NCBI RefSeq assembly: GCF_946479765.1
Contig: NZ_CAMLHO010000001.1
Location: 1-64,000, forward strand
Direction: 5' to 3'
Length of the DNA stretch: 64,000 nucleotides
Origin: an uncultured Aliivibrio sp.
GTDB lineage: Bacteria > Pseudomonadota > Gammaproteobacteria > Enterobacterales > Vibrionaceae
Below the pieces are notes generated by a model, which searched no databases, was not told the origin of the DNA, and was given only the letters and a program-made list of their open reading frames with translations. The translations under genes were made by a program, and so were the position numbers. This document shows positions 1 to 64,000 of the stretch, piece after piece; position 1 is the stretch's first letter, and every line of letters begins with the position of its first letter.

Positions 1-54
1 TAACGCACGGTTATACGCTGGCCAATTTGTGATTTTATTCTTCGACTTTCCCAT
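1..54 (-). CDS. Transposase of IS5-family element (N-terminus only)
   Basis: Reading the minus strand from an ATG at 54 gives 18 residues, MGKSKNKITNWPAYNRAL, before the window ends. The pattern T-N-W-x-x-Y-N-x-A-L is the typical beginning of IS903/IS5-group DDE transposases. The start lies 79 bp inside the terminal repeat. The DDE catalytic domain is not visible here, so whether the transposase is intact is unknown. Confidence 0.75.
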   Translation of the reverse strand, partial: MGKSKNKITNWPAYNRAL

Positions 55-133
55 CTAATGAACCTTTTAAAATCAGTGATAATGATCTGATCACAAGATT
101 TACTAAAGGTTCCCTGATTTAGTCAACAACGCC
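1..133 (-). mobile_element. Right end of an IS5-family (IS903-like) insertion sequence
   Basis: The minus strand starting at 133 reads GGCGTTGTTGACTAAATCAG, which closely resembles the terminal inverted repeat I recall for IS903-group elements (GGCTTTGTTGAATAAATCAG). A transposase start codon lies about 80 bp further in, as expected for this group. The rest of the element is outside the window, so the left repeat and the target duplication cannot be checked. The insertion has cut the 3' end of the adjacent rffG. Confidence 0.8.
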
Positions 134-1137
134 CCTTGGACCCATACCATATTTTCTAAATACCATACAACAGTCTTACGTAATCCTGTTGTAAATGTTT
201 CTACGGGTTTCCAGCCAAGTTCTCGCTCAATTTTACTTGCATCAATAGCATAACGAACATCATGACCAGGTCTATCTTTAACAAATGTGATTTGCTCTTT
301 GTAATCTTGTTCTTGAGGAACTAATTCATTGAGTAGATCACAAATAGCTTCTACAACTTCTATATTCTGTTTCTCATTATGCCCACCAATATTATAGGTT
401 TCACCTACATCTCCCTCGGTAACGACTTTATAAAGTGCACGAGCATGGTCTTCAACGTATAGCCAATCACGTATCTGCTCACCTTTACCATATATCGGTA
501 GTTGCTTTCCCTCTAATGCATTTAATATAACAAGCGGAATAAGCTTTTCTGGAAAATGGTAAGGACCATAATTGTTAGAGCAGTTAGTAATAATGGTTGG
601 TAACCCGTAAGTGCGTAACCAAGCACGAACAAGATGATCACTTGATGCTTTAGACGCTGAATAGGGACTACTTGGCTCATAAGCGGTAGTTTCAGTGAAT
701 AAATCGGTTGTTCCCTCTAGATCACCATAAACCTCATCTGTCGAGATATGATGGAAACGAAAAGAGCATTTTTTCTGTTCACTCAACCCTAACCAATACT
801 GACGGGCAGATTCAAGTAATGTGTAAGTACCTACTATATTTGTTTCAATAAAAGCTGCAGGACCATCAATTGAACGATCAACATGAGACTCTGCAGCTAA
901 GTGCATAATCACATCTGGTTTATGCTCAGAAAAAACACGGTCTAATTCTGCTCGGTCACAAATATCAACTTTTTCGAAGCTATATCTACTACTTTCTGCA
1001 ATGTCAACCAATGAGTTTAAATTCCCTGCATAAGTAAGCTTGTCAACATTAACAACAGAGTCATTTGTATTGTTTATTATATGTCTTATTACTGCAGAAC
1101 CGATAAATCCGGCACCGCCAGTTACTAGTATTTTCAT
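103..1137 (-). CDS. rffG: dTDP-glucose 4,6-dehydratase, C-terminus replaced by IS sequence
   Basis: NAD-dependent extended short-chain dehydrogenase that converts dTDP-glucose to dTDP-4-keto-6-deoxyglucose for deoxysugars of O-antigen or enterobacterial-type glycans. The glycine-rich nucleotide motif GGAGFIG is at residues 7-13, the family signature STDEVYG at 132-138, and the catalytic YxxxK at Tyr159-Lys163. It is the last gene of the minus-strand nonulosonate operon, 12 bp after the CMP-sugar synthetase gene. The last ten residues or so ([10 protein letters not shown]) are encoded inside the IS terminal repeat (103-133), so the native tail of roughly 10-20 residues is lost. The catalytic core is complete, so activity may survive. 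No rmlA-type partner is visible in the window. Confidence 0.9.
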
Positions 1138-1149
1138 TTTAAGTTCTTT

Positions 1150-1845
1150 TTAATTAATAGCCAGCTCAGAAATAATTGCTTCCGCCATTCTAAAATCATA
1201 AATATCATCAATATCCACAGCTCGTACTTTAGGTACTTCAATGCTAATTACTTTCCCTGTGAACAATCCATAGTTATTTAATACAAAACCTGGCGTTGTT
1301 GCATAAACAACAGTTGTGATATCAAATACTTCAGGGGCATCTTGACGACGAGTGACATCTGATTTTGGTTTATTTACTAATTCAACAAAACCATCTTGTG
1401 TCTCTTTTACCATATTAAAGAAAGGGCTACGGCTTGCTGGTGTCACTGAAATACAAATATCGGCATCTACTTTGCTACGCTTTTCTATTGCAGCTTCTAC
1501 ATCTTCAACAGCACGTAAAGGGCTTGTCGCTGGCAAACTCACAAAACCATCAAATTTGCCGTAATGCTCTTCAGCCCATTCAATGGCATGACGCCAAGAG
1601 AGCCATTCAGGGCTTGTATCTGTAGCGAGTTCAGCAGGTCTTTCAATTAAAATAGCGCCTGATTCAACCGCAACTTTTGCTATATCACTGTCATCCGTTG
1701 AGACAAATACTTTATCAATTGACGGAGAAGCAATCGCTGTATCAACAGAATATTGTAATAACGGCTTGCCTGCTAGCGGCTTAATATTTTTACCTGGTAG
1801 GCCTTTTGAGCCTCCACGAGCAAAAATGAATGCAAAATTTTTCAT
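1150..1845 (-). CDS. CMP-nonulosonate cytidylyltransferase (NeuA/LegF/PtmB type)
   Basis: Activates a nine-carbon sialic-acid-like sugar with CTP to give the CMP-sugar used by glycosyltransferases. The N-terminal nucleotide-binding signature ARGGSKGLPGKN is at residues 9-20, and the 231-residue length fits the bacterial CMP-sugar synthetase family. It lies 15 bp after the Gfo/Idh oxidoreductase gene in the operon and gives the pathway its final activation step. Neighbours of the LegB/LegC/PtmE/PtmF type favour CMP-legionaminic acid (or an isomer) over CMP-Neu5Ac. The exact sugar cannot be read from the sequence. Confidence 0.85.
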   Translation of the reverse strand: MKNFAFIFARGGSKGLPGKNIKPLAGKPLLQYSVDTAIASPSIDKVFVSTDDSDIAKVAVESGAILIERPAELATDTSPEWLSWRHAIEWAEEHYGKFDGFVSLPATSPLRAVEDVEAAIEKRSKVDADICISVTPASRSPFFNMVKETQDGFVELVNKPKSDVTRRQDAPEVFDITTVVYATTPGFVLNNYGLFTGKVISIEVPKVRAVDIDDIYDFRMAEAIISELAIN

Positions 1846-1860
1846 TTAATTTCTCTATTA

Positions 1861-2841
1861 TTAACAAGCTTTCTGTTTTATTTGACTAATGAAATCGACG
1901 GTTAATGAAGCTTCATTCACTGCAATACAATTATGAGGTTGTTGCTGAATCATTTGAATGAAATCAGTCACCATTGCCAGATACATTTGGTTTTTATCCC
2001 ACTCGGGTTCACTATAAAGAACCTTTGTTTCTGCTGCTGTTATAAGCGTTAATTGATTCTTAATAAGATCCCAATCAATACGTCCTTCACTACCAACAAA
2101 GCTGCATTGGCGATGCGCTTTACGCTGTAGAAAATCAAGATGAATGCTTGTTACGGCACCTGACTCTGTTAACGTTAAAATATCAGCCATATCTTCGACT
2201 TGAAGATCTAATTCATCAGATGAGCGTAAAATAGCATGCTGGAGATCTAATGGACCTAACAACCATTGGGCGTAATCAAGCTCATGACTAAGCTCAAATA
2301 AAGCACCACCACCAAGCTTTTCATTTGCAGAAACACACTCTCGATAGTCTTTGCTTGGACGCCAATCAGGAAGGTATTGCCCTATCTCGATATGCGCATT
2401 ATATAAGGTACCGATAGCTTTATTATCTAATAATATTTTCAGCTTCTGAGCCGAAGGAAGATAACGTAAACAATAACCGACAGCCACAGGTGTTCCATAT
2501 TCATCTATCGCTTTTTTAATTGCATTAGCATCTTCACGAGTAGTCGTTACTGGCTTTTCAATTAAGGTCGGAATTCCTGCTTTAATCAAGGGTATTGAAT
2601 GCTGAGCATGAAAAGGGGCTGGTGATGCAACAATAACTAACTCAACATTAGCTTCAATTAAAGCCTCAATGCTAGTTACAATACCATCGCTATCACTAAT
2701 TTCTTCTCTCGGTATACGTCCACTTGCCGACATAACCAATAATTCAACATTCGGAAATAGGCTCTTCAAATTACGACGGTGGCGAGTCGCTATATTCCCT
2801 AATCCAATAACGGCAACTTTACTCATGATGGTGTGATGCAT
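1861..2841 (-). CDS. Gfo/Idh/MocA-family oxidoreductase (PtmF-like)
   Basis: NAD(P)-dependent sugar oxidoreductase. The Rossmann motif GLGNIATRH is at residues 13-21 and an EKP motif, usual for the nicotinamide/substrate site, lies near residue 95. The start could be Met6 (position 2826, MSKVAVIG), which fits the family better. Neither start has a clear ribosome site. In Campylobacter the related PtmF sits beside PtmE and the CMP-legionaminate synthetase, the same arrangement as here. Its substrate in this pathway is not established from sequence. Confidence 0.8.
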   Translation of the reverse strand: MHHTIMSKVAVIGLGNIATRHRRNLKSLFPNVELLVMSASGRIPREEISDSDGIVTSIEALIEANVELVIVASPAPFHAQHSIPLIKAGIPTLIEKPVTTTREDANAIKKAIDEYGTPVAVGYCLRYLPSAQKLKILLDNKAIGTLYNAHIEIGQYLPDWRPSKDYRECVSANEKLGGGALFELSHELDYAQWLLGPLDLQHAILRSSDELDLQVEDMADILTLTESGAVTSIHLDFLQRKAHRQCSFVGSEGRIDWDLIKNQLTLITAAETKVLYSEPEWDKNQMYLAMVTDFIQMIQQQPHNCIAVNEASLTVDFISQIKQKAC

Positions 2842-2846
2842 AATAA

Positions 2847-3905
2847 TTAATCCAGTCCCAAAGTATGAATATCCGCTTGTGCACGATTAAAATCATCCAT
2901 ACGTCCGATATCTAGCCAATATTCATGAATAGCGAACATAAGAATGTTATCGCGCTCATTCATATGCTGTTCTAGCAATGTTGGCATATCAATATGGTAA
3001 TTTTCAGGAACCGACTGGATCACACGTGGCGACACGACATAAATACCAGCATTAACAAAGAAACGTTGAATTGGCTTCTCTACCATACTGGTGATTTTAT
3101 TTCCTTCACCATTGATCACCCCATAAGGTATTTGATAATCATACTCACGAACACACATGGTTGCATCCGCTTGGTTTTCTGTATGGAAATCCAATAGACG
3201 TTCAAAATCGACCTTGGTAAGTACATCGCCATTCATCATTATTAACGGTAAATCTTGTGGTAAGTCATCAGGAAGTAAACCAAGCGCCCCACCAGTACCT
3301 AATGGTGAATCTTCATGAACATAGCTGATCTTTACGCCTAAATCAGATCCATCACCAAAATGGTTCTGAATTTGTTCAGGCATGTAGTGTGTAGATATAT
3401 AGAAATTCACGAAACCGGCTTTAATAAAGCTACGAATCACCGTTTCTAAAATTGGCTTATTACCAATTTTAAGCATCGGTTTAGGGCAAGTATCTGTTAG
3501 AGGGCGCAAACGTGTACCAAAACCACCAGCCATAATGAAAACAGGATTATGGTAGGTTTTTTCTTCAAATAAGTTATGTAATGTTTCTAAGCCTACAACC
3601 TTATTGTCTTCCATTAATGGTATTGCAAGAATGCCTTTGCTCTCCATTAATTTGACCAATTGCTCTTTTGCTGTGCTTGCAGGGGCAGTAATAGGTGAAC
3701 AACTCATGATATCTACAACAGAAGTATCTAAAGGTAAGTTATTTAAGATACCTCTACGAATATCACCATCAGTTACCACACCTAATAGTTGCTGTTCATC
3801 ATTAACAACTAACGCAATTCGTAATGCTTCGCTATCAATGACTCTAAGAGCATCAACAACGGTAGATTCTGGTTGTAATAATATTTTTTTCCAAGAATAA
3901 CTCAT
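2847..3905 (-). CDS. CBS-domain sugar-1-phosphate nucleotidyltransferase (PtmE-like)
   Basis: Two-part protein. Residues 1 to about 115 form a tandem CBS pair (VTDGDIRRG at about 54-62). From about residue 122 there is a nucleotidyltransferase domain with the signature GGFGTRLRPL at 127-136 followed by PKPML. Campylobacter PtmE has this architecture and is a glucosamine-1-phosphate guanylyltransferase that starts the GDP-linked route to legionaminic acid. By analogy this gene suggests GDP-linked rather than UDP-linked precursors, which is inference. The CBS part may sense an adenine nucleotide. It lies between the NeuD-like and PtmF-like genes. Confidence 0.85.
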   Translation of the reverse strand: MSYSWKKILLQPESTVVDALRVIDSEALRIALVVNDEQQLLGVVTDGDIRRGILNNLPLDTSVVDIMSCSPITAPASTAKEQLVKLMESKGILAIPLMEDNKVVGLETLHNLFEEKTYHNPVFIMAGGFGTRLRPLTDTCPKPMLKIGNKPILETVIRSFIKAGFVNFYISTHYMPEQIQNHFGDGSDLGVKISYVHEDSPLGTGGALGLLPDDLPQDLPLIMMNGDVLTKVDFERLLDFHTENQADATMCVREYDYQIPYGVINGEGNKITSMVEKPIQRFFVNAGIYVVSPRVIQSVPENYHIDMPTLLEQHMNERDNILMFAIHEYWLDIGRMDDFNRAQADIHTLGLD

Positions 3906-3920
3906 GACTTACCTTATTAC

Positions 3921-4568
3921 TTATTTCAATACCGAACGGCTTGGATAGCAGATTTGTTCAGAAGATATATTTTTAGTCACTATAGCACCCGCACCTACAA
4001 TCGAACCTTGCTCAAGCGTAATGTTTTGAATCACAGTCGCGTTTGCTCCAATATAAACATTATTATGAGTCGTCACTTGACCACATAATATTGCTTTAGG
4101 AGCAATATGGTTATACTGACCAATCATGCAGTCATGCTCAATAATTACACCACTATTAATAATAGTGTGGGCACCAATCACTGCCCCCGCTTGAATGATA
4201 GCCCCTGAAAAAATTTGAGCACCTTGCTCTATCTCAGCAAATGAGGATACTTGAGCGCTATCAGAAATCACGGTTTCAAATGAATATCCAAGAGATATAA
4301 AATACTCATTCAGTTTGCGTTTTAGTCCTGACTTAGGGAGCATACCTACGCCATTCACTAAATGTACAGAGTCTGGTGAAAAACCAAGTACATCGTCATC
4401 ATTTTTAAGATGTGTTAGGCCAGAAAAAACACGACGCTGACTAATATCCTCGGGGCTAACAATAGCAAGAATTTTACGCTGTTGTGAGCGAAGGATATCG
4501 ACTAAGACACTTGCGTGCCCTCCTCCGCCAATAATAACAAGAGGCTTTACCTCAGGATTACTCAACAA
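3921..4568 (-). CDS. NeuD/PglD-type sugar O- or N-acetyltransferase
   Basis: Acyltransferase of the PglD/NeuD family. A small Rossmann-like N-terminal domain carries GGGGHAS (residues 14-20), and from about residue 100 there is a left-handed beta-helix of hexapeptide repeats with the conserved histidine region IIEHDCMIG and a VGAGAIV end. The length of 215 residues is typical. Its first codons overlap the end of the NeuB-type gene by 11 bp, implying translational coupling. In a legionaminate pathway it may supply the LegH step (N-acetylation of the 4-amino sugar), since no other LegH candidate is present. O-acetylation of the finished sugar is the alternative. Confidence 0.85.
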   Translation of the reverse strand: MLSNPEVKPLVIIGGGGHASVLVDILRSQQRKILAIVSPEDISQRRVFSGLTHLKNDDDVLGFSPDSVHLVNGVGMLPKSGLKRKLNEYFISLGYSFETVISDSAQVSSFAEIEQGAQIFSGAIIQAGAVIGAHTIINSGVIIEHDCMIGQYNHIAPKAILCGQVTTHNNVYIGANATVIQNITLEQGSIVGAGAIVTKNISSEQICYPSRSVLK

Positions 4569-5631
4569 TTAAATCACCAACTTGATAACTCTTACTTGCA
4601 GATTTATTTAATAGCCCCCAGTAACGATAAGGAGACATGCCTGACCCTGGACGTTTAATTGTGAGGTTATCTTCTGTAATAAGCTCACCTTGTTGAATAG
4701 CTTTCGCTGCCACTAAACTTTTACGTACAACGGCTTTGTTTTTTACTTCTGATACGGTTGGGCTTTTCACCCCAACACCTAAAGCCACTTCAACTTGGCG
4801 TATTGCGTTTACCATCGCCGTTAATTCTTGAGGCTCTAAAGAGGCTTTATGATCAGGGCCTTCCATGTTTTGATCTAACGTAAAATGCTTTTCAATTAAG
4901 ACTGCACCACGAGCAACAGCAGCAATTGGAATGGTGATCCCTGCACTGTGATCTGAATATCCAGCAGGTAACTCAAATGCACGACCTAAAGTATCCATTG
5001 CTTTGAGATTAATTTCAGCCATTGGGGCTGGGTATTCTGTTGTGCAATGTAAGATCGTTACTTTCTGTTTTAGTGCTTTTTGACCTTGCTCTGAAGCATA
5101 AGCTTGCTGAAAAGCTAACTCACTTGGCTCTGCTGCTTTATCTGCTATATAACCAAAGGCGATAACACCTAATACCGCTTCAATTTCTGACAAGGTTGCC
5201 ATACCAGTCGATACAATCAAATCACACCCGGTACGAGCGTGTTCTAAAACCAATGGCGCATTGGTAATTTCACCCGATGGAATTTTTAAACGCGTTAAGC
5301 CTAAATCATTCACTAAAAAATCTAAACTTTCAGAATCGAACGCGGTTGAAAGAAATTCAATACCTAACGATTCACAATGCTTAACTAGCTGATGGTGAAC
5401 ATCATACGAAAGCTCTAATCGACTTAACATCGCTAATTGTGATTCTTGCTTTTGAGTATTAGTTACTTGGTATTCTGCTTGAACTGCATCTTCCGTTACT
5501 AAATTCTTCGCTTTAAATGTTTGAAATTTAACAATGTCTGCGCCAGCATGATATGCCGCATCTACAAGTTGAAAGGCAAGGGTTTCATCACCGTTATGGT
5601 TAACGCCAGCTTCTGCAATAATTAGTGTCAT
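4558..5631 (-). CDS. Nonulosonate synthase (NeuB/LegI family)
   Basis: Condenses phosphoenolpyruvate with a six-carbon amino sugar to form a nine-carbon 2-keto acid. The TIM-barrel start EAGVNHNGD is at residues 7-15. The C-terminal antifreeze-like SAF domain contains ITEDNLTIKRPG. The length of 357 residues matches NeuB/LegI/PseI. It overlaps the PIG-L gene upstream (4 bp) and the acetyltransferase gene downstream (11 bp). Company with LegB- and LegC-type genes suggests a legionaminate-type product; Neu5Ac and pseudaminate synthases are the close alternatives. Confidence 0.9.
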   Translation of the reverse strand: MTLIIAEAGVNHNGDETLAFQLVDAAYHAGADIVKFQTFKAKNLVTEDAVQAEYQVTNTQKQESQLAMLSRLELSYDVHHQLVKHCESLGIEFLSTAFDSESLDFLVNDLGLTRLKIPSGEITNAPLVLEHARTGCDLIVSTGMATLSEIEAVLGVIAFGYIADKAAEPSELAFQQAYASEQGQKALKQKVTILHCTTEYPAPMAEINLKAMDTLGRAFELPAGYSDHSAGITIPIAAVARGAVLIEKHFTLDQNMEGPDHKASLEPQELTAMVNAIRQVEVALGVGVKSPTVSEVKNKAVVRKSLVAAKAIQQGELITEDNLTIKRPGSGMSPYRYWGLLNKSASKSYQVGDLIVE

Positions 5632-6296
5632 AAAATTTCCTTAATTAACATAAATGCTTCCGCTGCTTCTGCATTACATTGAGAACCACGAACATAAGCA
5701 AGAGATTCTAAAGCTTTACGTGAACGAGGAAATGGAAACTTATGCACTTCTGATTCAAATATTTCTAAAATATCTAATTTTTTAGTTAAAAAACCATCAA
5801 TATCAACATATACATTTGGTCTGAAACCACCATCTTCAGGCTTCATTCCAAAATCCGTTTCAGAGATAGTTTCATAAGCACAAACTCGTTTAACAAACGG
5901 ATAGCGAAAAGATTTAGTTGCCGACATAACGGCATCAAATACGATTTCATGATCACTATGTGCATCATTACGGTAAACCGAAAATACTTGCTCGGGTTTA
6001 ACATCAGAAACGATCTTAGATATTGGACCAATTATATCCCCCATGGGTAACGTTTCTAAACGAGCAGGAGGGAGCATCAATTGGTGAACCCCTGTAAATC
6101 CATATGCTTTTGCAACGTCCTTAATTTCACAATCTCTTTTTTCAATTTGAGATGGGGAAAAACCAGATTGAATACTCATTCCTGTAACAAGAAGCCAATG
6201 CACTTCATAGCCCAAGCTAATAAACTTAAGTATTGTTCCACCACACCCTAGCGTTTCATCATCAGCATGAGGAGCTACAACAAGTACTTTTTTCAT
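5628..6296 (-). CDS. PIG-L/LmbE-family deacetylase
   Basis: Zinc-dependent N-deacetylase of the PIG-L family. The metal motif PHADDE (normally PHPDDE) is at residues 9-14 and a second histidine pair lies in AHSDHEIV at about 118. The 222-residue length is usual. It overlaps the formyltransferase gene by 4 bp. PIG-L enzymes remove acetyl groups from amino sugars. Next to a formyltransferase, this suggests an acetyl group is removed so that another acyl group can be added to the nonulosonate or its precursor (inference). Confidence 0.88.
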   Translation of the reverse strand: MKKVLVVAPHADDETLGCGGTILKFISLGYEVHWLLVTGMSIQSGFSPSQIEKRDCEIKDVAKAYGFTGVHQLMLPPARLETLPMGDIIGPISKIVSDVKPEQVFSVYRNDAHSDHEIVFDAVMSATKSFRYPFVKRVCAYETISETDFGMKPEDGGFRPNVYVDIDGFLTKKLDILEIFESEVHKFPFPRSRKALESLAYVRGSQCNAEAAEAFMLIKEIL

Positions 6297-7180
6297 AGGA
6301 ATTGTCCAATCTCAATTTTTTCCGTATCAAACCCTTGAAGCCAAATCGCACTTTTATTGTGAGTTTTTACTAAGATCCCATCATCACTCTTATCCAACAC
6401 TTTTCCCGGTTCAATATTCTGAGGAAACTCCGTCAAAACAAGAGTGCTTTTAGGTACCAAAATATATTCATCTACTAATAAAAACTCAGCACAAGGGTAA
6501 GGGGGTGCTAATGCTCTAACTAAATCATGAATTCCCTCAGCAGTCATACGAAAATCTATATTACCGTCTTTTCGGCTTCTTTTTCGCCAATATGTCGCTT
6601 TCATATGATCTTGCTCTTTAAAAACAGCAGATCCTCGCATTAAATCTAAGGAGATTTTTTTAATTTGCACCTCAGCAACATTTAATATTTTTGCATAAAG
6701 AGATTTAGCGTTATCACTAGAATCAATCGTAATATTTACTTGGCTAAGTATCGGGCCTGAATCGGCCCCAGTATCCATTTTAAAAAATGTTGATGCCGTT
6801 TCTTCTAACCCTAAAGCTAGAGCCCAAATAATAGGATGACGTCCGCGATTCTGGGGCAATTTAGCTGGATGAAAACCAATTACTCCCATTCTTGGTAAAG
6901 ACAATAAATCTTCATTTAATAGATAACTCCAACCAACGCAATAAACCACATCTAAATCATACTTCTGTAAAAACTCTATTGATAAATACCGCTCTTTAGG
7001 GTTTTCAAAATGATAAGGGATCTGATTTACTTTACATATTTTACTTAAATCACAAAAATCAGCATTAACTGCTGACTGCTCGCGAGTAACAACAGCTGCA
7101 ACATCCAAACCGTCAATGCTTAAAAGTGTTTTTAAAGCCATTTCACTCGAATCTACACAACCAATTAGCCCAACTTTCAT
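6293..7180 (-). CDS. Sugar N-formyltransferase-like protein (methionyl-tRNA formyltransferase fold)
   Basis: Formyl-transferase domain protein. The core motif GFHPAKLPQNRG is followed by ADSGPIL, aligning with the catalytic loops of Fmt and ArnA. With the start at 7180 (Met8 of the longest frame) an AGG lies six bases upstream and the NeuC stop is 7 bp away; the longest frame begins at 7201. Numbered from 7180, the catalytic His is 104 and the Asp 140. The Asn that usually precedes the His by two residues is Gly102. The C-terminal half is ill-defined, with a tail like Fmt_C. It probably uses N10-formyl-tetrahydrofolate on a sugar amine rather than tRNA, because it sits inside a sugar operon. 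Confidence 0.82.
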   Translation of the reverse strand: MKVGLIGCVDSSEMALKTLLSIDGLDVAAVVTREQSAVNADFCDLSKICKVNQIPYHFENPKERYLSIEFLQKYDLDVVYCVGWSYLLNEDLLSLPRMGVIGFHPAKLPQNRGRHPIIWALALGLEETASTFFKMDTGADSGPILSQVNITIDSSDNAKSLYAKILNVAEVQIKKISLDLMRGSAVFKEQDHMKATYWRKRSRKDGNIDFRMTAEGIHDLVRALAPPYPCAEFLLVDEYILVPKSTLVLTEFPQNIEPGKVLDKSDDGILVKTHNKSAIWLQGFDTEKIEIGQFL

Positions 7181-7187
7181 ACCATAC

Positions 7188-8348
7188 CTACTTGATATCA
7201 TAGAATTTTTTATATATTAAATTTTCTAATTCGACATTAAGAATAACATCTAATATACGATCAGATGCCTCCCCAGAACCATATGGATTATTAGTTAGAT
7301 CACATTGCTGCTTAAACTCTGCTGATAATGCTAATTGGATTGAAGATAAAATAGAATTCTCGTCTCCTTTGCAGTGAATCACCGTATCACCAGCAATACG
7401 CCCTTTTTGCCGATTCCCTATATTAACCGTCGGAACCTTAAATGTAGGCACTTCAATTAAACCACTAGAAGAATTACCAATAACTAAGTCACAATATTGA
7501 AGAGCACTTAAATAACGTAATTGCCCCAATGATTGAACAAGTAACACCCTATCAGGAAATTCTTTCTTAAACTCATCGAGCAGCTCAATTAATACACGTC
7601 CATGAGTATCTGCATTAGGATATGTAATAATAAATTTATGTTTAGGGTAATCTCGTAACGAGCTTAAAAGGTTTTTTAATGCTGTTACCGCTCCATCTTT
7701 ACTTAAGGTCACTGGGTGATATGTCACAACCATATAAGGTGACGAGACAATATCAAAATCAATTGAATCCGAAAGAGCATTAAGTGAAAGTAAATTTAAC
7801 CTTTTTATACTATCGATACCTGGTGCACCAACGTTATAAACTTTATCCGGTTGCTCTCCGAGTTGAATAACCCGCTGACGATATTCCTCTGTCGCGGTAA
7901 AGTGTAAATGTGACATTTTAGTTATAGAATGCCTAACCGCTTCATCGATCAACCCCTCAGTAGTTTCCCCTCCGTGAATGTGAGCAATAGGTATTTGAGC
8001 AACCATCGCAGCTTGGCAAATAGCCATTGATTCAAATCGATCGCCTAAAACAACCAATAAATCAGGTTTTGTTCTTTCAAATGCATCAGCTGCACTAATT
8101 AAAGCTAAGCCCATCGATTTTGTTATACCAACCGCTGTATCTGATGATAATAAAAATTCTAATCTTTCTGCTATAGGAAAACCATCATTTTCAATTTGCT
8201 GTACTGTTTTACCAAACTCAGGTGATAAATGCATGCCACCGACATAAAGTTGAAGCTCAACTTGCTCTGACTCTGCGATCCCTTTAATAATCCAATACAA
8301 CAGTCCATATTCAGCTCTAGTTCCAGTAAAAATGGCTATTTTTCTCAT
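7188..8348 (-). CDS. UDP/GDP-sugar hydrolysing 2-epimerase (NeuC/LegG type)
   Basis: Hydrolyses the nucleotide and inverts C2 of an N-acetylated aminosugar, giving the free mannosamine-type substrate of the NeuB synthase. The GT-B epimerase start GTRAEYGLLYW is near residue 9. HIHGGETTEGLIDEAVRHS in the middle and GNSSSGLIEVP near residue 290 are hallmarks of the WecB/NeuC family. Its ATG overlaps the LegC stop (ATGA). The 386-residue length is normal. In legionaminate synthesis the substrate would be the 2,4-diacetamido-6-deoxyhexose nucleotide. Confidence 0.88.
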   Translation of the reverse strand: MRKIAIFTGTRAEYGLLYWIIKGIAESEQVELQLYVGGMHLSPEFGKTVQQIENDGFPIAERLEFLLSSDTAVGITKSMGLALISAADAFERTKPDLLVVLGDRFESMAICQAAMVAQIPIAHIHGGETTEGLIDEAVRHSITKMSHLHFTATEEYRQRVIQLGEQPDKVYNVGAPGIDSIKRLNLLSLNALSDSIDFDIVSSPYMVVTYHPVTLSKDGAVTALKNLLSSLRDYPKHKFIITYPNADTHGRVLIELLDEFKKEFPDRVLLVQSLGQLRYLSALQYCDLVIGNSSSGLIEVPTFKVPTVNIGNRQKGRIAGDTVIHCKGDENSILSSIQLALSAEFKQQCDLTNNPYGSGEASDRILDVILNVELENLIYKKFYDIK

Positions 8349-9496
8349 CTATTTATATCTCTTGGTGAACTAGGTAAATTAATCAAGTGTGCTTCAATAT
8401 GCTCAGACTGAGTTAAATCACCACGAGGGGCATCTTTAAACATAGGTAAACGATGCATTAATTGCCAAATTGGACGAGTCATCACACCAGATTCATTGGT
8501 TTGTTTTAAAAGTTCATCACGAGTTGCTACTGACGGACAAATCACTGCATTTAACCAGTAATTAGACTGCGCATATTCAGGCTCAACTACAAACTGAAAG
8601 TCACTTTTCGCAAAAAATTCTTGATAGCGATTTGCCAATACTCGCTTCTGAGCTAAGTATAGATCCAAGACTTCCATCTGAGCGCAGCCTAATGCCGCAT
8701 TTAGATTTGGCATTCGATAATTAAAACCTGCTTCATCATGATAGAACTCATAAGGGTGCGGTACTTTTGCAGTTGTCGTCACGTGCTTTGTTCGAGCACC
8801 AAGCTCTGTTGTTTTGCATAGCACCATGCCGCCGCCACCAGTTGTAATGATTTTATTACCATTAAAACTAACCGCACCAAAATCGCCTAACGTACCCGTA
8901 TGTTTACCTTTGTAAAAAGAGCCTAAACTTTCAGCGGCATCTTCAACTAAGGTAATATTCCATTTATGACAAACAGCAATCAATTCATCCAATTCAACAG
9001 GGTGACCAAAAGTGTGCATTGGTACAACCGCACGAATTGGACGTTTGGTTTGTGTATGAATACAGCCGCTATCCGTTACTTGCGCATGTTGAGTTAAATA
9101 CTCATCCATCGCTTTAGGACAAAGCCCTAAACTTACAGGTGATACATCGACAAATATTGGTTTTGCGCCCATGTGATGTAATGCATTACAGGTTGCGACA
9201 AAAGTAAGCGCTTGAGTAATAACAAAATCACCATGCTGAACGCCTGCCATATACAAGGCAGCATGAAGCGCAGCGGTTCCATTAACCGTCGCAACCGCTT
9301 TTGCTGTTCCTGTATAGGATTCTATTTTCTGTTCAAATTCATCTACAAATTTACCAACGCTAGATACGAAAGTACTTTGAATGGTTTCTAGAACATACTT
9401 CTGCTCATTGCCATCAAACGTTGGGGCATGCAGTGGAATAAAGTCATTAGTTTGATAAATATCTCGCACAAACTCAACTAGTGGTGTTTTACTCAT
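8345..9496 (-). CDS. PLP-dependent aminotransferase of LegC type (DegT/DnrJ/EryC1)
   Basis: Transfers an amino group from glutamate to the 4-keto sugar nucleotide made by the LegB-type dehydratase. DegT-family features include a PLP phosphate region (NGTAALHAAL), EDAAESLGS with the PLP-interacting aspartate, and the Schiff-base lysine in SFNGNKIITTGGGG. The 383 residues fit LegC. It follows legB by 23 bp and its stop overlaps the neuC-like start. A 4-amino product with retained gluco configuration would lead to legionaminate-series sugars, which is inference from the family. Confidence 0.87.
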   Translation of the reverse strand: MSKTPLVEFVRDIYQTNDFIPLHAPTFDGNEQKYVLETIQSTFVSSVGKFVDEFEQKIESYTGTAKAVATVNGTAALHAALYMAGVQHGDFVITQALTFVATCNALHHMGAKPIFVDVSPVSLGLCPKAMDEYLTQHAQVTDSGCIHTQTKRPIRAVVPMHTFGHPVELDELIAVCHKWNITLVEDAAESLGSFYKGKHTGTLGDFGAVSFNGNKIITTGGGGMVLCKTTELGARTKHVTTTAKVPHPYEFYHDEAGFNYRMPNLNAALGCAQMEVLDLYLAQKRVLANRYQEFFAKSDFQFVVEPEYAQSNYWLNAVICPSVATRDELLKQTNESGVMTRPIWQLMHRLPMFKDAPRGDLTQSEHIEAHLINLPSSPRDINR

Positions 9497-9519
9497 TACT
9501 CAGATCTCTACTTTCTTAA

Positions 9520-10710
9520 TTACATTTTGCTATCAAGGTACTTGCCTGTTTCTTTGTGCCCAAAATCAGGGATCATGGTAAAGAATAACTGTACGATTTC
9601 TTCTTTAGTCCACTGTCGATCTGTCTTCATTTGACCTATTTTTTGTTCAAACAGCTCAAGTAGTTCTTGTTGATAAAGTGGGTCATTTTTAATAATACCT
9701 AAATTATCAAATCGCGCCATATCTAGTGTTTCTTTATCAGTGAAAAACTCTTCAAAATCTTTTTCACCAGTAGTATCACTAGAGGTAAATAAACATGGCC
9801 ACTTACCTTGAGCAGGTAATGTTTTAGCTAATTTGCGAGCTTCATCTTCACTTTCACATAAATGAGGTTCATAACCAATTTGCTTAAGATATTTTACCGC
9901 AATATCTGCGAACGAAATTAAATGCAGTGCTTCGCTTAATTTAGGGAAGAAGATGTCTCGGTTTTCACCAAAAATACACGACATTAAACACAGTTCACCT
10001 GACTCTTGTGGAGTAACAAAATAACGTTTGATGTCATTTGGCGCCACAATCGGTTGGTTCTTTTGAATTCGCTGATTAAAACCGTGAAGCAGAGATCCAT
10101 CAGAAAAAGCGACATTAGCAAAGCGAGCGGTAGAAATAGTAATGTCTTCACTCTTACGCATTAGGAACATTTCCATAATACGCTTTGAAGCGCCCATCAT
10201 GTTGACAGGATTTGCCGCTTTATCGGTCGATACACAGAAATATTTTTTAGCACCTGCATCAATCGATTGTTGAATAGTTTTGTCTGTATTAAATACGTTT
10301 ACATCAATCATGCGCATTAAGGTAAATGGATCTTTTTCGCTACGTACATGCTTGAGTGCAGACAAATTCAATACATAATCATACTGACCGTCAGATTTGA
10401 TAAACGCATCATATTCAATAGAACCGATATCTAACGCGAAGGTTTGAAAATCACCATTGATGTAACCAAATGAACTGCGAATATCTCGAACCAGTTCAAC
10501 CATGTTATTTTCACTGATATCAACAACATGTAGCTTTTGAGGGTTACGCTTGAAGATCTCTTTTGTCACAGCTTGGCCGATTGAGCCTGCGCCACCAAGA
10601 ACAAGGAAGCTAGATTGAGAGACTATATTTTTTAGCTCTTCATTATGGCTATTAATATCTAATGCAAATAAATCTTTATTACGGCCAATTAACGGTAAAA
10701 TATTGCTCAT
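9520..10710 (-). CDS. NDP-N-acetylglucosamine 4,6-dehydratase of LegB type
   Basis: First gene of the nonulosonate operon. Extended SDR of the Polysacc_synt_2 (PglF/FlaA1/LegB) family: GGAGSIGQ nucleotide motif at about residues 39-46, STDKAANPVN, then MGASK where the usual catalytic tyrosine is Met (MxxxK), a known feature of this family. The C-terminal extension after residue 280 accounts for the 396-residue length. It makes the 6-deoxy-4-keto sugar from UDP- or GDP-GlcNAc. The start codon is about 140 bp downstream of the ops element, which lies in its leader. Confidence 0.88.
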   Translation of the reverse strand: MSNILPLIGRNKDLFALDINSHNEELKNIVSQSSFLVLGGAGSIGQAVTKEIFKRNPQKLHVVDISENNMVELVRDIRSSFGYINGDFQTFALDIGSIEYDAFIKSDGQYDYVLNLSALKHVRSEKDPFTLMRMIDVNVFNTDKTIQQSIDAGAKKYFCVSTDKAANPVNMMGASKRIMEMFLMRKSEDITISTARFANVAFSDGSLLHGFNQRIQKNQPIVAPNDIKRYFVTPQESGELCLMSCIFGENRDIFFPKLSEALHLISFADIAVKYLKQIGYEPHLCESEDEARKLAKTLPAQGKWPCLFTSSDTTGEKDFEEFFTDKETLDMARFDNLGIIKNDPLYQQELLELFEQKIGQMKTDRQWTKEEIVQLFFTMIPDFGHKETGKYLDSKM

Positions 10711-11049
10711 TACAGTTTCCCTAATGCTGAAAAATCCAGTGAATAAAGTGCCAAAAACAATAATTATCTAGCAGCAGTACTATTTACTAGAATGGACGCT
10801 ATGGCATATAGAAGAGTATGAAGCTAATGCAAGAATAAGGGTATCCAGACACGCTACCGCCCGCAGGTTATCGCGCATCCCTAGCGCATGTAATTCATTG
10901 ATGTGTGTTTTGGCAAAAAAAGACCAGAGACACTGCTTCTACTCTTATAGTAGCGAAGCGAACTAATCTCTAGTCTTCTGCATTTTAGCGCTGAATTTTA
11001 TCTTATTTCTTCATATAATTCACCTTGTTTTATTTATTAACATTATTCT
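10711..11049. other. Operon leader region between legB and the phage-like island
   Basis: No gene is visible. The stretch carries the leader with the ops site, a copy of the dispersed GCGAAGCGAACTA-type repeat (about 10925-10980), and an AT-rich part (10990-11048) that probably holds the operon promoter. Confidence 0.6.
10850..10905 (-). promoter_or_regulatory. JUMPStart/ops element (RfaH recruitment site)
   Basis: The minus strand reads CTGCGGGCGGTAGCGTG, containing the ops core GGCGGTAGCGTG at 10850-10861, preceded by a JUMPStart-like stretch to about 10905. Ops pauses RNA polymerase and loads the NusG paralogue RfaH to suppress termination in long O-antigen and capsule operons. It sits in the leader of the eleven-gene minus-strand operon in the right orientation. 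The promoter should lie between here and about 11050 but I could not choose one with confidence. Confidence 0.85.
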
Positions 11050-11358
11050 TTAATTCGCCATTGTTTGTAATATTATGCGTATTTGCGCGCTCTGTATGCA
11101 TTGGCTTCCTAACCGATACATTGTGGGTTTATCTGGCTCATTAATGACTTCTATATCAATAAAAATACCTGCATTTCTCAATACAGAGCGAAATGCGTAT
11201 TCACCGCTCATTGATAGTTGATGACAAATGTACGCTTTGCTTATGGGTGTCGGGTAGGCTTCCTGCATTACCTCTAACATTTCCCTTGGACGGCCATTCG
11301 CCGATGTAATATGCCTCGCTAAAATTTGTTGTTTTTCATATTGTGTTAGCATTTTCAT
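11050..11358 (-). CDS. Hypothetical small protein, possible winged-helix regulator
   Basis: 102 residues with a good ribosome site (GAGGGA six bases before the ATG). I do not recognise the family. The middle (PISKAYICHQLSMSGEYAFRS) looks like a recognition-helix region, followed by a segment that could form a wing. It therefore may bind DNA, which is a weak inference. It is the second gene of the minus-strand arm of the phage-like island, 28 bp after the replication-type gene. Confidence 0.6.
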   Translation of the reverse strand: MKMLTQYEKQQILARHITSANGRPREMLEVMQEAYPTPISKAYICHQLSMSGEYAFRSVLRNAGIFIDIEVINEPDKPTMYRLGSQCIQSAQIRIILQTMAN

Positions 11359-11386
11359 TCGCGGTCCCTCGCTTATTTATTCGGTC

Positions 11387-12184
11387 TTATTTTTGTCTTT
11401 TCTTACTTGATGTTCTCTCCAACATGGCTTGAATACGCTGCTCTATCGGCTCTTTCATGCCACTTTGTCTGTGCGCTTCCACTAAGGTATCAATGGCTCT
11501 TATTGGTAGGTCCGTGGTTGGCGCTAAAATGTTGGTCGGCGGATAACGAGTCTTTACCGTGGGGGATTGTTTTGCTTTAGCACTGCGGCGTAGCCAGTTA
11601 TTAACAAAATGTCCTAAATGCTCCGGCGGACGCTGTTTTTTAGGGTTAACGAATAACCAAGCGCGCATGGCATTGAGCTCATCCATTACATTAATCGTAG
11701 AATAGCTTTGTACTAATACCTGATAAAACTCATCGTAAATGGCTTGTTCTCCTTGTGTGGTTGGCAAATTGATAACGGGGGATACTTGTTGTTCTTTCTG
11801 TTTCTCTTTCTTTTTTTCTTTCTGATTGCTTATGGGTGCCATTTCTGCCCCCTCTGTGGGTGCGAGAGTTTCCTCCTCCTTGGTGCGTAAGCTGCACACC
11901 TCAATGTGGCTGTCTTTGGGAATGCGTAATTGATACAAGTTGCTTCGTTGTCGCCCTCTGTTATCGAAGCGTTTTATTCGTTCGACAAACCCTAGCGTTT
12001 CTAATTGTTTGATGTGATTTTTTACGGTACGGATAGAGAGCTCACAATATTGTGCGAGGTAATCGTAGGAAGGAAAGCACATGCCGTGCACATCGGCGTT
12101 GTCTGCCAGCTTTAACAACACCAACTTGCTAATGGGTGACCCGGTTTTTAGCGCCATGCACGCCGAGACTAAATGGTGACTCAT
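11387..12184 (-). CDS. Winged-helix replication-type protein (phage O-like)
   Basis: Residues about 10-100 form a Helix_turn_helix_36 type domain: GSPISKLVLLKLADNADVHG, then FPSYDYLAQYCELSIRTVKN and a wing. This is the arrangement in phage and plasmid replication initiators of the lambda O/DnaT class. A lysine/glutamate-rich linker (EKKKEKQKEQQ) separates it from a C-terminal part with a WLFVNPKKQRPPEHLGHFVNNWLRR segment. The start at 12184 is chosen because GAGGAG lies seven bases upstream; a longer frame begins at 12214. It could be a replication protein or a transcriptional regulator. Confidence 0.7.
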   Translation of the reverse strand: MSHHLVSACMALKTGSPISKLVLLKLADNADVHGMCFPSYDYLAQYCELSIRTVKNHIKQLETLGFVERIKRFDNRGRQRSNLYQLRIPKDSHIEVCSLRTKEEETLAPTEGAEMAPISNQKEKKKEKQKEQQVSPVINLPTTQGEQAIYDEFYQVLVQSYSTINVMDELNAMRAWLFVNPKKQRPPEHLGHFVNNWLRRSAKAKQSPTVKTRYPPTNILAPTTDLPIRAIDTLVEAHRQSGMKEPIEQRIQAMLERTSSKKRQK

Positions 12185-12516
12185 CTGTTGCTCCTCATAT
12201 AAATCATGACTCATGACTTAACGGGAGATACTCCAATGAGGGATTGCTTTTTTATCTGCTTCGGACTGTTTTGGTGCGCACTTCTCATTTGGTGTTACTT
12301 AGTTAACACCGTCACATAGAAAACCCTCTAGTCACTCATAAAACACACAATGCAACACTTTTTACACATCCCTTTTTTCTGTTTTTATTTATGCACATGC
12401 TCTGTTTTTCATCAGGCTAAAATTTTATTTTTTATTTATCCCCTCTCGTTAATATCACAATACAGTGGGTCTGCTGCTGTACGTGTTTACAGTGAAACCA
12501 CACCAAAGGAGGTGTT
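12185..12516. other. Divergent control region of the phage-like island
   Basis: This region separates the minus-strand regulator arm from the plus-strand arm. Besides the possible small peptide it is AT-rich (12350-12470), with candidate promoter elements on both strands. I saw no clear attachment site, integrase or operator palindrome. Confidence 0.5.
12236..12319 (+). CDS. Possible 27-residue single-span membrane peptide
   Basis: An ATG at 12236 has GGGAG eight bases upstream and opens a 27-codon frame ending in TAG at 12317. The peptide is almost entirely hydrophobic and aromatic (FFICFGLFWCALLIWCYLV) with a charged start, like a small transmembrane peptide. It heads the plus-strand arm of the island. 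No family is recognised and it could be a chance frame. Confidence 0.4.
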   Translation: MRDCFFICFGLFWCALLIWCYLVNTVT

Positions 12517-13068
12517 ATGACCAAAGCGATACCCAGATTCATTGCTCTTTATTCTGCTACGTCTGCCAGTATTGAAACTCATCAAGGAGACCCATTTTTC
12601 TCTCATCAAGATGGTCCGGCTTTTTCCCCTACTCGTGATGATTTTTTAAACCACTTGAGTGATGTGAAGCGCGCTTACCCTCTTGGGTTTTATGTGGCGT
12701 ATTTACGTTGGGTAGATACCGAACCTTGCTATTTCTCGGCATTGGTCCGGGCTGTTCATCAACATATGTATGTTCTTTTGCCTTTTCATCAGAAAAACCA
12801 GCATGCCGTGGTGCTGGCAACGCTCTATTTTTTGCTAACCGATGCGGTGCTAAACAGTGAACACAATAAGGCGGAGTTATCTCGGGCGGTGTCTATCTCA
12901 GAGGCGATACGTTGTTATGGTGCGTCTTATTCTTGCGATGTTCTTGAAGCGGCGTTGATCACCTCGGTGACTGATGAATATGCGTGGTTAGCTCAACATT
13001 ACGTTGCCTTTGAAGAGGCGCTTGATAGCGATATGGGTGACATTATCGAGGGCACTAAAAATGCGTAA
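12517..13068 (+). CDS. Hypothetical protein of the phage-like island
   Basis: 183 residues with a near-perfect ribosome site (AAAGGAGG before GTTATG). I recognise no domain. It appears soluble, with a mostly helical middle (about 85-130) and an acidic C-terminus. The amidase gene begins inside its last codons, so the two are translationally coupled. Position upstream of the lysis pair would suit a late regulator or accessory protein, but no motif supports a function. Confidence 0.65.
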   Translation: MTKAIPRFIALYSATSASIETHQGDPFFSHQDGPAFSPTRDDFLNHLSDVKRAYPLGFYVAYLRWVDTEPCYFSALVRAVHQHMYVLLPFHQKNQHAVVLATLYFLLTDAVLNSEHNKAELSRAVSISEAIRCYGASYSCDVLEAALITSVTDEYAWLAQHYVAFEEALDSDMGDIIEGTKNA

Positions 13069-13465
13069 TACACCATTAAGCCACATTACGGTGCATTGCA
13101 GTGCTACCCAAGCTGGCGTTGATATTGGGGTGAATGAAATCCGTCAATGGCATCTGGCACGAGGCTGGAGTGATGTCGGCTATCATTTTGTTATCCGTCG
13201 TTGTGGTGTGGTTCAACAAGGGAGGCCGCTCTCTAAAATGGGGGCTCATGTGCGTGGGCATAATAAAGGCAATATCGGGATCTGTTTAATCGGTGGTTAT
13301 GATGAGGCATTGCAAGCGCAAGACAACTTTACTCTTGTGCAGCGTAAGGCGCTCTTTGGTTTGATTGCTAAGTTGCAACGGAAATTTAAGATTAAGGATG
13401 GCAATGTAAAGAGCCATAACGAATGGGATAGCAGAAAAGCGTGTCCGGTGATGGTGATCAATTAG
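13061..13465 (+). CDS. T7-lysozyme-type N-acetylmuramoyl-L-alanine amidase (endolysin)
   Basis: Zinc amidase of the Amidase_2 family that cuts the amide bond between muramic acid and L-alanine of peptidoglycan. Visible features: HCSATQAG (first zinc His), IRQWHLARGWSDVGYHFVIR, GRPLSKMGAHVRGHN, NIGICLIGG, and SHNEWDSRKACP with the second His and the Cys zinc ligands. This order matches T7 lysozyme. The start at 13061 overlaps the upstream stop; a longer frame from 13004 would overlap it heavily and is unlikely. The protein (134 residues) stops only five residues after the zinc Cys, slightly short for the family. No signal peptide, consistent with release by a holin. Confidence 0.85.
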   Translation: MRNTPLSHITVHCSATQAGVDIGVNEIRQWHLARGWSDVGYHFVIRRCGVVQQGRPLSKMGAHVRGHNKGNIGICLIGGYDEALQAQDNFTLVQRKALFGLIAKLQRKFKIKDGNVKSHNEWDSRKACPVMVIN

Positions 13466-13471
13466 GAGGGA

Positions 13472-13816
13472 GTGATGAGTTTTTTTGGTCGGTTGTTTGG
13501 GAGTCAATCTGCGATTGAAAAAGGGATAGAGTCCATTATCAATACGGGGGATGCTCTCATATTTACTAATGAAGAGAAAGCGACGCACAAGTTGGCGCTG
13601 TTGAAAGCCTATGAACCGTTTAAATTGGTGCAGCGTTATATTGTGTTGTGGTTTACGGTGCCTTATGTGTTGTTGCATTGCTTGGTTATTATGGGCAGTT
13701 TGCATGGGTATGATTGGCAGCATGTTGGGGTGATGATCAATGATGCGTTTGGCTATCCGGTGTTGGCGGCGGTTGGGTTGTATTTGACGGGGGGAGTGTT
13801 GCCTAAGAAACGCTAA
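13472..13816 (+). CDS. Holin-like membrane protein (3TM type)
   Basis: 114 residues, 6 bp after the amidase. An amphipathic N-terminal half is followed by two clear hydrophobic segments (about 54-78, LVQRYIVLWFTVPYVLLHCL, and about 92-110) and a basic tail KKR. Shape and position match 3TM-type phage holins paired with an endolysin. The alternative is an unrelated membrane protein. A strong hairpin follows the gene. Confidence 0.72.
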   Translation: MMSFFGRLFGSQSAIEKGIESIINTGDALIFTNEEKATHKLALLKAYEPFKLVQRYIVLWFTVPYVLLHCLVIMGSLHGYDWQHVGVMINDAFGYPVLAAVGLYLTGGVLPKKR

Positions 13817-13820
13817 AAGC

Positions 13821-13859
13821 AAGATCAAGAGCGGAAGTGTCACTACCGCTCTTGATCTT
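13821..13859. terminator. Bidirectional hairpin between holin and wzz
   Basis: AAGATCAAGAGCGG and its exact reverse complement form a perfect 14-bp stem around an 11-base loop. It lies between the converging holin-like and wzz genes. The T-runs are weak, but the stem is strong enough to act on either strand. Confidence 0.75.
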
Positions 13860-13868
13860 ATTTAGTGT

Positions 13869-14630
13869 CTAGTTTTCAGTCTCTAGTTCGCTTTCTTCTT
13901 TTCTAAACGCGAATCTAATTAAAACAAGCGCAACACCTAACATACCGCCAAGCAGAGTGCCTAATACAATGATCAATGCACGTTTTGGTTTAATATGACT
14001 AGTGGCTTTTACTGGCTCTTGAATTACATGAATCAGATCTGTATTTGGACTTTTTAGTAGTGCAATCTTATACACTTGTTGTGCATATTTTTCAGCTAAA
14101 ACACCTTTAACCGCAATACTATCGGTTGTTTTAATCAGATCTTTCAATGGCAATAAGGCAAGTTCAGCTTTCTCTAATTCTATTTGCACTAATGCTTTAT
14201 TAATATGTTGAGTAAACACTTGAACATTATTAAAGATAAAATCTGGGTCTTGTCCTTGTTGTGAGATCGTAACATTTCCACTGATAGATAATAAATTCAA
14301 TTGATCAAGAGAGACATCTGTGGCCTTTTGAATTCGCTCTTTGACTGGTTTTCCAGAAATAGCCATTAACGCTTCATTTTCTTTTGGCCCAATATCTAAC
14401 CCGACCGAATATGGATCCGCATCAACCACCAACACAGCTTTTGATTCATATACATTTGGTTGACTTAGAGCAAATACCGTTGCGCCCGCAGCAAACAACA
14501 GTGTTAAACCAATTATCCATAATTTCCCTGCCCATAGAGCTAAAAATAGCTCTTTTAAGTCAATTTCATCATTCTGAAATGATGGCGGCTGAGGGTATTG
14601 CTGAAACTGTTGTGGTGATTGATTATTCAT
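13869..14630 (-). CDS. wzz: Wzz-family O-antigen chain-length determinant
   Basis: Inner-membrane polysaccharide co-polymerase that sets the length of O-antigen chains. A proline/glutamine-rich N-terminus is followed by EIDLKELFLALWAGKLWIIG and a first membrane span (about 34-54), a periplasmic coiled-coil-rich domain, then PVKATSHIKPKRALIIVLGTLLG with the second span (about 215-238) and the proline-rich motif before it. At 253 residues it is shorter than typical Wzz (about 320-370). It is separated from the leg operon by the phage-like island. Confidence 0.85.
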   Translation of the reverse strand: MNNQSPQQFQQYPQPPSFQNDEIDLKELFLALWAGKLWIIGLTLLFAAGATVFALSQPNVYESKAVLVVDADPYSVGLDIGPKENEALMAISGKPVKERIQKATDVSLDQLNLLSISGNVTISQQGQDPDFIFNNVQVFTQHINKALVQIELEKAELALLPLKDLIKTTDSIAVKGVLAEKYAQQVYKIALLKSPNTDLIHVIQEPVKATSHIKPKRALIIVLGTLLGGMLGVALVLIRFAFRKEESELETEN

Positions 14631-14808
14631 ATTATTCCAAATTTTGTTTTTGTTTGTAAATTATATACGAGTGTACATAACTAGATGCTATAAAAATAAG
14701 TATATAACTTCGAGACACTCACTTTAAGTGTGTCGGTTATTCTTGAGATCTAGGAATTACAGCGAATACCTCTGAACTCTGCAAGAGAGCTTTCGACCGA
14801 TCTGAATT

Positions 14809-15453
14809 CTATAATCTACCCTTATAATGCGCTTCTAACTCTAATATCTGCGCTCTACCCTGCTCTGTCGCCATTGGTCTTACGACATTTAGCATTTGCA
14901 GCACGCCTTGATAAATAAGGTTTTCGGTGATTTCTTTATCTGATAGCAAGGCCGTTTGGTAGTTAATCCAACAAGAAGCCACCAAATGCAGTGTTTTGGT
15001 CAGTGATTTAAGTTCATCATCTTCAAGAGCTATTAAACCAGAATCACGAAAGCTATTCATGATAGCAATTAAGTTATCATTTAATGCTGCTTGCGCTTTT
15101 ACGTATTTTAATTTTAATGCGTCATCTCGGCTTAAAATATCCGGCAAATTGGCATAAAAAAAACGGTAGTTCCACATCAATTCAAAAATAGAATCAAGGT
15201 AACTCATCATTATTTGAACACTTGGCATCGAGGATTGTTCTTCTTCCGCCATCGGCTGAAATCGCTCTTTTAGATCTTGTGCGTAGTTATCAAAAATACT
15301 GTTGATGATCGCTTCTTTGTTGCCAAAGTGGTAGTAAAGATTACCAGGGCTGATCTCAAGATGTGCCGCAATGTGATTGGTAGTAACGCTACGTTCACCA
15401 TTTTGGTTAAAGAGGGTTAAGGCACCGAGGATTATTCTATCTTTTGTTTTCAT
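14809..15453 (-). CDS. TetR/AcrR-family transcriptional regulator
   Basis: 214 residues with a TetR DNA-binding domain at the N-terminus (about 5-50: ILGALTLFNQNGERSVTTNH, then ISPGNLYYHFGNKEAI). The ligand-binding half is helical and not assignable. It is divergent from hldD, 160 bp away, so it may regulate itself or the LPS genes, but no operator palindrome was recognised. The signature is strong; the function is unknown. Confidence 0.85.
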   Translation of the reverse strand: MKTKDRIILGALTLFNQNGERSVTTNHIAAHLEISPGNLYYHFGNKEAIINSIFDNYAQDLKERFQPMAEEEQSSMPSVQIMMSYLDSIFELMWNYRFFYANLPDILSRDDALKLKYVKAQAALNDNLIAIMNSFRDSGLIALEDDELKSLTKTLHLVASCWINYQTALLSDKEITENLIYQGVLQMLNVVRPMATEQGRAQILELEAHYKGRL

Positions 15454-15613
15454 AGCTCTTTGTGCGCCTTATTTGATTGGTTTGACTTTAGTTACGTCGA
15501 GCTGAAAGTATAACTGAAATGTTAATTAGGGTGAAGAGCGGTCGCAAGCGTAGCGCCTCTTCTTCTTCTTTGCTACAATTCAACCAATTATCTTATTTAA
15601 TCGTGGTATCAAA

Positions 15614-16555
15614 ATGATCATTGTAACTGGCGGCGCTGGCATGATTGGCAGCAACATTATTAAGTCTTTAAATGACAACGGCTTTAACGATATCTTAGTG
15701 GTTGATAACCTGAAAGATGGCAAAAAATTCAAGAACCTAGTTGATCTTGATATCACTGATTACATGGATAAAGAAGATTTCATTACGCAGATCATGGCGG
15801 GTGATGACTTTGGTACGATTGATGCTATCTTCCACGAAGGCGCTTGCTCTGCAACGACTGAGTGGGATGGTAAATACATCATGATGAACAACTATGAATA
15901 CTCGAAAGAAGTGCTTCATTTTTGTATCGAACGTGAGATCCCATTCTTATACGCTTCATCTGCGGCAACTTATGGCGATACCGATACCTTCATTGAAGAG
16001 CGTGAATACGAAGGCGCATTAAACGTCTACGGTTATTCTAAACAGCAGTTTGATAACTACGTTCGTCGCCTATGGGCTGATGCAGAAGCACACGGTGAAA
16101 CGGTTTCTCAAATTACCGGTTTCCGTTACTTCAATGTGTATGGTCCTCGTGAGCAACATAAAGGCTCTATGGCATCAGTTGCTTTCCATTTAAACAACCA
16201 AATGAATGCAGGTGAAGCGCCTAAATTATTTGAAGGCAGTGACCAATTTAAACGTGATTTCGTTTACGTGGGTGATGTTGCAGCCGTTAACTTGTGGTTC
16301 TTGGAAAATGGCGTCTCTGGTATTTACAACTGTGGTACTGGCCGTGCGGAACCATTCCGTGCTGTGGCAGATGCAGTTATTAAGCACCACGGTAAAGGCG
16401 AAGTTCAAAGTATTCCGTTCCCTGAGCATTTAAAAGGGGCATACCAAGAGTTTACGCAAGCCGATTTAACTAAGTTGCGCGCTGCGGGTTGTGATGTTGA
16501 GTTTAAGTCAGTAGCTGATGGTGTTGCTGAGTATATGGCGATTGTGAATAAGTAG
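15614..16555 (+). CDS. hldD: ADP-L-glycero-D-manno-heptose 6-epimerase
   Basis: Converts ADP-D-glycero-D-manno-heptose to the L-glycero form, the heptose donor for the LPS inner core. The NADP site GGAGMIGSN begins at residue 6. Catalytic YGYSK lies at about 139-143. [17 protein letters not shown] is specific to HldD (RfaD). The 313-residue length is typical. It heads the plus-strand waa gene run, with the heptosyltransferase gene two genes downstream. Confidence 0.95.
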
Positions 16556-16627
16556 AAGCTATATGCTTTACTGACTAGAGACTAGTCTCTTTAAAATTAT
16601 CCAATTTTTTTCGGGTATCCGAGTTAT

Positions 16628-17347
16628 ATGAAAATATTTATCATCAGCTTAAAACGTTCTGTTGACCGTCGTGAGCGCATTAAAAAACAATTAGATGGTA
16701 TGGGTATTGAATTTAAATTCATTGACGCCGTTGATGCTTTAACTCCAGATTTTACCAATAGTGAACTCCGCAATGAGCAATTAACACGGAAACGCTTTGG
16801 CTATAAATTACTCGATTCTGAAGTTGCTTGTTTTTCTAGTCATAAATTAGCATGGGAGCAATGTATTTTATCCAATAAACCTATTTTAATATTAGAAGAT
16901 AATTGCGGTCTAACTGACGCATTTTTCCATTACTTTAATACATTATCATTACTGTCTAAAAAATATAATTTTTTAAAGCTTTGTGCTACAAAACCGAAAG
17001 CATATAAAACCATAGAACGCATAAATACAGATTTATCTGTTATACGTTATTTTCGTCGTACCTGTGGTACTATGGGGTATATTATTAGCCCTCAAGCTGC
17101 GTGTTTATTTATTAAACAAGCTAATATTTTTATTGAGCCTGTCGATGATTATATGGAAAAACCCTATAAACATGGTGTCATTACTTATTGTATAAGCCCA
17201 GATCTTGTTGCAAGAGCAAAAATAGAATCAACTATTGGCTCATCACGCAAAGATAAAACAGGCGTTACCATCGCAAATAAAATTTATATTGAATGCTTTC
17301 GATTATATGAACAAATACGAGATTTTTTAGTAAAACCACCTTATTAA
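16628..17347 (+). CDS. Glycosyltransferase family 25 (LPS core)
   Basis: 239-residue GT25 enzyme (LgtB/LpsA family, beta-galactosyl- or glucosyltransferases of LPS oligosaccharides). The start MKIFIISLKRSVDRRERI is typical, as is EVACFSSHKLAWEQC. The usual E-D-D metal motif after ILILE reads EDN here. It sits between hldD and waaF, so a core sugar addition is the likely job. The donor and linkage are unknown. Confidence 0.8.
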   Translation: MKIFIISLKRSVDRRERIKKQLDGMGIEFKFIDAVDALTPDFTNSELRNEQLTRKRFGYKLLDSEVACFSSHKLAWEQCILSNKPILILEDNCGLTDAFFHYFNTLSLLSKKYNFLKLCATKPKAYKTIERINTDLSVIRYFRRTCGTMGYIISPQAACLFIKQANIFIEPVDDYMEKPYKHGVITYCISPDLVARAKIESTIGSSRKDKTGVTIANKIYIECFRLYEQIRDFLVKPPY

Positions 17348-17359
17348 TGTGAACGTATA

Positions 17360-18385
17360 ATGAAAATACTAATTATTGGCCCATCATGGGTGGGTGATAT
17401 GGTGATGTCGCAATCACTGTATATCACGCTAAAACAACAACACCCAGAAGCTATTATTGATGTCATGGCTCCTGCTTGGTGTAAACCAATTCTAGAAAGA
17501 ATGCCTGAAGTTAATAAAGCAATTGAAATGCCACTTGGCCATGGTGATTTTAATATTTTAGGTCGTCGAGCACTTGGTAAAGAATTAAAAAACAATAACT
17601 ATACGCACGCTTATATTTGCCCTAACTCTGCAAAATCAGCACTTATTCCTTGGTTCGCAAGGATCCCAACTCGTACAGGTTGGAAAGGCGAAATGCGCTA
17701 TGGCTTACTAAATGATTTGCGCTCAAATAAAAAAGCTTTCCAGTATATGGTTGAGCGTTATGTTGCTTTAGCTCATTCAAAAATTGACATGATTGATTCA
17801 AGTTCGTTAGGTGGCTTAGACAATTTACCAAAGCCTAAACTTTTCATTGATTCTGATATTCAGAAAAGTACTTTAGATAAATTTAATCTAACGACAGATA
17901 AGCCAGTTCTTGGCTTATGTCCTGGTGCTGAGTTTGGCCCAGCAAAACAATGGCCTGTTGATCATTATGCTGCCGTTGCTAATGAGATGATTAACCAAGG
18001 CCATCAAGTATGGTTATTTGGTTCTGCTAAAGATAAAGAAACAACTGAGACGATTAAGTCTTTGGTCAATTATGACAATCAAAAATCAGTATTTAACCTT
18101 GCTGGAGAGACAAGCTTAATTGAAGCAGTTGACCTACTTGCAGCTTGTAAAACGGTGGTAAGTAATGACTCCGGCTTAATGCACGTTGCAGCTGCTGTAG
18201 GTTGTCATGTAGTTGGTGTATATGGTTCGACATCACCAAAATATACGCCACCGTTAGCGGAAAAAGTCGATATTGTTGGTACTGATATTGAGTGTCGCCC
18301 TTGTTTTAAGCGCGAGTGTCCTCTTGGTCATTTGAAGTGTTTGAAAGATTTAGAACCTACGTTAGTTTTGAAAAAATTATTATGA
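17360..18385 (+). CDS. waaF: ADP-heptose:LPS heptosyltransferase II
   Basis: Adds the second heptose to the LPS inner core at the cytoplasmic face of the inner membrane. GT9 family: N-terminal MKILIIGPSWVGDMVMSQSL, mid-protein LCPGAEFGPAKQWP, and C-terminal SNDSGLMHVAAAVG and GVYGSTSP, all characteristic of WaaF. 341 residues. Its stop overlaps the waaL start (ATGA), so the two are translationally coupled. Confidence 0.93.
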   Translation: MKILIIGPSWVGDMVMSQSLYITLKQQHPEAIIDVMAPAWCKPILERMPEVNKAIEMPLGHGDFNILGRRALGKELKNNNYTHAYICPNSAKSALIPWFARIPTRTGWKGEMRYGLLNDLRSNKKAFQYMVERYVALAHSKIDMIDSSSLGGLDNLPKPKLFIDSDIQKSTLDKFNLTTDKPVLGLCPGAEFGPAKQWPVDHYAAVANEMINQGHQVWLFGSAKDKETTETIKSLVNYDNQKSVFNLAGETSLIEAVDLLAACKTVVSNDSGLMHVAAAVGCHVVGVYGSTSPKYTPPLAEKVDIVGTDIECRPCFKRECPLGHLKCLKDLEPTLVLKKLL

Positions 18386-19692
18386 ACGAAAATAAAATTA
18401 ATAACTTAATAGTAAATAAAACATTTTTAAATCTCATGTTTGTTAGCATTTGCGGTGCTGCAATCTTTAAATACTCAATTCGCGAAGTAGGTGATATTTT
18501 TCAAACACTATTTTTCTTAGGTAGTATCCCTTTTATCTATGTACATAGAAAAAGTTTAATGAAAGATAAAATTGTTATTTCGTTTTTTTTATTATCTTTT
18601 ATTACATTATTAAGCTGGATTAACTCTTTATATAAAATACCTGAATTTGCAAAAGACACGCCTAACATATTTAAATTTTTTAATATTTTTTACTTCATCA
18701 TCATTGCATTTTGGTTAGGTGGTAATCAAAGGAAAATTTTAATTTATTGGTTTTGCGCACTAATTGGCTTTTTACTCGCCTGTATAGTTAAAAGTGATGC
18801 ATTCATTCATGAGTTTGTTCTTGGCCTAAATGGTCAACGAATTGATTACAATGTCCATAATGCTCAGCATACAGGCATGATTTCTGGTTTTTTATTTTTA
18901 ATTTCATTATATCTACTCGCAAACATAAATCATTTCTCACGTAGATTAAGTATAAAAATCCCATTACTTATTTCAATTACTACACTCTCACTGTTTTGTT
19001 TAAGTACCGCTATTTTCAGTCAATCAAGACAAGTTTGGTTATCACTATTTATTGTTTTAATTATCTCTCCCTTTGTATATTTATACTTGAAAAATAAAAT
19101 AAATATAAAATCTATAACATTATCTATAATGTTTATTTTTAGTTCTCTATTTATATTATCTCAAAACCAAGTAATAGAAAACAGAATAAATTCAGAATCG
19201 AATACACTACAAGCCATTACTCATGGTAACTACCAACATATTCCCTATACCAGTATAGGTATTCGCGTTAACTTCTGGCTTGAATCAATACCTTGGATAG
19301 AAGAATCGCCTATAATAGGTGTTGGTGAAGATGCAAGAGAGCTGGTAATCTCAGAATCTCCTCGCTTACCACAATGGGTAAAAAATAAATTCTGGCATCT
19401 GCACAATTCCCATATTGAAACGATTGTTTCTTATGGATTTATTGGGTTGTTTATCATATATTTCGCTTACTTTTGGATAATTAAAACGGCTATAAAGTCA
19501 GAGCATATAAATTACAATGATATTATGTTTATTTCTATCCTATTGATAACTTATTGGTTAGTAATTAATAATTTCGAATCATTTTTCTTTTGGAAAAGCG
19601 GCGAATATATCATAAATATAGTACTAGCTGGATTATATACTAGCTACTTGCATTCAACATTATATTATAGTGGTAATAATAATGATTCTTAA
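18382..19692 (+). CDS. waaL: O-antigen ligase
   Basis: Polytopic inner-membrane enzyme that joins undecaprenyl-linked O-antigen to lipid A-core in the periplasm. About ten to twelve hydrophobic segments. The large periplasmic loop (about residues 270-360) has the Wzy_C-type arrangement RVNFWLESIPWIEESPIIGVG and, near its end, the conserved histidine in HNSHIETIVSYG. The start at 18382 (MNENK) overlaps the waaF stop; a longer frame from 18316 would lie inside waaF. The length is 436 residues. The codon use is more AT-rich than in waaF or waaA. Confidence 0.87.
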   Translation: MNENKINNLIVNKTFLNLMFVSICGAAIFKYSIREVGDIFQTLFFLGSIPFIYVHRKSLMKDKIVISFFLLSFITLLSWINSLYKIPEFAKDTPNIFKFFNIFYFIIIAFWLGGNQRKILIYWFCALIGFLLACIVKSDAFIHEFVLGLNGQRIDYNVHNAQHTGMISGFLFLISLYLLANINHFSRRLSIKIPLLISITTLSLFCLSTAIFSQSRQVWLSLFIVLIISPFVYLYLKNKINIKSITLSIMFIFSSLFILSQNQVIENRINSESNTLQAITHGNYQHIPYTSIGIRVNFWLESIPWIEESPIIGVGEDARELVISESPRLPQWVKNKFWHLHNSHIETIVSYGFIGLFIIYFAYFWIIKTAIKSEHINYNDIMFISILLITYWLVINNFESFFFWKSGEYIINIVLAGLYTSYLHSTLYYSGNNNDS

Positions 19693-20410
19693 ACAAATTG
19701 AACATTACTTTAAAAAAACCGCATTAATTTCAATGATTAGAAATTATGTAAAAAGTAAAAACAATAAACATATCACGGTTATGACTAAGGATTACTCGTA
19801 TTTATCTAGTGAAATATTAGATATTATATCATCTTTAAATAAACCTATTTACCCTATGTTTGGAACCTTATTATCTATTCATCGAGATAATGCTTTTTTA
19901 TATGCTGATGATTATGATTTTGCACTTAATGACAAATCATATTTTAACTTTGAATTAATTAATGACATTGAAAGCTATGGTTTAATTCTAAGTAGCTTTT
20001 CTATAGCAAATAATGAATTAGTCGAATTAAGCTTCAAATATAAAGGTGTAAGTGTTGATTTTTTCTTAATAAAAAATAACATAGATGAAAGCATTCATCT
20101 ATGTCCAAACTTTAGGCAAAGTAAATCAGAAAAATCATTTGAATCTAATCTTAAAGTTAGAACTTACCCTAGTCACTTTTCTGTAACTTATCCTAAAATC
20201 GAATTAGAAAAATCATTTGAATTAAACTTATGGATACCTAAAGATCCTGTCTCTATTTTTGAAAAGCATTATGGCCATGATTGGAATGTTCCTAAAACGG
20301 AAAATTTTATTGATTTCAATAATTACCAATTTCATGAGATATCATCTGCTACATATTGTGGTGAAAGTAAGCATTTAATCGCTTACTTGAGAAAATATAA
20401 TTTACTATAA
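19682..20410 (+). CDS. LicD/fukutin-like phosphotransferase
   Basis: 242 residues, start at 19682 within the last codons of waaL (a GTG at 19670 is the alternative). The LicD/fukutin pattern is visible: PMFGTLLSIHRDNAFLYADD then DFALN, with the two aspartates expected for the nucleotidyltransferase-like active site, and later GVSVDFFLI. Family members transfer phosphocholine or phospho-alditols from CDP donors to glycans. The next gene encodes a TagD-like cytidylyltransferase, which could make the donor. No membrane span. AT-rich, suggesting recent transfer. Confidence 0.72.
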   Translation: MILKQIEHYFKKTALISMIRNYVKSKNNKHITVMTKDYSYLSSEILDIISSLNKPIYPMFGTLLSIHRDNAFLYADDYDFALNDKSYFNFELINDIESYGLILSSFSIANNELVELSFKYKGVSVDFFLIKNNIDESIHLCPNFRQSKSEKSFESNLKVRTYPSHFSVTYPKIELEKSFELNLWIPKDPVSIFEKHYGHDWNVPKTENFIDFNNYQFHEISSATYCGESKHLIAYLRKYNLL

Positions 20411-20423
20411 AATGGAATATATT

Positions 20424-20819
20424 ATGGGAAAGCGAGTAATTACATTTGGAACCTTTGATATTTTTCATATTGGTCACCTAAATATATTGGAACGCAGTGC
20501 TTCTTTAGGTAATACCTTAATCGTAGGCATCTCAAGCGATGACCTTAACTTTTCGAAAAAAAATCGCCTACCTGTTTATGACCAACAAAGCAGATTAAAA
20601 ATAATACAATCACTTAGCTTTGTTGATGAAGTATTTATTGAAAACTCATTAGAAAAAAAGAGAGAGTATATAGAATATTATAAAGCAGATATTTTAGCGA
20701 TGGGAGATGATTGGAAAGGAAAATTTGATGAATTTAATGATATTTGCGATGTGATTTATTTTCCAAGAACACCTTCGATATCTACAACAGAAATAATTGA
20801 AATCGTAAAACAGATATAA
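20424..20819 (+). CDS. TagD-like glycerol-3-phosphate (or related) cytidylyltransferase
   Basis: Small cytidylyltransferase of the TagD/ECT class: TFGTFDIFHIGHLNILERS with the HxGH CTP motif and RTPSISTTEI, corresponding to the RTxGISTT signature. The start at 20424 is preferred because GGA lies eight bases upstream; another ATG at 20412 has none. Products in the family are CDP-glycerol or CDP-ribitol/ethanolamine. Being between a LicD-like gene and waaA points to phosphate-linked decoration of the LPS core (inference). Confidence 0.85.
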   Translation: MGKRVITFGTFDIFHIGHLNILERSASLGNTLIVGISSDDLNFSKKNRLPVYDQQSRLKIIQSLSFVDEVFIENSLEKKREYIEYYKADILAMGDDWKGKFDEFNDICDVIYFPRTPSISTTEIIEIVKQI

Positions 20820-20821
20820 TT

Positions 20822-22090
20822 ATGAAATTAATTTACTCAATAATCTTAGTGATTCTATCTCCCTTCCTTCTCTATTCTCTTTACAAGAAAAAAGAAGGAA
20901 AACCGGCTTTTGGGGCTCGCTGGAAAGAACATTTTGGTTGCACTCCACAGTTAAAGAGTAAACACCCTCCAATTTGGATTCATGCGGTTTCTGTTGGTGA
21001 GGCTATTGCTGCTACCCCGATTATTAAGGCATTAAAAAAGCACAACCCTGAGCAACCTATTCTTGTTACGACGACGACAAGTACAGGTGCTGAACAAATT
21101 GAAAAGCTAGGCGAATTGGTTGAGCATAGATACATGCCGATTGATTTTTGCTTTGCGGTTCGTGGTTTTTTAAAAGCGACAAAACCTGAAAAAATGCTGA
21201 CCATGGAAACGGAACTGTGGCCAAACACTCTGCATACCGTTGCTAAATTTGGTATTCCTATTTCTATATTGAACGCCCGATTATCTGAGAAGTCCTACTT
21301 AGGCTATAAAAAAATACAACCAATTTTTAACCTGCTAGGAAAGCATTTAACGCATGTTTGCTGCCAGTATCAAGATGATGCAGATCGCTTTATTGCTTTA
21401 GGTATTGATAAAGAGCGAGTACATGTTACTGGGTCTGTTAAGTTTGATATTGAGATCACCGATGAGGTTATTGAGTCAGGAAAGCAACTTCGCCATACAT
21501 TAGGAGCTAATCGCCCAATTTGGATTGCTGCCAGTACTCATAAAGGTGAGGATGAGCAAGTATTAACTGCCCATCAAGAATTGCTGAAAACTATTCCTGA
21601 TGCTCTGCTCATTTTAGTACCTCGCCATCCTGAGCGTTTTAATTCTATTTTTGATTTATGTGAATCGTCAGGTTTAAATACTATTAAACGCACATCACAT
21701 CAACCAATGACTTCAGATGTTCAAGTGTATCTTGGCGATACCATGGGTGAAATGCTAGTTCTGATCGGCGCGGCTGATGTATGCTTTATGGGCGGTAGCT
21801 TACTTGGCGATAAAGTCGGTGGGCACAATGTATTAGAACCTGTCGCATTAGGTGTACCGGTGATAACAGGGCCTAGTTATTTTAATTTTACTCACATTGT
21901 TGAAAAACTTTTAAACCAAGAAGCTATAAAAGTCGCTTCATCACATAACGAAATTAAAAAATACATTACTGAATTATTCACAACAGAAGAGTCTAGAGCT
22001 AAGTTAACGTGTATTTATAAAGGATTTATAAACAATGAGCTTGGAGCTATTGCAAAAACCATATCAATTATAAATGAAGAATTACAATGA
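20822..22090 (+). CDS. waaA: 3-deoxy-D-manno-octulosonic acid (Kdo) transferase
   Basis: Transfers Kdo from CMP-Kdo to lipid IVA, the first core step and essential in most Gram-negatives. An N-terminal membrane anchor (residues 3-20) is followed by HAVSVGEAIAATPIIKAL and later MGGSLLGDKVGGHNVLEPVA, both diagnostic of WaaA/KdtA. 422 residues, normal length. It follows the TagD-like gene by 2 bp as the last gene of this run. Confidence 0.95.
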   Translation: MKLIYSIILVILSPFLLYSLYKKKEGKPAFGARWKEHFGCTPQLKSKHPPIWIHAVSVGEAIAATPIIKALKKHNPEQPILVTTTTSTGAEQIEKLGELVEHRYMPIDFCFAVRGFLKATKPEKMLTMETELWPNTLHTVAKFGIPISILNARLSEKSYLGYKKIQPIFNLLGKHLTHVCCQYQDDADRFIALGIDKERVHVTGSVKFDIEITDEVIESGKQLRHTLGANRPIWIAASTHKGEDEQVLTAHQELLKTIPDALLILVPRHPERFNSIFDLCESSGLNTIKRTSHQPMTSDVQVYLGDTMGEMLVLIGAADVCFMGGSLLGDKVGGHNVLEPVALGVPVITGPSYFNFTHIVEKLLNQEAIKVASSHNEIKKYITELFTTEESRAKLTCIYKGFINNELGAIAKTISIINEELQ

Positions 22091-22289
22091 CATTTAGAAC
22101 CGACATTAACGGGCTCATTGGTTATAACAAAGCCAACACCAGAACAAACTGTAACTGCCCCTCATTATCAAATTAAGTCACTGCTTTTAAATAGTTAGAT
22201 GACGATCATTTAAGTATATTTGGTGCAGATTTATTATTACCCATGTTTAAAGATTCTTTCAAAAAGTGATACTGCATAAATAATAGCAT
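22091..22289. other. Gap after waaA, no gene seen
   Basis: AT-rich sequence with only a 28-codon frame overlapping the waaA stop (ATGA at 22087). I found no conserved motif and consider it non-coding or decayed. Confidence 0.4.
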
Positions 22290-22970
22290 TTAATGGTGGA
22301 ATTTCTTTCCTTTAAAACTAGTAATTAAACTAGCCGGATTTCCACCAACAACACTATTTCCATCAAATGATTTTACCACCACAGAACTGTTTGCAATTAC
22401 AGAGTTTTCTCCGATTTCTACCCCTTTCATTACGGAGGCTCTTGCACCAATCCAAACATGATCGGCTATGTGAATAGTTTTATCGCTATTAGTTTGTTCC
22501 GATTTTTCATTTGTTATTTTATGTAAATCACTATCCATAAATAATGTTTGCCAAGATACTAGGCACGATTCGCCAAACAAAATTTTCTTTTTACAAATAA
22601 TTGTAGATTCACCTGAAAAATTGCAATTATCTTTAAATTCCAGATCTCCAGAAACATCTAAACGCGATCCTGTCCCTATCCGTACATTTTTACCAAATGT
22701 GATAACACCTGATTTTTCTACGTTCCAAATAAATCTAGAATATTTATTATCTGCGATTTGCACTCTTCCAAAACCCAGTTTTATTTTAGCTGACTTGGCA
22801 TCTTTAGGTATGTAGACCTTGCCCTTTAGAGATATAAATGCTGTGCGATGACTGATAATCACTGGGATTTTTATCGCTTGCTTAAAAGGGAAGTAGTTAA
22901 AGTTAAATAATATTGTTTTTGGTATGCAACGTATAAAATGATAGATACGTGTGATCTTTTTTATATTCAT
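22290..22970 (-). CDS. Hexapeptide-repeat acyltransferase (WbbJ-like)
   Basis: 226 residues. From about residue 85 there is a left-handed beta-helix of hexapeptide repeats, ending with HIADHVWIGARASVMKGVEI and the usual GNSVVGGNPA. Related enzymes O-acetylate O-antigen or capsule sugars. The N-terminal 80 residues are unusual and basic. AT-rich and opposite in orientation to waaA, it looks like an accessory gene in the core locus. The substrate is not known. Confidence 0.8.
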   Translation of the reverse strand: MNIKKITRIYHFIRCIPKTILFNFNYFPFKQAIKIPVIISHRTAFISLKGKVYIPKDAKSAKIKLGFGRVQIADNKYSRFIWNVEKSGVITFGKNVRIGTGSRLDVSGDLEFKDNCNFSGESTIICKKKILFGESCLVSWQTLFMDSDLHKITNEKSEQTNSDKTIHIADHVWIGARASVMKGVEIGENSVIANSSVVVKSFDGNSVVGGNPASLITSFKGKKFHH

Positions 22971-23022
22971 AATATTCTCTTAAATTAATAATAATTACTT
23001 TTATTTATTCGTTTATTTACTA

Positions 23023-23165
23023 AATCAACTAATTTGATCTAGCGCTTCTTGAAGGTGCTGAAAATTCAAATAAGCATCTTTCAGTGGTCTATATACTTGC
23101 CAAGTAAACTCTCATCTACTGAATAATCTTTAATGTCATGGGTTGCGCCTAAGTAATTATTTCTT
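23023..23165 (-). pseudogene. Decayed duplicate of the 3' end of the YejM-like gene
   Basis: This stretch matches 24388-24460 and 24573-24655 (the end of the sulfatase-type gene) with scattered substitutions and an internal deletion of about 110 bp. Examples are GATCTAGCGCTTCTTGAAGG in both copies and ACTGAATAATCTTT. The frame is broken. It lies on the other side of the acyltransferase-3 gene from the intact copy, so the pair flanks that gene. Confidence 0.85.
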
Positions 23166-23248
23166 CTTCAAGTATCGCCTGTGTTCGTTTAAGTTTTCAC
23201 CAGAAATGCCGATATCATTATATCTTCTACTCGCTATATAGCCTTACT

Positions 23249-24298
23249 ATGCATAACTTAAACACCGCTCAGAAACCTTATATTAGTAACCGATTGTATG
23301 CTCTTGACTGGCTTAGAGTTATCGCCGCGATTGCAGTGGTTCTTTATCATTATATTCCATTGCTTAATCAAGATACATTACCGATTTGGCTCACGCCATT
23401 TCAATATGGCTATTTTGGCGTTGAGATCTTCTTTATGATAAGTGGATTTGTGATTTTGATGAGTGCAGAAGGGGCATCTACTTGGTCATTTTTTACTTCT
23501 CGCGTTACTCGTATTTATCCAGCACTGTGGATATGCGCATCAATCACTGCGATTTCTGCGTTATTGATAGCCAATGATAAATATGAGGTTTCTATTGCTC
23601 AATACCTTGCTAACTTAACCTTATTGCACCGTCAATTTTCACAGTCTCATCTTGATGGTGTGTATTGGACGTTAACGATTGAGTTGCGTTTTTATCTATT
23701 GATTGGTGTATTTATCTGGCTAAAAAAACTCGATAAACTGCCTGTTTTTTTGAACTTGTGGCTTTTGGTGTGTGCATTTTCTCTTGCGACAAAAGAAAAC
23801 CCATCTAAATTGTTATATTGGGGATCTTATTTTATTTCTGGTGCTTATTTTTATTACATTTATAAGCATGGCCTTGCGCTAAAACGCCTTGTGCCTTTAT
23901 CTATTGCCCTGTGTTGCTCGTTATATCAAGCTTATGACTACACAAAAGGGGATTTATCTCAATCAACGGCGATGGCTATTATTTTTATGGCTTATTGTCT
24001 CTTTGCGGCCATCGTGCTTTATACCTCATCATGGCAGCCTAATCCAATGTTCGCCAAAATTACGGTGGTTGGTGGTGCAATGACTTATCCTCTTTATTTA
24101 GTTCATCAAAATGTGGGGATTGTCTTCTTTAATTTATTGCCTGACTCGGCATCATCGCTTAGTAAACTTGGCGTGGTATTGATGAGTATGTTGCTCTTGG
24201 CCTTTATTATTGCTCACTATCTAGAGAAGCCATTAAGTAAAAAAATGAAACTAGGGTTAACATCATTAAGAGACAAACAACTAAAGAAAAAAGCCTGA
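23249..24298 (+). CDS. Acyltransferase family 3 (OafA-type O-acetylase)
   Basis: Polytopic membrane O-acyltransferase of about ten spans that acetylates O-antigen or other surface sugars. N-terminal LDWLRVIAAIAVVLYHY carries the conserved Arg and His, followed by FFMISGFVILMSAE and SRVTRIYPALW. 349 residues, the length of transmembrane-only members without an SGNH domain. It lies between the remnant and the intact copy of the YejM-like 3' end, suggesting acquisition as a cassette. Confidence 0.88.
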   Translation: MHNLNTAQKPYISNRLYALDWLRVIAAIAVVLYHYIPLLNQDTLPIWLTPFQYGYFGVEIFFMISGFVILMSAEGASTWSFFTSRVTRIYPALWICASITAISALLIANDKYEVSIAQYLANLTLLHRQFSQSHLDGVYWTLTIELRFYLLIGVFIWLKKLDKLPVFLNLWLLVCAFSLATKENPSKLLYWGSYFISGAYFYYIYKHGLALKRLVPLSIALCCSLYQAYDYTKGDLSQSTAMAIIFMAYCLFAAIVLYTSSWQPNPMFAKITVVGGAMTYPLYLVHQNVGIVFFNLLPDSASSLSKLGVVLMSMLLLAFIIAHYLEKPLSKKMKLGLTSLRDKQLKKKA

Positions 24299-24334
24299 AA
24301 ACTCACCATTAAAAAATCTAGTGGCATGTTGCTT

Positions 24335-24367
24335 CCCCTCTTTTATATGATATGAATAAAAGAGGGG
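24335..24367. terminator. Bidirectional terminator between oafA-type and YejM-like genes
   Basis: CCCCTCTTTTAT and ATAAAAGAGGGG form a 12-bp perfect stem with a nine-base loop, between two convergent genes. T-rich sequence follows on the plus strand (GATTGTTT). Confidence 0.75.
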
Positions 24368-24379
24368 ATTGTTTATGGG

Positions 24380-26302
24380 TTACTTACTAAATCGACTAAT
24401 CTGATCTAGCGCTTCTTGAAGGTGCTGATAATTCAACTCAGCATCTTTCAGTGGTCGATTTTTCTTATCAAGCAATTGGTATTGGCCTGTTGCACCAATC
24501 TCTAAAATTGATTCTTTATCGATAATCGCATAACCGCTGTAGTTAGACGACATGATCCAATTGCGATCTACATGCTTACCCAGTAAATCTTCACCCACTG
24601 AATAATCTTTTATGTCATTAGTTACGCCTAAGTAATTTTTCATCAAGGTTGGAACTACATCTTGATGACTGGTTAATTCATCTGCTGTCCAATCTATTGT
24701 TTTATTGTTTACTTTCGGTGCAATTATAATAAAAGGCACATTGACTTGGGCATCGGTAAAGTTGCTGTTATGTCCCCAGAAATTCATGCGGTTATCATTT
24801 ATTTCTTGACCGTGATCACCTGTAATAATCACGACTGTATTATCTAAATCACCTGTCTCTTTTAATTTATCGAGTACTTGTTTTGCTACGCTATCAACAA
24901 AGTGAACACTGGTTTTATAGCGATTAAAGAATAACGTTGGATCACTGTCATTATTCAATTCTAAATAGTTAATATTATCTAGCATTGGCTCATAACGGTG
25001 TGGGTAATCTTTCGGGAAATCATAACCATGCGGTGCATCGTAAAATAAGAATGAAAACGCAGGTTTTGAGGTATCACGCTTGCTGTACCACGCTAACCAA
25101 TCTTTAGTTAAGTCTTTATCTAGCGCTGATGGCGAGTTACCTTCCGATTTAATGCGTAGATTAGGAATGTTTTTAAATACGGTCTGGTTAAATTCCGGCT
25201 TCTCAAGTTGAGCGGCGGTAAAAATACCCATCTCATAATTAAGCTCTTGCAGACGGTCAATCAACACGGGTGATTTTTGGTTTGCTAGAAATCCATGCCA
25301 ATACGTACCTGGGATACCATAAAATAACCCAAAGATGCCGGTACGGGTCGCGTTACCCGTTGCTATGTGATTATTGAAGATCATCCCCTCTTGTGCGTAT
25401 TTCCACATGTTTGGGGTATTTTCTGCATTAAAGGTATCTGCACGCCATGAATCTACCGCTAAGATCATGATGTTAAGTGGCTTCTCAACCGCTTCTTTTT
25501 GTAATGGCGCTAGCGGATAATTTAAATCACTCTTACGATTTAATTTCATCGCATCTTGACGAGCAATCGCTTCTTCATTAACCCAACCGTATTTTTTCAT
25601 CATGCTTGTTGAGGTAGCAGGATAAAAGACAGGTAAATAACGCTTTACTGTTGTTACGGGTTGATATGCATTAGCGGCAGCCCAAATATGAATACCGTGC
25701 GTCGCTAATAACGCAAAAAAGGTAATGATGGCAAATTTACGACCCAATTTATGTTGTGTTATTGCTGCTGGTTTTTCTAGCCATGAAACCAATAGATATT
25801 GACCAACAACTAAGGCAATAACGCCACCAATAACGGTGACCCAAGTGATTAATGGGAAACTGACGACTTGGCCTGATAGCACTAACTCAAGCACAACCGC
25901 ATTAATATGGAATCGGTATTGAGCAAACACTAGGGTATCTATAAATAGTACCGCGATACCTAATGACGCTACAAACGCTTGAATGCCATTACGTGCTTTT
26001 GCATTCTTAATAAAAATAGCGGGTAATGCGATTAAGCCAATAATACTGGCCAGTAAAACCATTTGGCTAAAGGTGCCTGACGTTATAAAACTAAAACCAA
26101 GTAAATCGGTTGGGATCTCTGGCAAGAAAGCAAAATAACGTGTGGCAATGGCCATAGCGATAAGGCTGTTGATTAAAATAAACCAACCATGGCTATGAAG
26201 TTTTTGTTTTAATGTCAATGTATTCAAAATAATGAATCCAGCTGTAATGGGTGAATAAAAAAGGGTTAAATGGTGTTGTAGCCCGAAATCAGGTGTTGCC
26301 AC
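24380..26302 (-). CDS. YejM/PbgA-like inner-membrane sulfatase-fold protein (DUF3413)
   Basis: Five N-terminal membrane spans (starting HGWFILINSLIAMAIATRYF) form the DUF3413 domain, followed from about residue 270 by a periplasmic alkaline-phosphatase/sulfatase domain: AVDSWRADTFN, then HIATGNATRTGIFGLFYG with the nucleophile-position Thr, and ITGDHGQEIND. In E. coli YejM (PbgA/LapC) controls LpxC turnover and LPS level. This copy sits in the waa locus and may be a paralogue that transfers a phospho group to LPS. The GTG at 26302 overlaps kdkA; a TTG at 26227 with upstream GGA gives 615 residues and may be the real start. Confidence 0.82.
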   Translation of the reverse strand: MATPDFGLQHHLTLFYSPITAGFIILNTLTLKQKLHSHGWFILINSLIAMAIATRYFAFLPEIPTDLLGFSFITSGTFSQMVLLASIIGLIALPAIFIKNAKARNGIQAFVASLGIAVLFIDTLVFAQYRFHINAVVLELVLSGQVVSFPLITWVTVIGGVIALVVGQYLLVSWLEKPAAITQHKLGRKFAIITFFALLATHGIHIWAAANAYQPVTTVKRYLPVFYPATSTSMMKKYGWVNEEAIARQDAMKLNRKSDLNYPLAPLQKEAVEKPLNIMILAVDSWRADTFNAENTPNMWKYAQEGMIFNNHIATGNATRTGIFGLFYGIPGTYWHGFLANQKSPVLIDRLQELNYEMGIFTAAQLEKPEFNQTVFKNIPNLRIKSEGNSPSALDKDLTKDWLAWYSKRDTSKPAFSFLFYDAPHGYDFPKDYPHRYEPMLDNINYLELNNDSDPTLFFNRYKTSVHFVDSVAKQVLDKLKETGDLDNTVVIITGDHGQEINDNRMNFWGHNSNFTDAQVNVPFIIIAPKVNNKTIDWTADELTSHQDVVPTLMKNYLGVTNDIKDYSVGEDLLGKHVDRNWIMSSNYSGYAIIDKESILEIGATGQYQLLDKKNRPLKDAELNYQHLQEALDQISRFSK

Positions 26303-26970
26303 TCATCTTCCGACCACTTTATCTGTCTTTTGTTTACTTCTTTATGAAAAGAGCGATTCAAACGGGATAAGTTGCTTTTTTTCCAATCGCGACCTTCTTG
26401 TTGATGGCATTTATCAAAATCGATAATCCAAACTTTGTCGTTATCATCAATCAAAATGTTATGTATATTTAAGTCGGTATGATTGACTTGTGCTGTGTGC
26501 ATCTTATCAATCTCAGCGCCTATCTTTTGATATATCTCTTTTGATAATGACTTTTCTTGCAAAATAGAAACAAGATCTTGTGCGTTCGGAATTTTTTGAC
26601 TTAATAAATCAGCTTGATAGCAAAACGTTCGTTTGGTTGCTCTCGCTGCAATAGGTTTAGGGACATTTACACCCGCTTTTATTAAGGTATTCAATAATTG
26701 AAACTCTTGATAGCTGCGTGTTTTTTCCCACCCTGTAAATATATAGTGGTCTTTAACTATTTTGCCAAATAAGCCACCACGACGATAATGACGTAATGCG
26801 GCATCCATCTTATTAAGCGCGACAAACCATGTTGTTCCTCGCCCTTGAGCTGAACCGATTACTTTATTTTGCTGTTGCCAGAAATCTGGATCACAGCACT
26901 GCTCTGGTGATTCGCTCAGGATTGAGTCGTCATACCAAATGGTTTGCTTTTGGGTTTGAATTTTTTTCAC
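26266..26970 (-). CDS. kdkA: 3-deoxy-D-manno-octulosonic acid kinase
   Basis: Phosphorylates the single Kdo residue on lipid A at O-4, as in Haemophilus and Vibrio, which carry one Kdo. Kinase fold of the KdkA/WaaP group: GGLFGKIVKDHYIFTGWEKT region, then catalytic HTDLNIHNIL and IDFDKC. 234 residues. A downstream YejM-like gene overlaps its end by up to 37 bp. Together with WaaA it predicts a Kdo-phosphate inner core. Confidence 0.92.
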   Translation of the reverse strand: MKKIQTQKQTIWYDDSILSESPEQCCDPDFWQQQNKVIGSAQGRGTTWFVALNKMDAALRHYRRGGLFGKIVKDHYIFTGWEKTRSYQEFQLLNTLIKAGVNVPKPIAARATKRTFCYQADLLSQKIPNAQDLVSILQEKSLSKEIYQKIGAEIDKMHTAQVNHTDLNIHNILIDDNDKVWIIDFDKCHQQEGRDWKKSNLSRLNRSFHKEVNKRQIKWSEDEWQHLISGYNTI

Positions 26971-27324
26971 ACAAAGACTCCAATATTAAATAATTAGAGA
27001 CTATACGCTGCGCTAACTAGAACGCTTCGCTTCTAGAAACTATAAGGGCAAAAGCTAAGTATTCTTATAGTTTCTAGTCATTCACTAGCAACCCCTCCCA
27101 ACCTCCCCTTATATCAACATTTATAGCCAAGTAGCTATGTCGATAAAGGGGAGGAGCTAGAAGCAAATGCCTCTAAACTCTGCAAGCGCAGCGATCTAAA
27201 TTCTGATCTTATAGTCTCTAGTTAGCGCAGCGTATAGTTTCTAGTCTCTTTCTCACTCAGCCATTTTACATTTATCACCGTTAATAGCATAATTCTACCT
27301 TATTCTTTTTGGGTTAACATCTCT
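26971..27324. other. Intergenic region between kdkA and the GT9 gene, filled with repeats
   Basis: Divergent genes flank 354 bp made up largely of dispersed repeats: the GCTGCGCTAACTAGAACGC type at about 26993-27060 and 27215-27250 and the CCCTCCC/GGGAGG palindrome at 27088-27160. AT-rich sequence from 27260 to 27324 probably holds the plus-strand promoter. No reading frame of note. Confidence 0.6.
27088..27160 (+). repeat. Dispersed palindromic repeat, long-loop type
   Basis: ACCCCTCCCAACCTCCCCTTAT pairs with ATAAAGGGGAGGAGCT around a longer loop that includes TAGCCAAGTAGCTATGTCG. The same long-loop form occurs at 37480-37545. Confidence 0.75.
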
Positions 27325-28368
27325 ATGGCTTTATTCACTTCTGCCCCTAGCTCTCTCTGTATTTTGCGCTTATCTGCCATTGGTGATGTTTGCCATGCAA
27401 TTGCCGCCGTTCAGGCAATTCAAAAAGAGTGGCCAAGTACCAAAATTACTTGGATTGTCGGAAAAATAGAAGCGCAACTTATCCATGATCTACCTGGTAT
27501 CACAGTGATCCCTTTTGATAAAAAATTGGGATTCAAAGGCATGAAAGCGATTTGGACTCTATTAAAGGATCAAAAATTTGATGCCTTAGTACATATGCAA
27601 TTAGCCCTACGAGCAAGTGTGTTAACCGCTGGTATCAACGCTAAATATAAGGTCGGTTTTAATCGCAAACGTGCGAAAGAAGGCCAATGGCTTTTTACTA
27701 ATCGAAAAATTGAAGATACCGCGTCGGCTCATGTATTAGATAGTTTCTACTCTTTTGTTGAATATCTTGGTGTACCTAAAAGTGAACCAACATGGAACAT
27801 CCCTTTATCTAACGATGATTTTGCGTTTGTGAATTCACATATTCCCTCAGAAAATCCGTATGTTGTAATTTCTCCTGCCGCAAGTAAAGATGAGCGTAAT
27901 TGGCTAACCGAGCGCTATGCTCAACTGGCGGATTGGTTAAATGAACAGGGTTACCAAGTGGTATTATGTGGGTCTCCAAGTGATCGTGAAAAACAACTTG
28001 GTGAACATATTGAATCTTTAACGCAGTTACCTATCATTAATTTAATTGGTAAAACCTCGTTAAAACAGTTAACGGCGATATTAAATAAAGCACAAGTTGT
28101 GATTGCACCAGACTCAGGGCCAGCTCATATTGCGACAACACAAAACACGCCCGTTATTGGGTTGTATGGTCACAGTAATCCAAAACGAACTGGGCCTTAT
28201 AACAGCTTACCTTATGTGGTTAGTGTGTATGAACACCATGTTACCCAACAGCAAAACAAACCCATTGATGATTTAAAATGGAGCACGCGTGTTAAAGGGG
28301 ATCATATAATGCAAGATATTACGCTTGATATGGTTACTGAGACCTTTCTACGCTTACGCCATCAATAA
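27325..28368 (+). CDS. GT9 heptosyltransferase (WaaC/RfaQ-like)
   Basis: 347 residues of the ADP-heptose:LPS heptosyltransferase family. N-terminal CILRLSAIGDVCHAIAAVQA, mid-protein VISPAASKDERNWLTERYAQ, and C-terminal APDSGPAHIATTQNTPVIGLYG are GT9 signatures. Since waaF lies at 17.4 kb, this one is likely heptosyltransferase I (waaC) or a third heptosyltransferase. 9 bp separate it from the GT2 gene, with which it forms an operon. Confidence 0.88.
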   Translation: MALFTSAPSSLCILRLSAIGDVCHAIAAVQAIQKEWPSTKITWIVGKIEAQLIHDLPGITVIPFDKKLGFKGMKAIWTLLKDQKFDALVHMQLALRASVLTAGINAKYKVGFNRKRAKEGQWLFTNRKIEDTASAHVLDSFYSFVEYLGVPKSEPTWNIPLSNDDFAFVNSHIPSENPYVVISPAASKDERNWLTERYAQLADWLNEQGYQVVLCGSPSDREKQLGEHIESLTQLPIINLIGKTSLKQLTAILNKAQVVIAPDSGPAHIATTQNTPVIGLYGHSNPKRTGPYNSLPYVVSVYEHHVTQQQNKPIDDLKWSTRVKGDHIMQDITLDMVTETFLRLRHQ

Positions 28369-28377
28369 GGATAATTC

Positions 28378-29163
28378 ATGAGCCACTCGTCTACGCCAAC
28401 GTTAGCTGTCGCGCTTATCGTTAAAAATGAAGCAAAACATTTGCAAGCCTGTTTAGAAACAGTACAAGGTTGGGTTGATGAAATCGTCATTCTCGACTCA
28501 GGCAGCACCGATGAAACTGAAAGCATTGCACACCAGTTTACTGATAAATTTTTTGTTAATAATGAATGGCCGGGATTTGGCAAGCAGCGCCAATTAGCAC
28601 AACAATACGTAACGGCTGATTATGTACTTTGGTTAGATGCGGATGAGCGTATTACGCCTGAATTAAAAGACGATATCTTAGCGGCGGTGAAAGCGAATAA
28701 ACCGAATGTGGCTTATAAAATAAATCGCCTAAGCTCTGCGTTTGGTAAGTTTATTAAGCATTCTGGCTGGTCGCCAGATTGGGTGGTACGTTTATATAAA
28801 ACTACGGATATGCAATACAATGACTCTTTAGTTCATGAAAGTGTCTCTGTTCCAAAACATATCCAAATAGCGTCATTAAATGGCCGCTTATTGCATTTTA
28901 CTTACGATGCATTACAGCAATACAATGAAAAAAGCGTAATATACATTAAATCTTGGGTTGACCAACGAGAAGGCAAAAAGAAAAGCTCGTTAGGTGGGGC
29001 TTTTTTCCATGGCTTTTTCTGCTTTATTCGTATGTATATTTTAAAACGTGGCTTTTTGGATGGCAGACATGGCCTATTGCTTGCGACATTAAGCGCGAGT
29101 GCCACATTTAATCGCTATGCTGATTTATGGCTACGCGCTTATCAAGAAAAAAACAAACAATAA
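28378..29163 (+). CDS. GT2 LPS core glycosyltransferase (WaaE/KdtX-like)
   Basis: Inverting family-2 transferase of 261 residues: VALIVKNEAKHLQACLETVQ start, DSGSTDET, and the DxD-type metal motif LDADERITPEL. WaaE/KdtX proteins add beta-glucose to heptose I of the core. These genes usually sit by coaD, as here, though a GT4 gene now separates them. It follows the GT9 gene by 9 bp. Confidence 0.88.
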   Translation: MSHSSTPTLAVALIVKNEAKHLQACLETVQGWVDEIVILDSGSTDETESIAHQFTDKFFVNNEWPGFGKQRQLAQQYVTADYVLWLDADERITPELKDDILAAVKANKPNVAYKINRLSSAFGKFIKHSGWSPDWVVRLYKTTDMQYNDSLVHESVSVPKHIQIASLNGRLLHFTYDALQQYNEKSVIYIKSWVDQREGKKKSSLGGAFFHGFFCFIRMYILKRGFLDGRHGLLLATLSASATFNRYADLWLRAYQEKNKQ

Positions 29164-29164
29164 T

Positions 29165-29205
29165 TCTATCGTTTCTCTATCGATTTAGAGAATATGTCGA
29201 TAGCA
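29165..29205. terminator. Hairpin between converging GT2 and GT4 genes
   Basis: CTATCG...CGATAG forms an outer stem and TCTCTA/TAGAGA an inner one. The element overlaps the GT4 stop. T-runs are weak. Confidence 0.45.
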
Positions 29206-30231
29206 TTTAATATAGCTCTGAGCCATGTGTTCTGGGCTATATTTCATTTTATTTTGACTTATATTTTCTACAAATTTACGGTAAATATCTTTATCCGTAG
29301 CAAGCGTGATAACGTCTTTTTCTGCAGTATCAAGATCATTAAGCTCAATTAGATAACCGGTTTCATTATGAATAACGATCTCAGGCATTCCTCCAACATT
29401 AGACGCTATAACTGGAATATTATGCTGATAAGCTTCTAAAATCGCTGAGCCTAACCCCTCACTTTTAGACGGCATACATAATAGATTCGTTAATTTTAAA
29501 ATACTCGCAACATAAGGTGTAAAACCAAAAAAAGTCAGATTAGTTAACCCTTCCGCCATTTCTTTCAGTTTTTCTTCTTCCTTACCTTCACCTACAATTA
29601 AGAAATGAATAAAAGGATGAGAGGTCTCAAGACGTTTAGCTAGCTCAATCGTAAAAGGAATATTTTTTATATCTAACAAACTACCCAACTGAGTAACAAT
29701 AAATTTGCCTTCTAACGAATTTAACTTTGTTAAAATACTCGGATGATAAGGTAATCGTGAATAACTGTCGTAAATCACATGAGTATTTTCATTTAGCTCA
29801 CGTACATTCCCTGCAACCTTTTCGCTAACAGCAACAATTGCGGCGGCCTTTTGATAACTTTTTTCTGATGACTTACCTTTTAATAACTTATCAACACGAC
29901 GAGAAATAACGTATTTTTTATTTGTTACGGTTCCTATTAATCGAGCAACATGAGCACCTCGACCATCATGAGCATGAATAATGACTTTTTTATTTTTCCA
30001 ACAAAATTTAATGGCTTTTGTAATGCTAACTTGAGATATATTCCCTTGATTTTGGGATAACTCATTAATTCGATTACTAAATGGCGATCGATTTTTTGTT
30101 ATTATCAATTGATTATAATCTGATAATTCCTTAATTAGATTTAAGGTTTGAACCTCACCGCCACCAAATCCTGACGCTAAGTTTATATGTATAATCGTTG
30201 TATTTATCATATAATTATTAATATTACCCAT
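29185..30231 (-). CDS. GT4 glycosyltransferase
   Basis: Retaining GT-B transferase of 348 residues. ASGFGGGEVQTLNLIKEL near the N-terminus is a family-4 acceptor motif; the C-terminal KSEGLGSAILEAYQHNIPVI has the E-x7-E donor-site pattern. An alternative start is Met8 (30210). It lies between the GT2 and coaD genes, pointing opposite to both, with only 25 bp before coaD, which suggests insertion into the older waaE-coaD arrangement. Sugar specificity is unknown. Confidence 0.87.
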   Translation of the reverse strand: MGNINNYMINTTIIHINLASGFGGGEVQTLNLIKELSDYNQLIITKNRSPFSNRINELSQNQGNISQVSITKAIKFCWKNKKVIIHAHDGRGAHVARLIGTVTNKKYVISRRVDKLLKGKSSEKSYQKAAAIVAVSEKVAGNVRELNENTHVIYDSYSRLPYHPSILTKLNSLEGKFIVTQLGSLLDIKNIPFTIELAKRLETSHPFIHFLIVGEGKEEEKLKEMAEGLTNLTFFGFTPYVASILKLTNLLCMPSKSEGLGSAILEAYQHNIPVIASNVGGMPEIVIHNETGYLIELNDLDTAEKDVITLATDKDIYRKFVENISQNKMKYSPEHMAQSYIKCYRHIL

Positions 30232-30244
30232 GCATAATTAATGA

Positions 30245-30739
<495 letters not shown>

Positions 30740-30749
30740 CGCTTTTTTG

Positions 30750-31571
30750 TCAGGTGGTTGACAACACCTGACAACATTCACACCAAAACGTATTTCTCTG
30801 CCCTATTTTCTCTTCTTGTATCTTAGTCGCACACAATAAACACGCTTTGCCTGCTCTGCCATATACATTTAATTCTTGGACGAAATAACCGGGCTTACCA
30901 TCAACCTGATTAAAATCCTTCAGTGTTGTGCCACCTTGTTTTATCGCTTTTTCTAATACTGTTTTTATTTCATCAACCAATACAGACAGTTGTACTTCAC
31001 TTAATTTACCAGCTGGCATTTTTGGATGAATTTTAGCATTAAACAAGGATTCACTGGCGTAAATGTTACCTACGCCAACGACGACGGCATTATTCATTAT
31101 AAATTGCTTGGTGACTGTTTTTTTGCCTTTTGCTTTTTCTTGTAAATAATCCGCATTGAACTCATCAGTTAGAGGCTCTGGTCCTAGTTTTTCAAGCAGT
31201 GCGTGCGATTCACCGACACCCGAGTATAGCCATGAACCAAATCGGCGTGGATCATGGTAGCGCAGCACTTTGCCGTTCTCTAATACTAAATCTACATGGT
31301 CATGTTTCGCCGCCGGGATCATCTCATCAAGTACACGTAAATTACCCGACATGCCCAAGTGAATCATTGCGCTGCCAGTTGGTGTATCAATTAATAAATA
31401 CTTTGCTCGACGGCGAATAGATTGGATACGTTGACCCACTAGCTTTTGTAATTCTGTCGGTATCGGCCAACGCAATTTGTCTACACGAGTCACAATGGCT
31501 TTAATTGTTTGGCCTTGTAGATGCGGTGTTATCCCTAAGCGGCTGGTTTCTACTTCTGGTAATTCTGGCAT
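30750..31571 (-). CDS. mutM: Formamidopyrimidine-DNA glycosylase
   Basis: Removes 8-oxoguanine and formamidopyrimidines from DNA and nicks the site. The start at 31571 gives MPELPEVET, whose Pro2 is the catalytic nucleophile after Met removal; the longer frame to 31697 is not real. Glu3 and the C-terminal zinc finger ([16 protein letters not shown], then CECCQ) are present. 273 residues, normal. It converges with coaD (10 bp apart). Confidence 0.95.
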
Positions 31572-31673
31572 GACCTTTCCTTTGTAATTATCTGCTTCTG
31601 AGGTTACATCGCGTCTTATGTTATCATTCGCGATATTATAAATGTCTTTGTGATTATCTAGAGGAAGCGTCTC

Positions 31674-33662
31674 ATGTTTCAGCAACATTCTCGCCAATTA
31701 ATACGAATAATTTGGCTTCAAGTCATTCTATTCACTGTAGTCTTGGGTTTAGGCCGTCAGGTCTTTTTACTTCAAGTGGGCGATTTATCTATTTTACAGA
31801 CTCTTCCCTCTGATTATCTAGACTCATTGATCATCGGTTTACGCTTTGACTTACGTGTGGCTACCATGGCCTTTGCGCCACTGCTGTTAATTGGGTTGTG
31901 TTTGTCTGCCTCTCGCTATTATCAAGGCTTTACTAAGGCGATACCTACCTATAGCTTTGTTATTTACTTTTTAGCCGCTGGCGTCTCTATTGCTAATTAT
32001 TATTACTTTAAAACCTACAATAATTACTTTGATCTGTTTATTTTTGGTCTGGCAGAAGACGATACGGTCTCCGTACTAAAATCAATGTGGATTGATTACC
32101 CTATCCTTTGGTCCGCCATTGCGAGTTTGGCTTGCGCTGCATTAACGACTGTTGTTATCAAAAAAGCACTGCAACGTTCAACACAATGGCAATGGTCAGC
32201 TCGCCCTTGGTATATCACCACTTTGTCTATTGTTATCACTATTGCGGTTTACTTTGTACTTGCCCGTGGTTCTATCGGCACTTTTCCTTTAAAACAATAC
32301 CATGCGTACGTGTCTGATTATGAAGTATTAAACAAGGTGACCCCAAATGGATTCCTTGCGCTAAGCTGGGCAAACAGTGAGCATAAGCGTGCTGCTAAAT
32401 TTCATTCAGTCTCTAAAAGTGAATATCAAAATCAGGTACAAAAAGTATTAGGGACTACATCTGTTATACATAGTACAGAATCCAATCAATACTTAGAGAA
32501 TAACAAACCCAATATTGTCTATGCCATGATGGAAGGCATGGGATTAAATATACTTATCGAAGACAATTATCCTACAAATGATCTATTAGGTGCTTTACGC
32601 CAACCCTTTCAAGACGATTTTGTTTTTACTCGCTTCTTATCGAGCACTGGTGGGACAATGAACAGCATTGCTATGATGCTTTATCATAGTAACATCAATT
32701 CAATTAGCCACAGTCCAGTCCAAAATGTACTACTTTCTGGCTCTGTATTTTTACCTTATAAAAAGGCAGGTTATAAGGTTATTTATATTACGGGTGGCAG
32801 CCCTAATTGGCGTAATATTAAAACGTATTTTGAGCGCCAAGGCGTTGATGAGTTCTATAGTGAAAAAGACATTGAACGTGTTTTTCCTGAGTCTTCTAAA
32901 TATAAAGCGGCTTGGGGAATGCCTGACGAGTACGCATTCAAACTTGCTGAAACGTTATTACAAAATACAACACAACCAATAATGATGTTTATTCAAACAC
33001 AAACTAATCACACGCCTTATCAAGTACCAAGTGATTACTCTGTGTTACCACTTTCAGTATCAACAACTTCTTTGGCTAAAATGGCAAGACCAGAAACAGA
33101 AGTTAGAAAAGTGTATGAAACCTATCAGTATGCTGCTAATGCATTAGGCTCTTTCATTAATAATATTAAAGCCTCTCCTTTGGGTGAAAATACGATTATC
33201 TCGGCATCCGGAGATCATGGTATTAGAGACTACGCTATCAATGCGCCAAAAGACCTATTAACGGGTAATGGGGTTCCTTTCTATCTTTATATCCCTAAAA
33301 CAATATTAGCGAATAAGAACTATCAATATGAACCGCTACGCATTGGCTCTCATCAAGATATTTTTCCAACGCTTTATTCATTCAGTTTATCTAATGTTGA
33401 CTATTACTCTTTAGGTGGTCGTAACCTTTTAACCGCTAATACCAATAAGCCATTTATTGGATTTAGAGGGAATGTCACTATAACGGAACAAGGGGCCTTT
33501 AGTAATTCAAGTCCTCATATTCTGTACCCTTGGGCTGATGAACAAGCGCTAACACTATCAACTAAGGGAGTTAAAAACACGACTCCAGATTTAGCAACAG
33601 ACCGCAGCCTGCTGTATTCCCTTTTCATTAACTCTCAAGTTAAGGGATTTAAAGGCGAGTAA
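31674..33662 (+). CDS. LtaS-type phosphoglycerol transferase / sulfatase-fold protein A
   Basis: Five N-terminal membrane spans (about residues 10-210) followed by a periplasmic sulfatase/LTA-synthase domain. [15 protein letters not shown] holds the nucleophile-position Thr, and [11 protein letters not shown] the metal-binding D-H. 662 residues. In Gram-negatives such proteins transfer phosphoglycerol or phosphoethanolamine to periplasmic glucans or LPS. AGAGGAAG before the ATG supports the start. Divergent from mutM. A second member follows convergently. Confidence 0.85.
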
Positions 33663-33704
33663 TTACTTTCTTTATCATCAACAACAAACTTTATCATCAA
33701 CAAC

Positions 33705-33750
33705 AAAAAAGCCCTTATTCATACTTAATTGTAGAATAAGGGCTTTTTTT
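33705..33750. terminator. Bidirectional Rho-independent terminator
   Basis: AAAAAAGCCCTTATTC, then a 13-base loop, then GAATAAGGGCTTTTTTT: a 10-bp perfect stem with A and T tracts on both sides, between two convergent LtaS-type genes. Confidence 0.95.
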
Positions 33751-33773
33751 ATTACGTTATATTCTGGTTCGAG

Positions 33774-35729
33774 TTATTTATAGCTTTCTAACTGCTTATA
33801 ATAACCGTCACGATAAGCCATGCTGCCCCATAACGCGTTAGCATTCGCTCGTTTGATTACCGCTGCATCTACATCGCTTTTGATTAAGTGATCATTCTTA
33901 AAATCATACTTGTAGGTTTGAAGCGGTTGCTCAGGTAAGAATACAACCACTTGATTGTCTTCTGTCATCCATGCAAATGTCTTATCTCGTTGCATCATTA
34001 CTCGTTGCTTTTCTTTTGGAATTTCACGAGTTAAATCATGACCTAGCATTGGCGTTTTTGCGCTAATACCTGCCAATGACAATAGCGTCGGAGCAAGGTC
34101 TAACTGGCTTACTAAGCGGTTGTCTTTTTGAGCTTCAATGCCATCACCGAAGATAATCGCAGGGATACGGAAGTGATCAACTGGGATCACTTGATTGCCC
34201 CACGTTCTTGCATCATGGTCAGCAACAACAACAAACACCGTGTCTTTCCAGTAATTCGATTTCTTCGCTTTTTCTATAAACTGACCTAATGCGTAATCGG
34301 CATATTTAACGGCATTTTCTACCGTTTGTTTTGGCTCGTTATATTGTTCAATCGTATTGTCTGGGTATTCAAATGGGCTGTGATTTGATGAGCTAAACAC
34401 TAGGCTAAAGAATGGCTTGCCTTCTTTTTCTAGCTGAGTGAACTGCTTATCTGCATGATCATACAAATCTTCATCTGATGCGCCCCAAGAACCCACAAAC
34501 TTCGGTTTTTCAAAAGTTGGTAGATCTTGCATGTCAGTAAAGCCGTTCCCCAAGAAGAACGATTTCATGTTATCGAAATGACTTTCACCACCATAAACAA
34601 ATTGTGTGTGGTAGCCATTTTTTTGTAGTAAATCAGCGATAGTAAAGAAGCCATTTTGACTCTTACCAAGCTTAACCGTTGAACGAGCGGGTGTTGGTGA
34701 GAAACCACTGGTTACCGCTTCAATACCACGCACAGAACGAGTACCTGATGCGTATAAACGAGTGAATGCCCAACCTTCATTAATGGCTTTATCTAGGTTT
34801 GGCGAAAGATCAAGACCGCCTAATTCACTGACGTATCGTGCACCGTGGCTTTCTAGCAGCAAGATAACTATGTTCTTTTGTTTACCTTGGTTTGCCGCTT
34901 CATGATAAGCCATTGACGGTTGAGTCTCTGATACAAAATCTTCCGGTGCCACATTCATGCTGTTTCTAACTTCAGAGATGATCTCTTTTCTATCCATACG
35001 TGGATAAAACTTAGATGCATCAGCCTCCGACCCCATCTGCTTATAAGCAAATAGCACAGAATAAGAAGAGTTAAGCACTAAATCATTCACTAAAGGATCG
35101 GTTGAGAAAGCGACTAACGCTGGGTTCATCGGACGGTGACCAAAAGATGAACGCGCCCCCATGATACCAAGTGCAACCACAACAAGTGCTAGCACTGGAC
35201 GCCAATACCATTTCTGATACGTTAGGTTAGACACCATATGACGGCTTGCTTTCCAGCCTAAAACCACACTCAGGATACTTACAACCGTACCAAGGAATAA
35301 TTCAAGCTTATAGCCACCCCATAGCATGCTCATGACTTCTTTAGGGTAAATTAAGTATTCAATGAATAAACGGTTAGGACGTAAATCGTATTCTAGAATA
35401 AACGGCGCTGTTGCGGCTTCCATGTAAACAAGAAGCCAGATACCAAAGGTGATCCACACTCTTAATATGGCATGCCACACTTTTCCTACTACGGTATCGC
35501 TCGATACGAGGGCGGAAAGCAGACCTGGCAAAATAAATAGGTAACAAAGAGAGGATATATCGATGCGTAAACCACTAATGGCTACGTCTAAGAATCCATC
35601 GGCATCGGCAACACGATCCCATTGCCATACAACTAATAGCAACCTTGAAATGGTTAAAATAGCTAAACAGACAGTAAATGCGGCTACGATAGGATAAAGA
35701 ACCCCTAGCCTAGATTTTATATTATTCAT
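33774..35729 (-). CDS. LtaS-type phosphoglycerol transferase / sulfatase-fold protein B
   Basis: 651 residues: five membrane spans in the first 230, then an LTA-synthase-like periplasmic domain. Typical motifs are ILLLESHGARYVSELGG (metal-binding Glu), SGTRSVRGIEAVTSG (nucleophile Thr in the TxRG pattern), and VVVADHDART. It is much closer to the canonical LtaS pattern than its neighbour. A GDPD-like exported protein is encoded 50 bp upstream in the same direction, so they probably share a transcript and act on glycerophosphate polymers or headgroups. Confidence 0.88.
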   Translation of the reverse strand: MNNIKSRLGVLYPIVAAFTVCLAILTISRLLLVVWQWDRVADADGFLDVAISGLRIDISSLCYLFILPGLLSALVSSDTVVGKVWHAILRVWITFGIWLLVYMEAATAPFILEYDLRPNRLFIEYLIYPKEVMSMLWGGYKLELFLGTVVSILSVVLGWKASRHMVSNLTYQKWYWRPVLALVVVALGIMGARSSFGHRPMNPALVAFSTDPLVNDLVLNSSYSVLFAYKQMGSEADASKFYPRMDRKEIISEVRNSMNVAPEDFVSETQPSMAYHEAANQGKQKNIVILLLESHGARYVSELGGLDLSPNLDKAINEGWAFTRLYASGTRSVRGIEAVTSGFSPTPARSTVKLGKSQNGFFTIADLLQKNGYHTQFVYGGESHFDNMKSFFLGNGFTDMQDLPTFEKPKFVGSWGASDEDLYDHADKQFTQLEKEGKPFFSLVFSSSNHSPFEYPDNTIEQYNEPKQTVENAVKYADYALGQFIEKAKKSNYWKDTVFVVVADHDARTWGNQVIPVDHFRIPAIIFGDGIEAQKDNRLVSQLDLAPTLLSLAGISAKTPMLGHDLTREIPKEKQRVMMQRDKTFAWMTEDNQVVVFLPEQPLQTYKYDFKNDHLIKSDVDAAVIKRANANALWGSMAYRDGYYKQLESYK

Positions 35730-35779
35730 TTATTCACACTTTAAAATTGAGTTTTAAACACACGAAATTTCTGTGTTCG

Positions 35780-36634
35780 TTATTTTTCACACGCACTTAA
35801 ATCAAAACGGTTAATACTGTCATCACGACCTACCAACATCACTCGAACGGTTGGATCGTTAGCTAATGCTTCCAATGTGTCTGCATCATCTGGAGTATGG
35901 AACAAGAAGTATGGAATACCCGACAGTTGGTCAGCAATACTTGGATCATAATGAGTATCTGCTGCATTGTAACTGTGGCTGCTTAATGCACCATGACGGC
36001 TGGCAACACCACTTATATCGGAAAAGTAATACACCATTTTATACAGATTGATTAAATATTCTGATAATGGGTTTTCCATTGGTAATAAATCCATCGCTAA
36101 AATAGTTTTAAAACCTGCTCGTGTGTATTCACCCAAAACAAGAGGATTTGAGCCTTCAATGTATAAACGCTCTTTAATATTATTCACTTGGCTGATTTTG
36201 GTTAATCGTGCAATGGCTTTTTGTGTCTCTGCATCACTCATTCGGCCGACGTTTTTGTAATCTAACCAGTAATGTAGTTCACTTTCTTCAGCAAAGAGGG
36301 TTTCGAGTGTTAATGGTTTTTCACCGCGATCTAAAAATACACCATTCTCATCACGAGAAAGGAAATCGTGATCGACATAAAAACGGTCATCTTCTGGGTA
36401 ATAGAAGAAATCGACTTCCACCCCTTTTGCGCCCGCATCCGCCGCTCGGCCAATGCTTAACAGAGTGTTTTCTTCTGCTTTGCTGTTGTATATCCCGCGA
36501 GCTGACCATACTTTATGGCAGTCGTTGTAAATATCATCGTGGGTTAGTTTTGCTAGTTTACTTTCTACAAAGGTGTTTAAACCATAGATACTTGCCACTA
36601 ACACACACAAAAACAATGCTATCTTTCGAGCCAT
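35780..36634 (-). CDS. Exported glycerophosphodiester phosphodiesterase-like protein
   Basis: 284 residues with an N-terminal hydrophobic signal (residues 5-20). The GDPD pattern is present in altered form: the first histidine region (HKVWSARG) with the Arg but not the usual H-R-G, then EENTLLSIGRAADAGAKGVEVDF carrying the E-N-T and E-x-D metal residues, and DHDFLSRD with the second His. It may hydrolyse glycerophosphodiesters in the periplasm. The gene precedes an LtaS-type gene. Because the first His motif is divergent, activity is uncertain. Confidence 0.7.
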   Translation of the reverse strand: MARKIALFLCVLVASIYGLNTFVESKLAKLTHDDIYNDCHKVWSARGIYNSKAEENTLLSIGRAADAGAKGVEVDFFYYPEDDRFYVDHDFLSRDENGVFLDRGEKPLTLETLFAEESELHYWLDYKNVGRMSDAETQKAIARLTKISQVNNIKERLYIEGSNPLVLGEYTRAGFKTILAMDLLPMENPLSEYLINLYKMVYYFSDISGVASRHGALSSHSYNAADTHYDPSIADQLSGIPYFLFHTPDDADTLEALANDPTVRVMLVGRDDSINRFDLSACEK

Positions 36635-36783
36635 TACTTTATCTCTTATTCAATATTATTAATGAAGATCCTAGGCAAGCATTAAAACATATTAACGGCC
36701 TAAAATGTGAACGAATTATGGCGAGGAGCAGCTAAAAGCAAGTGCCCCTGAAACCTCTGCGCGAAGCGTCCTTAATCCTGCTC

Positions 36784-37239
36784 TTACCTAAACAAATACC
36801 CTGCTTCCGCACTCACCGCTATCCATTCATCTTGCCAGTTCTGCATCATCCAGAAATTAGGTGCTTGGTAAATGGTAATTCGTTGCGGTTCTTCTTGATC
36901 TTCAAGCCATACTTCTACCGTGCTTGGTGCTGGTAATTTGGTTTTTAGTACTTTCACTGATTCTTCATTCAGTACTGTACCTTGCAGAACAAACCAGCCT
37001 TCAATGAATTGTGTATCTTGAACTGACGTATCGGAAGCGACATCATAATCTGCAAAGTGCATTTTTTGAATGGCGTTAGCACCTTTAAATAAGGCTTGTA
37101 CGCCTGTCGCCATTTCTACTGGTTGCTCTGGTTCCAATAAATAGGTTTTGATCAGTTGTGGGGCTTGTAGAACGCCAATAAAAACTAAAACGGCTAGCAT
37201 TAGCATGTTGTTGTATTTACGGCGTGATGGTTTTCTCAT
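36784..37239 (-). CDS. Hypothetical membrane-anchored protein
   Basis: 151 residues, a basic N-terminus (MRKPSRRKYNN) and one membrane span (about 12-32), then a periplasmic domain with acidic and aromatic residues. I recognise no family. The same arrangement next to LtaS-like genes suggests envelope location but nothing more. Confidence 0.65.
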   Translation of the reverse strand: MRKPSRRKYNNMLMLAVLVFIGVLQAPQLIKTYLLEPEQPVEMATGVQALFKGANAIQKMHFADYDVASDTSVQDTQFIEGWFVLQGTVLNEESVKVLKTKLPAPSTVEVWLEDQEEPQRITIYQAPNFWMMQNWQDEWIAVSAEAGYLFR

Positions 37240-37342
37240 TTTATATCCTTATGAAGAAGAAGCAGCAACCTGTGATTTTAACTCCTCCCCTTCTGAATAA
37301 GAGGGAAGTTGGAAGAGGGTAAAAGATTAACAGCGAGTAAAT

Positions 37343-37421
37343 CAAGCTAACTAGAGACTCAATTCAACCTTCATCACAATAACCCCTCCCTAACCCTCCC
37401 CTTATTAAGGGGAGGGAACTG
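37343..37421 (+). repeat. Dispersed palindromic repeat, standard unit
   Basis: Arm AACTAGAGACTCAATTCAAC then CCCTCCCCTTATTAAGGGGAGGG at its centre, followed by AACTG. Matches units at 45286, 49127 and 50777. Confidence 0.85.
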
Positions 37422-37479
37422 TTTTGTATACGCTGTTATCAAGCGTAGTAAACTGAATTTTTGCTCTAGCTATCTACTA

Positions 37480-37600
37480 ACAACCCCCTCCCCTTGTATT
37501 AACATTATCAACCAAGTAATTATAACGATAAAGGGGAGGAGCTAGAAGTAAATGCCTCTGAAACCTGAAAGCGCAGCGTCCTAAATCCTGCTCTTCCCTG
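37480..37600 (+). repeat. Dispersed palindromic repeat, long-loop type with tail
   Basis: ACCCCCTCCCCTTGTATTAAC pairs across an AAGTAATTATAACG loop with AAAGGGGAGGAGCT. The tail (GCAGCGTCCTAAATCCTGCT) resembles 27165-27215 and 36735-36785. Confidence 0.75.
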
Positions 37601-37612
37601 CTTTTCCACGCA

Positions 37613-37645
37613 AAAAAAAACCCAGCAACAAGGCTGGGTTTTTAA
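37613..37645 (-). terminator. Rho-independent terminator of rpmB-rpmG
   Basis: On the minus strand AACCCAGCCTTGTTGCTGGG is followed by nine T. The stem CCCAGC/GCTGGG is 30 bp past the rpmG stop. Confidence 0.93.
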
Positions 37646-37674
37646 TATTGTCAAAGTTGCAATCAGTAATCGAA

Positions 37675-37842
37675 TTACTTGATTTTAGCTTCTTTGTAAA
37701 GAACGTGCTGACGTACAACAGGATCAAACTTTTTGATCTCCATTTTGCCAGGCATGTTACGCTTGTTCTTATCAGTTGTGTAGAAGTGACCAGTGTTAGC
37801 AGTTGATACTAACTTGATTTTCTCACGTGCGCCTTTAGCCAT
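37675..37842 (-). CDS. rpmG: 50S ribosomal protein L33
   Basis: 55 residues, start at 37842: [18 protein letters not shown], ending in the usual VLYKEAKIK. It is a 50S subunit protein near the E site. It has no cysteine pairs, so it is the zinc-independent form usual in gamma-proteobacteria. It follows rpmB by 13 bp in one operon with a terminator after it. Confidence 0.96.
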
Positions 37843-37855
37843 TTTCTAGATCCTC

Positions 37856-38092
37856 TTAAACGTTCTCGCCACGAGCACGCATTTCAGAAAGAACGACATC
37901 GATGCCTTTCTTATCAATGATACGCATACCTTTAGCGGTAAGACGAAGTTTAACGAAGCGTTTTTCGCTTTCTACCCAGAAACGATGAGTTTGTAGGTTC
38001 GGCAGAAAACGACGCTTGGTGGCATTTTTTGCGTGTGAGCGGTTGTTACCAACTGCAGGACGCTTACCAGTTACTTGGCATACTCGGGACAT
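37856..38092 (-). CDS. rpmB: 50S ribosomal protein L28
   Basis: 78 residues from the ATG at 38092: [17 protein letters not shown], the L28 signature, through a C-terminal RAKGM-type tail. A longer frame (to 38107) adds five residues unlike the family. It is first in the rpmB-rpmG operon. Like most proteobacterial L28 it has Cys5 but no full zinc motif. Confidence 0.96.
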
Positions 38093-38288
38093 TGCTGTCT
38101 TCTCCAAATCGTTTCAGCTCGATATCACCTTGGTGGCAAAAAACCACTAGGAATTCCATTATGAAATAACTAATTCAAGGCTATCAAAGGTCGCGCATTA
38201 TACTAACTGAATGCGCATTGCTCAAGACCCTAATGGATCATTTTTACTGTTTTTTGTGTTTTTTTTATTCAATCGCTTAAAAAAACAC

Positions 38289-38963
38289 TCAAATCCAGCC
38301 TCTTTCGGCAAAAGAGACTATTTCTCCATCACCGATCACAAAATGATCAAGGACTCGAATATCTACCAATTCTACTGCATCTGAGATACGTTTTGTTATC
38401 CTTCGGTCAGCTTGACTTGGTTCGGCAACGCCGGAAGGGTGATTATGCGCTAAAATGATGGCGGCTGCATTATAATCTATCGATCTTTTTACAACTTCTC
38501 TCGGATAAACCGCGGCAGCATCAATTGTTCCTTCAAATAACACCTCTCCTTTAAGTACCCGATGTTGATTATCGAGAAAGAGAACATAAAACGCTTCTCG
38601 ATGTCGGTCTCTTAATATTCGGGTTAAATAACGTTTAGTATGCTCTGGACTCGTTAAAGCATCTTGCTTCTCAATTTTTTCAAACAAATAGCGTTCCGTC
38701 ATTTCCACCACGGCTTGTAACTGGGCAAATTTTGCTGAGCCTAACCCTTTATGACTGCAAAATTCACTTTCATTCGCCCCTAAGATCTTCCTTAATGACC
38801 CAAATTCTTTTAATAACGTATCCGCCAACTCAATGGCATTCATGCCTTTAATGCCTGTTCTTAAAAAAATAGCTAATAGCTCGGCATCGGTTAATGACTT
38901 TGGCCCTCGTGCGAGTAACTTCTCTCTAGGACGTGACTCTTGCGGTAAATTCATTAAAGACAT
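38289..38963 (-). CDS. radC: RadC-family JAMM protein
   Basis: 224 residues from the ATG at 38963. Helix-hairpin-helix-like N-terminus (residues 5-90) then an MPN/JAMM domain with [14 protein letters not shown] (His, His, Asp zinc ligands). Historically called DNA-repair RadC; the real role is unclear and JAMM catalysis has not been shown. It lies upstream of rpmB on the same strand, as in E. coli. Confidence 0.93.
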
Positions 38964-39189
38964 AGGCACTCGTATTGTGGAATAGCCAAATAGGTTACGA
39001 TCAATACTTCCCTTACGCCCTTTTGATTCATTACCCTTCGGCTGAGTTCAAAGCTTGATTGCAATTATGTTTTTTCTCATTTACCTATTTACTCATGCTA
39101 ATTCCCGATTGAAGTACATCACTATAAAAAAAAATTATGATATGGTTAGGCCATTACGGTGAATCCACTTATATAAGGTTATTAGTGTC

Positions 39190-40422
39190 ATGGCATCTCT
39201 CTCTGGGAAACGAATCCTTCTTGGTATTAGTGGCGGTATTGCTGCTTATAAATGCGCAGAGTTAACCCGTCGACTTATTGAACATGGAGCGGAAGTTCGT
39301 GTTGTAATGACAAACGCAGCAAAAGAATTCATTACGCCATTAACGATGCAAGCCGTCTCGGGTCATCCCGTTGCTGACAGTTTATTAGATCCTGCGGCAG
39401 AAGCGTCAATGGGGCACATTGAATTAGCTAAGTGGGCTGATATTGTCTTACTGGCACCAGCCACTGCGGATTTAATCGCAAGAATGGCGGCTGGCATGGG
39501 TAACGATTTGTTATCAACCTTGGTTTTAGCGACGGACTCTCCTATTGCCGTTTCTCCTGCGATGAATCAACAAATGTACGCCAATCTAGCGACTCAAGAG
39601 AACATTGCGACTTTATCTCGCCGTGGTATGCATATTTGGGGGCCAGCGGCTGGTCAACAAGCGTGTGGTGATGTGGGTATGGGCAGAATGCTTGAACCCA
39701 TGGAGCTTGTGCATTTATGTGAAGATTTTTTTCAAAAAGATGCGGATAAATCACTTTATGGTCACTCTTTATTAATCACGGCAGGTCCGACTCGCGAAGC
39801 GCTTGATCCGGTTCGCTATATCTCAAACCACAGTTCAGGAAAAATGGGCTTTGCGATTGCCGATGCCGCTGCAAAATTGGGCGCAAAAGTCACTCTAATT
39901 AGTGGCCCTGTCAATTTAGCCACGCCTGCTAATGTCGAGCGTATTGATATTGAAAGCGCAGAGCAAATGCACAGTACGGTGATGAGTCACTCAGCGTCAC
40001 ATTCTATTTTTATTGCGTGTGCCGCTGTTGCTGATTTCCGACCGAGTCAGATTGCGACTCAAAAAATGAAAAAAACGGCCGATGAAGATGGTATGACCAT
40101 TACAATGGTGAAAAACCCTGATATTGTCGCGTCTGTTGCTGCAATGACGAAGCAGCGCCCATTTACGGTTGGTTTTGCTGCTGAAACGCAAGAAGTAGAA
40201 AAGTATGCGCGTGGTAAATTAGAGCGTAAAAATCTAGATATGATCTGCGCCAATGATGTCTCTATTGAGGGGCAAGGTTTTAATAGTAATGACAATGCGC
40301 TTCATCTGTATTGGAAAGATGGCGATAAAGCTTTACCGTTAGCGATGAAATCGGAGTTGGGTAAGGCGATTATGTTAGAGATAGTTGAAAGACTAGAGGC
40401 TAGAGGCTATACGCTGTGCTGA
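39190..40422 (+). CDS. coaBC: Bifunctional phosphopantothenoylcysteine synthetase/decarboxylase
   Basis: Two enzymes of coenzyme A synthesis. The N-terminal CoaC flavoprotein domain (residues 1-190) has [30 protein letters not shown] with the catalytic His, and PAMNQQMY. The C-terminal CoaB domain (from about 190) has [20 protein letters not shown] and ANDVS. 410 residues. It is divergent from radC and precedes slmA; dut, which intervenes in E. coli, is absent. Confidence 0.96.
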
Positions 40423-40508
40423 CTAGAGACTAGACCGCTTCGCTCCTATAAGAGCAAAAGAGCTAAAATTGATAGAATGCATAACCAAAGCAGCCATACA
40501 TGCACTTT

Positions 40509-40536
40509 TAGTTTCTAGTTTCTAGTTTCTAGTTTC
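40509..40536 (+). repeat. Heptanucleotide tandem repeat (TAGTTTC x4)
   Basis: Four perfect TAGTTTC units end 46 bp before the slmA start, at the edge of a dispersed-repeat copy (about 40395-40460). Confidence 0.9.
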
Positions 40537-40582
40537 AAAAAATAATTAAGAACCATCAAATTAAAAAAACAAAGGAACCACA

Positions 40583-41173
40583 ATGACGACAACAAAAAAA
40601 ATAAATCGTCGTGATGAAATATTACAAGCGCTAGCCGAAATGCTAGAGTCCAATGAAGGGGCTTCTCGCATCACAACGGCTAAACTCGCTAAGCAAGTGG
40701 GCGTATCGGAAGCGGCGTTGTATCGTCACTTTCCAAGTAAAGCGAAAATGTTTGAAGGTTTGATTGAGTTTATTGAAGAATCACTCTTCTCTCGCATCAA
40801 TCGCATTATCGAAGACGAAAAAGATACCCTAAAACGCATTGAGCTATTATTAAAGCTGTTACTGGCGTTTGCTGAGCGTAATCCGGGGTTAACTCGAATT
40901 ATGACAGGTCACGCATTAATGTTTGAAAATGAACGTCTGCGCGAGCGTATTAATCAAATTTTTGAACGTATTGAGCTGCAATTCAAACAAATACTGCGTG
41001 AGCGCATGCTTCGAGAAGGCAAAGCATTCCCTGTTGATGAGGCTATTTTAGCGGCACAACTTGTTGGTCAAATCGAAGGTAGCTTCTGTCGTTTCGTTCG
41101 TTCTGATTTTAAATATCAACCCACCGCTAATTTTAATGAATATTGGGCGCTATTAAGTGCTCAAATCCAATAA
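40583..41173 (+). CDS. slmA: Nucleoid occlusion factor SlmA
   Basis: TetR-family protein that binds DNA and FtsZ to stop septum formation over the nucleoid. HTH at about 28-55: [20 protein letters not shown]. 196 residues, matching E. coli SlmA (198). It follows coaBC with 160 bp of repeats between, so it probably has its own promoter. Confidence 0.94.
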
Positions 41174-41193
41174 TTTTTACATAACTCAGGTTC

Positions 41194-42135
41194 ATGATGT
41201 CAAAATATCAAGCCCCTATATTCTCTTACTCTCTTCTTCATCCTAAATATTGGGGGGTATGGTTGGGCTTTGGACTTTTGTTCACTATCGTTACAATTCT
41301 TCCTTATAAAGCGACCTATAAATTAGCTCGAGGATTAGGATTTCTTGGATTAACCGTGAGTAAATCTCGTGCTCATATCGCTCGTCGTAACCTTGAGTTA
41401 GCTTTCCCTGAAATGACGCCATCTGAGCGAGAAACCATTGTTATTGAGAATTTCAAAAACTCAGGATTAGCGATTTTTGAAACTGGCATGGCGTGGGTAT
41501 GGCCAGATTGGCGTATAGAAAAGCACTTTAGCTATGAGAATGTTCAATATCTATTAGATTTTGAAAAACAAAACAAAGGCGTATTGGTCGTTATTGTTCA
41601 CGCACTCAACCTTGAGTTAACTTGTCGAGCAATGGCTGGAGTCTCTCCGGGCTACGGCGTTTATCGACCTCACAACAACCCAGCTTACGATTTTATTCAG
41701 TATTGGGGCCGTACGAGTCACGGAAATCAAGCCATCGATCGTAAAGACGTAAAAGGCATGATTAGCAAATTACGTAATGGTGAGCGAGTTTGTTATTTGC
41801 CAGATCACGACTACAATCGCAATAAATCGGTATTTGTGCCTTTCTTTGCCGTTCCAGATGCTTGTACTACTATTGGCTCTGATATTTTGGTCAGTGCCAG
41901 TCAATGCGCTGTCGTTACTGTATCTGGATTCAGAACCTACAATAATTATCATCTGCAAATTGATCATGACATCAGCGATCAATTTCCGAAGAAAGATCCC
42001 ACGGGTGTTGCAACGGTAATGAATAAAGCCGTTGAGCGTGTCATTCTCCGTGGTATTCCTCAATGGATGTGGCTACACAAACGGTTTAAAACCATGGAAG
42101 ACCCAAGCATCAGAAAAGGCATTCGCTACGAATAA
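41194..42135 (+). CDS. Lipid A lauroyl/secondary acyltransferase (LpxL/HtrB family)
   Basis: Adds a secondary acyl chain to Kdo-lipid A. One N-terminal span (about 20-38), a HxxxxE motif in VHALNLE (the family's catalytic H-x4-D/E), and YLPDHDYNR. 313 residues. The sequence cannot tell LpxL from LpxM or LpxP. Downstream of slmA (20 bp) and upstream of greB (20 bp). With other LPS genes in the window it contributes to lipid A completion. Confidence 0.88.
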   Translation: MMSKYQAPIFSYSLLHPKYWGVWLGFGLLFTIVTILPYKATYKLARGLGFLGLTVSKSRAHIARRNLELAFPEMTPSERETIVIENFKNSGLAIFETGMAWVWPDWRIEKHFSYENVQYLLDFEKQNKGVLVVIVHALNLELTCRAMAGVSPGYGVYRPHNNPAYDFIQYWGRTSHGNQAIDRKDVKGMISKLRNGERVCYLPDHDYNRNKSVFVPFFAVPDACTTIGSDILVSASQCAVVTVSGFRTYNNYHLQIDHDISDQFPKKDPTGVATVMNKAVERVILRGIPQWMWLHKRFKTMEDPSIRKGIRYE

Positions 42136-42155
42136 TTGTTTGTCAGGATAGATTA

Positions 42156-42623
42156 ATGAAAACCAATTTAATCACACGTGAGGGCTTCAATAAGCTGCAA
42201 GATGAACTCACGTTTCTATGGAAAGAAGATCGCCCCGAAGTCACAAAAAAAGTGACTTGGGCGGCGAGCTTGGGTGATCGCAGTGAAAATGCGGATTACC
42301 AATACAATAAAAAACGTCTGCGTGAAATCGACCGTCGTGTACGCTATTTGCGTAAGCGTTTAGACCAAGTCAAAGTGGTCGATTACTCTCCTCAGCAAGA
42401 TGGGAAAATCTTTTTCGGTGCGTTCGTTGAAATTGAAAACGAACAAGGCGATACCCTCTCTTTTCGCATTGTCGGCCCCGATGAAATTTTTGGTCGTCAT
42501 GATTACATCTCAATCGATTCTCCAATGGCTCGTGCGCTCATCAAGAAAGAAGTCGATGAAGAAGCGGTAGTAAAAACGCCTGAGGGAGATAAAGAGTGGT
42601 TTGTAAATTCGATTAGGTATTGA
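42156..42623 (+). CDS. greB: Transcript cleavage factor GreB
   Basis: Rescues backtracked RNA polymerase by stimulating transcript cleavage through the secondary channel. N-terminal coiled coil (LITREGFNKLQDELTFLW, then ASLGDRSENADYQYNKKRLRE with the D-E tip acids) and C-terminal FKBP-like domain. 155 residues, GreB-like rather than GreA-like by its basic patch and the YQYNKKRLR sequence. Confidence 0.94.
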   Translation: MKTNLITREGFNKLQDELTFLWKEDRPEVTKKVTWAASLGDRSENADYQYNKKRLREIDRRVRYLRKRLDQVKVVDYSPQQDGKIFFGAFVEIENEQGDTLSFRIVGPDEIFGRHDYISIDSPMARALIKKEVDEEAVVKTPEGDKEWFVNSIRY

Positions 42624-42936
42624 AGAGCAGAGACAAGGAAGAGCAGGACGGCTTCGCCTAAAGGTTTCAGGAAAAGCGAATACCATAGTTCAGAAGTGAA
42701 TGCTGAAATTACAGCGAGCAATATACAGTCCCCTCACCTTAATAAGGGGAGGGTTAGGGAGGGGTTATTACAATGAAGGTAAATCGAGTGCATCGTTAAC
42801 TTGATCATACGTTGTGAGCTTTGACCCCCTCCCAACCTCCCCCTTATTAAGGGGGAGGAGCTGAAAGCAGCACTTCTACGCTCTTCCTGAAACCTCGCTT
42901 TACTCTTAAAAATTTTTAACAAATAAAAGAATCAAA
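42624..42936. other. Gap between greB and tex, mostly repeats
   Basis: 313 bp of dispersed repeat elements (GAAGAGCAGGACGGCTTCGCC-type near 42630-42690 and the composite palindrome above) and a short AT-rich upstream region before the tex start. No gene. Confidence 0.6.
42724..42865 (-). repeat. Composite dispersed repeat, two palindromes
   Basis: Contains CCCTCACCTTAATAAGGGGAGGG, a 50-bp spacer, then CCCTCCCAACCTCCCCCTTA with its mate. The whole element is the reverse of that at 50715-50865. Confidence 0.85.
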
Positions 42937-45273
42937 ATGATAATAAATATAATTGCTAAAGAACTTAACGTTCGCCCTCAACAAGTTGCCGCTGCTGTTA
43001 AATTGATTGACGAAGGCAGCACGATTCCATTTATTGCTCGTTACCGTAAAGAAGTAACTGAAGGGCTCGATGATACTCAACTTCGTACCCTAGACACTCG
43101 TCTAACTTATTTACGAGAGTTGGATGACCGTCGTAAATCAATTTTAAAATCGATCAAAGAACAAGAAAAATTAACGCCTGAACTAGAGCGTGAGATCCTT
43201 GCCGCTGACAGTAAAACTCGTCTTGAAGATTTATACCTACCTTTCAAACGTAAGCGCCGTACTAAAGGGCAAATTGCGATTGAAGCAGGTATTGAACCGC
43301 TGGCTGATTTGTTGTGGACTCAACCTGAAAATACCCCTGAAGATGCTGCTCACGCTTATGTCAATGCAGAGAATGGTTTCGCAGACACTAAAGCGGTATT
43401 AGACGGTGCTCGTGCTATTTTGATGGAACGTATGGCGGAAGACGCTAACCTTCTAGAGAAAGTTCGTAACTACCTAACCCACAATGCCGAGCTTGTCTCT
43501 AAAATGGTCGCAGGCCAAGAGCTCGCTGGCGAGAAGTTTAAAGACTACTTTGATTACCATGAGCCATTAACTAAAATACCGTCGCACCGAGCCTTAGCCA
43601 TGCTGCGTGGTCGTAACGAAAGCTTCTTACAATTGGCTATCAATGCCGATCCGACTCAAGAAGAAAGCGTTCGTGGTTCTTACTGTGAAATCATTATTGC
43701 TAACCATTACGGTATTACCTTAGGTTCTCAACCTGCGGATGCATGGCGTAAGCAAGTGATCAGCTGGGCATGGCGCATTAAGATCCTGATGCACATGGAA
43801 ACTGAGTTAATGGGCGGCCTTAAAGAGCGCTCTGAAAACGAAGCCATCGATGTATTCGCTACCAATCTTAAAGACTTATTAATGGCCGCCCCTGCGGGTC
43901 TTAAAACCACACTAGGTTTAGATCCTGGTTTACGTACCGGCACTAAAGTCGCAGTGGTTGATGCAACGGGTAAAGTGTTAGCAACAGATACCATTTATCA
44001 AAACCAACCTCATAACAAAATAGCGCAATCTGCACAGATTATCGAAACCTTAATCAAACGTCACAATGTCGATTTGATTGCGATTGGTAATGGTACTGCT
44101 TCTCGTGAGACCGATGCCTTTGTGGGTGATTTACTGAAAAAATCAGGCTTGTCTGCAACCAAAATTATCGTGAGTGAAGCCGGTGCATCTGTGTACTCGG
44201 CCTCTGAACTAGCCGCAAAAGAGTTCCCAGATTTAGATGTGTCTATTCGTGGTGCGGTTTCTATCGCTCGTCGTCTACAAGATCCACTGGCGGAGTTAGT
44301 TAAAATCGATCCAAAAGCGATCGGTGTGGGCCAATATCAACACGATGTTAGCCAAAGCCAATTAGCGAAGAAGCTAGATGCGGTAATTGAAGACTGTGTA
44401 AATGCCGTCGGTGTTGATGTTAATACCGCATCTTCTGCACTATTGACGCGAGTTGCTGGTTTATCGACGACAATAGCGCAAAACATTGTTGATTACCGTG
44501 ATGAACATGGTCGCTTTGAAAACCGTACTACATTGAAAAAAGTAGCGCGTTTAGGGCCAAAAGCGTTTGAACAATGTGCGGGCTTCTTACGTGTTATGAA
44601 TGGTAAAAATCCATTAGATGCTTCAGCGGTTCACCCTGAAGCGTACCCTGTAGTAAAAACCATTGCTGAGAAAAATGGCAAAGCAATTGATGCGATTATT
44701 GGTAATACCGAGTTTTTACGCTCTGTTGCTGCGAACGATTACATCAGTGCCGATTTTGGTTTACCAACCGTAACAGATATTATTTCAGAGCTTGATAAGC
44801 CGGGTCGAGATCCGCGTCCTGAGTTTAAAACAGCGACGTTTGCTGAAGGCGTTAACACGGTATCAGATCTTGAATTAGGAATGATATTGGAAGGTGTGGT
44901 TTCGAACGTGGCAAACTTTGGTGCGTTCGTTGATATCGGTGTGCACCAAGATGGTTTGGTTCATATTTCAGCATTGAGCGATACGTTTGTTTCTGACCCA
45001 CGTGAAGTAGTTAAAGCCGGCGATATCGTGAAAGTGAAAGTGATGGAAGTTGATGCTCAACGTAAGCGTATCGCTCTAACTATGCGCTTGAATGATACTC
45101 CAGGGGAAGATAATCGTCCTCAACGCCAATCAAATAAACCACAGCAACACAATGAACGCACTCAAGCGCCACGATCTTCTTCTCCTGCAAGACAGCAACA
45201 TTCAAATAATGATGCTGGTAATGCGGCGATGGGTGGAGCGTTTGCTGCGGCGTTTGCGAAGGCGAAGAAGTAA
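42937..45273 (+). CDS. tex: Transcription accessory protein Tex
   Basis: 778-residue RNA-binding protein with a Tex_N helical domain, YqgF-like RNase H fold (about 325-455; [15 protein letters not shown]), helix-hairpin-helix pair (about 500-560) and a C-terminal S1 domain (about 650-720; [20 protein letters not shown]). The tail is glutamine/asparagine-rich and low in complexity. Homologues affect toxin expression and RNA stability; the exact job here is unknown. Confidence 0.94.
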
Positions 45274-45285
45274 GAGCGTACGATC

Positions 45286-45365
45286 AAGGTAGATTTGTAT
45301 TCAATTCTACCTGTATCGCAACAACCCCTCCCTAACCCTCCCCTTATTAAGGGGAGGGAACAGTA
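45286..45365 (+). repeat. Dispersed palindromic repeat, standard unit
   Basis: Arm TTCAATTCTACCTGTATCGC, then CCCTCCCCTTATTAAGGGGAGGG and AACAG. It follows the tex stop; a second-family copy lies at 45415-45480. Confidence 0.85.
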
Positions 45366-45485
45366 TCATAATCGCTGTTATTTCAGCGATCACCTCTGAA
45401 ATCTGGCCCCTTCGCTTCTTGCTCTTATAGAAGCGAAGCGTTCTAGTTAGCGCAGCGTATAGTCTCTGGTCTCTGGTCTCTGACC

Positions 45486-45965
45486 TCAAAGCACCGCCAA
45501 TATATCTGACGGATTATTCGGCACCACCGCTTTATCATAATGAAAACTGATCACGCTCCTACGGCGCACCATTCTTCCCATCTCTGCCAATTTATCTAAT
45601 AACTCTTTTGGCAAATTAAAACGCATGGTGTAACCCGTTTCTTGGCCTTGTGCATAGGTATCAATTGATAATAAGCGTGCTAACCGTGCCAAATTATCAT
45701 CAATATCATACAGTGTACCAATGTGAGGTTTAGTCTCTTTTTTCTCTTCCATCACATCATAACCGGGATGATCTGATGGCTCCCATGAATCACGCTTATG
45801 CTGCTTATCATCACCTTTAATTGCTTTTTCAGACGTGGTTTTACTCATCTTTGTCGTTGGCGTAACCGGTTTTTTTATACGATTTTCACGTGCTACTTGT
45901 TCTGTTGGCAAGTTAACAGAGGGTGCAATAAGCGGCACACTAATACTGTTAAGTGAAAAGTTCAT
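45486..45965 (-). CDS. Conserved hypothetical protein
   Basis: 159 residues, no recognised domain. The N-terminal half is basic and Ser/Thr/Lys-rich and probably disordered; the C-terminal half (from about 80) contains DIDDNLARLARLLS and FHYDKAVVPNN. It is 35 bp after bioH on the same strand, so may be co-transcribed. Likely a cytoplasmic protein. Confidence 0.6.
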   Translation of the reverse strand: MNFSLNSISVPLIAPSVNLPTEQVARENRIKKPVTPTTKMSKTTSEKAIKGDDKQHKRDSWEPSDHPGYDVMEEKKETKPHIGTLYDIDDNLARLARLLSIDTYAQGQETGYTMRFNLPKELLDKLAEMGRMVRRRSVISFHYDKAVVPNNPSDILAVL

Positions 45966-45999
45966 AAAGCGTTTCCTTATCGTAAAACTGAGCAGAAAG

Positions 46000-46785
46000 T
46001 TAAATTAAACACTCATCTTCCCGCTGCAAAAAACGATGTAACTCAGCGATAAATTCATCACTGTGCGAAATAAAAGGGGCATGCGAGGCTTGTTCAAATA
46101 CGACTTTGGTTGAATGAGGGATATACTCATCCATATCATGTGCGACTTTAATCGGCACTAATCCATCCAAACGACCATACATTCGGCATACTGGCATTGT
46201 TAATTGAGATAGACGCTCTCGTAGGTCTATATCGGCCAAAATCGTTAAACCTGTAGCTAAGGCACTCTGATTTGGGGCTGGTCTTGAAAACACGGCGCGT
46301 TTAACTTGTTTAATGTCTTGCTTGGCGTTTGGGCTGCCCATCGCTTGCAACGCCATAAAGCGTTCAACGGTTAGTGTGAAATCTGCTTTTAATTGCTCGG
46401 TAAATTGAGACAGCACTATTGGGTTAATACCTCGCCACCCTTTCTCAGCAGCAAAACGTGGTGAACTCGCAACCGTAATTAACTGACTGACTCGTTCTGG
46501 TGAAACTAACGCGGCTTGAGTCGCAATTAACCCACCTAAAGACCAACCTAACCACGCGGCTTTTTTAGGCGCTTGAGAGAGAACTTGCTGCACCATCTCA
46601 TCAAAATCAGCACTGCCTAACTCGGCACTGTATCCATAACCTGACAAATCAACCGTATGAACTCGATACTGCGAGCTTAGTTTCTCAACAATCGGCTGCC
46701 ACACTGCTCCGTTCATTCCCCATCCATGAATGAGAACCAGATCGGAACCTTCGCCTTCCGTTTGCCAATAAAGAGGGGCTGTCAT
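46000..46785 (-). CDS. bioH: Pimeloyl-[acyl-carrier-protein] methyl ester esterase
   Basis: Removes the methyl ester from pimeloyl-ACP methyl ester, ending the BioC-BioH chain-masking stage of biotin synthesis. Alpha/beta hydrolase fold: oxyanion HGWGMNG, nucleophile elbow LGWSLGG, and C-terminal His in SHAPFISH. 261 residues. As in E. coli, it is unlinked to bioA-F. It is divergent from comF, 41 bp apart. Confidence 0.92.
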   Translation of the reverse strand: MTAPLYWQTEGEGSDLVLIHGWGMNGAVWQPIVEKLSSQYRVHTVDLSGYGYSAELGSADFDEMVQQVLSQAPKKAAWLGWSLGGLIATQAALVSPERVSQLITVASSPRFAAEKGWRGINPIVLSQFTEQLKADFTLTVERFMALQAMGSPNAKQDIKQVKRAVFSRPAPNQSALATGLTILADIDLRERLSQLTMPVCRMYGRLDGLVPIKVAHDMDEYIPHSTKVVFEQASHAPFISHSDEFIAELHRFLQREDECLI

Positions 46786-46826
46786 CTACACTGCCTATTC
46801 GTATTTAATTAATAGTGGGTGGTTAA

Positions 46827-47543
46827 GTGTTCATCAGGTTACTAAGAAGGTCAATGCAAAGTTTCAGCGTAAGCCATTGTGATCACTGTCGTCTCGCTAT
46901 GCCGCCCTCTGAAACGATTTGGTGCCAACGCTGTATTGCTTTAATTCCAACCCCTCCCCGATGTCAGCAATGTGGCTTGCAAACTGAACACGACACTGAA
47001 GTGTGCGGCGAGTGTTTAACCCATCCACCACAATGGGACCGCTTGTTTTGCGTTAGTGATTATATCGACCCATTAAGGGAATACGTCGGTAAATTGAAAT
47101 ATGCCCAACAGTTTTGGTTAGCTCAAGATTTGGGTGTATTGCTCAGTAAACACATTGCTGAACCCGCTCCGCTGATTATCCCTGTCCCTTTACACTGGAA
47201 ACGATTGTGGTGGCGTTCTTATAACCAAAGCGATCATTTAGGATGGACATTAGAAAGGGAATTGAGCGATAAAAAACACCTCACTCGTTGTGATACAAAA
47301 ATCATAAAGCGGATCAAAGCCACTCGTCCTCAACAGGGATTATCACGATCTTTTCGCCAAACGAATCTTCTTGGTGCTTTTAAGGTAATGAAGCCGATTA
47401 AGGAAAAACACGTGGCGATTGTGGATGATGTTGTGACAACTGGCGCGACGATTAATTTGTTGTGTGTGGAGTTAAGAAAAGCAGGCGTTGAGCGAATTGA
47501 TGTGTATACGATTTGTCGAACGGGGCGGAGTAAAAATAATTAG
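46827..47543 (+). CDS. comF: ComF/GntX-family phosphoribosyltransferase-like protein
   Basis: 238 residues. An N-terminal double zinc-finger region (CDHCRLAM, CQRC, CQQCGLQ and CGECL) is followed by a PRT domain with the PRPP loop IVDDVVTTGATI. ComF proteins aid uptake of transforming DNA; GntX has been linked to gluconate use. In Vibrio comF belongs to the natural-competence genes. Divergent from bioH. Confidence 0.88.
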   Translation: MFIRLLRRSMQSFSVSHCDHCRLAMPPSETIWCQRCIALIPTPPRCQQCGLQTEHDTEVCGECLTHPPQWDRLFCVSDYIDPLREYVGKLKYAQQFWLAQDLGVLLSKHIAEPAPLIIPVPLHWKRLWWRSYNQSDHLGWTLERELSDKKHLTRCDTKIIKRIKATRPQQGLSRSFRQTNLLGAFKVMKPIKEKHVAIVDDVVTTGATINLLCVELRKAGVERIDVYTICRTGRSKNN

Positions 47544-47557
47544 CAAACGATTGCTTT
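47542..47557 (+). terminator. Weak terminator after comF
   Basis: GCAA-ACGA-TTGC followed by five T and, after GG, six more T. The four-base-pair stem is marginal. Confidence 0.4.
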
Positions 47558-47573
47558 TTGGTTTTTTATCTAT

Positions 47574-47637
47574 AGAATCCTGTCCCAATTGATTAATCAC
47601 TCATTTTAATCAATCAACCCCTATCGAGACAGGTTCT
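47574..47637 (+). promoter_or_regulatory. Structured leader before the xanthine-permease gene
   Basis: AGAA-T-CCTGTC pairs with GACAGGTTCT (10 bp, one bulge) enclosing TTGATTAA/TTAATCAA, with asymmetrical internal loops. It lies about 90-155 bp upstream of the permease ATG. It could be a regulatory RNA or an operator region. No known riboswitch class is identified. Confidence 0.45.
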
Positions 47638-47729
47638 GATTAACAGCAATCACAGATTGACGCCTTCTCACTTCATGCTCCCATTCAGCGAACCATGAAG
47701 ACAACGTTAGACAATTAGGAATATCGGCC

Positions 47730-49121
47730 ATGACCGTTAAAAACAGCACTACAAGACCATCTGAACTTATTTATCAGTTAGATGAGCGCCCACCGCTACC
47801 GCACACTTTATTTGCTGCTCTTCAGCATTTATTGGCGATGTTTGTCGCTATTATTACGCCCTCTCTGATCATTTGTCAGACGCTTGGTGTTCCTGCTGCT
47901 GAAACTAATACCATCATTAGTATGTCTTTATTCGCTTCTGGTATTTCTTCTTTTATTCAAATCAAAACCTTTGGCCCAATTGGTTCAGGTCTTCTTTCTG
48001 TTCAAGGCACAAGCTTTAACTTCTTAGGTCCAATCATTGGTGCAGGTCTGGCGCTTAAAGCGGGTGGCGCTGATGTTCCAACCATGATGGCTGCCATTTT
48101 TGGTACTATCTTAGTGGCTTCAACTGCGGAAATCTTCTTATCTCGCGTTCTTGAATACGCTCAAAAAATCATTACTCCACTGGTTTCTGGCATTGTAGTT
48201 ACCTTGATAGGTTTAACGCTTATCCAAGTTGGCCTAGTGTCGATGGGTGGTGGTTACTCTGCAATGGGTGATGGTACTTTTGGTAGCCTAGATAAATTAG
48301 CGCTTGCTGGTACGGTTCTGCTTATTATTGTGGTACTTAACCGTTCGACTAACCCTTACTTGCGCATGGCATCAATCGTTATCGCTATGGGCGTAGGTAC
48401 AGTAGCGGCATGGGCTATGGGGATGTTAAATACCAGTATGAATCATGAGGCTGACTTAATCGCCCTACCTATTCCAATGCAATATGGCCTAAGCTTTGAT
48501 TGGTCTCTGTTTATTCCTCTGGTTCTCATTTTTCTAATCACCGCTTTGGAAGCGATTGGTGATATTACCGCAACCTCTGAAGTATCAGGTCAGCCAGTAA
48601 AAGGCCCGGTTTACATGAAGCGTATTAAAGGTGGCGTATTAGCCGATGGCATTAACTCAGCCATTGCCGCAGCGTTTAACAGTTTCCCTAACTCAACATT
48701 CAGCCAAAACAACGGCGTGATTTTGCTAACCGGTGTCGCAAGCCGCTACGTTGGTTACTTCATTGCAGGTATGTTAGTTATCCTTGGTTTATTCCCAGGA
48801 GTGGCAAGCATGGTTCAAATCATTCCTGAGCCTGTTCTTGGTGGTGCTACGATTGTGATGTTCGGTACGATTGCTGCTGCTGGTGTGCGTATTATTTCTC
48901 GTGTTGAATTAGATCGTCGCGCAATCTTAATCATGGCGATGTCTTTCTCTATGGGACTTGGCTTGGCACAGAAACCTGAAATTCTTCAGTTTATGCCGGA
49001 GATGATTAAAAACATTTTCTCATCAGGTGTAACGGCGGGTGGTGTGACCGCGATTCTTCTGAATATTATTCTTCCAAGCTGTGAAGTGTTTGAGGAGGAG
49101 AAGGAAGAAGCGAAGATCTAA
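47730..49121 (+). CDS. Xanthine/purine permease (NCS2 family, XanP-like)
   Basis: Inner-membrane proton symporter for xanthine or related purines with about 14 spans. NCS2 signatures: [16 protein letters not shown] in span 1, [24 protein letters not shown], and [20 protein letters not shown]. The last motif and the length of 463 residues match E. coli XanP. Uracil or uric acid specificity is possible. A structured leader precedes it. Confidence 0.88.
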
Positions 49122-49126
49122 CAGCT

Positions 49127-49215
49127 TATAAATCAAGTTAACTATGAATTCAACTCTACCTTTATCGCAATGACCCCTCCCTAACCCTCCCCTTAGTAAG
49201 GGGAGGGAACTGTAT
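49127..49215 (+). repeat. Dispersed palindromic repeat, standard unit
   Basis: Arm TTAACTATGAATTCAACTCT then CCCTCCCCTTAGTAAGGGGAGGG and AACTG. A second-family copy follows at 49225-49262, running up to the envZ stop. Confidence 0.85.
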
Positions 49216-49262
49216 TGCGCACGCTGCAAGCAAAGCGGTCTAGTTAGCGTAGCGTATAGTCT

Positions 49263-50570
49263 CTATTTCCCAAGCGGAAACATCACTTGAACCGTCAAAC
49301 CACCTTCTCGGCGATTCGCTAAACTCACTTCACCTTGATGCTGACCGACAATACGTTTTACGATCGCCAAGCCTAAACCTGTGCCTTCACTTCCTCGTGC
49401 TGTATCACCTCGCGTAAAAGGTTCAAACACCGATTCTAATTGAGCCTCATCAATCCCAGGGCCATTATCTTCAATAATAATCCATGCGGTTTTATGGTCA
49501 GCAGAAACGCGAGTGGATACTGCAATCCAATCACCACCATAACGGATCGCATTAACGACTAAATTAGTGATCACCCGTTTAATCGCAATCGCATTACCAT
49601 GCACAGATTGAGGTATATCAGCTAAGTTCGTCTTGATCTCACGCTCATAACCGCCTTCAGCCAAAATCACTTCGTTAACGATGGTGTTGATGTCTACATC
49701 GATAAAATCTTGTTTTGCTACTGGTTTGAGATAATCCATGAACTGACCGATGATATCATTACACTCTTCGGTGTCTTTAATCATATTTTCTGCGAGATAA
49801 TCGTCTTGTGGCGACATCATTTCAGTTGCTAAACGAATGCGAGTCAATGGGGTTCGAATATCATGACTCACCCCTGCCATTAGTAAGGCCCTATCTTGCT
49901 CTAGCTGCTGAATTCCTTTCGCCATCTGATTAAAGGCCCGAGTCACGGCTTGAATTTCTGAGGCACCTTTTTCTGGTAGTGGTTCTGGGATCTCTCCTTT
50001 ACCTACTTTACGTGCGGCGGTTTGCAATGCCATCAATGGCCGGTTCTGAATGCGTATAAATGCCCACCCACCCAAGATCACTAACAAAGCGATGAATAAA
50101 CTGTTTCTAAATAAGGGGGCAAAATCTTCTTCTTGCAGTTCCGAAAGCGGGATCCGCATATAAAACTCAGGCATTGCTTCCGTCTTCATCCATAGAACGT
50201 AACTGTCTGCTCCTAGAATCAAACGCACTTCTGTTGGTGAATTTAGCTCTCGCGTCATCTCTTCACTTAAAAATTCAACCGGACTTGCTTGGAAAAACTC
50301 CCTCATTTCAGGATCATGTTCATCATGAATGCTTACGCCTAATTGTTCTAATAGCTGACGACGCAATGGTTGGCCTAACTGCACACTTTCGCCATCTTCT
50401 AGAGTGACATCTTCTGCTAACATTAAGCGCACTTCATAAGCGAGAATACGGTTGAATTGCTGCAAGCTTGGTAATAAAGCGTAGTTAAATACCGCAAGGT
50501 AAGAGAATATTTGACTGGCGATTAGGAGTGAGGCAAGGAGTAAAAGTGTTCTGGCGAAGGTACTTTTCAT
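49263..50570 (-). CDS. envZ: Osmosensor histidine kinase EnvZ
   Basis: Inner-membrane sensor kinase of OmpR. Two spans (about 7-27 and about 155-175) bracket a periplasmic domain; HAMP follows, then the H-box [20 protein letters not shown] with the phosphorylated His, N-box NAIRYGG, G1 DNGPGIDE and G2 [15 protein letters not shown]. 435 residues, close to E. coli EnvZ (450). The ompR gene lies upstream but 339 bp of repeats separate them. Confidence 0.93.
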
Positions 50571-50689
50571 GGGAGTTCTCTGTTTGATGATGAATTTGAA
50601 GAGAGCTAGAGGCTATACGCTGCGCTAGCTAGAAACTAGTAAGAGCAAGTATGGTTGGTGTGGTGAATTCTAGGTTCCAGATATACTCG

Positions 50690-50717
50690 CTTTTGGCTTT
50701 TGGCTTTTGGCTTTTAG
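50690..50717 (+). repeat. Heptanucleotide tandem repeat (CTTTTGG x3-4)
   Basis: Three perfect CTTTTGG copies plus a partial, adjoining the composite repeat element. Confidence 0.85.
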
Positions 50718-50865
50718 CTCCTCCCCCTTACTAAGGGGGAGGCTGGGAGGGGGTCTAGAACTAACAGCAAATAAATAAAGTTAACTATGAACTCAATTCT
50801 ACCTTTATCGCAATAACCCCTCCCTAGCCCTCCCCTTATTAAGGGGAGGGAACTGTATTTTACAC
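50715..50865 (+). repeat. Composite dispersed repeat, two palindromes
   Basis: AGCTCCTCCCCCTTACTAAG palindrome, spacer with TTAACTATGAACTCAATTCT, and CCCTCCCCTTATTAAGGGGAGGG. Same element as 42724-42865 in the other orientation. Confidence 0.88.
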
Positions 50866-50909
50866 GCTTCAATCACGACGATCTAAATTCTAGATCTTCC
50901 GCTTTTGCT

Positions 50910-51629
50910 CTACGCTTCGGCACCATCCGGTACAAACACGTAGCCTAATCCCCATACCGTTTGGATATAACGAGGGCGGCTAGGGTCAACTTCAAGCATA
51001 CGACGAAGACGAGAAATTTGAACATCAATCGAGCGTTCCATTGCTGAATACTCACGACCACGCGCCATGTTCATCAACTTATCACGCGACATTGGTTCAC
51101 GCATATTCGTCACAAGTGATTTAAGTACCGCAAATTCGCCCGATGTTAGCGGCATTGGCTCTTCATTGCGGAACATTTCACGTGTTCCTAAATTTAAGCG
51201 AAACTCACCAAACTCAACCACTTTATCTTCTGCACTTGGTGCACCTGGTGCTTCTGTTACTTGACGACGTAAAACTGCACGAATACGGGCCAGCAGTTCA
51301 CGTGGGTTAAATGGTTTTGGTAAGTAATCGTCTGCACCGACTTCTAAACCAACAATGCGATCAATTTCATCGCCTTTTGCCGTTAGCATTAAAATAGGTA
51401 GCGTATTATTGTTACTGCGCAGACGACGACAGATAGATAATCCATCTTCACCCGGTAGCATTAAGTCCAATACCATTAAGTGAAAGGTTTCTCGAGCTAA
51501 TAGACGATCCATTTGTTCGCTATTTGCAACACTACGTACTTGAAAGCCTTGCTCTGATAAATAACGTTCCAGTAACGAACGCAAACGAGCATCATCATCA
51601 ACAACTATAATCTTATGCTTTTCTTGCAT
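50910..51629 (-). CDS. ompR: Response regulator OmpR
   Basis: Partner of EnvZ that controls porins and other envelope genes. Receiver domain with Asp phosphosite in VLDLMLPGEDG and the Lys in YLPKPFNPREL; C-terminal winged helix with SAMERSIDVQISRLRRML and YIQTVWGLGYVF. 239 residues, same as E. coli. It is upstream of envZ. Confidence 0.96.
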   Translation of the reverse strand: MQEKHKIIVVDDDARLRSLLERYLSEQGFQVRSVANSEQMDRLLARETFHLMVLDLMLPGEDGLSICRRLRSNNNTLPILMLTAKGDEIDRIVGLEVGADDYLPKPFNPRELLARIRAVLRRQVTEAPGAPSAEDKVVEFGEFRLNLGTREMFRNEEPMPLTSGEFAVLKSLVTNMREPMSRDKLMNMARGREYSAMERSIDVQISRLRRMLEVDPSRPRYIQTVWGLGYVFVPDGAEA

Positions 51630-51841
51630 GGGCTTAACCTCAATATAGAACTTATTTCAGTTTACGCGTAACTTTAGGCAAATGAAGTGCTATTTCATAA
51701 ATAATGAGAGGTTAAATTGTTACTTTTTATGTAACAGCTTCAAATTTTACGTATAGAATGCAGTTCTACAGGTTATTTACATGGCATATTGATTGCTTAG
51801 TCAATAAGTGATAATTGGTCCGCCGAGTTAGTGAGTTAAGT

Positions 51842-52579
51842 ATGTTAGTTGGATATAAACGAGCACAGTGTAAAAAGGTTCTTGTCATCAACCGTAAAGG
51901 GGGGGCTGGCAAATCAACTTTTGCAATTGCAATGGCGTCTTTCTATGCCCATCAAAACGTGAAAACCGAAATTATTGATCTTGACCCTCAAGGTACTAGT
52001 CATTTCTGGGGTAATAAAACCGAGGGAGTTAGAACAACCAAGTTTTTACCGTCATCCAACGTGCCTTTTTCTTTAGCGTTGCGATTAGAAGCGGATACTC
52101 GAATTACCGTGATTGATTCACCGTCTAACTTTAGTCAATTCGAGATGGAAAAATATATTTCGATGGTAGATAAAATTATCTTTCCTATCCAACCCTCTCC
52201 GATTGATGTGCATTCGATGTTAGGTTTCATTAAGGATCTCATCAAGTCACCAGCTTTTAAAAATACGAAAGTAGAATTGGCGTTTGTGATCACTCGTTGC
52301 AAGGAAAATAAGCAAGGAACAGAGTTTGTTTATAAAGTATTACAACACATGAAATACCCCTTACTTGGGATCATGTCTGAAGATAAAGCTTATCAAGATA
52401 TGTTTTCGGAAAAGAACAGCTTTTTGATTAACCATCCAGAATTAGATAACCCTTTATGGCAGAAGGTGAAGCAGTGGTTAGATGTCGATATGACGCCAGT
52501 AATCACGGAACCAGAAACAGAAAAAGTGGCTGAGCCGAAGCCAACCACTTATCATTCTTTACTTAAGAGACGTTATTAA
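51842..52579 (+). CDS. Orphan ParA-family ATPase
   Basis: P-loop ATPase with a deviant Walker A motif (KGGAGKST) at about residues 16-23 and a second motif DLDPQGTSHFWG. 245 residues from the ATG at 51842; a TTG at 51815 would add nine. No ParB is adjacent, so it is not a plasmid-type par operon. ParA-like proteins of this size place cellular machinery or DNA. Convergent with pyrE. Confidence 0.8.
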   Translation: MLVGYKRAQCKKVLVINRKGGAGKSTFAIAMASFYAHQNVKTEIIDLDPQGTSHFWGNKTEGVRTTKFLPSSNVPFSLALRLEADTRITVIDSPSNFSQFEMEKYISMVDKIIFPIQPSPIDVHSMLGFIKDLIKSPAFKNTKVELAFVITRCKENKQGTEFVYKVLQHMKYPLLGIMSEDKAYQDMFSEKNSFLINHPELDNPLWQKVKQWLDVDMTPVITEPETEKVAEPKPTTYHSLLKRRY

Positions 52580-52612
52580 CATCAGACCTTAATGCATTAC
52601 ACTAATTTGGAA

Positions 52613-53254
52613 TTAAATACCAAATTCAGCACGGTACGCTTTAACCGATTCAAGTTGTTCTGCATTTTCGCCTTTCTCTTCTAAGAAAGAAATTAAGTCC
52701 GTTAGGCTTACGATTGAGATGATAGAGCAACCAAAGTCACGCTCTACTTCTTGAATCGCTGATAATTCGCCTTTGCCTTTCTCTTGACGGTCAATCGCAA
52801 CAAGAACACCTGCTAAATCTGCACCGTTCGCTTGGATGATTTCCATTGATTCGCGGATCGCGGTGCCTGCTGTGATCACGTCATCAACGAGCATGATACG
52901 ACCTTCAAGTGCGCTACCAACTAAGTTACCGCCTTCACCGTGGTTTTTCGCTTCTTTACGGTTAAAGCAGTATGGTTTATCTGTATCGTGGTGATCTGCC
53001 AATGCAACTGCTGTCGTCGTTGCGATTGGGATACCTTTGTATGCTGGGCCAAATAGCACATCGTAATCAATACCTGATTCTACTAATGCGGCTGCGTAGA
53101 AGCGACCTAAACGTGCTAAATCACGGCCGGTATTGAATAAACCAGCGTTGAAAAAATATGGGCTTATACGGCCAGACTTTAAAGTAAACTCACCAAACTT
53201 TAGGACTTCTTTCTCAAGGGCAAATTCAATAAACTCACGCTGGTATGCTTTCAT
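52613..53254 (-). CDS. pyrE: Orotate phosphoribosyltransferase
   Basis: Makes orotidine 5'-phosphate from orotate and PRPP in pyrimidine synthesis. The start at 53254 is preferred over 53260 because AAGAGAG then sits about seven bases upstream; 213 residues like E. coli. PRPP loop [14 protein letters not shown] and [11 protein letters not shown] are typical. A hairpin with T-run between rph and this gene suggests attenuation. Confidence 0.96.
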
Positions 53255-53301
53255 TTTCATTCTCTCTTTATGTATATATTTAAAATTTAATAATATGTAG
53301 A

Positions 53302-53332
53302 TAAAAAAATAGCCCCTGAATCAGGAGCCATT
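53302..53332 (-). terminator. Putative pyrE attenuator
   Basis: Minus strand: GGCTCCTGATTCAGGGGC (6-bp stem with loop GATTC, one G-U) followed by TATTTTTTTATC, preceded by a T-rich run just after the rph stop. Stem at 53312-53328. This is the layout of the UTP-responsive pyrE attenuator known in E. coli. Confidence 0.7.
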
Positions 53333-53342
53333 AAAAAATAAA

Positions 53343-54059
53343 TTATTCGGCCAACGCCGCTTTCTGCTGCTCAATGATATCATTGATGCCCTGTTGCGCC
53401 AGAGCCAGCATGTCTAACAATTCCTGATGAGAGAACGGCGCTTCTTCTGCCGTGCCCTGCACTTCAATCATCTTACCGTCTTCCATCATTACGACGTTCA
53501 TGTCGGTATCAGCGGCTGAATCTTCTAAATACTCAAGGTCACAAATCGCTTCGCCTTTATAGATACCTACAGAAACAGCAGCAACGTGCCCTTTCATTGG
53601 GTTCTTTTTCAGCTTACCTGATGCGATCATGTGGTTGATTGCGTCCGCTAATGCAACACTTGCACCAGTAATAGACGCTGTGCGTGTACCGCCATCCGCT
53701 TGGATAACATCACAATCGACAGTGATCATTTGCTCACCTAGCGCTTCTAGGTCAACAGCAGCACGTAGGCTACGAGCGATCAGACGTTGGATTTCCATTG
53801 TACGACCACCTTGCTTACCACTTGCTGCTTCACGACGGTTACGTGTGTGAGTAGCGCGAGGTAGCATGCCGTATTCAGCCGTTACCCAACCTTTACCTTT
53901 ACCTTTTAACCAGCGAGGAACATTTTCTTCAACACTTGCAGTACAAATTACTTTTGTATTACCAAATTCAACTAATACAGACCCTTCTGCGTGAGCAGTA
54001 AAGTTACGAGTAATAGTAATTGGACGGACTTGCTGAGCTGTTCTTCCGCTAGGACGCAT
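53343..54059 (-). CDS. rph: Ribonuclease PH
   Basis: Phosphate-dependent 3' exoribonuclease that trims tRNA 3' ends. N-terminal [32 protein letters not shown] is the family's RRE..S.GRT region and [19 protein letters not shown] the active site. 238 residues, normal. It precedes pyrE in the same direction; a hairpin lies between them. Confidence 0.96.
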
Positions 54060-54258
54060 GGCAGATACCTTGATTATGACAAATTGTCGGCGATTATACC
54101 CAAGTCCAAGAATAATACCAATCAGGATGAGTCGTCTGTATCCGATACCGCATCTGTTTCTTTGATAAGCGCCACTTACTTCCTAAAGCGCTTATCTGTT
54201 ATAGTATGCCTAATATTTTATTCATCATCCTTCCTATTGATGATTTGAGGACGCTTAC

Positions 54259-55122
54259 ATGATCTACAGTATGACAGCTTACGCACGCCGCGAAGTAAAA
54301 GGCGATTGGGGAACAGCTGTGTGGGAAATCCGCTCAGTAAACCAACGTTATTTAGAAACGTATTTCCGCATGCCAGAACAATTCCGTGGTTTAGAACCTG
54401 TATTACGTGAGCGTTTTCGTAAGCGTCTTGCTCGCGGTAAAGTGGAATGTCACTTACGCTTTGAAGCAAATAATGCAGCAAGCAGCGAATTAAGAATCAA
54501 TGAAGACCTAGCTCGCCAAGTAATTAAAGCGGCGCAGTGGGTAAAAACTGAATCTGGCGAAGGTGGTATTAATCCTTTCCAAGTTCTGCAATGGCAAGGT
54601 GTGATGGAAGCGCCTGAGCAAGATTTCGATTCAATCAATAAAGAACTATTGGCGGAATTTGAACTGGCTGTAAATGATTTCGTTGAAGCACGTGCAAACG
54701 AAGGTGAGAACATGAAAGCACTGATCGTTCAGCGCTTAGATGCGATCACGACAGAAGCAGCAAAAGTTCGCGCTCGTATGCCTGAGATTTTAGAATGGCA
54801 ACGTAACCGTCTTCTAACTAAATTTGAAGATGCGAAAATTGAGTTAGATTCAGGTCGTGTTGAACAAGAACTTATTCTTCTTGCTCAAAAATCTGACGTG
54901 GCTGAAGAGCTAGACCGTTTAGATTCACACGTAAAAGAAACCACTAAGGTGATGAATAAAGGCGGTGCTTGTGGCCGTAAACTTGATTTCATGATGCAAG
55001 AATTTAACCGTGAAGCAAACACGCTAGCGTCTAAATCTATCAGCACCGATGTAACAGCCTCTGGCGTTGAGCTTAAAGTGCTTATCGAACAAATGCGTGA
55101 GCAAATTCAGAACATTGAGTAA
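54259..55122 (+). CDS. yicC: YicC-family endoribonuclease-like protein
   Basis: 287 residues: N-terminal MIYSMTAYARREVKGDWGTA and C-terminal GRKLDFMMQEFNREANTLAS, both YicC signatures. E. coli YicC is a stress-linked endoribonuclease affecting small RNAs such as RyhB. Divergent from rph. Its last 25 codons match a second copy at 58656-58734, so the 3' end seen here may have come with the inserted cassette. Confidence 0.93.
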   Translation: MIYSMTAYARREVKGDWGTAVWEIRSVNQRYLETYFRMPEQFRGLEPVLRERFRKRLARGKVECHLRFEANNAASSELRINEDLARQVIKAAQWVKTESGEGGINPFQVLQWQGVMEAPEQDFDSINKELLAEFELAVNDFVEARANEGENMKALIVQRLDAITTEAAKVRARMPEILEWQRNRLLTKFEDAKIELDSGRVEQELILLAQKSDVAEELDRLDSHVKETTKVMNKGGACGRKLDFMMQEFNREANTLASKSISTDVTASGVELKVLIEQMREQIQNIE

Positions 55123-55160
55123 TATTTATTACAATACTCATTATCGATGATAAATATTCA

Positions 55161-55188
55161 AAGCCTCTGTTTTCAGGGGCTTTTTTTT
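55161..55188 (+). terminator. Terminator of yicC
   Basis: AAGCCTCTGTTTTCAGGGGC plus eight T. Stem 7 bp with one G-U. Confidence 0.9.
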
Positions 55189-55235
55189 GTTTACGCATTG
55201 ATATTACGCTCACGATTGGAAAAATATCATTAATA

Positions 55236-55266
55236 AAAACCTCACAGATAACACCATGAGGTTTTT
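55236..55266. terminator. Second hairpin downstream of yicC
   Basis: AAAACCTCA and TGAGGTTTTT form a 9-bp stem with a 12-base loop. It may belong to the inserted cassette and insulate it from yicC. Confidence 0.6.
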
Positions 55267-55322
55267 ATTATTTATGAAATACTGATTATTAATAAATATT
55301 AAATTACCTTTACCAAAGCTGT

Positions 55323-55337
55323 ACTGTACGGTACAGT
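55323..55337. promoter_or_regulatory. Likely TetR operator before the efflux operon
   Basis: ACTGTAC-G-GTACAGT, a perfect palindrome 30 bp before the efflux ATG. The related TGTACTGTA occurs upstream of the tetR gene at about 58623-58632. Confidence 0.7.
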
Positions 55338-55366
55338 TGTTTCATGTTTAGCATGAGGTACAACAA

Positions 55367-56380
55367 ATGAAAAAAAAAGTCATCGCATTATCACTCATTA
55401 TGGGTTCATTACTTGCTACTGGTTGGCACTTCTATTTACCTCATAATATAACAACAGATAATGCTTATATTCACTCAGATGTCACCGCTATTTCTCCAGA
55501 AGTAGGAGGACAAGTGAATCAACTTTTTGTTAAAGACAATCAATGGGTCAAGAAAGGGATGCCGTTGTTTTCAATTGATGATAATGACTTTGTTGCAAAC
55601 CAAGAAATCGCTAAATCAGCATTAAATGTGGCAAATTCAGCACTAAAAGCCAATCAAATAAAAACTGAAATACAGTTAGTAAAAATAGAGCAAGCTAAAC
55701 ATAACATCCACAGCGTTGCTGCAAATTCAAAGTACCAATTCGCTGAATTCAAACGTATTTCACGTCTTCTACAAAAGCAATCAGTAAGCAAAAATCAATT
55801 TGAAGGGCAAAAAACACGCTCGATTGAAGCAAAAAGTACCTTAGAGACGGCAAAATTAACATTAACAACCGAGCAAAAACAATTAAGTTCTTTAGTTACG
55901 GAAAAATTACAGATCTCCGCTCAAATAAAACAAGCAGAAGCTAAATTACATTTAATGGATACCGCTTTAGCAAGAACGATCGTTAGAGCACCATTTGATG
56001 GTTATATTGCAGATAGACAAGTGCAGGTCGGCAAATTTGTACAGCCAGGAATGGGGCTAATTGTAATGGTTCCAAACTATGTTTGGGTAGAAGCAAACTT
56101 CAAAGAAACTCAGTTAAAAAATGTGATGCAGGGACAAGACGTTGACATTGTTCTGGATATGTTCCCAGACCTCATCTTGCATGGTCGTGTCGCTTCCATT
56201 ACTCCAGCGACCGGGGCTCAATTTAGCTTACTCCCTCCACAGAACGCGACAGGAAATTTCGTCAAAGTAGTGCAACGTGTACCTGTCCGTATTGAGTTAG
56301 ATATTCCAGCTGAATTAAAGCTACGTATTTACCCTGGATTGTCAGCAGAAGTCTCTATTGATACAAGAAAACAAGGTTAA
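55367..56380 (+). CDS. HlyD/EmrA-family membrane fusion protein
   Basis: Periplasmic adaptor of an efflux pump. An N-terminal span (about 5-24) then TDNAYIHSDVTAISPEVGGQ (biotinyl-lipoyl half), an alpha-hairpin (about 80-190), and VRAPFDGYIADRQVQVGKFV (second half) followed by the beta-barrel domain. 337 residues. The MFS pump gene follows 6 bp later. An outer-membrane channel partner, TolC or similar, must lie elsewhere. Confidence 0.9.
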   Translation: MKKKVIALSLIMGSLLATGWHFYLPHNITTDNAYIHSDVTAISPEVGGQVNQLFVKDNQWVKKGMPLFSIDDNDFVANQEIAKSALNVANSALKANQIKTEIQLVKIEQAKHNIHSVAANSKYQFAEFKRISRLLQKQSVSKNQFEGQKTRSIEAKSTLETAKLTLTTEQKQLSSLVTEKLQISAQIKQAEAKLHLMDTALARTIVRAPFDGYIADRQVQVGKFVQPGMGLIVMVPNYVWVEANFKETQLKNVMQGQDVDIVLDMFPDLILHGRVASITPATGAQFSLLPPQNATGNFVKVVQRVPVRIELDIPAELKLRIYPGLSAEVSIDTRKQG

Positions 56381-56386
56381 CAGCCA

Positions 56387-57922
56387 ATGAAAACTAATTC
56401 TCCACTGTTAATTATCTCTTTATTTGCGATCGCAGCTTTTGGCATTAATTCGGTGATGTTTACTGAGTTATCTCATGAAATGGCTGCAAGTTCTGGTTTA
56501 TCGACCGATGAAATCGAGTTAACGAAAATAGGCTTCATGATAACCCAAGTACTCGGTTTCATATTTACACCAATCTTAGCTCGTAAATTAGGAACAAAAA
56601 CATCGTTAAATGCTTCGTTAATAGTTGGGTTGGCAAGTAGCCTTTTACTAGGTTATCTAAAGAATCACGAGGCTTTATTCATCATCACTTGGTTAGTTAG
56701 TGGGTTTTTCATGAGCTCACTGTCCGTGATAATAAATGTTTATTTGATTCATACCTTTGAACAGCGCTGGTTACCTGCACTCATTGCCTTAATCTTAATA
56801 TTTTCAGCATTGTTACCTATGGGGGCTTACCCATGGCTAGTGGCCGCTATTGTGGAAAAATACGATTGGTCTTTATTATATGCAGTCTCAGCTTGGTTGT
56901 ACTTTTCAGCCTTAATAATGGTGATCATATTTAAACCACTCCCGATAAAAATAGAAGCCAAAGCGAAGTCCAGTATATTCGTTTATTTACTATTAGCGGT
57001 GACGATGAGCCTGATCGTATTTATCTTAATGCGAGGGGGGTATTACAATTGGTTTGATTCAACATGGTTATCTCAACTAACCATGATTGCAGCCATATTT
57101 AGCTTGTTAGTTATTTATCTGTTAATACGAACCAAATCATTAAATACAGCTTCAATCGCATTACACAGTAAGCTGAAAACCAATGTTTTTATGTTCAATG
57201 CCTTTTTAGCGGGTTTCGCTGTGATAGCAAGCTCAATACTCTTTAGTAGCTTCCTGAAGATGGCGATGCATTACAATAGCTTAAATGCTGGCTATGCTCA
57301 GCTTCCCTCATTTTATTCCATGCTAGCGGGAATGTTAGTGAGCGTATTGCTATATTATTTCCGTCGTCCATTAGTCGATGCAGCAGTGCCTTTTGGTGTG
57401 TTGATGATATTAATCTCTGTGTACAAATTCAGCCTATTACCAAGCGTTGTCGGAACAGAATCTTTGCTATTACCAATGCTACTAAGAGGCTTTGGCGTAG
57501 GTTTACTTAATGTTTCGGTAACCATTTCAGTATTTATGTATTTTCAAGCGGGACAACATTTGGAGGGCTTAGCGAACTTCTACCTATTCAGAACCATCGG
57601 GGGCGTGATTGGAGGTGCGTTTTTTTCACGGGTGATCCAAAATCACAGCGCACAAGCTTCAGGTGAGATAGGGAGAACATTGGATCGTACTAATTATTCT
57701 TTTGCAGCATACGAACACGCGTTGAATAATGCGATTCTGACACACGGACGATTACCCAATACCGCATTGAGTATGAGCCAAATTAGTTCTGCGGTAAAAG
57801 AGCAAGCCGCAACCTTGGCGCTAAGTAATTCACTGCTCGTGTTCATTATATCCATTATTGCTCTTACGCCAATCTTACTAATTTCAAAGAAACTGGCCGC
57901 AAAACAAGAAGCAACTTTATAA
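56387..57922 (+). CDS. MFS drug transporter, DHA2 (EmrB-like)
   Basis: 511 residues with about 14 hydrophobic segments, the DHA2 pattern. Pairs with the upstream HlyD adaptor to form an EmrAB-type tripartite pump. The exported compounds are unknown. A TetR gene lies convergently downstream and its probable operator is before the adaptor gene, so it probably represses this pair. Confidence 0.88.
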   Translation: MKTNSPLLIISLFAIAAFGINSVMFTELSHEMAASSGLSTDEIELTKIGFMITQVLGFIFTPILARKLGTKTSLNASLIVGLASSLLLGYLKNHEALFIITWLVSGFFMSSLSVIINVYLIHTFEQRWLPALIALILIFSALLPMGAYPWLVAAIVEKYDWSLLYAVSAWLYFSALIMVIIFKPLPIKIEAKAKSSIFVYLLLAVTMSLIVFILMRGGYYNWFDSTWLSQLTMIAAIFSLLVIYLLIRTKSLNTASIALHSKLKTNVFMFNAFLAGFAVIASSILFSSFLKMAMHYNSLNAGYAQLPSFYSMLAGMLVSVLLYYFRRPLVDAAVPFGVLMILISVYKFSLLPSVVGTESLLLPMLLRGFGVGLLNVSVTISVFMYFQAGQHLEGLANFYLFRTIGGVIGGAFFSRVIQNHSAQASGEIGRTLDRTNYSFAAYEHALNNAILTHGRLPNTALSMSQISSAVKEQAATLALSNSLLVFIISIIALTPILLISKKLAAKQEATL

Positions 57923-57988
57923 CCGTTGAAAATATCAAAGGGAGAATGCGATCTCCCTTTGATATCATATATTAAGGCAACACATCGC

Positions 57989-58591
57989 TTATCTTTGATA
58001 GATCATTAAGAAGGATTTCACTGCTTGTTTTGCATGAATCTCCAACTCTTCGTCACTGAGAAAATCAAAACCAATTAGCGCCATATTCTGGTAATCAAGC
58101 TTAATCAGAGCGAGTAGCTGCCTACAAGCTAAATCATGGTTATCAATAGACAGTTGCTGAACAGCTTGCTCAGTTTTTAGAAATTCGACCAAGTATTGAT
58201 GAATGCGCAGTGGTCCTTTCTGCCAAAATTGGTTTGGCACCGTATCATGCTTATTAAAATCGGCAGAAATAATACGATAGAGCGATAACACTGGATTAGA
58301 GCAAATACCAGTCAGATATTTCTTCGAAAAATCGACTAACGTCTCTTCCAAAGGTTCATTATGTTTATCTGCCAACTGAAAAACAGATTCCAAACTGTTT
58401 TTTGTGTTATGCGTTAAAACTTCGACAAACATCCCCTCTTTATTGGAGAAATAACGATACAAGGTTTGCTTTGAACCACCACAAATTGAGACGATTTGAT
58501 CAAGTGACGTATTCTTATACCCTTGCTCAATAAAGAGCGTTGTTGCCACTTCGATGATTCGAGTTCTTTTCTTTTCAACAGATACGCGCAT
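57989..58591 (-). CDS. TetR-family repressor of the efflux operon
   Basis: 200 residues, N-terminal TetR HTH: RIIEVATTLFIEQGYKNTSL, then GGSKQTLYRYFSNKEGMF. It is convergent with the MFS gene and its own promoter region contains TGTACTGTA, which matches half of the palindrome in front of the efflux operon. This implies control of both. Confidence 0.88.
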   Translation of the reverse strand: MRVSVEKKRTRIIEVATTLFIEQGYKNTSLDQIVSICGGSKQTLYRYFSNKEGMFVEVLTHNTKNSLESVFQLADKHNEPLEETLVDFSKKYLTGICSNPVLSLYRIISADFNKHDTVPNQFWQKGPLRIHQYLVEFLKTEQAVQQLSIDNHDLACRQLLALIKLDYQNMALIGFDFLSDEELEIHAKQAVKSFLMIYQR

Positions 58592-58655
58592 AACAAAATC
58601 TAGCCTAAATAAAGAGTTAACTACAGTACAATTTTGCTTAAGTTAACACAAGTAT

Positions 58656-58734
58656 GTAACGGCATCTGGCGTTGAGCTGAAAGTGCTTATCGAACAAATG
58701 CGCGAGCAAATTCAGAACATTGAGTAATAGTTAA
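58656..58734 (+). pseudogene. Duplicate of the yicC 3' end
   Basis: About 79 bp matching 55051-55129 with about five substitutions, including AACAAATGCGCGAGCAAATT and the TTGAGTAATAG end. It marks the far side of the efflux cassette insertion. Confidence 0.9.
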
Positions 58735-58787
58735 TGTTGTATTTCATTGCATTAAATAATTAAAATACAACAACTTACCTTAAAACA

Positions 58788-58853
58788 CCTTCCACCACCG
58801 TATTCTTTAATACACCATTAACCACCAACTGGTGGTTAATGTGGTGGGAGGCG
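58788..58853. repeat. Nested inverted repeat downstream of hipA
   Basis: Outer arms CCTTCCACCAC/GTGGTGGGAGG and an inner ATTAACCACCAACTGGTGGTTAAT palindrome. Could be a bidirectional terminator or the edge of a mobile cassette. Confidence 0.5.
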
Positions 58854-58931
58854 TTTAATTTAGACCTGATTCCATGCTTTATCTACTCGCCTTATTTATC
58901 TTGTTGCTACGTCACCTTAAAAAACGTTATC

Positions 58932-60243
58932 TCAAACCAAGAGTGCTGCATTTTCTTGCTTACGCTCTGCGAGTATTTTTTCTATCGCGACCACAGTGGT
59001 CTTACTAACCCCGTGTTGCTCAGCAAGCACCCTAAACCGACTAATGGCATCAACGACCTCTTGAATGCATTGCTGTGCTTGCTTCCAATTAGCAAAACCT
59101 GCACTAGCCGCTAGCTTTTGCATCGCTTTGAGTGGTGGCGCTTTTCCGTACCCGGCAAAGGCGGTTGCATGCTCGTTAAAAGGGTGAGGACTAAACGTCA
59201 CATCGTAAAATGGTGCGAGTTGCCAACTTCCATCATCTGCTTGTAAAAATCCCCAGTTTTTACTGTGATCGTCTTGGTTCGCTGCAAACAAGTTAAAGAT
59301 TGCGCGACGAAATTGAAGTTGCCCAGCAGCAGGTGATTTACACAGTTGACGGCTGGCTTTAATAAGATCGCTGTAGTCTAAGCTAGGACTTCGGAAGTCG
59401 GCATCCAATAAGCCGCAAGCACTGTGCATATGTAAACGTCCAGCCTTCTCATGCGCGGGTAAGTAATCGAAGCGCTTTAACGCAAGCCATGCTTTAGCGC
59501 CACTGCTTGCTGGTGCTTCAATTAGCTGCCAGCTCGGTGGCTGACATTTTGCTTTTTCAGCCATTTGTAAATAAACGGCTTCACACAAACCCTCTTCGTG
59601 GCCCAATGCTAAGTTCTTCGAAGTAAACTTAACTAACCATGCTTCATCGCCAGGCTGTGAATAGGTACGGCATTGCGTCGCGTCGCCAGCAGGCATGTAA
59701 ATTTGCGCTTTAGGGCGGGCACCGCCGGAGCTACCGACTACTACCAACGTTGCTAACACTTGCTGAGTGCTACCGTCTAACTCATCAGAGAGGGACTGGT
59801 CGAACAAGGTTTGGGCTTCAAGCCCAAGTGTTTCCAAATCAATATCTGAACGCTGATCTAATGAGAGCTCTGATATAGGCGTAAAAGACAATGCCCCCAT
59901 ACCTTGCTGGCCAACAAAAGCCAGTCTATCCATTGCTGTCACTTGCGCAGGTAAAATACCTTGTTGGCGGAACACACGATCTTGCAACAACAAACCCCAA
60001 CCATCGGGAAGACTATCACCAAAAACACCGTGAATGCCTTGGTGTGGCACTTTCGGTGCTTGCTGTAAGCGCACATCTCCTTGAAGAGTATAAAGGGGAT
60101 AAATTGCCAAACGTGCTTAGGTAAATGTCATCATACTGAAAGAAAACACCTTGGCGGTTTTGCGCTAATATACCCACCGATACAGTTTCGCCCGTTGTGA
60201 GAGTGCGCTCCACATTCAACTTTTGAATGGATTTAAAGCTCAT
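58932..60243 (-). pseudogene. hipA: HipA toxin kinase, frameshifted
   Basis: Type II toxin kinase that phosphorylates glutamyl-tRNA synthetase in E. coli. Two frames join near 60092-60094: the first (60016-60243) ends NLSPLY and the second (to 58932) reads LYTLQGDVRLQQAPKVPHQG. Removing one T of a TTT run restores the family motif GNLSPxTLQ. SSGGARPKAQI and DDHSKNWGFL (catalytic region), with YDVTFSPHP, are intact. Joined length of about 440 residues is normal. So it is inactive, or the frameshift is a sequencing error or recoded. Confidence 0.85.
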
Positions 60244-60523
60244 CTTTAAGCACCTCTTCTATACTGGTCGGTAAAGCGGTACGGTCAGCCGTTGTTTGTG
60301 TCAGTTGATAAAGCCTGTCTAGTGAGTCCAGCGACTGCCACAAAAGCAGTAACTGACGAAATGAAATTTGTCCGGTGAGTTCAAACTTTTTTATGGTCGA
60401 AGCCGGTACACAACTACGCTGGGCTAGCGACTCTCGCGATAGCTTCGCTTGTTTACGCAAGCCCCGCAAATGAGTAGCAAAAGCTTGGCTTACATCGGTA
60501 TCATCTAAAAGTGAAAAGTTCAT
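60233..60523 (-). CDS. hipB: HipB antitoxin (XRE-family)
   Basis: Helix-turn-helix protein (residues about 15-65: LRGLRKQAKLSRESLAQRSC then VPASTIKKFE). Start taken at 60523, with 96 residues; a longer frame to 60544 is possible. Overlaps hipA by 11 bp, usual for toxin-antitoxin pairs. It should neutralise HipA and repress the operon via the repeats upstream. Confidence 0.85.
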   Translation of the reverse strand: MNFSLLDDTDVSQAFATHLRGLRKQAKLSRESLAQRSCVPASTIKKFELTGQISFRQLLLLWQSLDSLDRLYQLTQTTADRTALPTSIEEVLKDEL

Positions 60524-60540
60524 ACGCAACCAAAGTGGAT

Positions 60541-60595
60541 ACAATAATGTCTATTGTAGCGTTATTTTAAAATTAATAGGCACAATAATGTCCAT
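60541..60595. promoter_or_regulatory. Likely HipB operators
   Basis: Two copies of ACAATAATGTC, 60541-60551 and 60583-60593. The first is part of ACAATA-ATGTC-TATTGT, an exact inverted repeat. They bracket the probable hipBA promoter. Confidence 0.6.
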
Positions 60596-60635
60596 CGAAA
60601 TATGAATAACTATCAGATAATTACTGGAATTGGTA

Positions 60636-61064
60636 TTACTCATCATATTTTTTACTGTTCTCATGAACCTCATACGGCCAATAATAATGCCCCGCTCGGA
60701 TCAATAACGTTGCCGCGGCTAAAATAAAGGCGGCGAGCGCTAACCATACCACTAATACAGCGTCTAACTCCTTCATACCTAATGTAATATAACGAGCAAT
60801 CGCCATCATCGCGATATAGATAGGGTAACGCACTGGGATCTTACCGTTCATCACAAATTGCTGCACCATCGCGAGCACTTCAAGATAGATAAACATCAAC
60901 AATATATCAGTCAATTGAATTTGCTTTTCTGAAAAAACATGAACAAATTCATTCATCATGGCAAATAAGGTAGCTAACGTGATGGCTACCAATAACACTG
61001 CTTCTAATATATGGAATACTTTTAAGAAAGGTTTACTAAACGACTTGGGTAGATGAGAAGGCAT
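60636..61064 (-). CDS. psiE: Phosphate-starvation-inducible protein PsiE
   Basis: 142-residue inner-membrane protein with four spans (starting about 20, 55, 80, 105). LTDILLMFIYLEVLAMVQQF and PIYIAMMAIARYITLG are PsiE family sequences. Its role is unknown; E. coli psiE responds to PhoB and cAMP-CRP. It is divergent from gmk. Confidence 0.88.
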   Translation of the reverse strand: MPSHLPKSFSKPFLKVFHILEAVLLVAITLATLFAMMNEFVHVFSEKQIQLTDILLMFIYLEVLAMVQQFVMNGKIPVRYPIYIAMMAIARYITLGMKELDAVLVVWLALAAFILAAATLLIRAGHYYWPYEVHENSKKYDE

Positions 61065-61272
61065 AAGAGGTTTTCCGCCATGGTAGCTGTAATAAGGATG
61101 ATAATTAATTGTTTACGATCTAATGATAGTGCTAAGCCAAGTTAACACAAAATTATTATTTCAATTAGTGTATTTATTTCATTCAAATTAATTCTTAATT
61201 GTGCTATTCTTCGCCACCCAATTTTCTATGCTTCGCATTCATCTTTATTTTACTTTTAAAAGGTAATTTTAG

Positions 61273-61929
<657 letters not shown>

Positions 61930-62037
61930 TTTCTTCGTATTTCTATTAGTATCTCGTAACCCTAGCTAGAAACTTCTGCGGGTTACTTGTATACTTTCTC
62001 ATCATATAACTATTTTTGTTAATAAATTGGAGTCCTC

Positions 62038-62310
62038 ATGGCACGTGTAACCGTTCAAGACGCAGTTGCGAAAATCGGCAACCGTTTCGACCTTGTTTTA
62101 GTATCATCTCGTCGCGCACGCCAACTACAAACTGGCGGTAAAGATGCGCTAGTGCCTGAAGAGAACGATAAACCAACTGTTATCGCTCTTCGTGAAATTG
62201 AAGAAGGCCTGATCACAAAAGATCTACTTGATGCTCGTGAACGTCAAGAGCAACAAGAGCAAGATGCCGCTGAATTAGCAGCAGTTAGCTCAATCACTCA
62301 CAATCGTTAA
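62038..62310 (+). CDS. rpoZ: RNA polymerase omega subunit
   Basis: 90 residues: [20 protein letters not shown] and the conserved [10 protein letters not shown]. Aids RNA polymerase assembly and forms part of the ppGpp binding site 1. It sits 108 bp after gmk and just before spoT, which makes ppGpp. Confidence 0.97.
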
Positions 62311-62363
62311 TCTCTATAATCTTTTATAGATTATAAATTAAAGCATACCTGACGGGGCGAAAT

Positions 62364-64000
62364 TTGGATTTATTCGATAGCCTGAAAGATGTTGCCAAAG
62401 ATTACCTGCCAGAGCCTCACATTGAGGCTCTTCGTCGATCTTATCTGGTAGCAAAAGAGGCCCATGAAGGGCAGACTCGCTCAAGTGGCGAACCTTATAT
62501 CATTCACCCAGTAGCTGTGGCTCGGATCCTTGCAGAAATGCGACTCGACCATAAAACGCTAATGGCTGCACTACTTCATGATGTTATTGAAGACACTGAG
62601 GTTAGCAAGGAAGAGCTAGCAGAACAATTTGGCGATACCGTTGCTGAATTAGTGGATGGCGTTTCTAAGCTGGACAAACTTAAGTTCCGCGATAAAAAAG
62701 AAGCACAGGCCGAAAACTTCCGAAAAATGGTCATGGCGATGGTGCAAGACATCCGCGTTATTTTGATCAAACTTGCTGACCGTACTCACAATATGCGCAC
62801 ATTGGGTGCCCTACGCCCTGATAAACGCCGTCGTATCGCTCGTGAAACCTTAGAAATTTTCTCTCCTTTGGCGCATCGCCTTGGTATCCACAATATTAAA
62901 ACTGAACTTGAAGAGTTAGGTTTTGAAGCCCTTTACCCAAATCGCTATCGCGTATTGAAGAAAGTAGTAAAATCGGCTCGTGGTAATCGTAAAGAGATGA
63001 TCCAAAAAATCCACTCAGAGATCGAAGGCCGCCTTGCTGAGGCTGGCATTAAAGGTCGAGTTGTGGGTCGTGAGAAAAACCTGTTTGCTATTTATCATAA
63101 GATGAAAAATAAAGAACAGCGCTTCCATACCATTATGGATATCTATGCATTCCGTGTAATTACCGACAATATCGATACCTGTTATCGTGCATTGGGTCAG
63201 GTGCATGGCATCTATAAACCTCGTCCTGGTCGCATTAAAGATTACATTGCCGTACCAAAAGCCAATGGTTACCAATCTCTTCATACCTCAATGGTAGGTC
63301 CTCACGGGGTCCCTGTTGAAGTTCAGATCCGTACTGAAGATATGGAACAAATGGCAAATAAAGGTGTGGCGGCTCACTGGTCTTATAAAGACGGTGATAA
63401 TTCAAGTACTACAGCACAGATCCGCGCTCAACGTTGGATGCAAAGCTTGCTTGAACTGCAACAAAGCGCAGGTAGCTCATTTGAATTTATTGAAAATGTA
63501 AAATCGGATTTATTCCCGAACGAAATTTACGTTTTCACCCCTAAAGGGCGTATTTTTGAATTGCCGGTGGGAGCAACTGCGGTTGATTTCGCCTATGCTG
63601 TTCACTCTGATGTTGGTAACAGCTGTGTTGGCTCTCGTGTTGACCGTCAACCTTATCCGTTAAGTAAACCGCTGAAGAGTGGTCAAACGGTTGAGATCAT
63701 TAGTGCTCCAGGGGCGCGTCCAAATGCGGCTTGGTTAAACTATGTAGTGACGTCGAAAGCTCGTACCAAGATCCGCCAAGTGCTTAAAACAATGCGTAAA
63801 GAAGACTCTGTGATTTTAGGTCGCCGTCTACTTAACCACGCACTGGGCCATAACTTGTCGCTGGATGATGTTTCACAAGAGAACATCAACCATGTTCTCT
63901 CTGATCTAAAACTGGCAGAGCTGGATGATTTACTTGCAGCCATTGGTCTTGGTGAGTTAATGAGCATTGTTGTTGCTCGTCGTCTCCTTGGTGATGCTGA
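62364..64000 (+). CDS. spoT: Bifunctional (p)ppGpp synthetase/hydrolase SpoT (5' part)
   Basis: Makes and breaks (p)ppGpp. Start is the TTG at 62364 with GGGGCG upstream. 545 complete codons are visible without a stop. HD hydrolase domain (about 20-180) with RSSGEPYIIHPVAVA and LLHDVIEDT, synthetase domain (about 230-350) with GYQSLHTSMVGP, then the TGS domain (from about 385). The C-terminal helical and ACT domains are cut off by the window edge. About 700 residues are expected in all. Confidence 0.97.
   Translation, partial: MDLFDSLKDVAKDYLPEPHIEALRRSYLVAKEAHEGQTRSSGEPYIIHPVAVARILAEMRLDHKTLMAALLHDVIEDTEVSKEELAEQFGDTVAELVDGVSKLDKLKFRDKKEAQAENFRKMVMAMVQDIRVILIKLADRTHNMRTLGALRPDKRRRIARETLEIFSPLAHRLGIHNIKTELEELGFEALYPNRYRVLKKVVKSARGNRKEMIQKIHSEIEGRLAEAGIKGRVVGREKNLFAIYHKMKNKEQRFHTIMDIYAFRVITDNIDTCYRALGQVHGIYKPRPGRIKDYIAVPKANGYQSLHTSMVGPHGVPVEVQIRTEDMEQMANKGVAAHWSYKDGDNSSTTAQIRAQRWMQSLLELQQSAGSSFEFIENVKSDLFPNEIYVFTPKGRIFELPVGATAVDFAYAVHSDVGNSCVGSRVDRQPYPLSKPLKSGQTVEIISAPGARPNAAWLNYVVTSKARTKIRQVLKTMRKEDSVILGRRLLNHALGHNLSLDDVSQENINHVLSDLKLAELDDLLAAIGLGELMSIVVARRLLGDA

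Follow-up and report, generated by a model that had tools for sequence, protein, structure and literature searches.

Layout of the locus

The window (the whole stretch of DNA analysed, 64,000 nucleotides from an uncultured Aliivibrio sp.) contains a compact five-gene cassette between wzz and the O-antigen operon. The genes form two divergent arms at 11050-13816: p102 and a winged-helix gene, HTH, run leftward, whereas p183, a T7-type amidase gene and a holin-like gene run rightward. The features of the locus are as follows.

10851..10862, minus strand: ops, the JUMPstart core at which RfaH is recruited, in the O-antigen operon leader; exact GGGCGGTAGCGT
10920..10977, minus strand: possible terminator, a hairpin behind p102 with arms at 10967-10977 and 10920-10930 followed by a run of T, read by eye
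11050..11358, minus strand: p102, probable small winged-helix DNA-binding protein outside known families (ORF, AlphaFold2 model, Foldseek)
11387..12184, minus strand: HTH, winged-helix protein of the phage replication-initiator O type (HTH_36, PHROG O-like); ORF as first listed to 12214
12185..12516, no strand: candidate divergent control region of ~330 bp, non-coding, alignable with the congener G008
12517..13068, plus strand: p183, first gene of the lysis arm (ORF, ribosome site AAGGAGGT)
13061..13465, plus strand: T7-lysozyme-type N-acetylmuramoyl-L-alanine amidase, predicted endolysin (Amidase_2, phrog_822, 1lba)
13475..13816, plus strand: holin-like protein, two membrane segments predicted (phrog_9646, hydropathy)
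13821..13859, no strand: 19-bp inverted repeat where the holin and wzz genes converge (95% complementary, 1-nt gap)

All five frames lie where the first-pass annotation had placed them and are intact, as it had said. Its description of their ribosome sites as good holds for p183, the holin gene and the HTH start at 12184, where the sites are clear; p102 and the amidase have weaker ones. We prefer 12184 over 12214 as the HTH start because GAGGAG lies 7-12 nt upstream of its ATG, a spacing at which 12214 has no similar motif, and because the HTH ORF of G008 begins at the equivalent site. The amidase gene opens with an ATG that overlaps the 3' end of p183, and a gap of 52 bp separates the holin and wzz genes. 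The inverted repeat in this gap is perhaps a bidirectional terminator; it is absent from the terminator-like sites of our terminator scan. The hairpin behind p102, a possible terminator, has a loop longer than the scan permits. Promoter-like sites are not commoner than in shuffled sequences, and the only repeats reported for the divergent control region are a 15-nt pair at the end next to HTH.

The cassette has a G+C content of 44.0%, against 39.6% for the whole window. Searches of the window gave neither a tRNA nor an Rfam match that reaches the gathering score. The ORFs around the cassette, read by eye, include no integrase or virion gene, which bears out the earlier description of phage-type genes unaccompanied by integrase, capsid or tail genes.

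Proteins of the two arms

The AlphaFold2 model of p102 has a pLDDT of 92.8, with its elements in winged-helix order. Foldseek retrieved generic winged helices only (best E 0.014 for the PDB, 0.005 for the viral library), and the window p102 has no family match at a useful score among the Pfam, PHROG, NCBIfam and PADLOC profiles. The best family hint, obtained via the relative at locus L114, is phrog_11280 (annotated as unknown function; 0.0032). Judging from the model, p102 is probably a winged-helix DNA-binding protein; its counterpart in G008 is 81% identical.

HTH matches Pfam HTH_36 (1.8e-14) and the PHROG 'replication initiation O-like' (5.5e-26), a likeness to replication initiators and not to known repressors. 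Its sequence has no match in the PDB at 0.01. Against phage O-like initiators (80 loci kept of 373), the best segments in the N-terminal region of HTH are 28-52% identical. Unlike phage O-like modules, the cassette has no adjoining helicase or known loader, pairs its O-like protein with p102 and carries iteron-like repeats in part of its copies. PADLOC gave weak matches only, the winged-helix part of HTH to Csa3 at 4.1e-4 and p102 at 0.024; p183, the amidase and the holin-like protein had none, and no known anti-phage defence components were found.

The amidase matches Amidase_2 (3e-19) and phrog_822 (1.2e-51), and its nearest solved structure is T7 lysozyme (1lba, 1.6e-31). The two proteins align over residues 8-130 of 134, including the five active-site residues H12, Y41, H119, K126 and C128, which are conserved in 30-33 of 34 alignment rows. 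By its sequence, the protein is predicted to be a peptidoglycan-cutting endolysin with an active site. T7 lysozyme is a phage protein, whereas the cassette amidase is chromosomal and belongs to a fixed set that also includes p183 and the holin-like gene. The holin-like protein matches phrog_9646 (2.2e-13), annotated as unknown function, and has two hydrophobic segments by hydropathy. As no family so names it, we use 'holin' as a putative designation. Its relatives in 80 phage records, 74 of them from Vibrio phages, are below 60% identity. No spanin gene was seen among plus-strand ORFs of at least 60 aa, of which the lysis arm of the window has no others; a shorter or embedded one is possible.

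The window p183 has no family match in Pfam, PHROGs or PADLOC, and its relatives gave nothing useful. In NCBIfam, TIGR02642 alone appeared, at 0.054 and far under its cut-off; the AlphaFold2 model is poor and uninformative (pLDDT 49.8). A motif near residues 54-73 looks like that of the late antiterminator Q by eye, an assignment rejected after hhalign against Phage_antitermQ gave a probability of 0.6% (P 0.097); PF06530 was silent in G000.

Recurrence, genomic position and age

The search for the set in other Vibrionaceae that the first-pass annotation had proposed found p102 in 32 of 296 genomes. p183 profiles matched in 25 of the 296. All five parts, divergent and in unchanged order, are present in 28 of 34 fetched loci as well as in the window, which is more than chance would give. 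The cassette occurs in two genera, in many Vibrio and some Aliivibrio species. In 394 genomes of the order there was a single weak match outside Vibrionaceae, of 21.5 bits within a frame of 702 aa, which we attribute to chance. Five profiles (E 0.01) detected no cassette remnants in 29 loci that lack it, namely 11 Aliivibrio tetR loci and 18 Vibrio wzc loci, the latter drawn from 58 genomes in which wzc was matched. A literature search found no description of the cassette.

Neither p102 nor p183 has a tblastn match in 50,697 phage records, p102 has none in 72,556 plasmid records, and both are missing from IMG/VR scans, which reach close relatives only. The phage records and the IMG/VR scans thus revealed no parent prophage. 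Within the reach of these searches, the genes are not confined to full prophages, a possibility raised earlier; the set recurs as a separate unit.

The neighbours of the cassette are polysaccharide genes. The ops sequence GGCGGTAGC lies behind p102 in 28 of the 34 p102 loci, 127-344 nt away and on the p102 strand, placing the cassette at the head of a polysaccharide operon; a variant count gives GGGCGGTAGC in 27 of 34. Six of the 34 loci lack an ops neighbour, and the L114 copy lies away from polysaccharide genes. The ops sequence occurs 1-4 times per genome, and GGGCGGTAGCRT occurs twice in the source genome, one occurrence being the O-antigen operon leader site. Over 22 genomes, the ops pattern gave 52 matches against 18 for a reversed-pattern control, so single ops matches elsewhere may be due to chance. 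Since Rfam JUMPstart has no match in the window or seven relatives, the ops label rests on exact sequence and position. The window ops core is the same as that of E. coli ops12 as given in PMC5995543. The unusual location, with wzz on one side and the O-antigen operon on the other, already noted in the first-pass annotation, recurs in two genera and is thus not an accident of the window strain. Some relatives have the polysaccharide locus and no cassette at the same place; the leaders of occupied and empty sites can hardly be aligned outside ops, so exact insertion boundaries cannot be set.

In the Splendidus group, median dN/dS is 0.027 for the HTH domain, 0.030 for the holin, 0.083 for p102, 0.129 for the amidase and 0.39 for p183, the fastest-evolving member, compared with 0.033 for wzc and 0.024 for a housekeeping gene (read as Tex). 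Between the window and G008, dS is 0.73 for p102, 0.68 for HTH and 0.72 for the amidase, and 0.71 for Tex; against G004, the values are 0.54 for p102 and 0.52 for Tex. Low dN/dS and a congener divergence mostly equal to that of the housekeeping gene indicate an old resident. Cassette and host distances are correlated (Mantel r 0.89 for 24 genomes and 0.73 for 17 Splendidus genomes; 0 of 2000 permutations as high). There are signs of recombination in these sequences: p183 has a dS of 1.43 between the window and G008, against about 0.7 for the rest; in the Splendidus group, the amidase (0.35) and holin (0.32) both have a lower dS than Tex (0.60); and cassette and Tex point to the same nearest relative in just 3 of the 17 Splendidus genomes.

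Some copies are damaged. Of the 32 loci with HTH ORFs, 8 have a split HTH, and 6 of the 34 loci contain no holin gene. In G008, the amidase carries an internal deletion and the holin is absent. The full set is therefore dispensable in some hosts. Decay in related strains, named in the first-pass annotation among the observations that would refute its reading, is thus seen in some copies, including the amidase and holin of the congener, although dN/dS is low overall.

Possible roles of the cassette

Our preferred reading, to which we give slightly less than an even chance, is that of a host-maintained (domesticated) phage-derived regulator-plus-lysis cassette heading surface-polysaccharide operons in Vibrio and Aliivibrio. 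Its computed basis comprises gene content, order, recurrence, catalytic residues, the p102 model, dN/dS, age and ops position. It agrees with an earlier guess of a domesticated lysis module. The cassette has been retained next to surface-sugar clusters in many species of Vibrio and some of Aliivibrio, which suggests that the bacteria use it and do not merely carry it. Against this reading count the split or missing genes, the p183 dN/dS in the Splendidus group, the likeness of HTH to replication initiators and the 18-nt repeats in part of the HTH genes, the failure to see a spanin gene, the six loci with no ops neighbour, the L114 position and the signs of recombination.

In such a system, the leftward arm would make the O-like protein and p102, both of which may silence the rightward arm by binding to the divergent region of ~330 bp. 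Phage attack, or damage to DNA or the envelope, might be the trigger that releases the rightward arm; p183 would be made first, followed by the T7-type amidase and the holin-like protein. The latter could give the amidase access to the wall, and some cells would lyse or leak. Capsule and O-antigen operons set serotype and phage sensitivity, and the benefit might lie in abortive defence at a locus for phage receptors, or in letting out cell content in a programmed way. The regulator-plus-lysis set is under constraint in two genera and anchored beside the ops of capsule and O-antigen operons; if active, it would tie cell lysis to surface-polysaccharide loci and offer a test of whether Vibrio guards or exploits them, with the p102 and p183 families as new handles on the cassette. 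Surface-sugar operons are common phage receptors, and we regard as distinctly unlikely a self-destruct cassette made of phage parts and kept by Vibrionaceae in a tie to RfaH/ops-controlled sugar operons, in which a phage or a failing locus would disturb the winged-helix pair and the amidase and holin would lyse the cell, as abortive defence or receptor-locus guarding.

The combination of an O-like initiator with lysis genes would also befit a selfish miniature element, a minimal satellite or replicon that replicates via the O-like protein, is perhaps packaged by a helper phage and spreads by hitching on the polysaccharide locus, which is frequently exchanged. We consider this unlikely. Copies do occupy several genomic places, and G293 holds two complete ones on two contigs. 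The flanks contain dispersed repeats that could recombine, and a 13-nt inverted repeat (92% complementary), perhaps by chance, brackets the window copy. Of 33 HTH genes, 16 match themselves best at a lag of 18 nt, and 15 of these exceed five codon shuffles each, as might be seen in an origin; these repeats are imperfect, vary in position and are absent from the HTH of the window, L086, L087, L113 and L114. Phage satellites (PICI, PLE) are likewise small, with few genes and phage-type parts, but possess an integrase, a packaging-interference gene and attachment repeats, none of which is seen in the cassette. Nor is there a packaging or capsid gene or a bracketing direct repeat in the window; p102 and p183 relatives were not found in phage or viral collections, and cassette divergence tracks host divergence. 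For the satellite guess in the first-pass annotation speak the imperfect repeats in about half of the HTH genes.

It is improbable that HTH and p102 chiefly control the promoter before ops, with the lysis arm secondary. The ops position described above and the presence of RfaH genes in all 7 genomes tested would fit a regulatory insert, but the possible terminator behind p102 in the window and the related genomes with the polysaccharide locus and no cassette speak against it, and the constrained holin and amidase are left unexplained. Remnants of one ancient prophage, decaying neutrally, would explain the phage-type parts, the damaged copies and a G+C content above that of the flanks. A dN/dS well below 1, a divergent order kept across two genera and the lack of detected phage relatives of p102 and p183 make this very improbable; the decayed prophage suggested earlier fits single damaged copies and fits the whole poorly. 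Least probable is a sugar-locus guard, in which wzz or wzc transcription silences a convergent lysis arm and loss of locus expression leads to lysis: wzz or wzc is convergent with that arm in the window, G008 and 24 loci with a ~720-aa wzc on that side, but the gene beyond the holin runs in the holin direction in L086, L088 and L110, wzc is up to 3.1 kb distant, and a hairpin lies between the holin and wzz genes in the window.

Bacterially kept phage lysis genes, as in the domesticated cassette that we favour, are known in a few cases (toxin release, vesicles). The Type 10 secretion or domesticated lysis cassettes of Yersinia are reported to have a chromosomal holin and endolysin but no virion genes and to be kept by the host; our cassette resembles them in its predicted endolysin, its putative holin and the lack of virion genes. 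Serratia reportedly also has such a cassette. They differ in their reported link to toxins, whereas here an O-like/winged-helix pair and polysaccharide operons are involved and no spanin is seen. The DLP12 lysis module of E. coli K-12 is likewise a case of phage lysis genes that a host genome has kept; it belongs to a defective prophage, whereas our five genes recur alone in two genera. Viral holin-like proteins 59-62% identical to that of the cassette are encoded by ORFs of 18 prophage-type IMG/VR contigs (L003-L020), where, unlike in the cassette, the gene lies beside terminase-, portal- and tail-type ORFs (read by eye). L003 and L005 are P2-like by reading, and a T7-type amidase is present in the fetched stretch of 1 of 42 loci.

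Gene content and distribution of the cassette

The cassette consists of five genes arranged in two divergent arms. ORF calling finds all five frames where the first-pass annotation had placed them, and a ribosome site precedes the start of the HTH gene at 12184.

Genes of the window copy
11050-11358, minus strand: p102, no family match
11387-12184, minus strand: HTH, an O-like winged-helix protein (HTH_36 and PHROG O-like initiators)
12517-13068, plus strand: p183, no family match
13061-13465, plus strand: T7-type amidase (Amidase_2 and T7 lysozyme)
13475-13816, plus strand: holin-like protein (unnamed PHROG)

Family searches assigned no family to the p102 and p183 of the window. The neighbouring genes are polysaccharide and LPS genes. 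Reading the surrounding ORFs revealed no integrase or virion gene near the cassette, bearing out the earlier remark that no integrase or structural gene was visible.

Profiles of p102 and p183 match 32 and 25 of 296 Vibrionaceae genomes, respectively (the window's genome counted), and are confined to two of 13 genera of the family; a single match outside it, among 394 genomes of the order, is probably due to chance. The search for the gene set in other Vibrionaceae proposed by the first-pass annotation recovered the full divergent set: across 34 loci from 32 genomes other than the window's, member-built profiles detect all five parts in 28, each with divergent arms and an identical gene order. 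Each part occupies a single frame in 21 of these (the HTH is short in L086, and p183 in L095), and HTH or p183 is split in the other seven (L088, L097, L103, L109, L110, L111 and L116). Counting every locus, 8 of 32 have a split HTH and 6 of 34 lack the holin. An HTH scan of named genomes, partly the same as those of the comparison set, gave 15 loci, including Aliivibrio sp. S3MY1, Vibrio splendidus, V. crassostreae, V. chagasii and V. maerlii; p102, p183 and the amidase are present in 14 and the holin in 12, and one locus, from a MAG, has the HTH alone. One Vibrio genome (G293) carries two complete, diverged copies on two contigs (L113 and L114), neither adjoined by ops.

Position ahead of ops and polysaccharide operons

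A wzc gene of about 720 codons, convergent with the lysis arm, lies 0.1-3.1 kb beyond it in 24 of the 34 loci. In the window and the congener G008 this place is taken by wzz, not wzc; of 14 Aliivibrio genomes searched, 2 have the cassette next to wzz. On the other side, 28 of the 34 loci that have a p102 ORF (window counted) carry the ops sequence GGCGGTAGC 127-344 nt behind p102 and on the same strand as p102, the exceptions being L088, L089, L106 (where one base differs), L113, L114 and L115. Since the 12-base ops form occurs only 1-4 times per genome (52 in 22 genomes, versus 18 for a reversed control), chance would place it behind p102 in about 1 in 10,000 loci. E. coli ops12 is given as GGCGGTAGCGTG (PMC5995543) and JUMPstart as an element of polysaccharide-gene leaders (PMC2864571). 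The Rfam JUMPstart model had no match in the window or in 7 relatives; in all 7 genomes tested, RfaH genes scored above the family cut-off.

Gene names assigned by reading place the cassette ahead of a pseudaminic-acid-type operon in L086, between gmhD and cysD in L088, within glycosyltransferase genes in L113 and, on the other contig of the same genome, away from polysaccharide-type genes in L114.

Loci that lack the cassette take several forms. Of the 18 fetched Vibrio wzc loci, seven have the next gene starting no more than 170 nt from wzc, and two (L238 and L240) have an ops sequence behind wzc. In the Aliivibrio genomes G010 and G005, an ops sequence lies about 137 nt behind wzz. At the wzc locus L223, a tandem octamer array of the GGATTGCA type lies behind wzc, and 1.6 kb without long ORFs or any detected module remnant separates wzc from the ops site. 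Short dispersed repeats at 10944-10976 and 14755-14810 of the window recur at several places in other Aliivibrio loci. In the cassette locus L094, the stretch separating wzc from the holin gene holds a repeat that also matches Aliivibrio loci.

Selection, age and exchange

Selection was estimated in the Splendidus group from 19-23 sequences per gene out of 24 loci, with the housekeeping gene Tex, identified by reading, taken from 17 genomes. Sequences were cut to conserved cores, so that HTH copies without the core are absent from the HTH estimate, and pairs were kept at dS 0.05-1.2.

Median dN/dS and dS in the Splendidus group
HTH (dN/dS for the domain): 0.027; 0.51
holin: 0.030; 0.32
p102: 0.083; 0.61
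amidase: 0.129; 0.35
p183: 0.386; 0.42
wzc (comparison): 0.033; 0.65
Tex (comparison): 0.024; 0.60

Between the window and G008, dS is 0.73 for p102, 0.68 for HTH, 0.72 for the amidase and 1.43 for p183, alongside 0.71 for Tex and 0.58 for gmhD. Distance by module is correlated with distance by Tex (r 0.89 over 24 genomes, 0.73 over 17), and the genome closest by module is also closest by Tex in only 3 of 17 cases. From these dS values, correlations and nearest-genome agreements, the cassette has long been resident and for the most part tracks its hosts, with some exchange, chiefly of p183, amidase and holin. Its losses in two congeners speak against constancy: the G008 copy (L084) has an amidase gene (8406-8666) whose core is deleted in frame and lacks the holin gene in continuous sequence, and a third Aliivibrio genome, G004, retains a truncated piece at another place, with p102 and an HTH fragment only. 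The window's wzz and tetR (13869-15453) have a dS to G008 of 1.43 and 1.48, double the value of about 0.7 for Tex and for p102, HTH and amidase of the cassette, which hints that the genes of this locus have separate histories.

A possible lysis cassette and its proteins

It is nearly an even call that the unit is a domesticated, regulated lysis cassette. Because two proteins predicted to bind DNA are divergent from the amidase-holin pair across a 330-bp region, the gene arrangement suggests a repressible lysis switch, in which HTH and p102 would control the pair across that region. Candidate reasons for its place ahead of ops are an inter-operon safe harbour, co-transfer with sugar cassettes, operon control and guarding of a phage-receptor locus.

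Among 50,697 phage records, p102 and p183 have no match, nor has p102 among 72,556 plasmid records; IMG/VR scans, which reach close relatives, likewise gave none for either, and their profiles reach a best E of 0.017 against the ORFs of 122 viral loci. The amidase matches 1706 phage records, every one below 60% identity. The holin-like protein matches 80 phage records, 74 of them Vibrio phages, and 42 viral loci, 18 of these at 59-62% identity. We found no description of the five-gene set in the literature at the level of titles and beginnings of abstracts, a scope that mostly leaves out subscription papers; main-text word searches found neither 'phage' nor 'amidase' in a V. parahaemolyticus capsule-locus paper (PMC7829505), and none of 'phage', 'amidase' and 'holin' in a Vibrio capsule paper (PMC11641403).

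Amidase residues H12, Y41, H119, K126 and C128 align with active-site positions of T7 lysozyme. These five are kept in 30-33 of 34 alignment rows; apart from broken copies, the substitutions are Y41 to Asp in L109 and K126 to Thr in L113. The structure model of p102 predicts a winged helix with confidence, with generic fold matches, and that of p183 is too poor for use. In the Vibrio copy L095 (8540-8792), p183 contains a GTGCA tandem array of 5.8 copies and a 30-nt repeat, and its frame ends early at the array, resembling a phase-variable gene.

An 18-nt lag is the best self-match in 16 of 33 HTH genes and exceeds five codon shuffles in 15; it was not seen in the window, L086, L087, L113 or L114. 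The repeats, imperfect tandems at varying positions in the linker, occur in Vibrio loci between L090 and L111 (with a 21-nt lag in two copies), and may have arisen by expansion of the linker or be left over from the iterons of an origin. Elsewhere in the window (58932-60544), a HipA-like protein is encoded next to a small helix-turn-helix gene, presumably a HipBA-like toxin-antitoxin pair.
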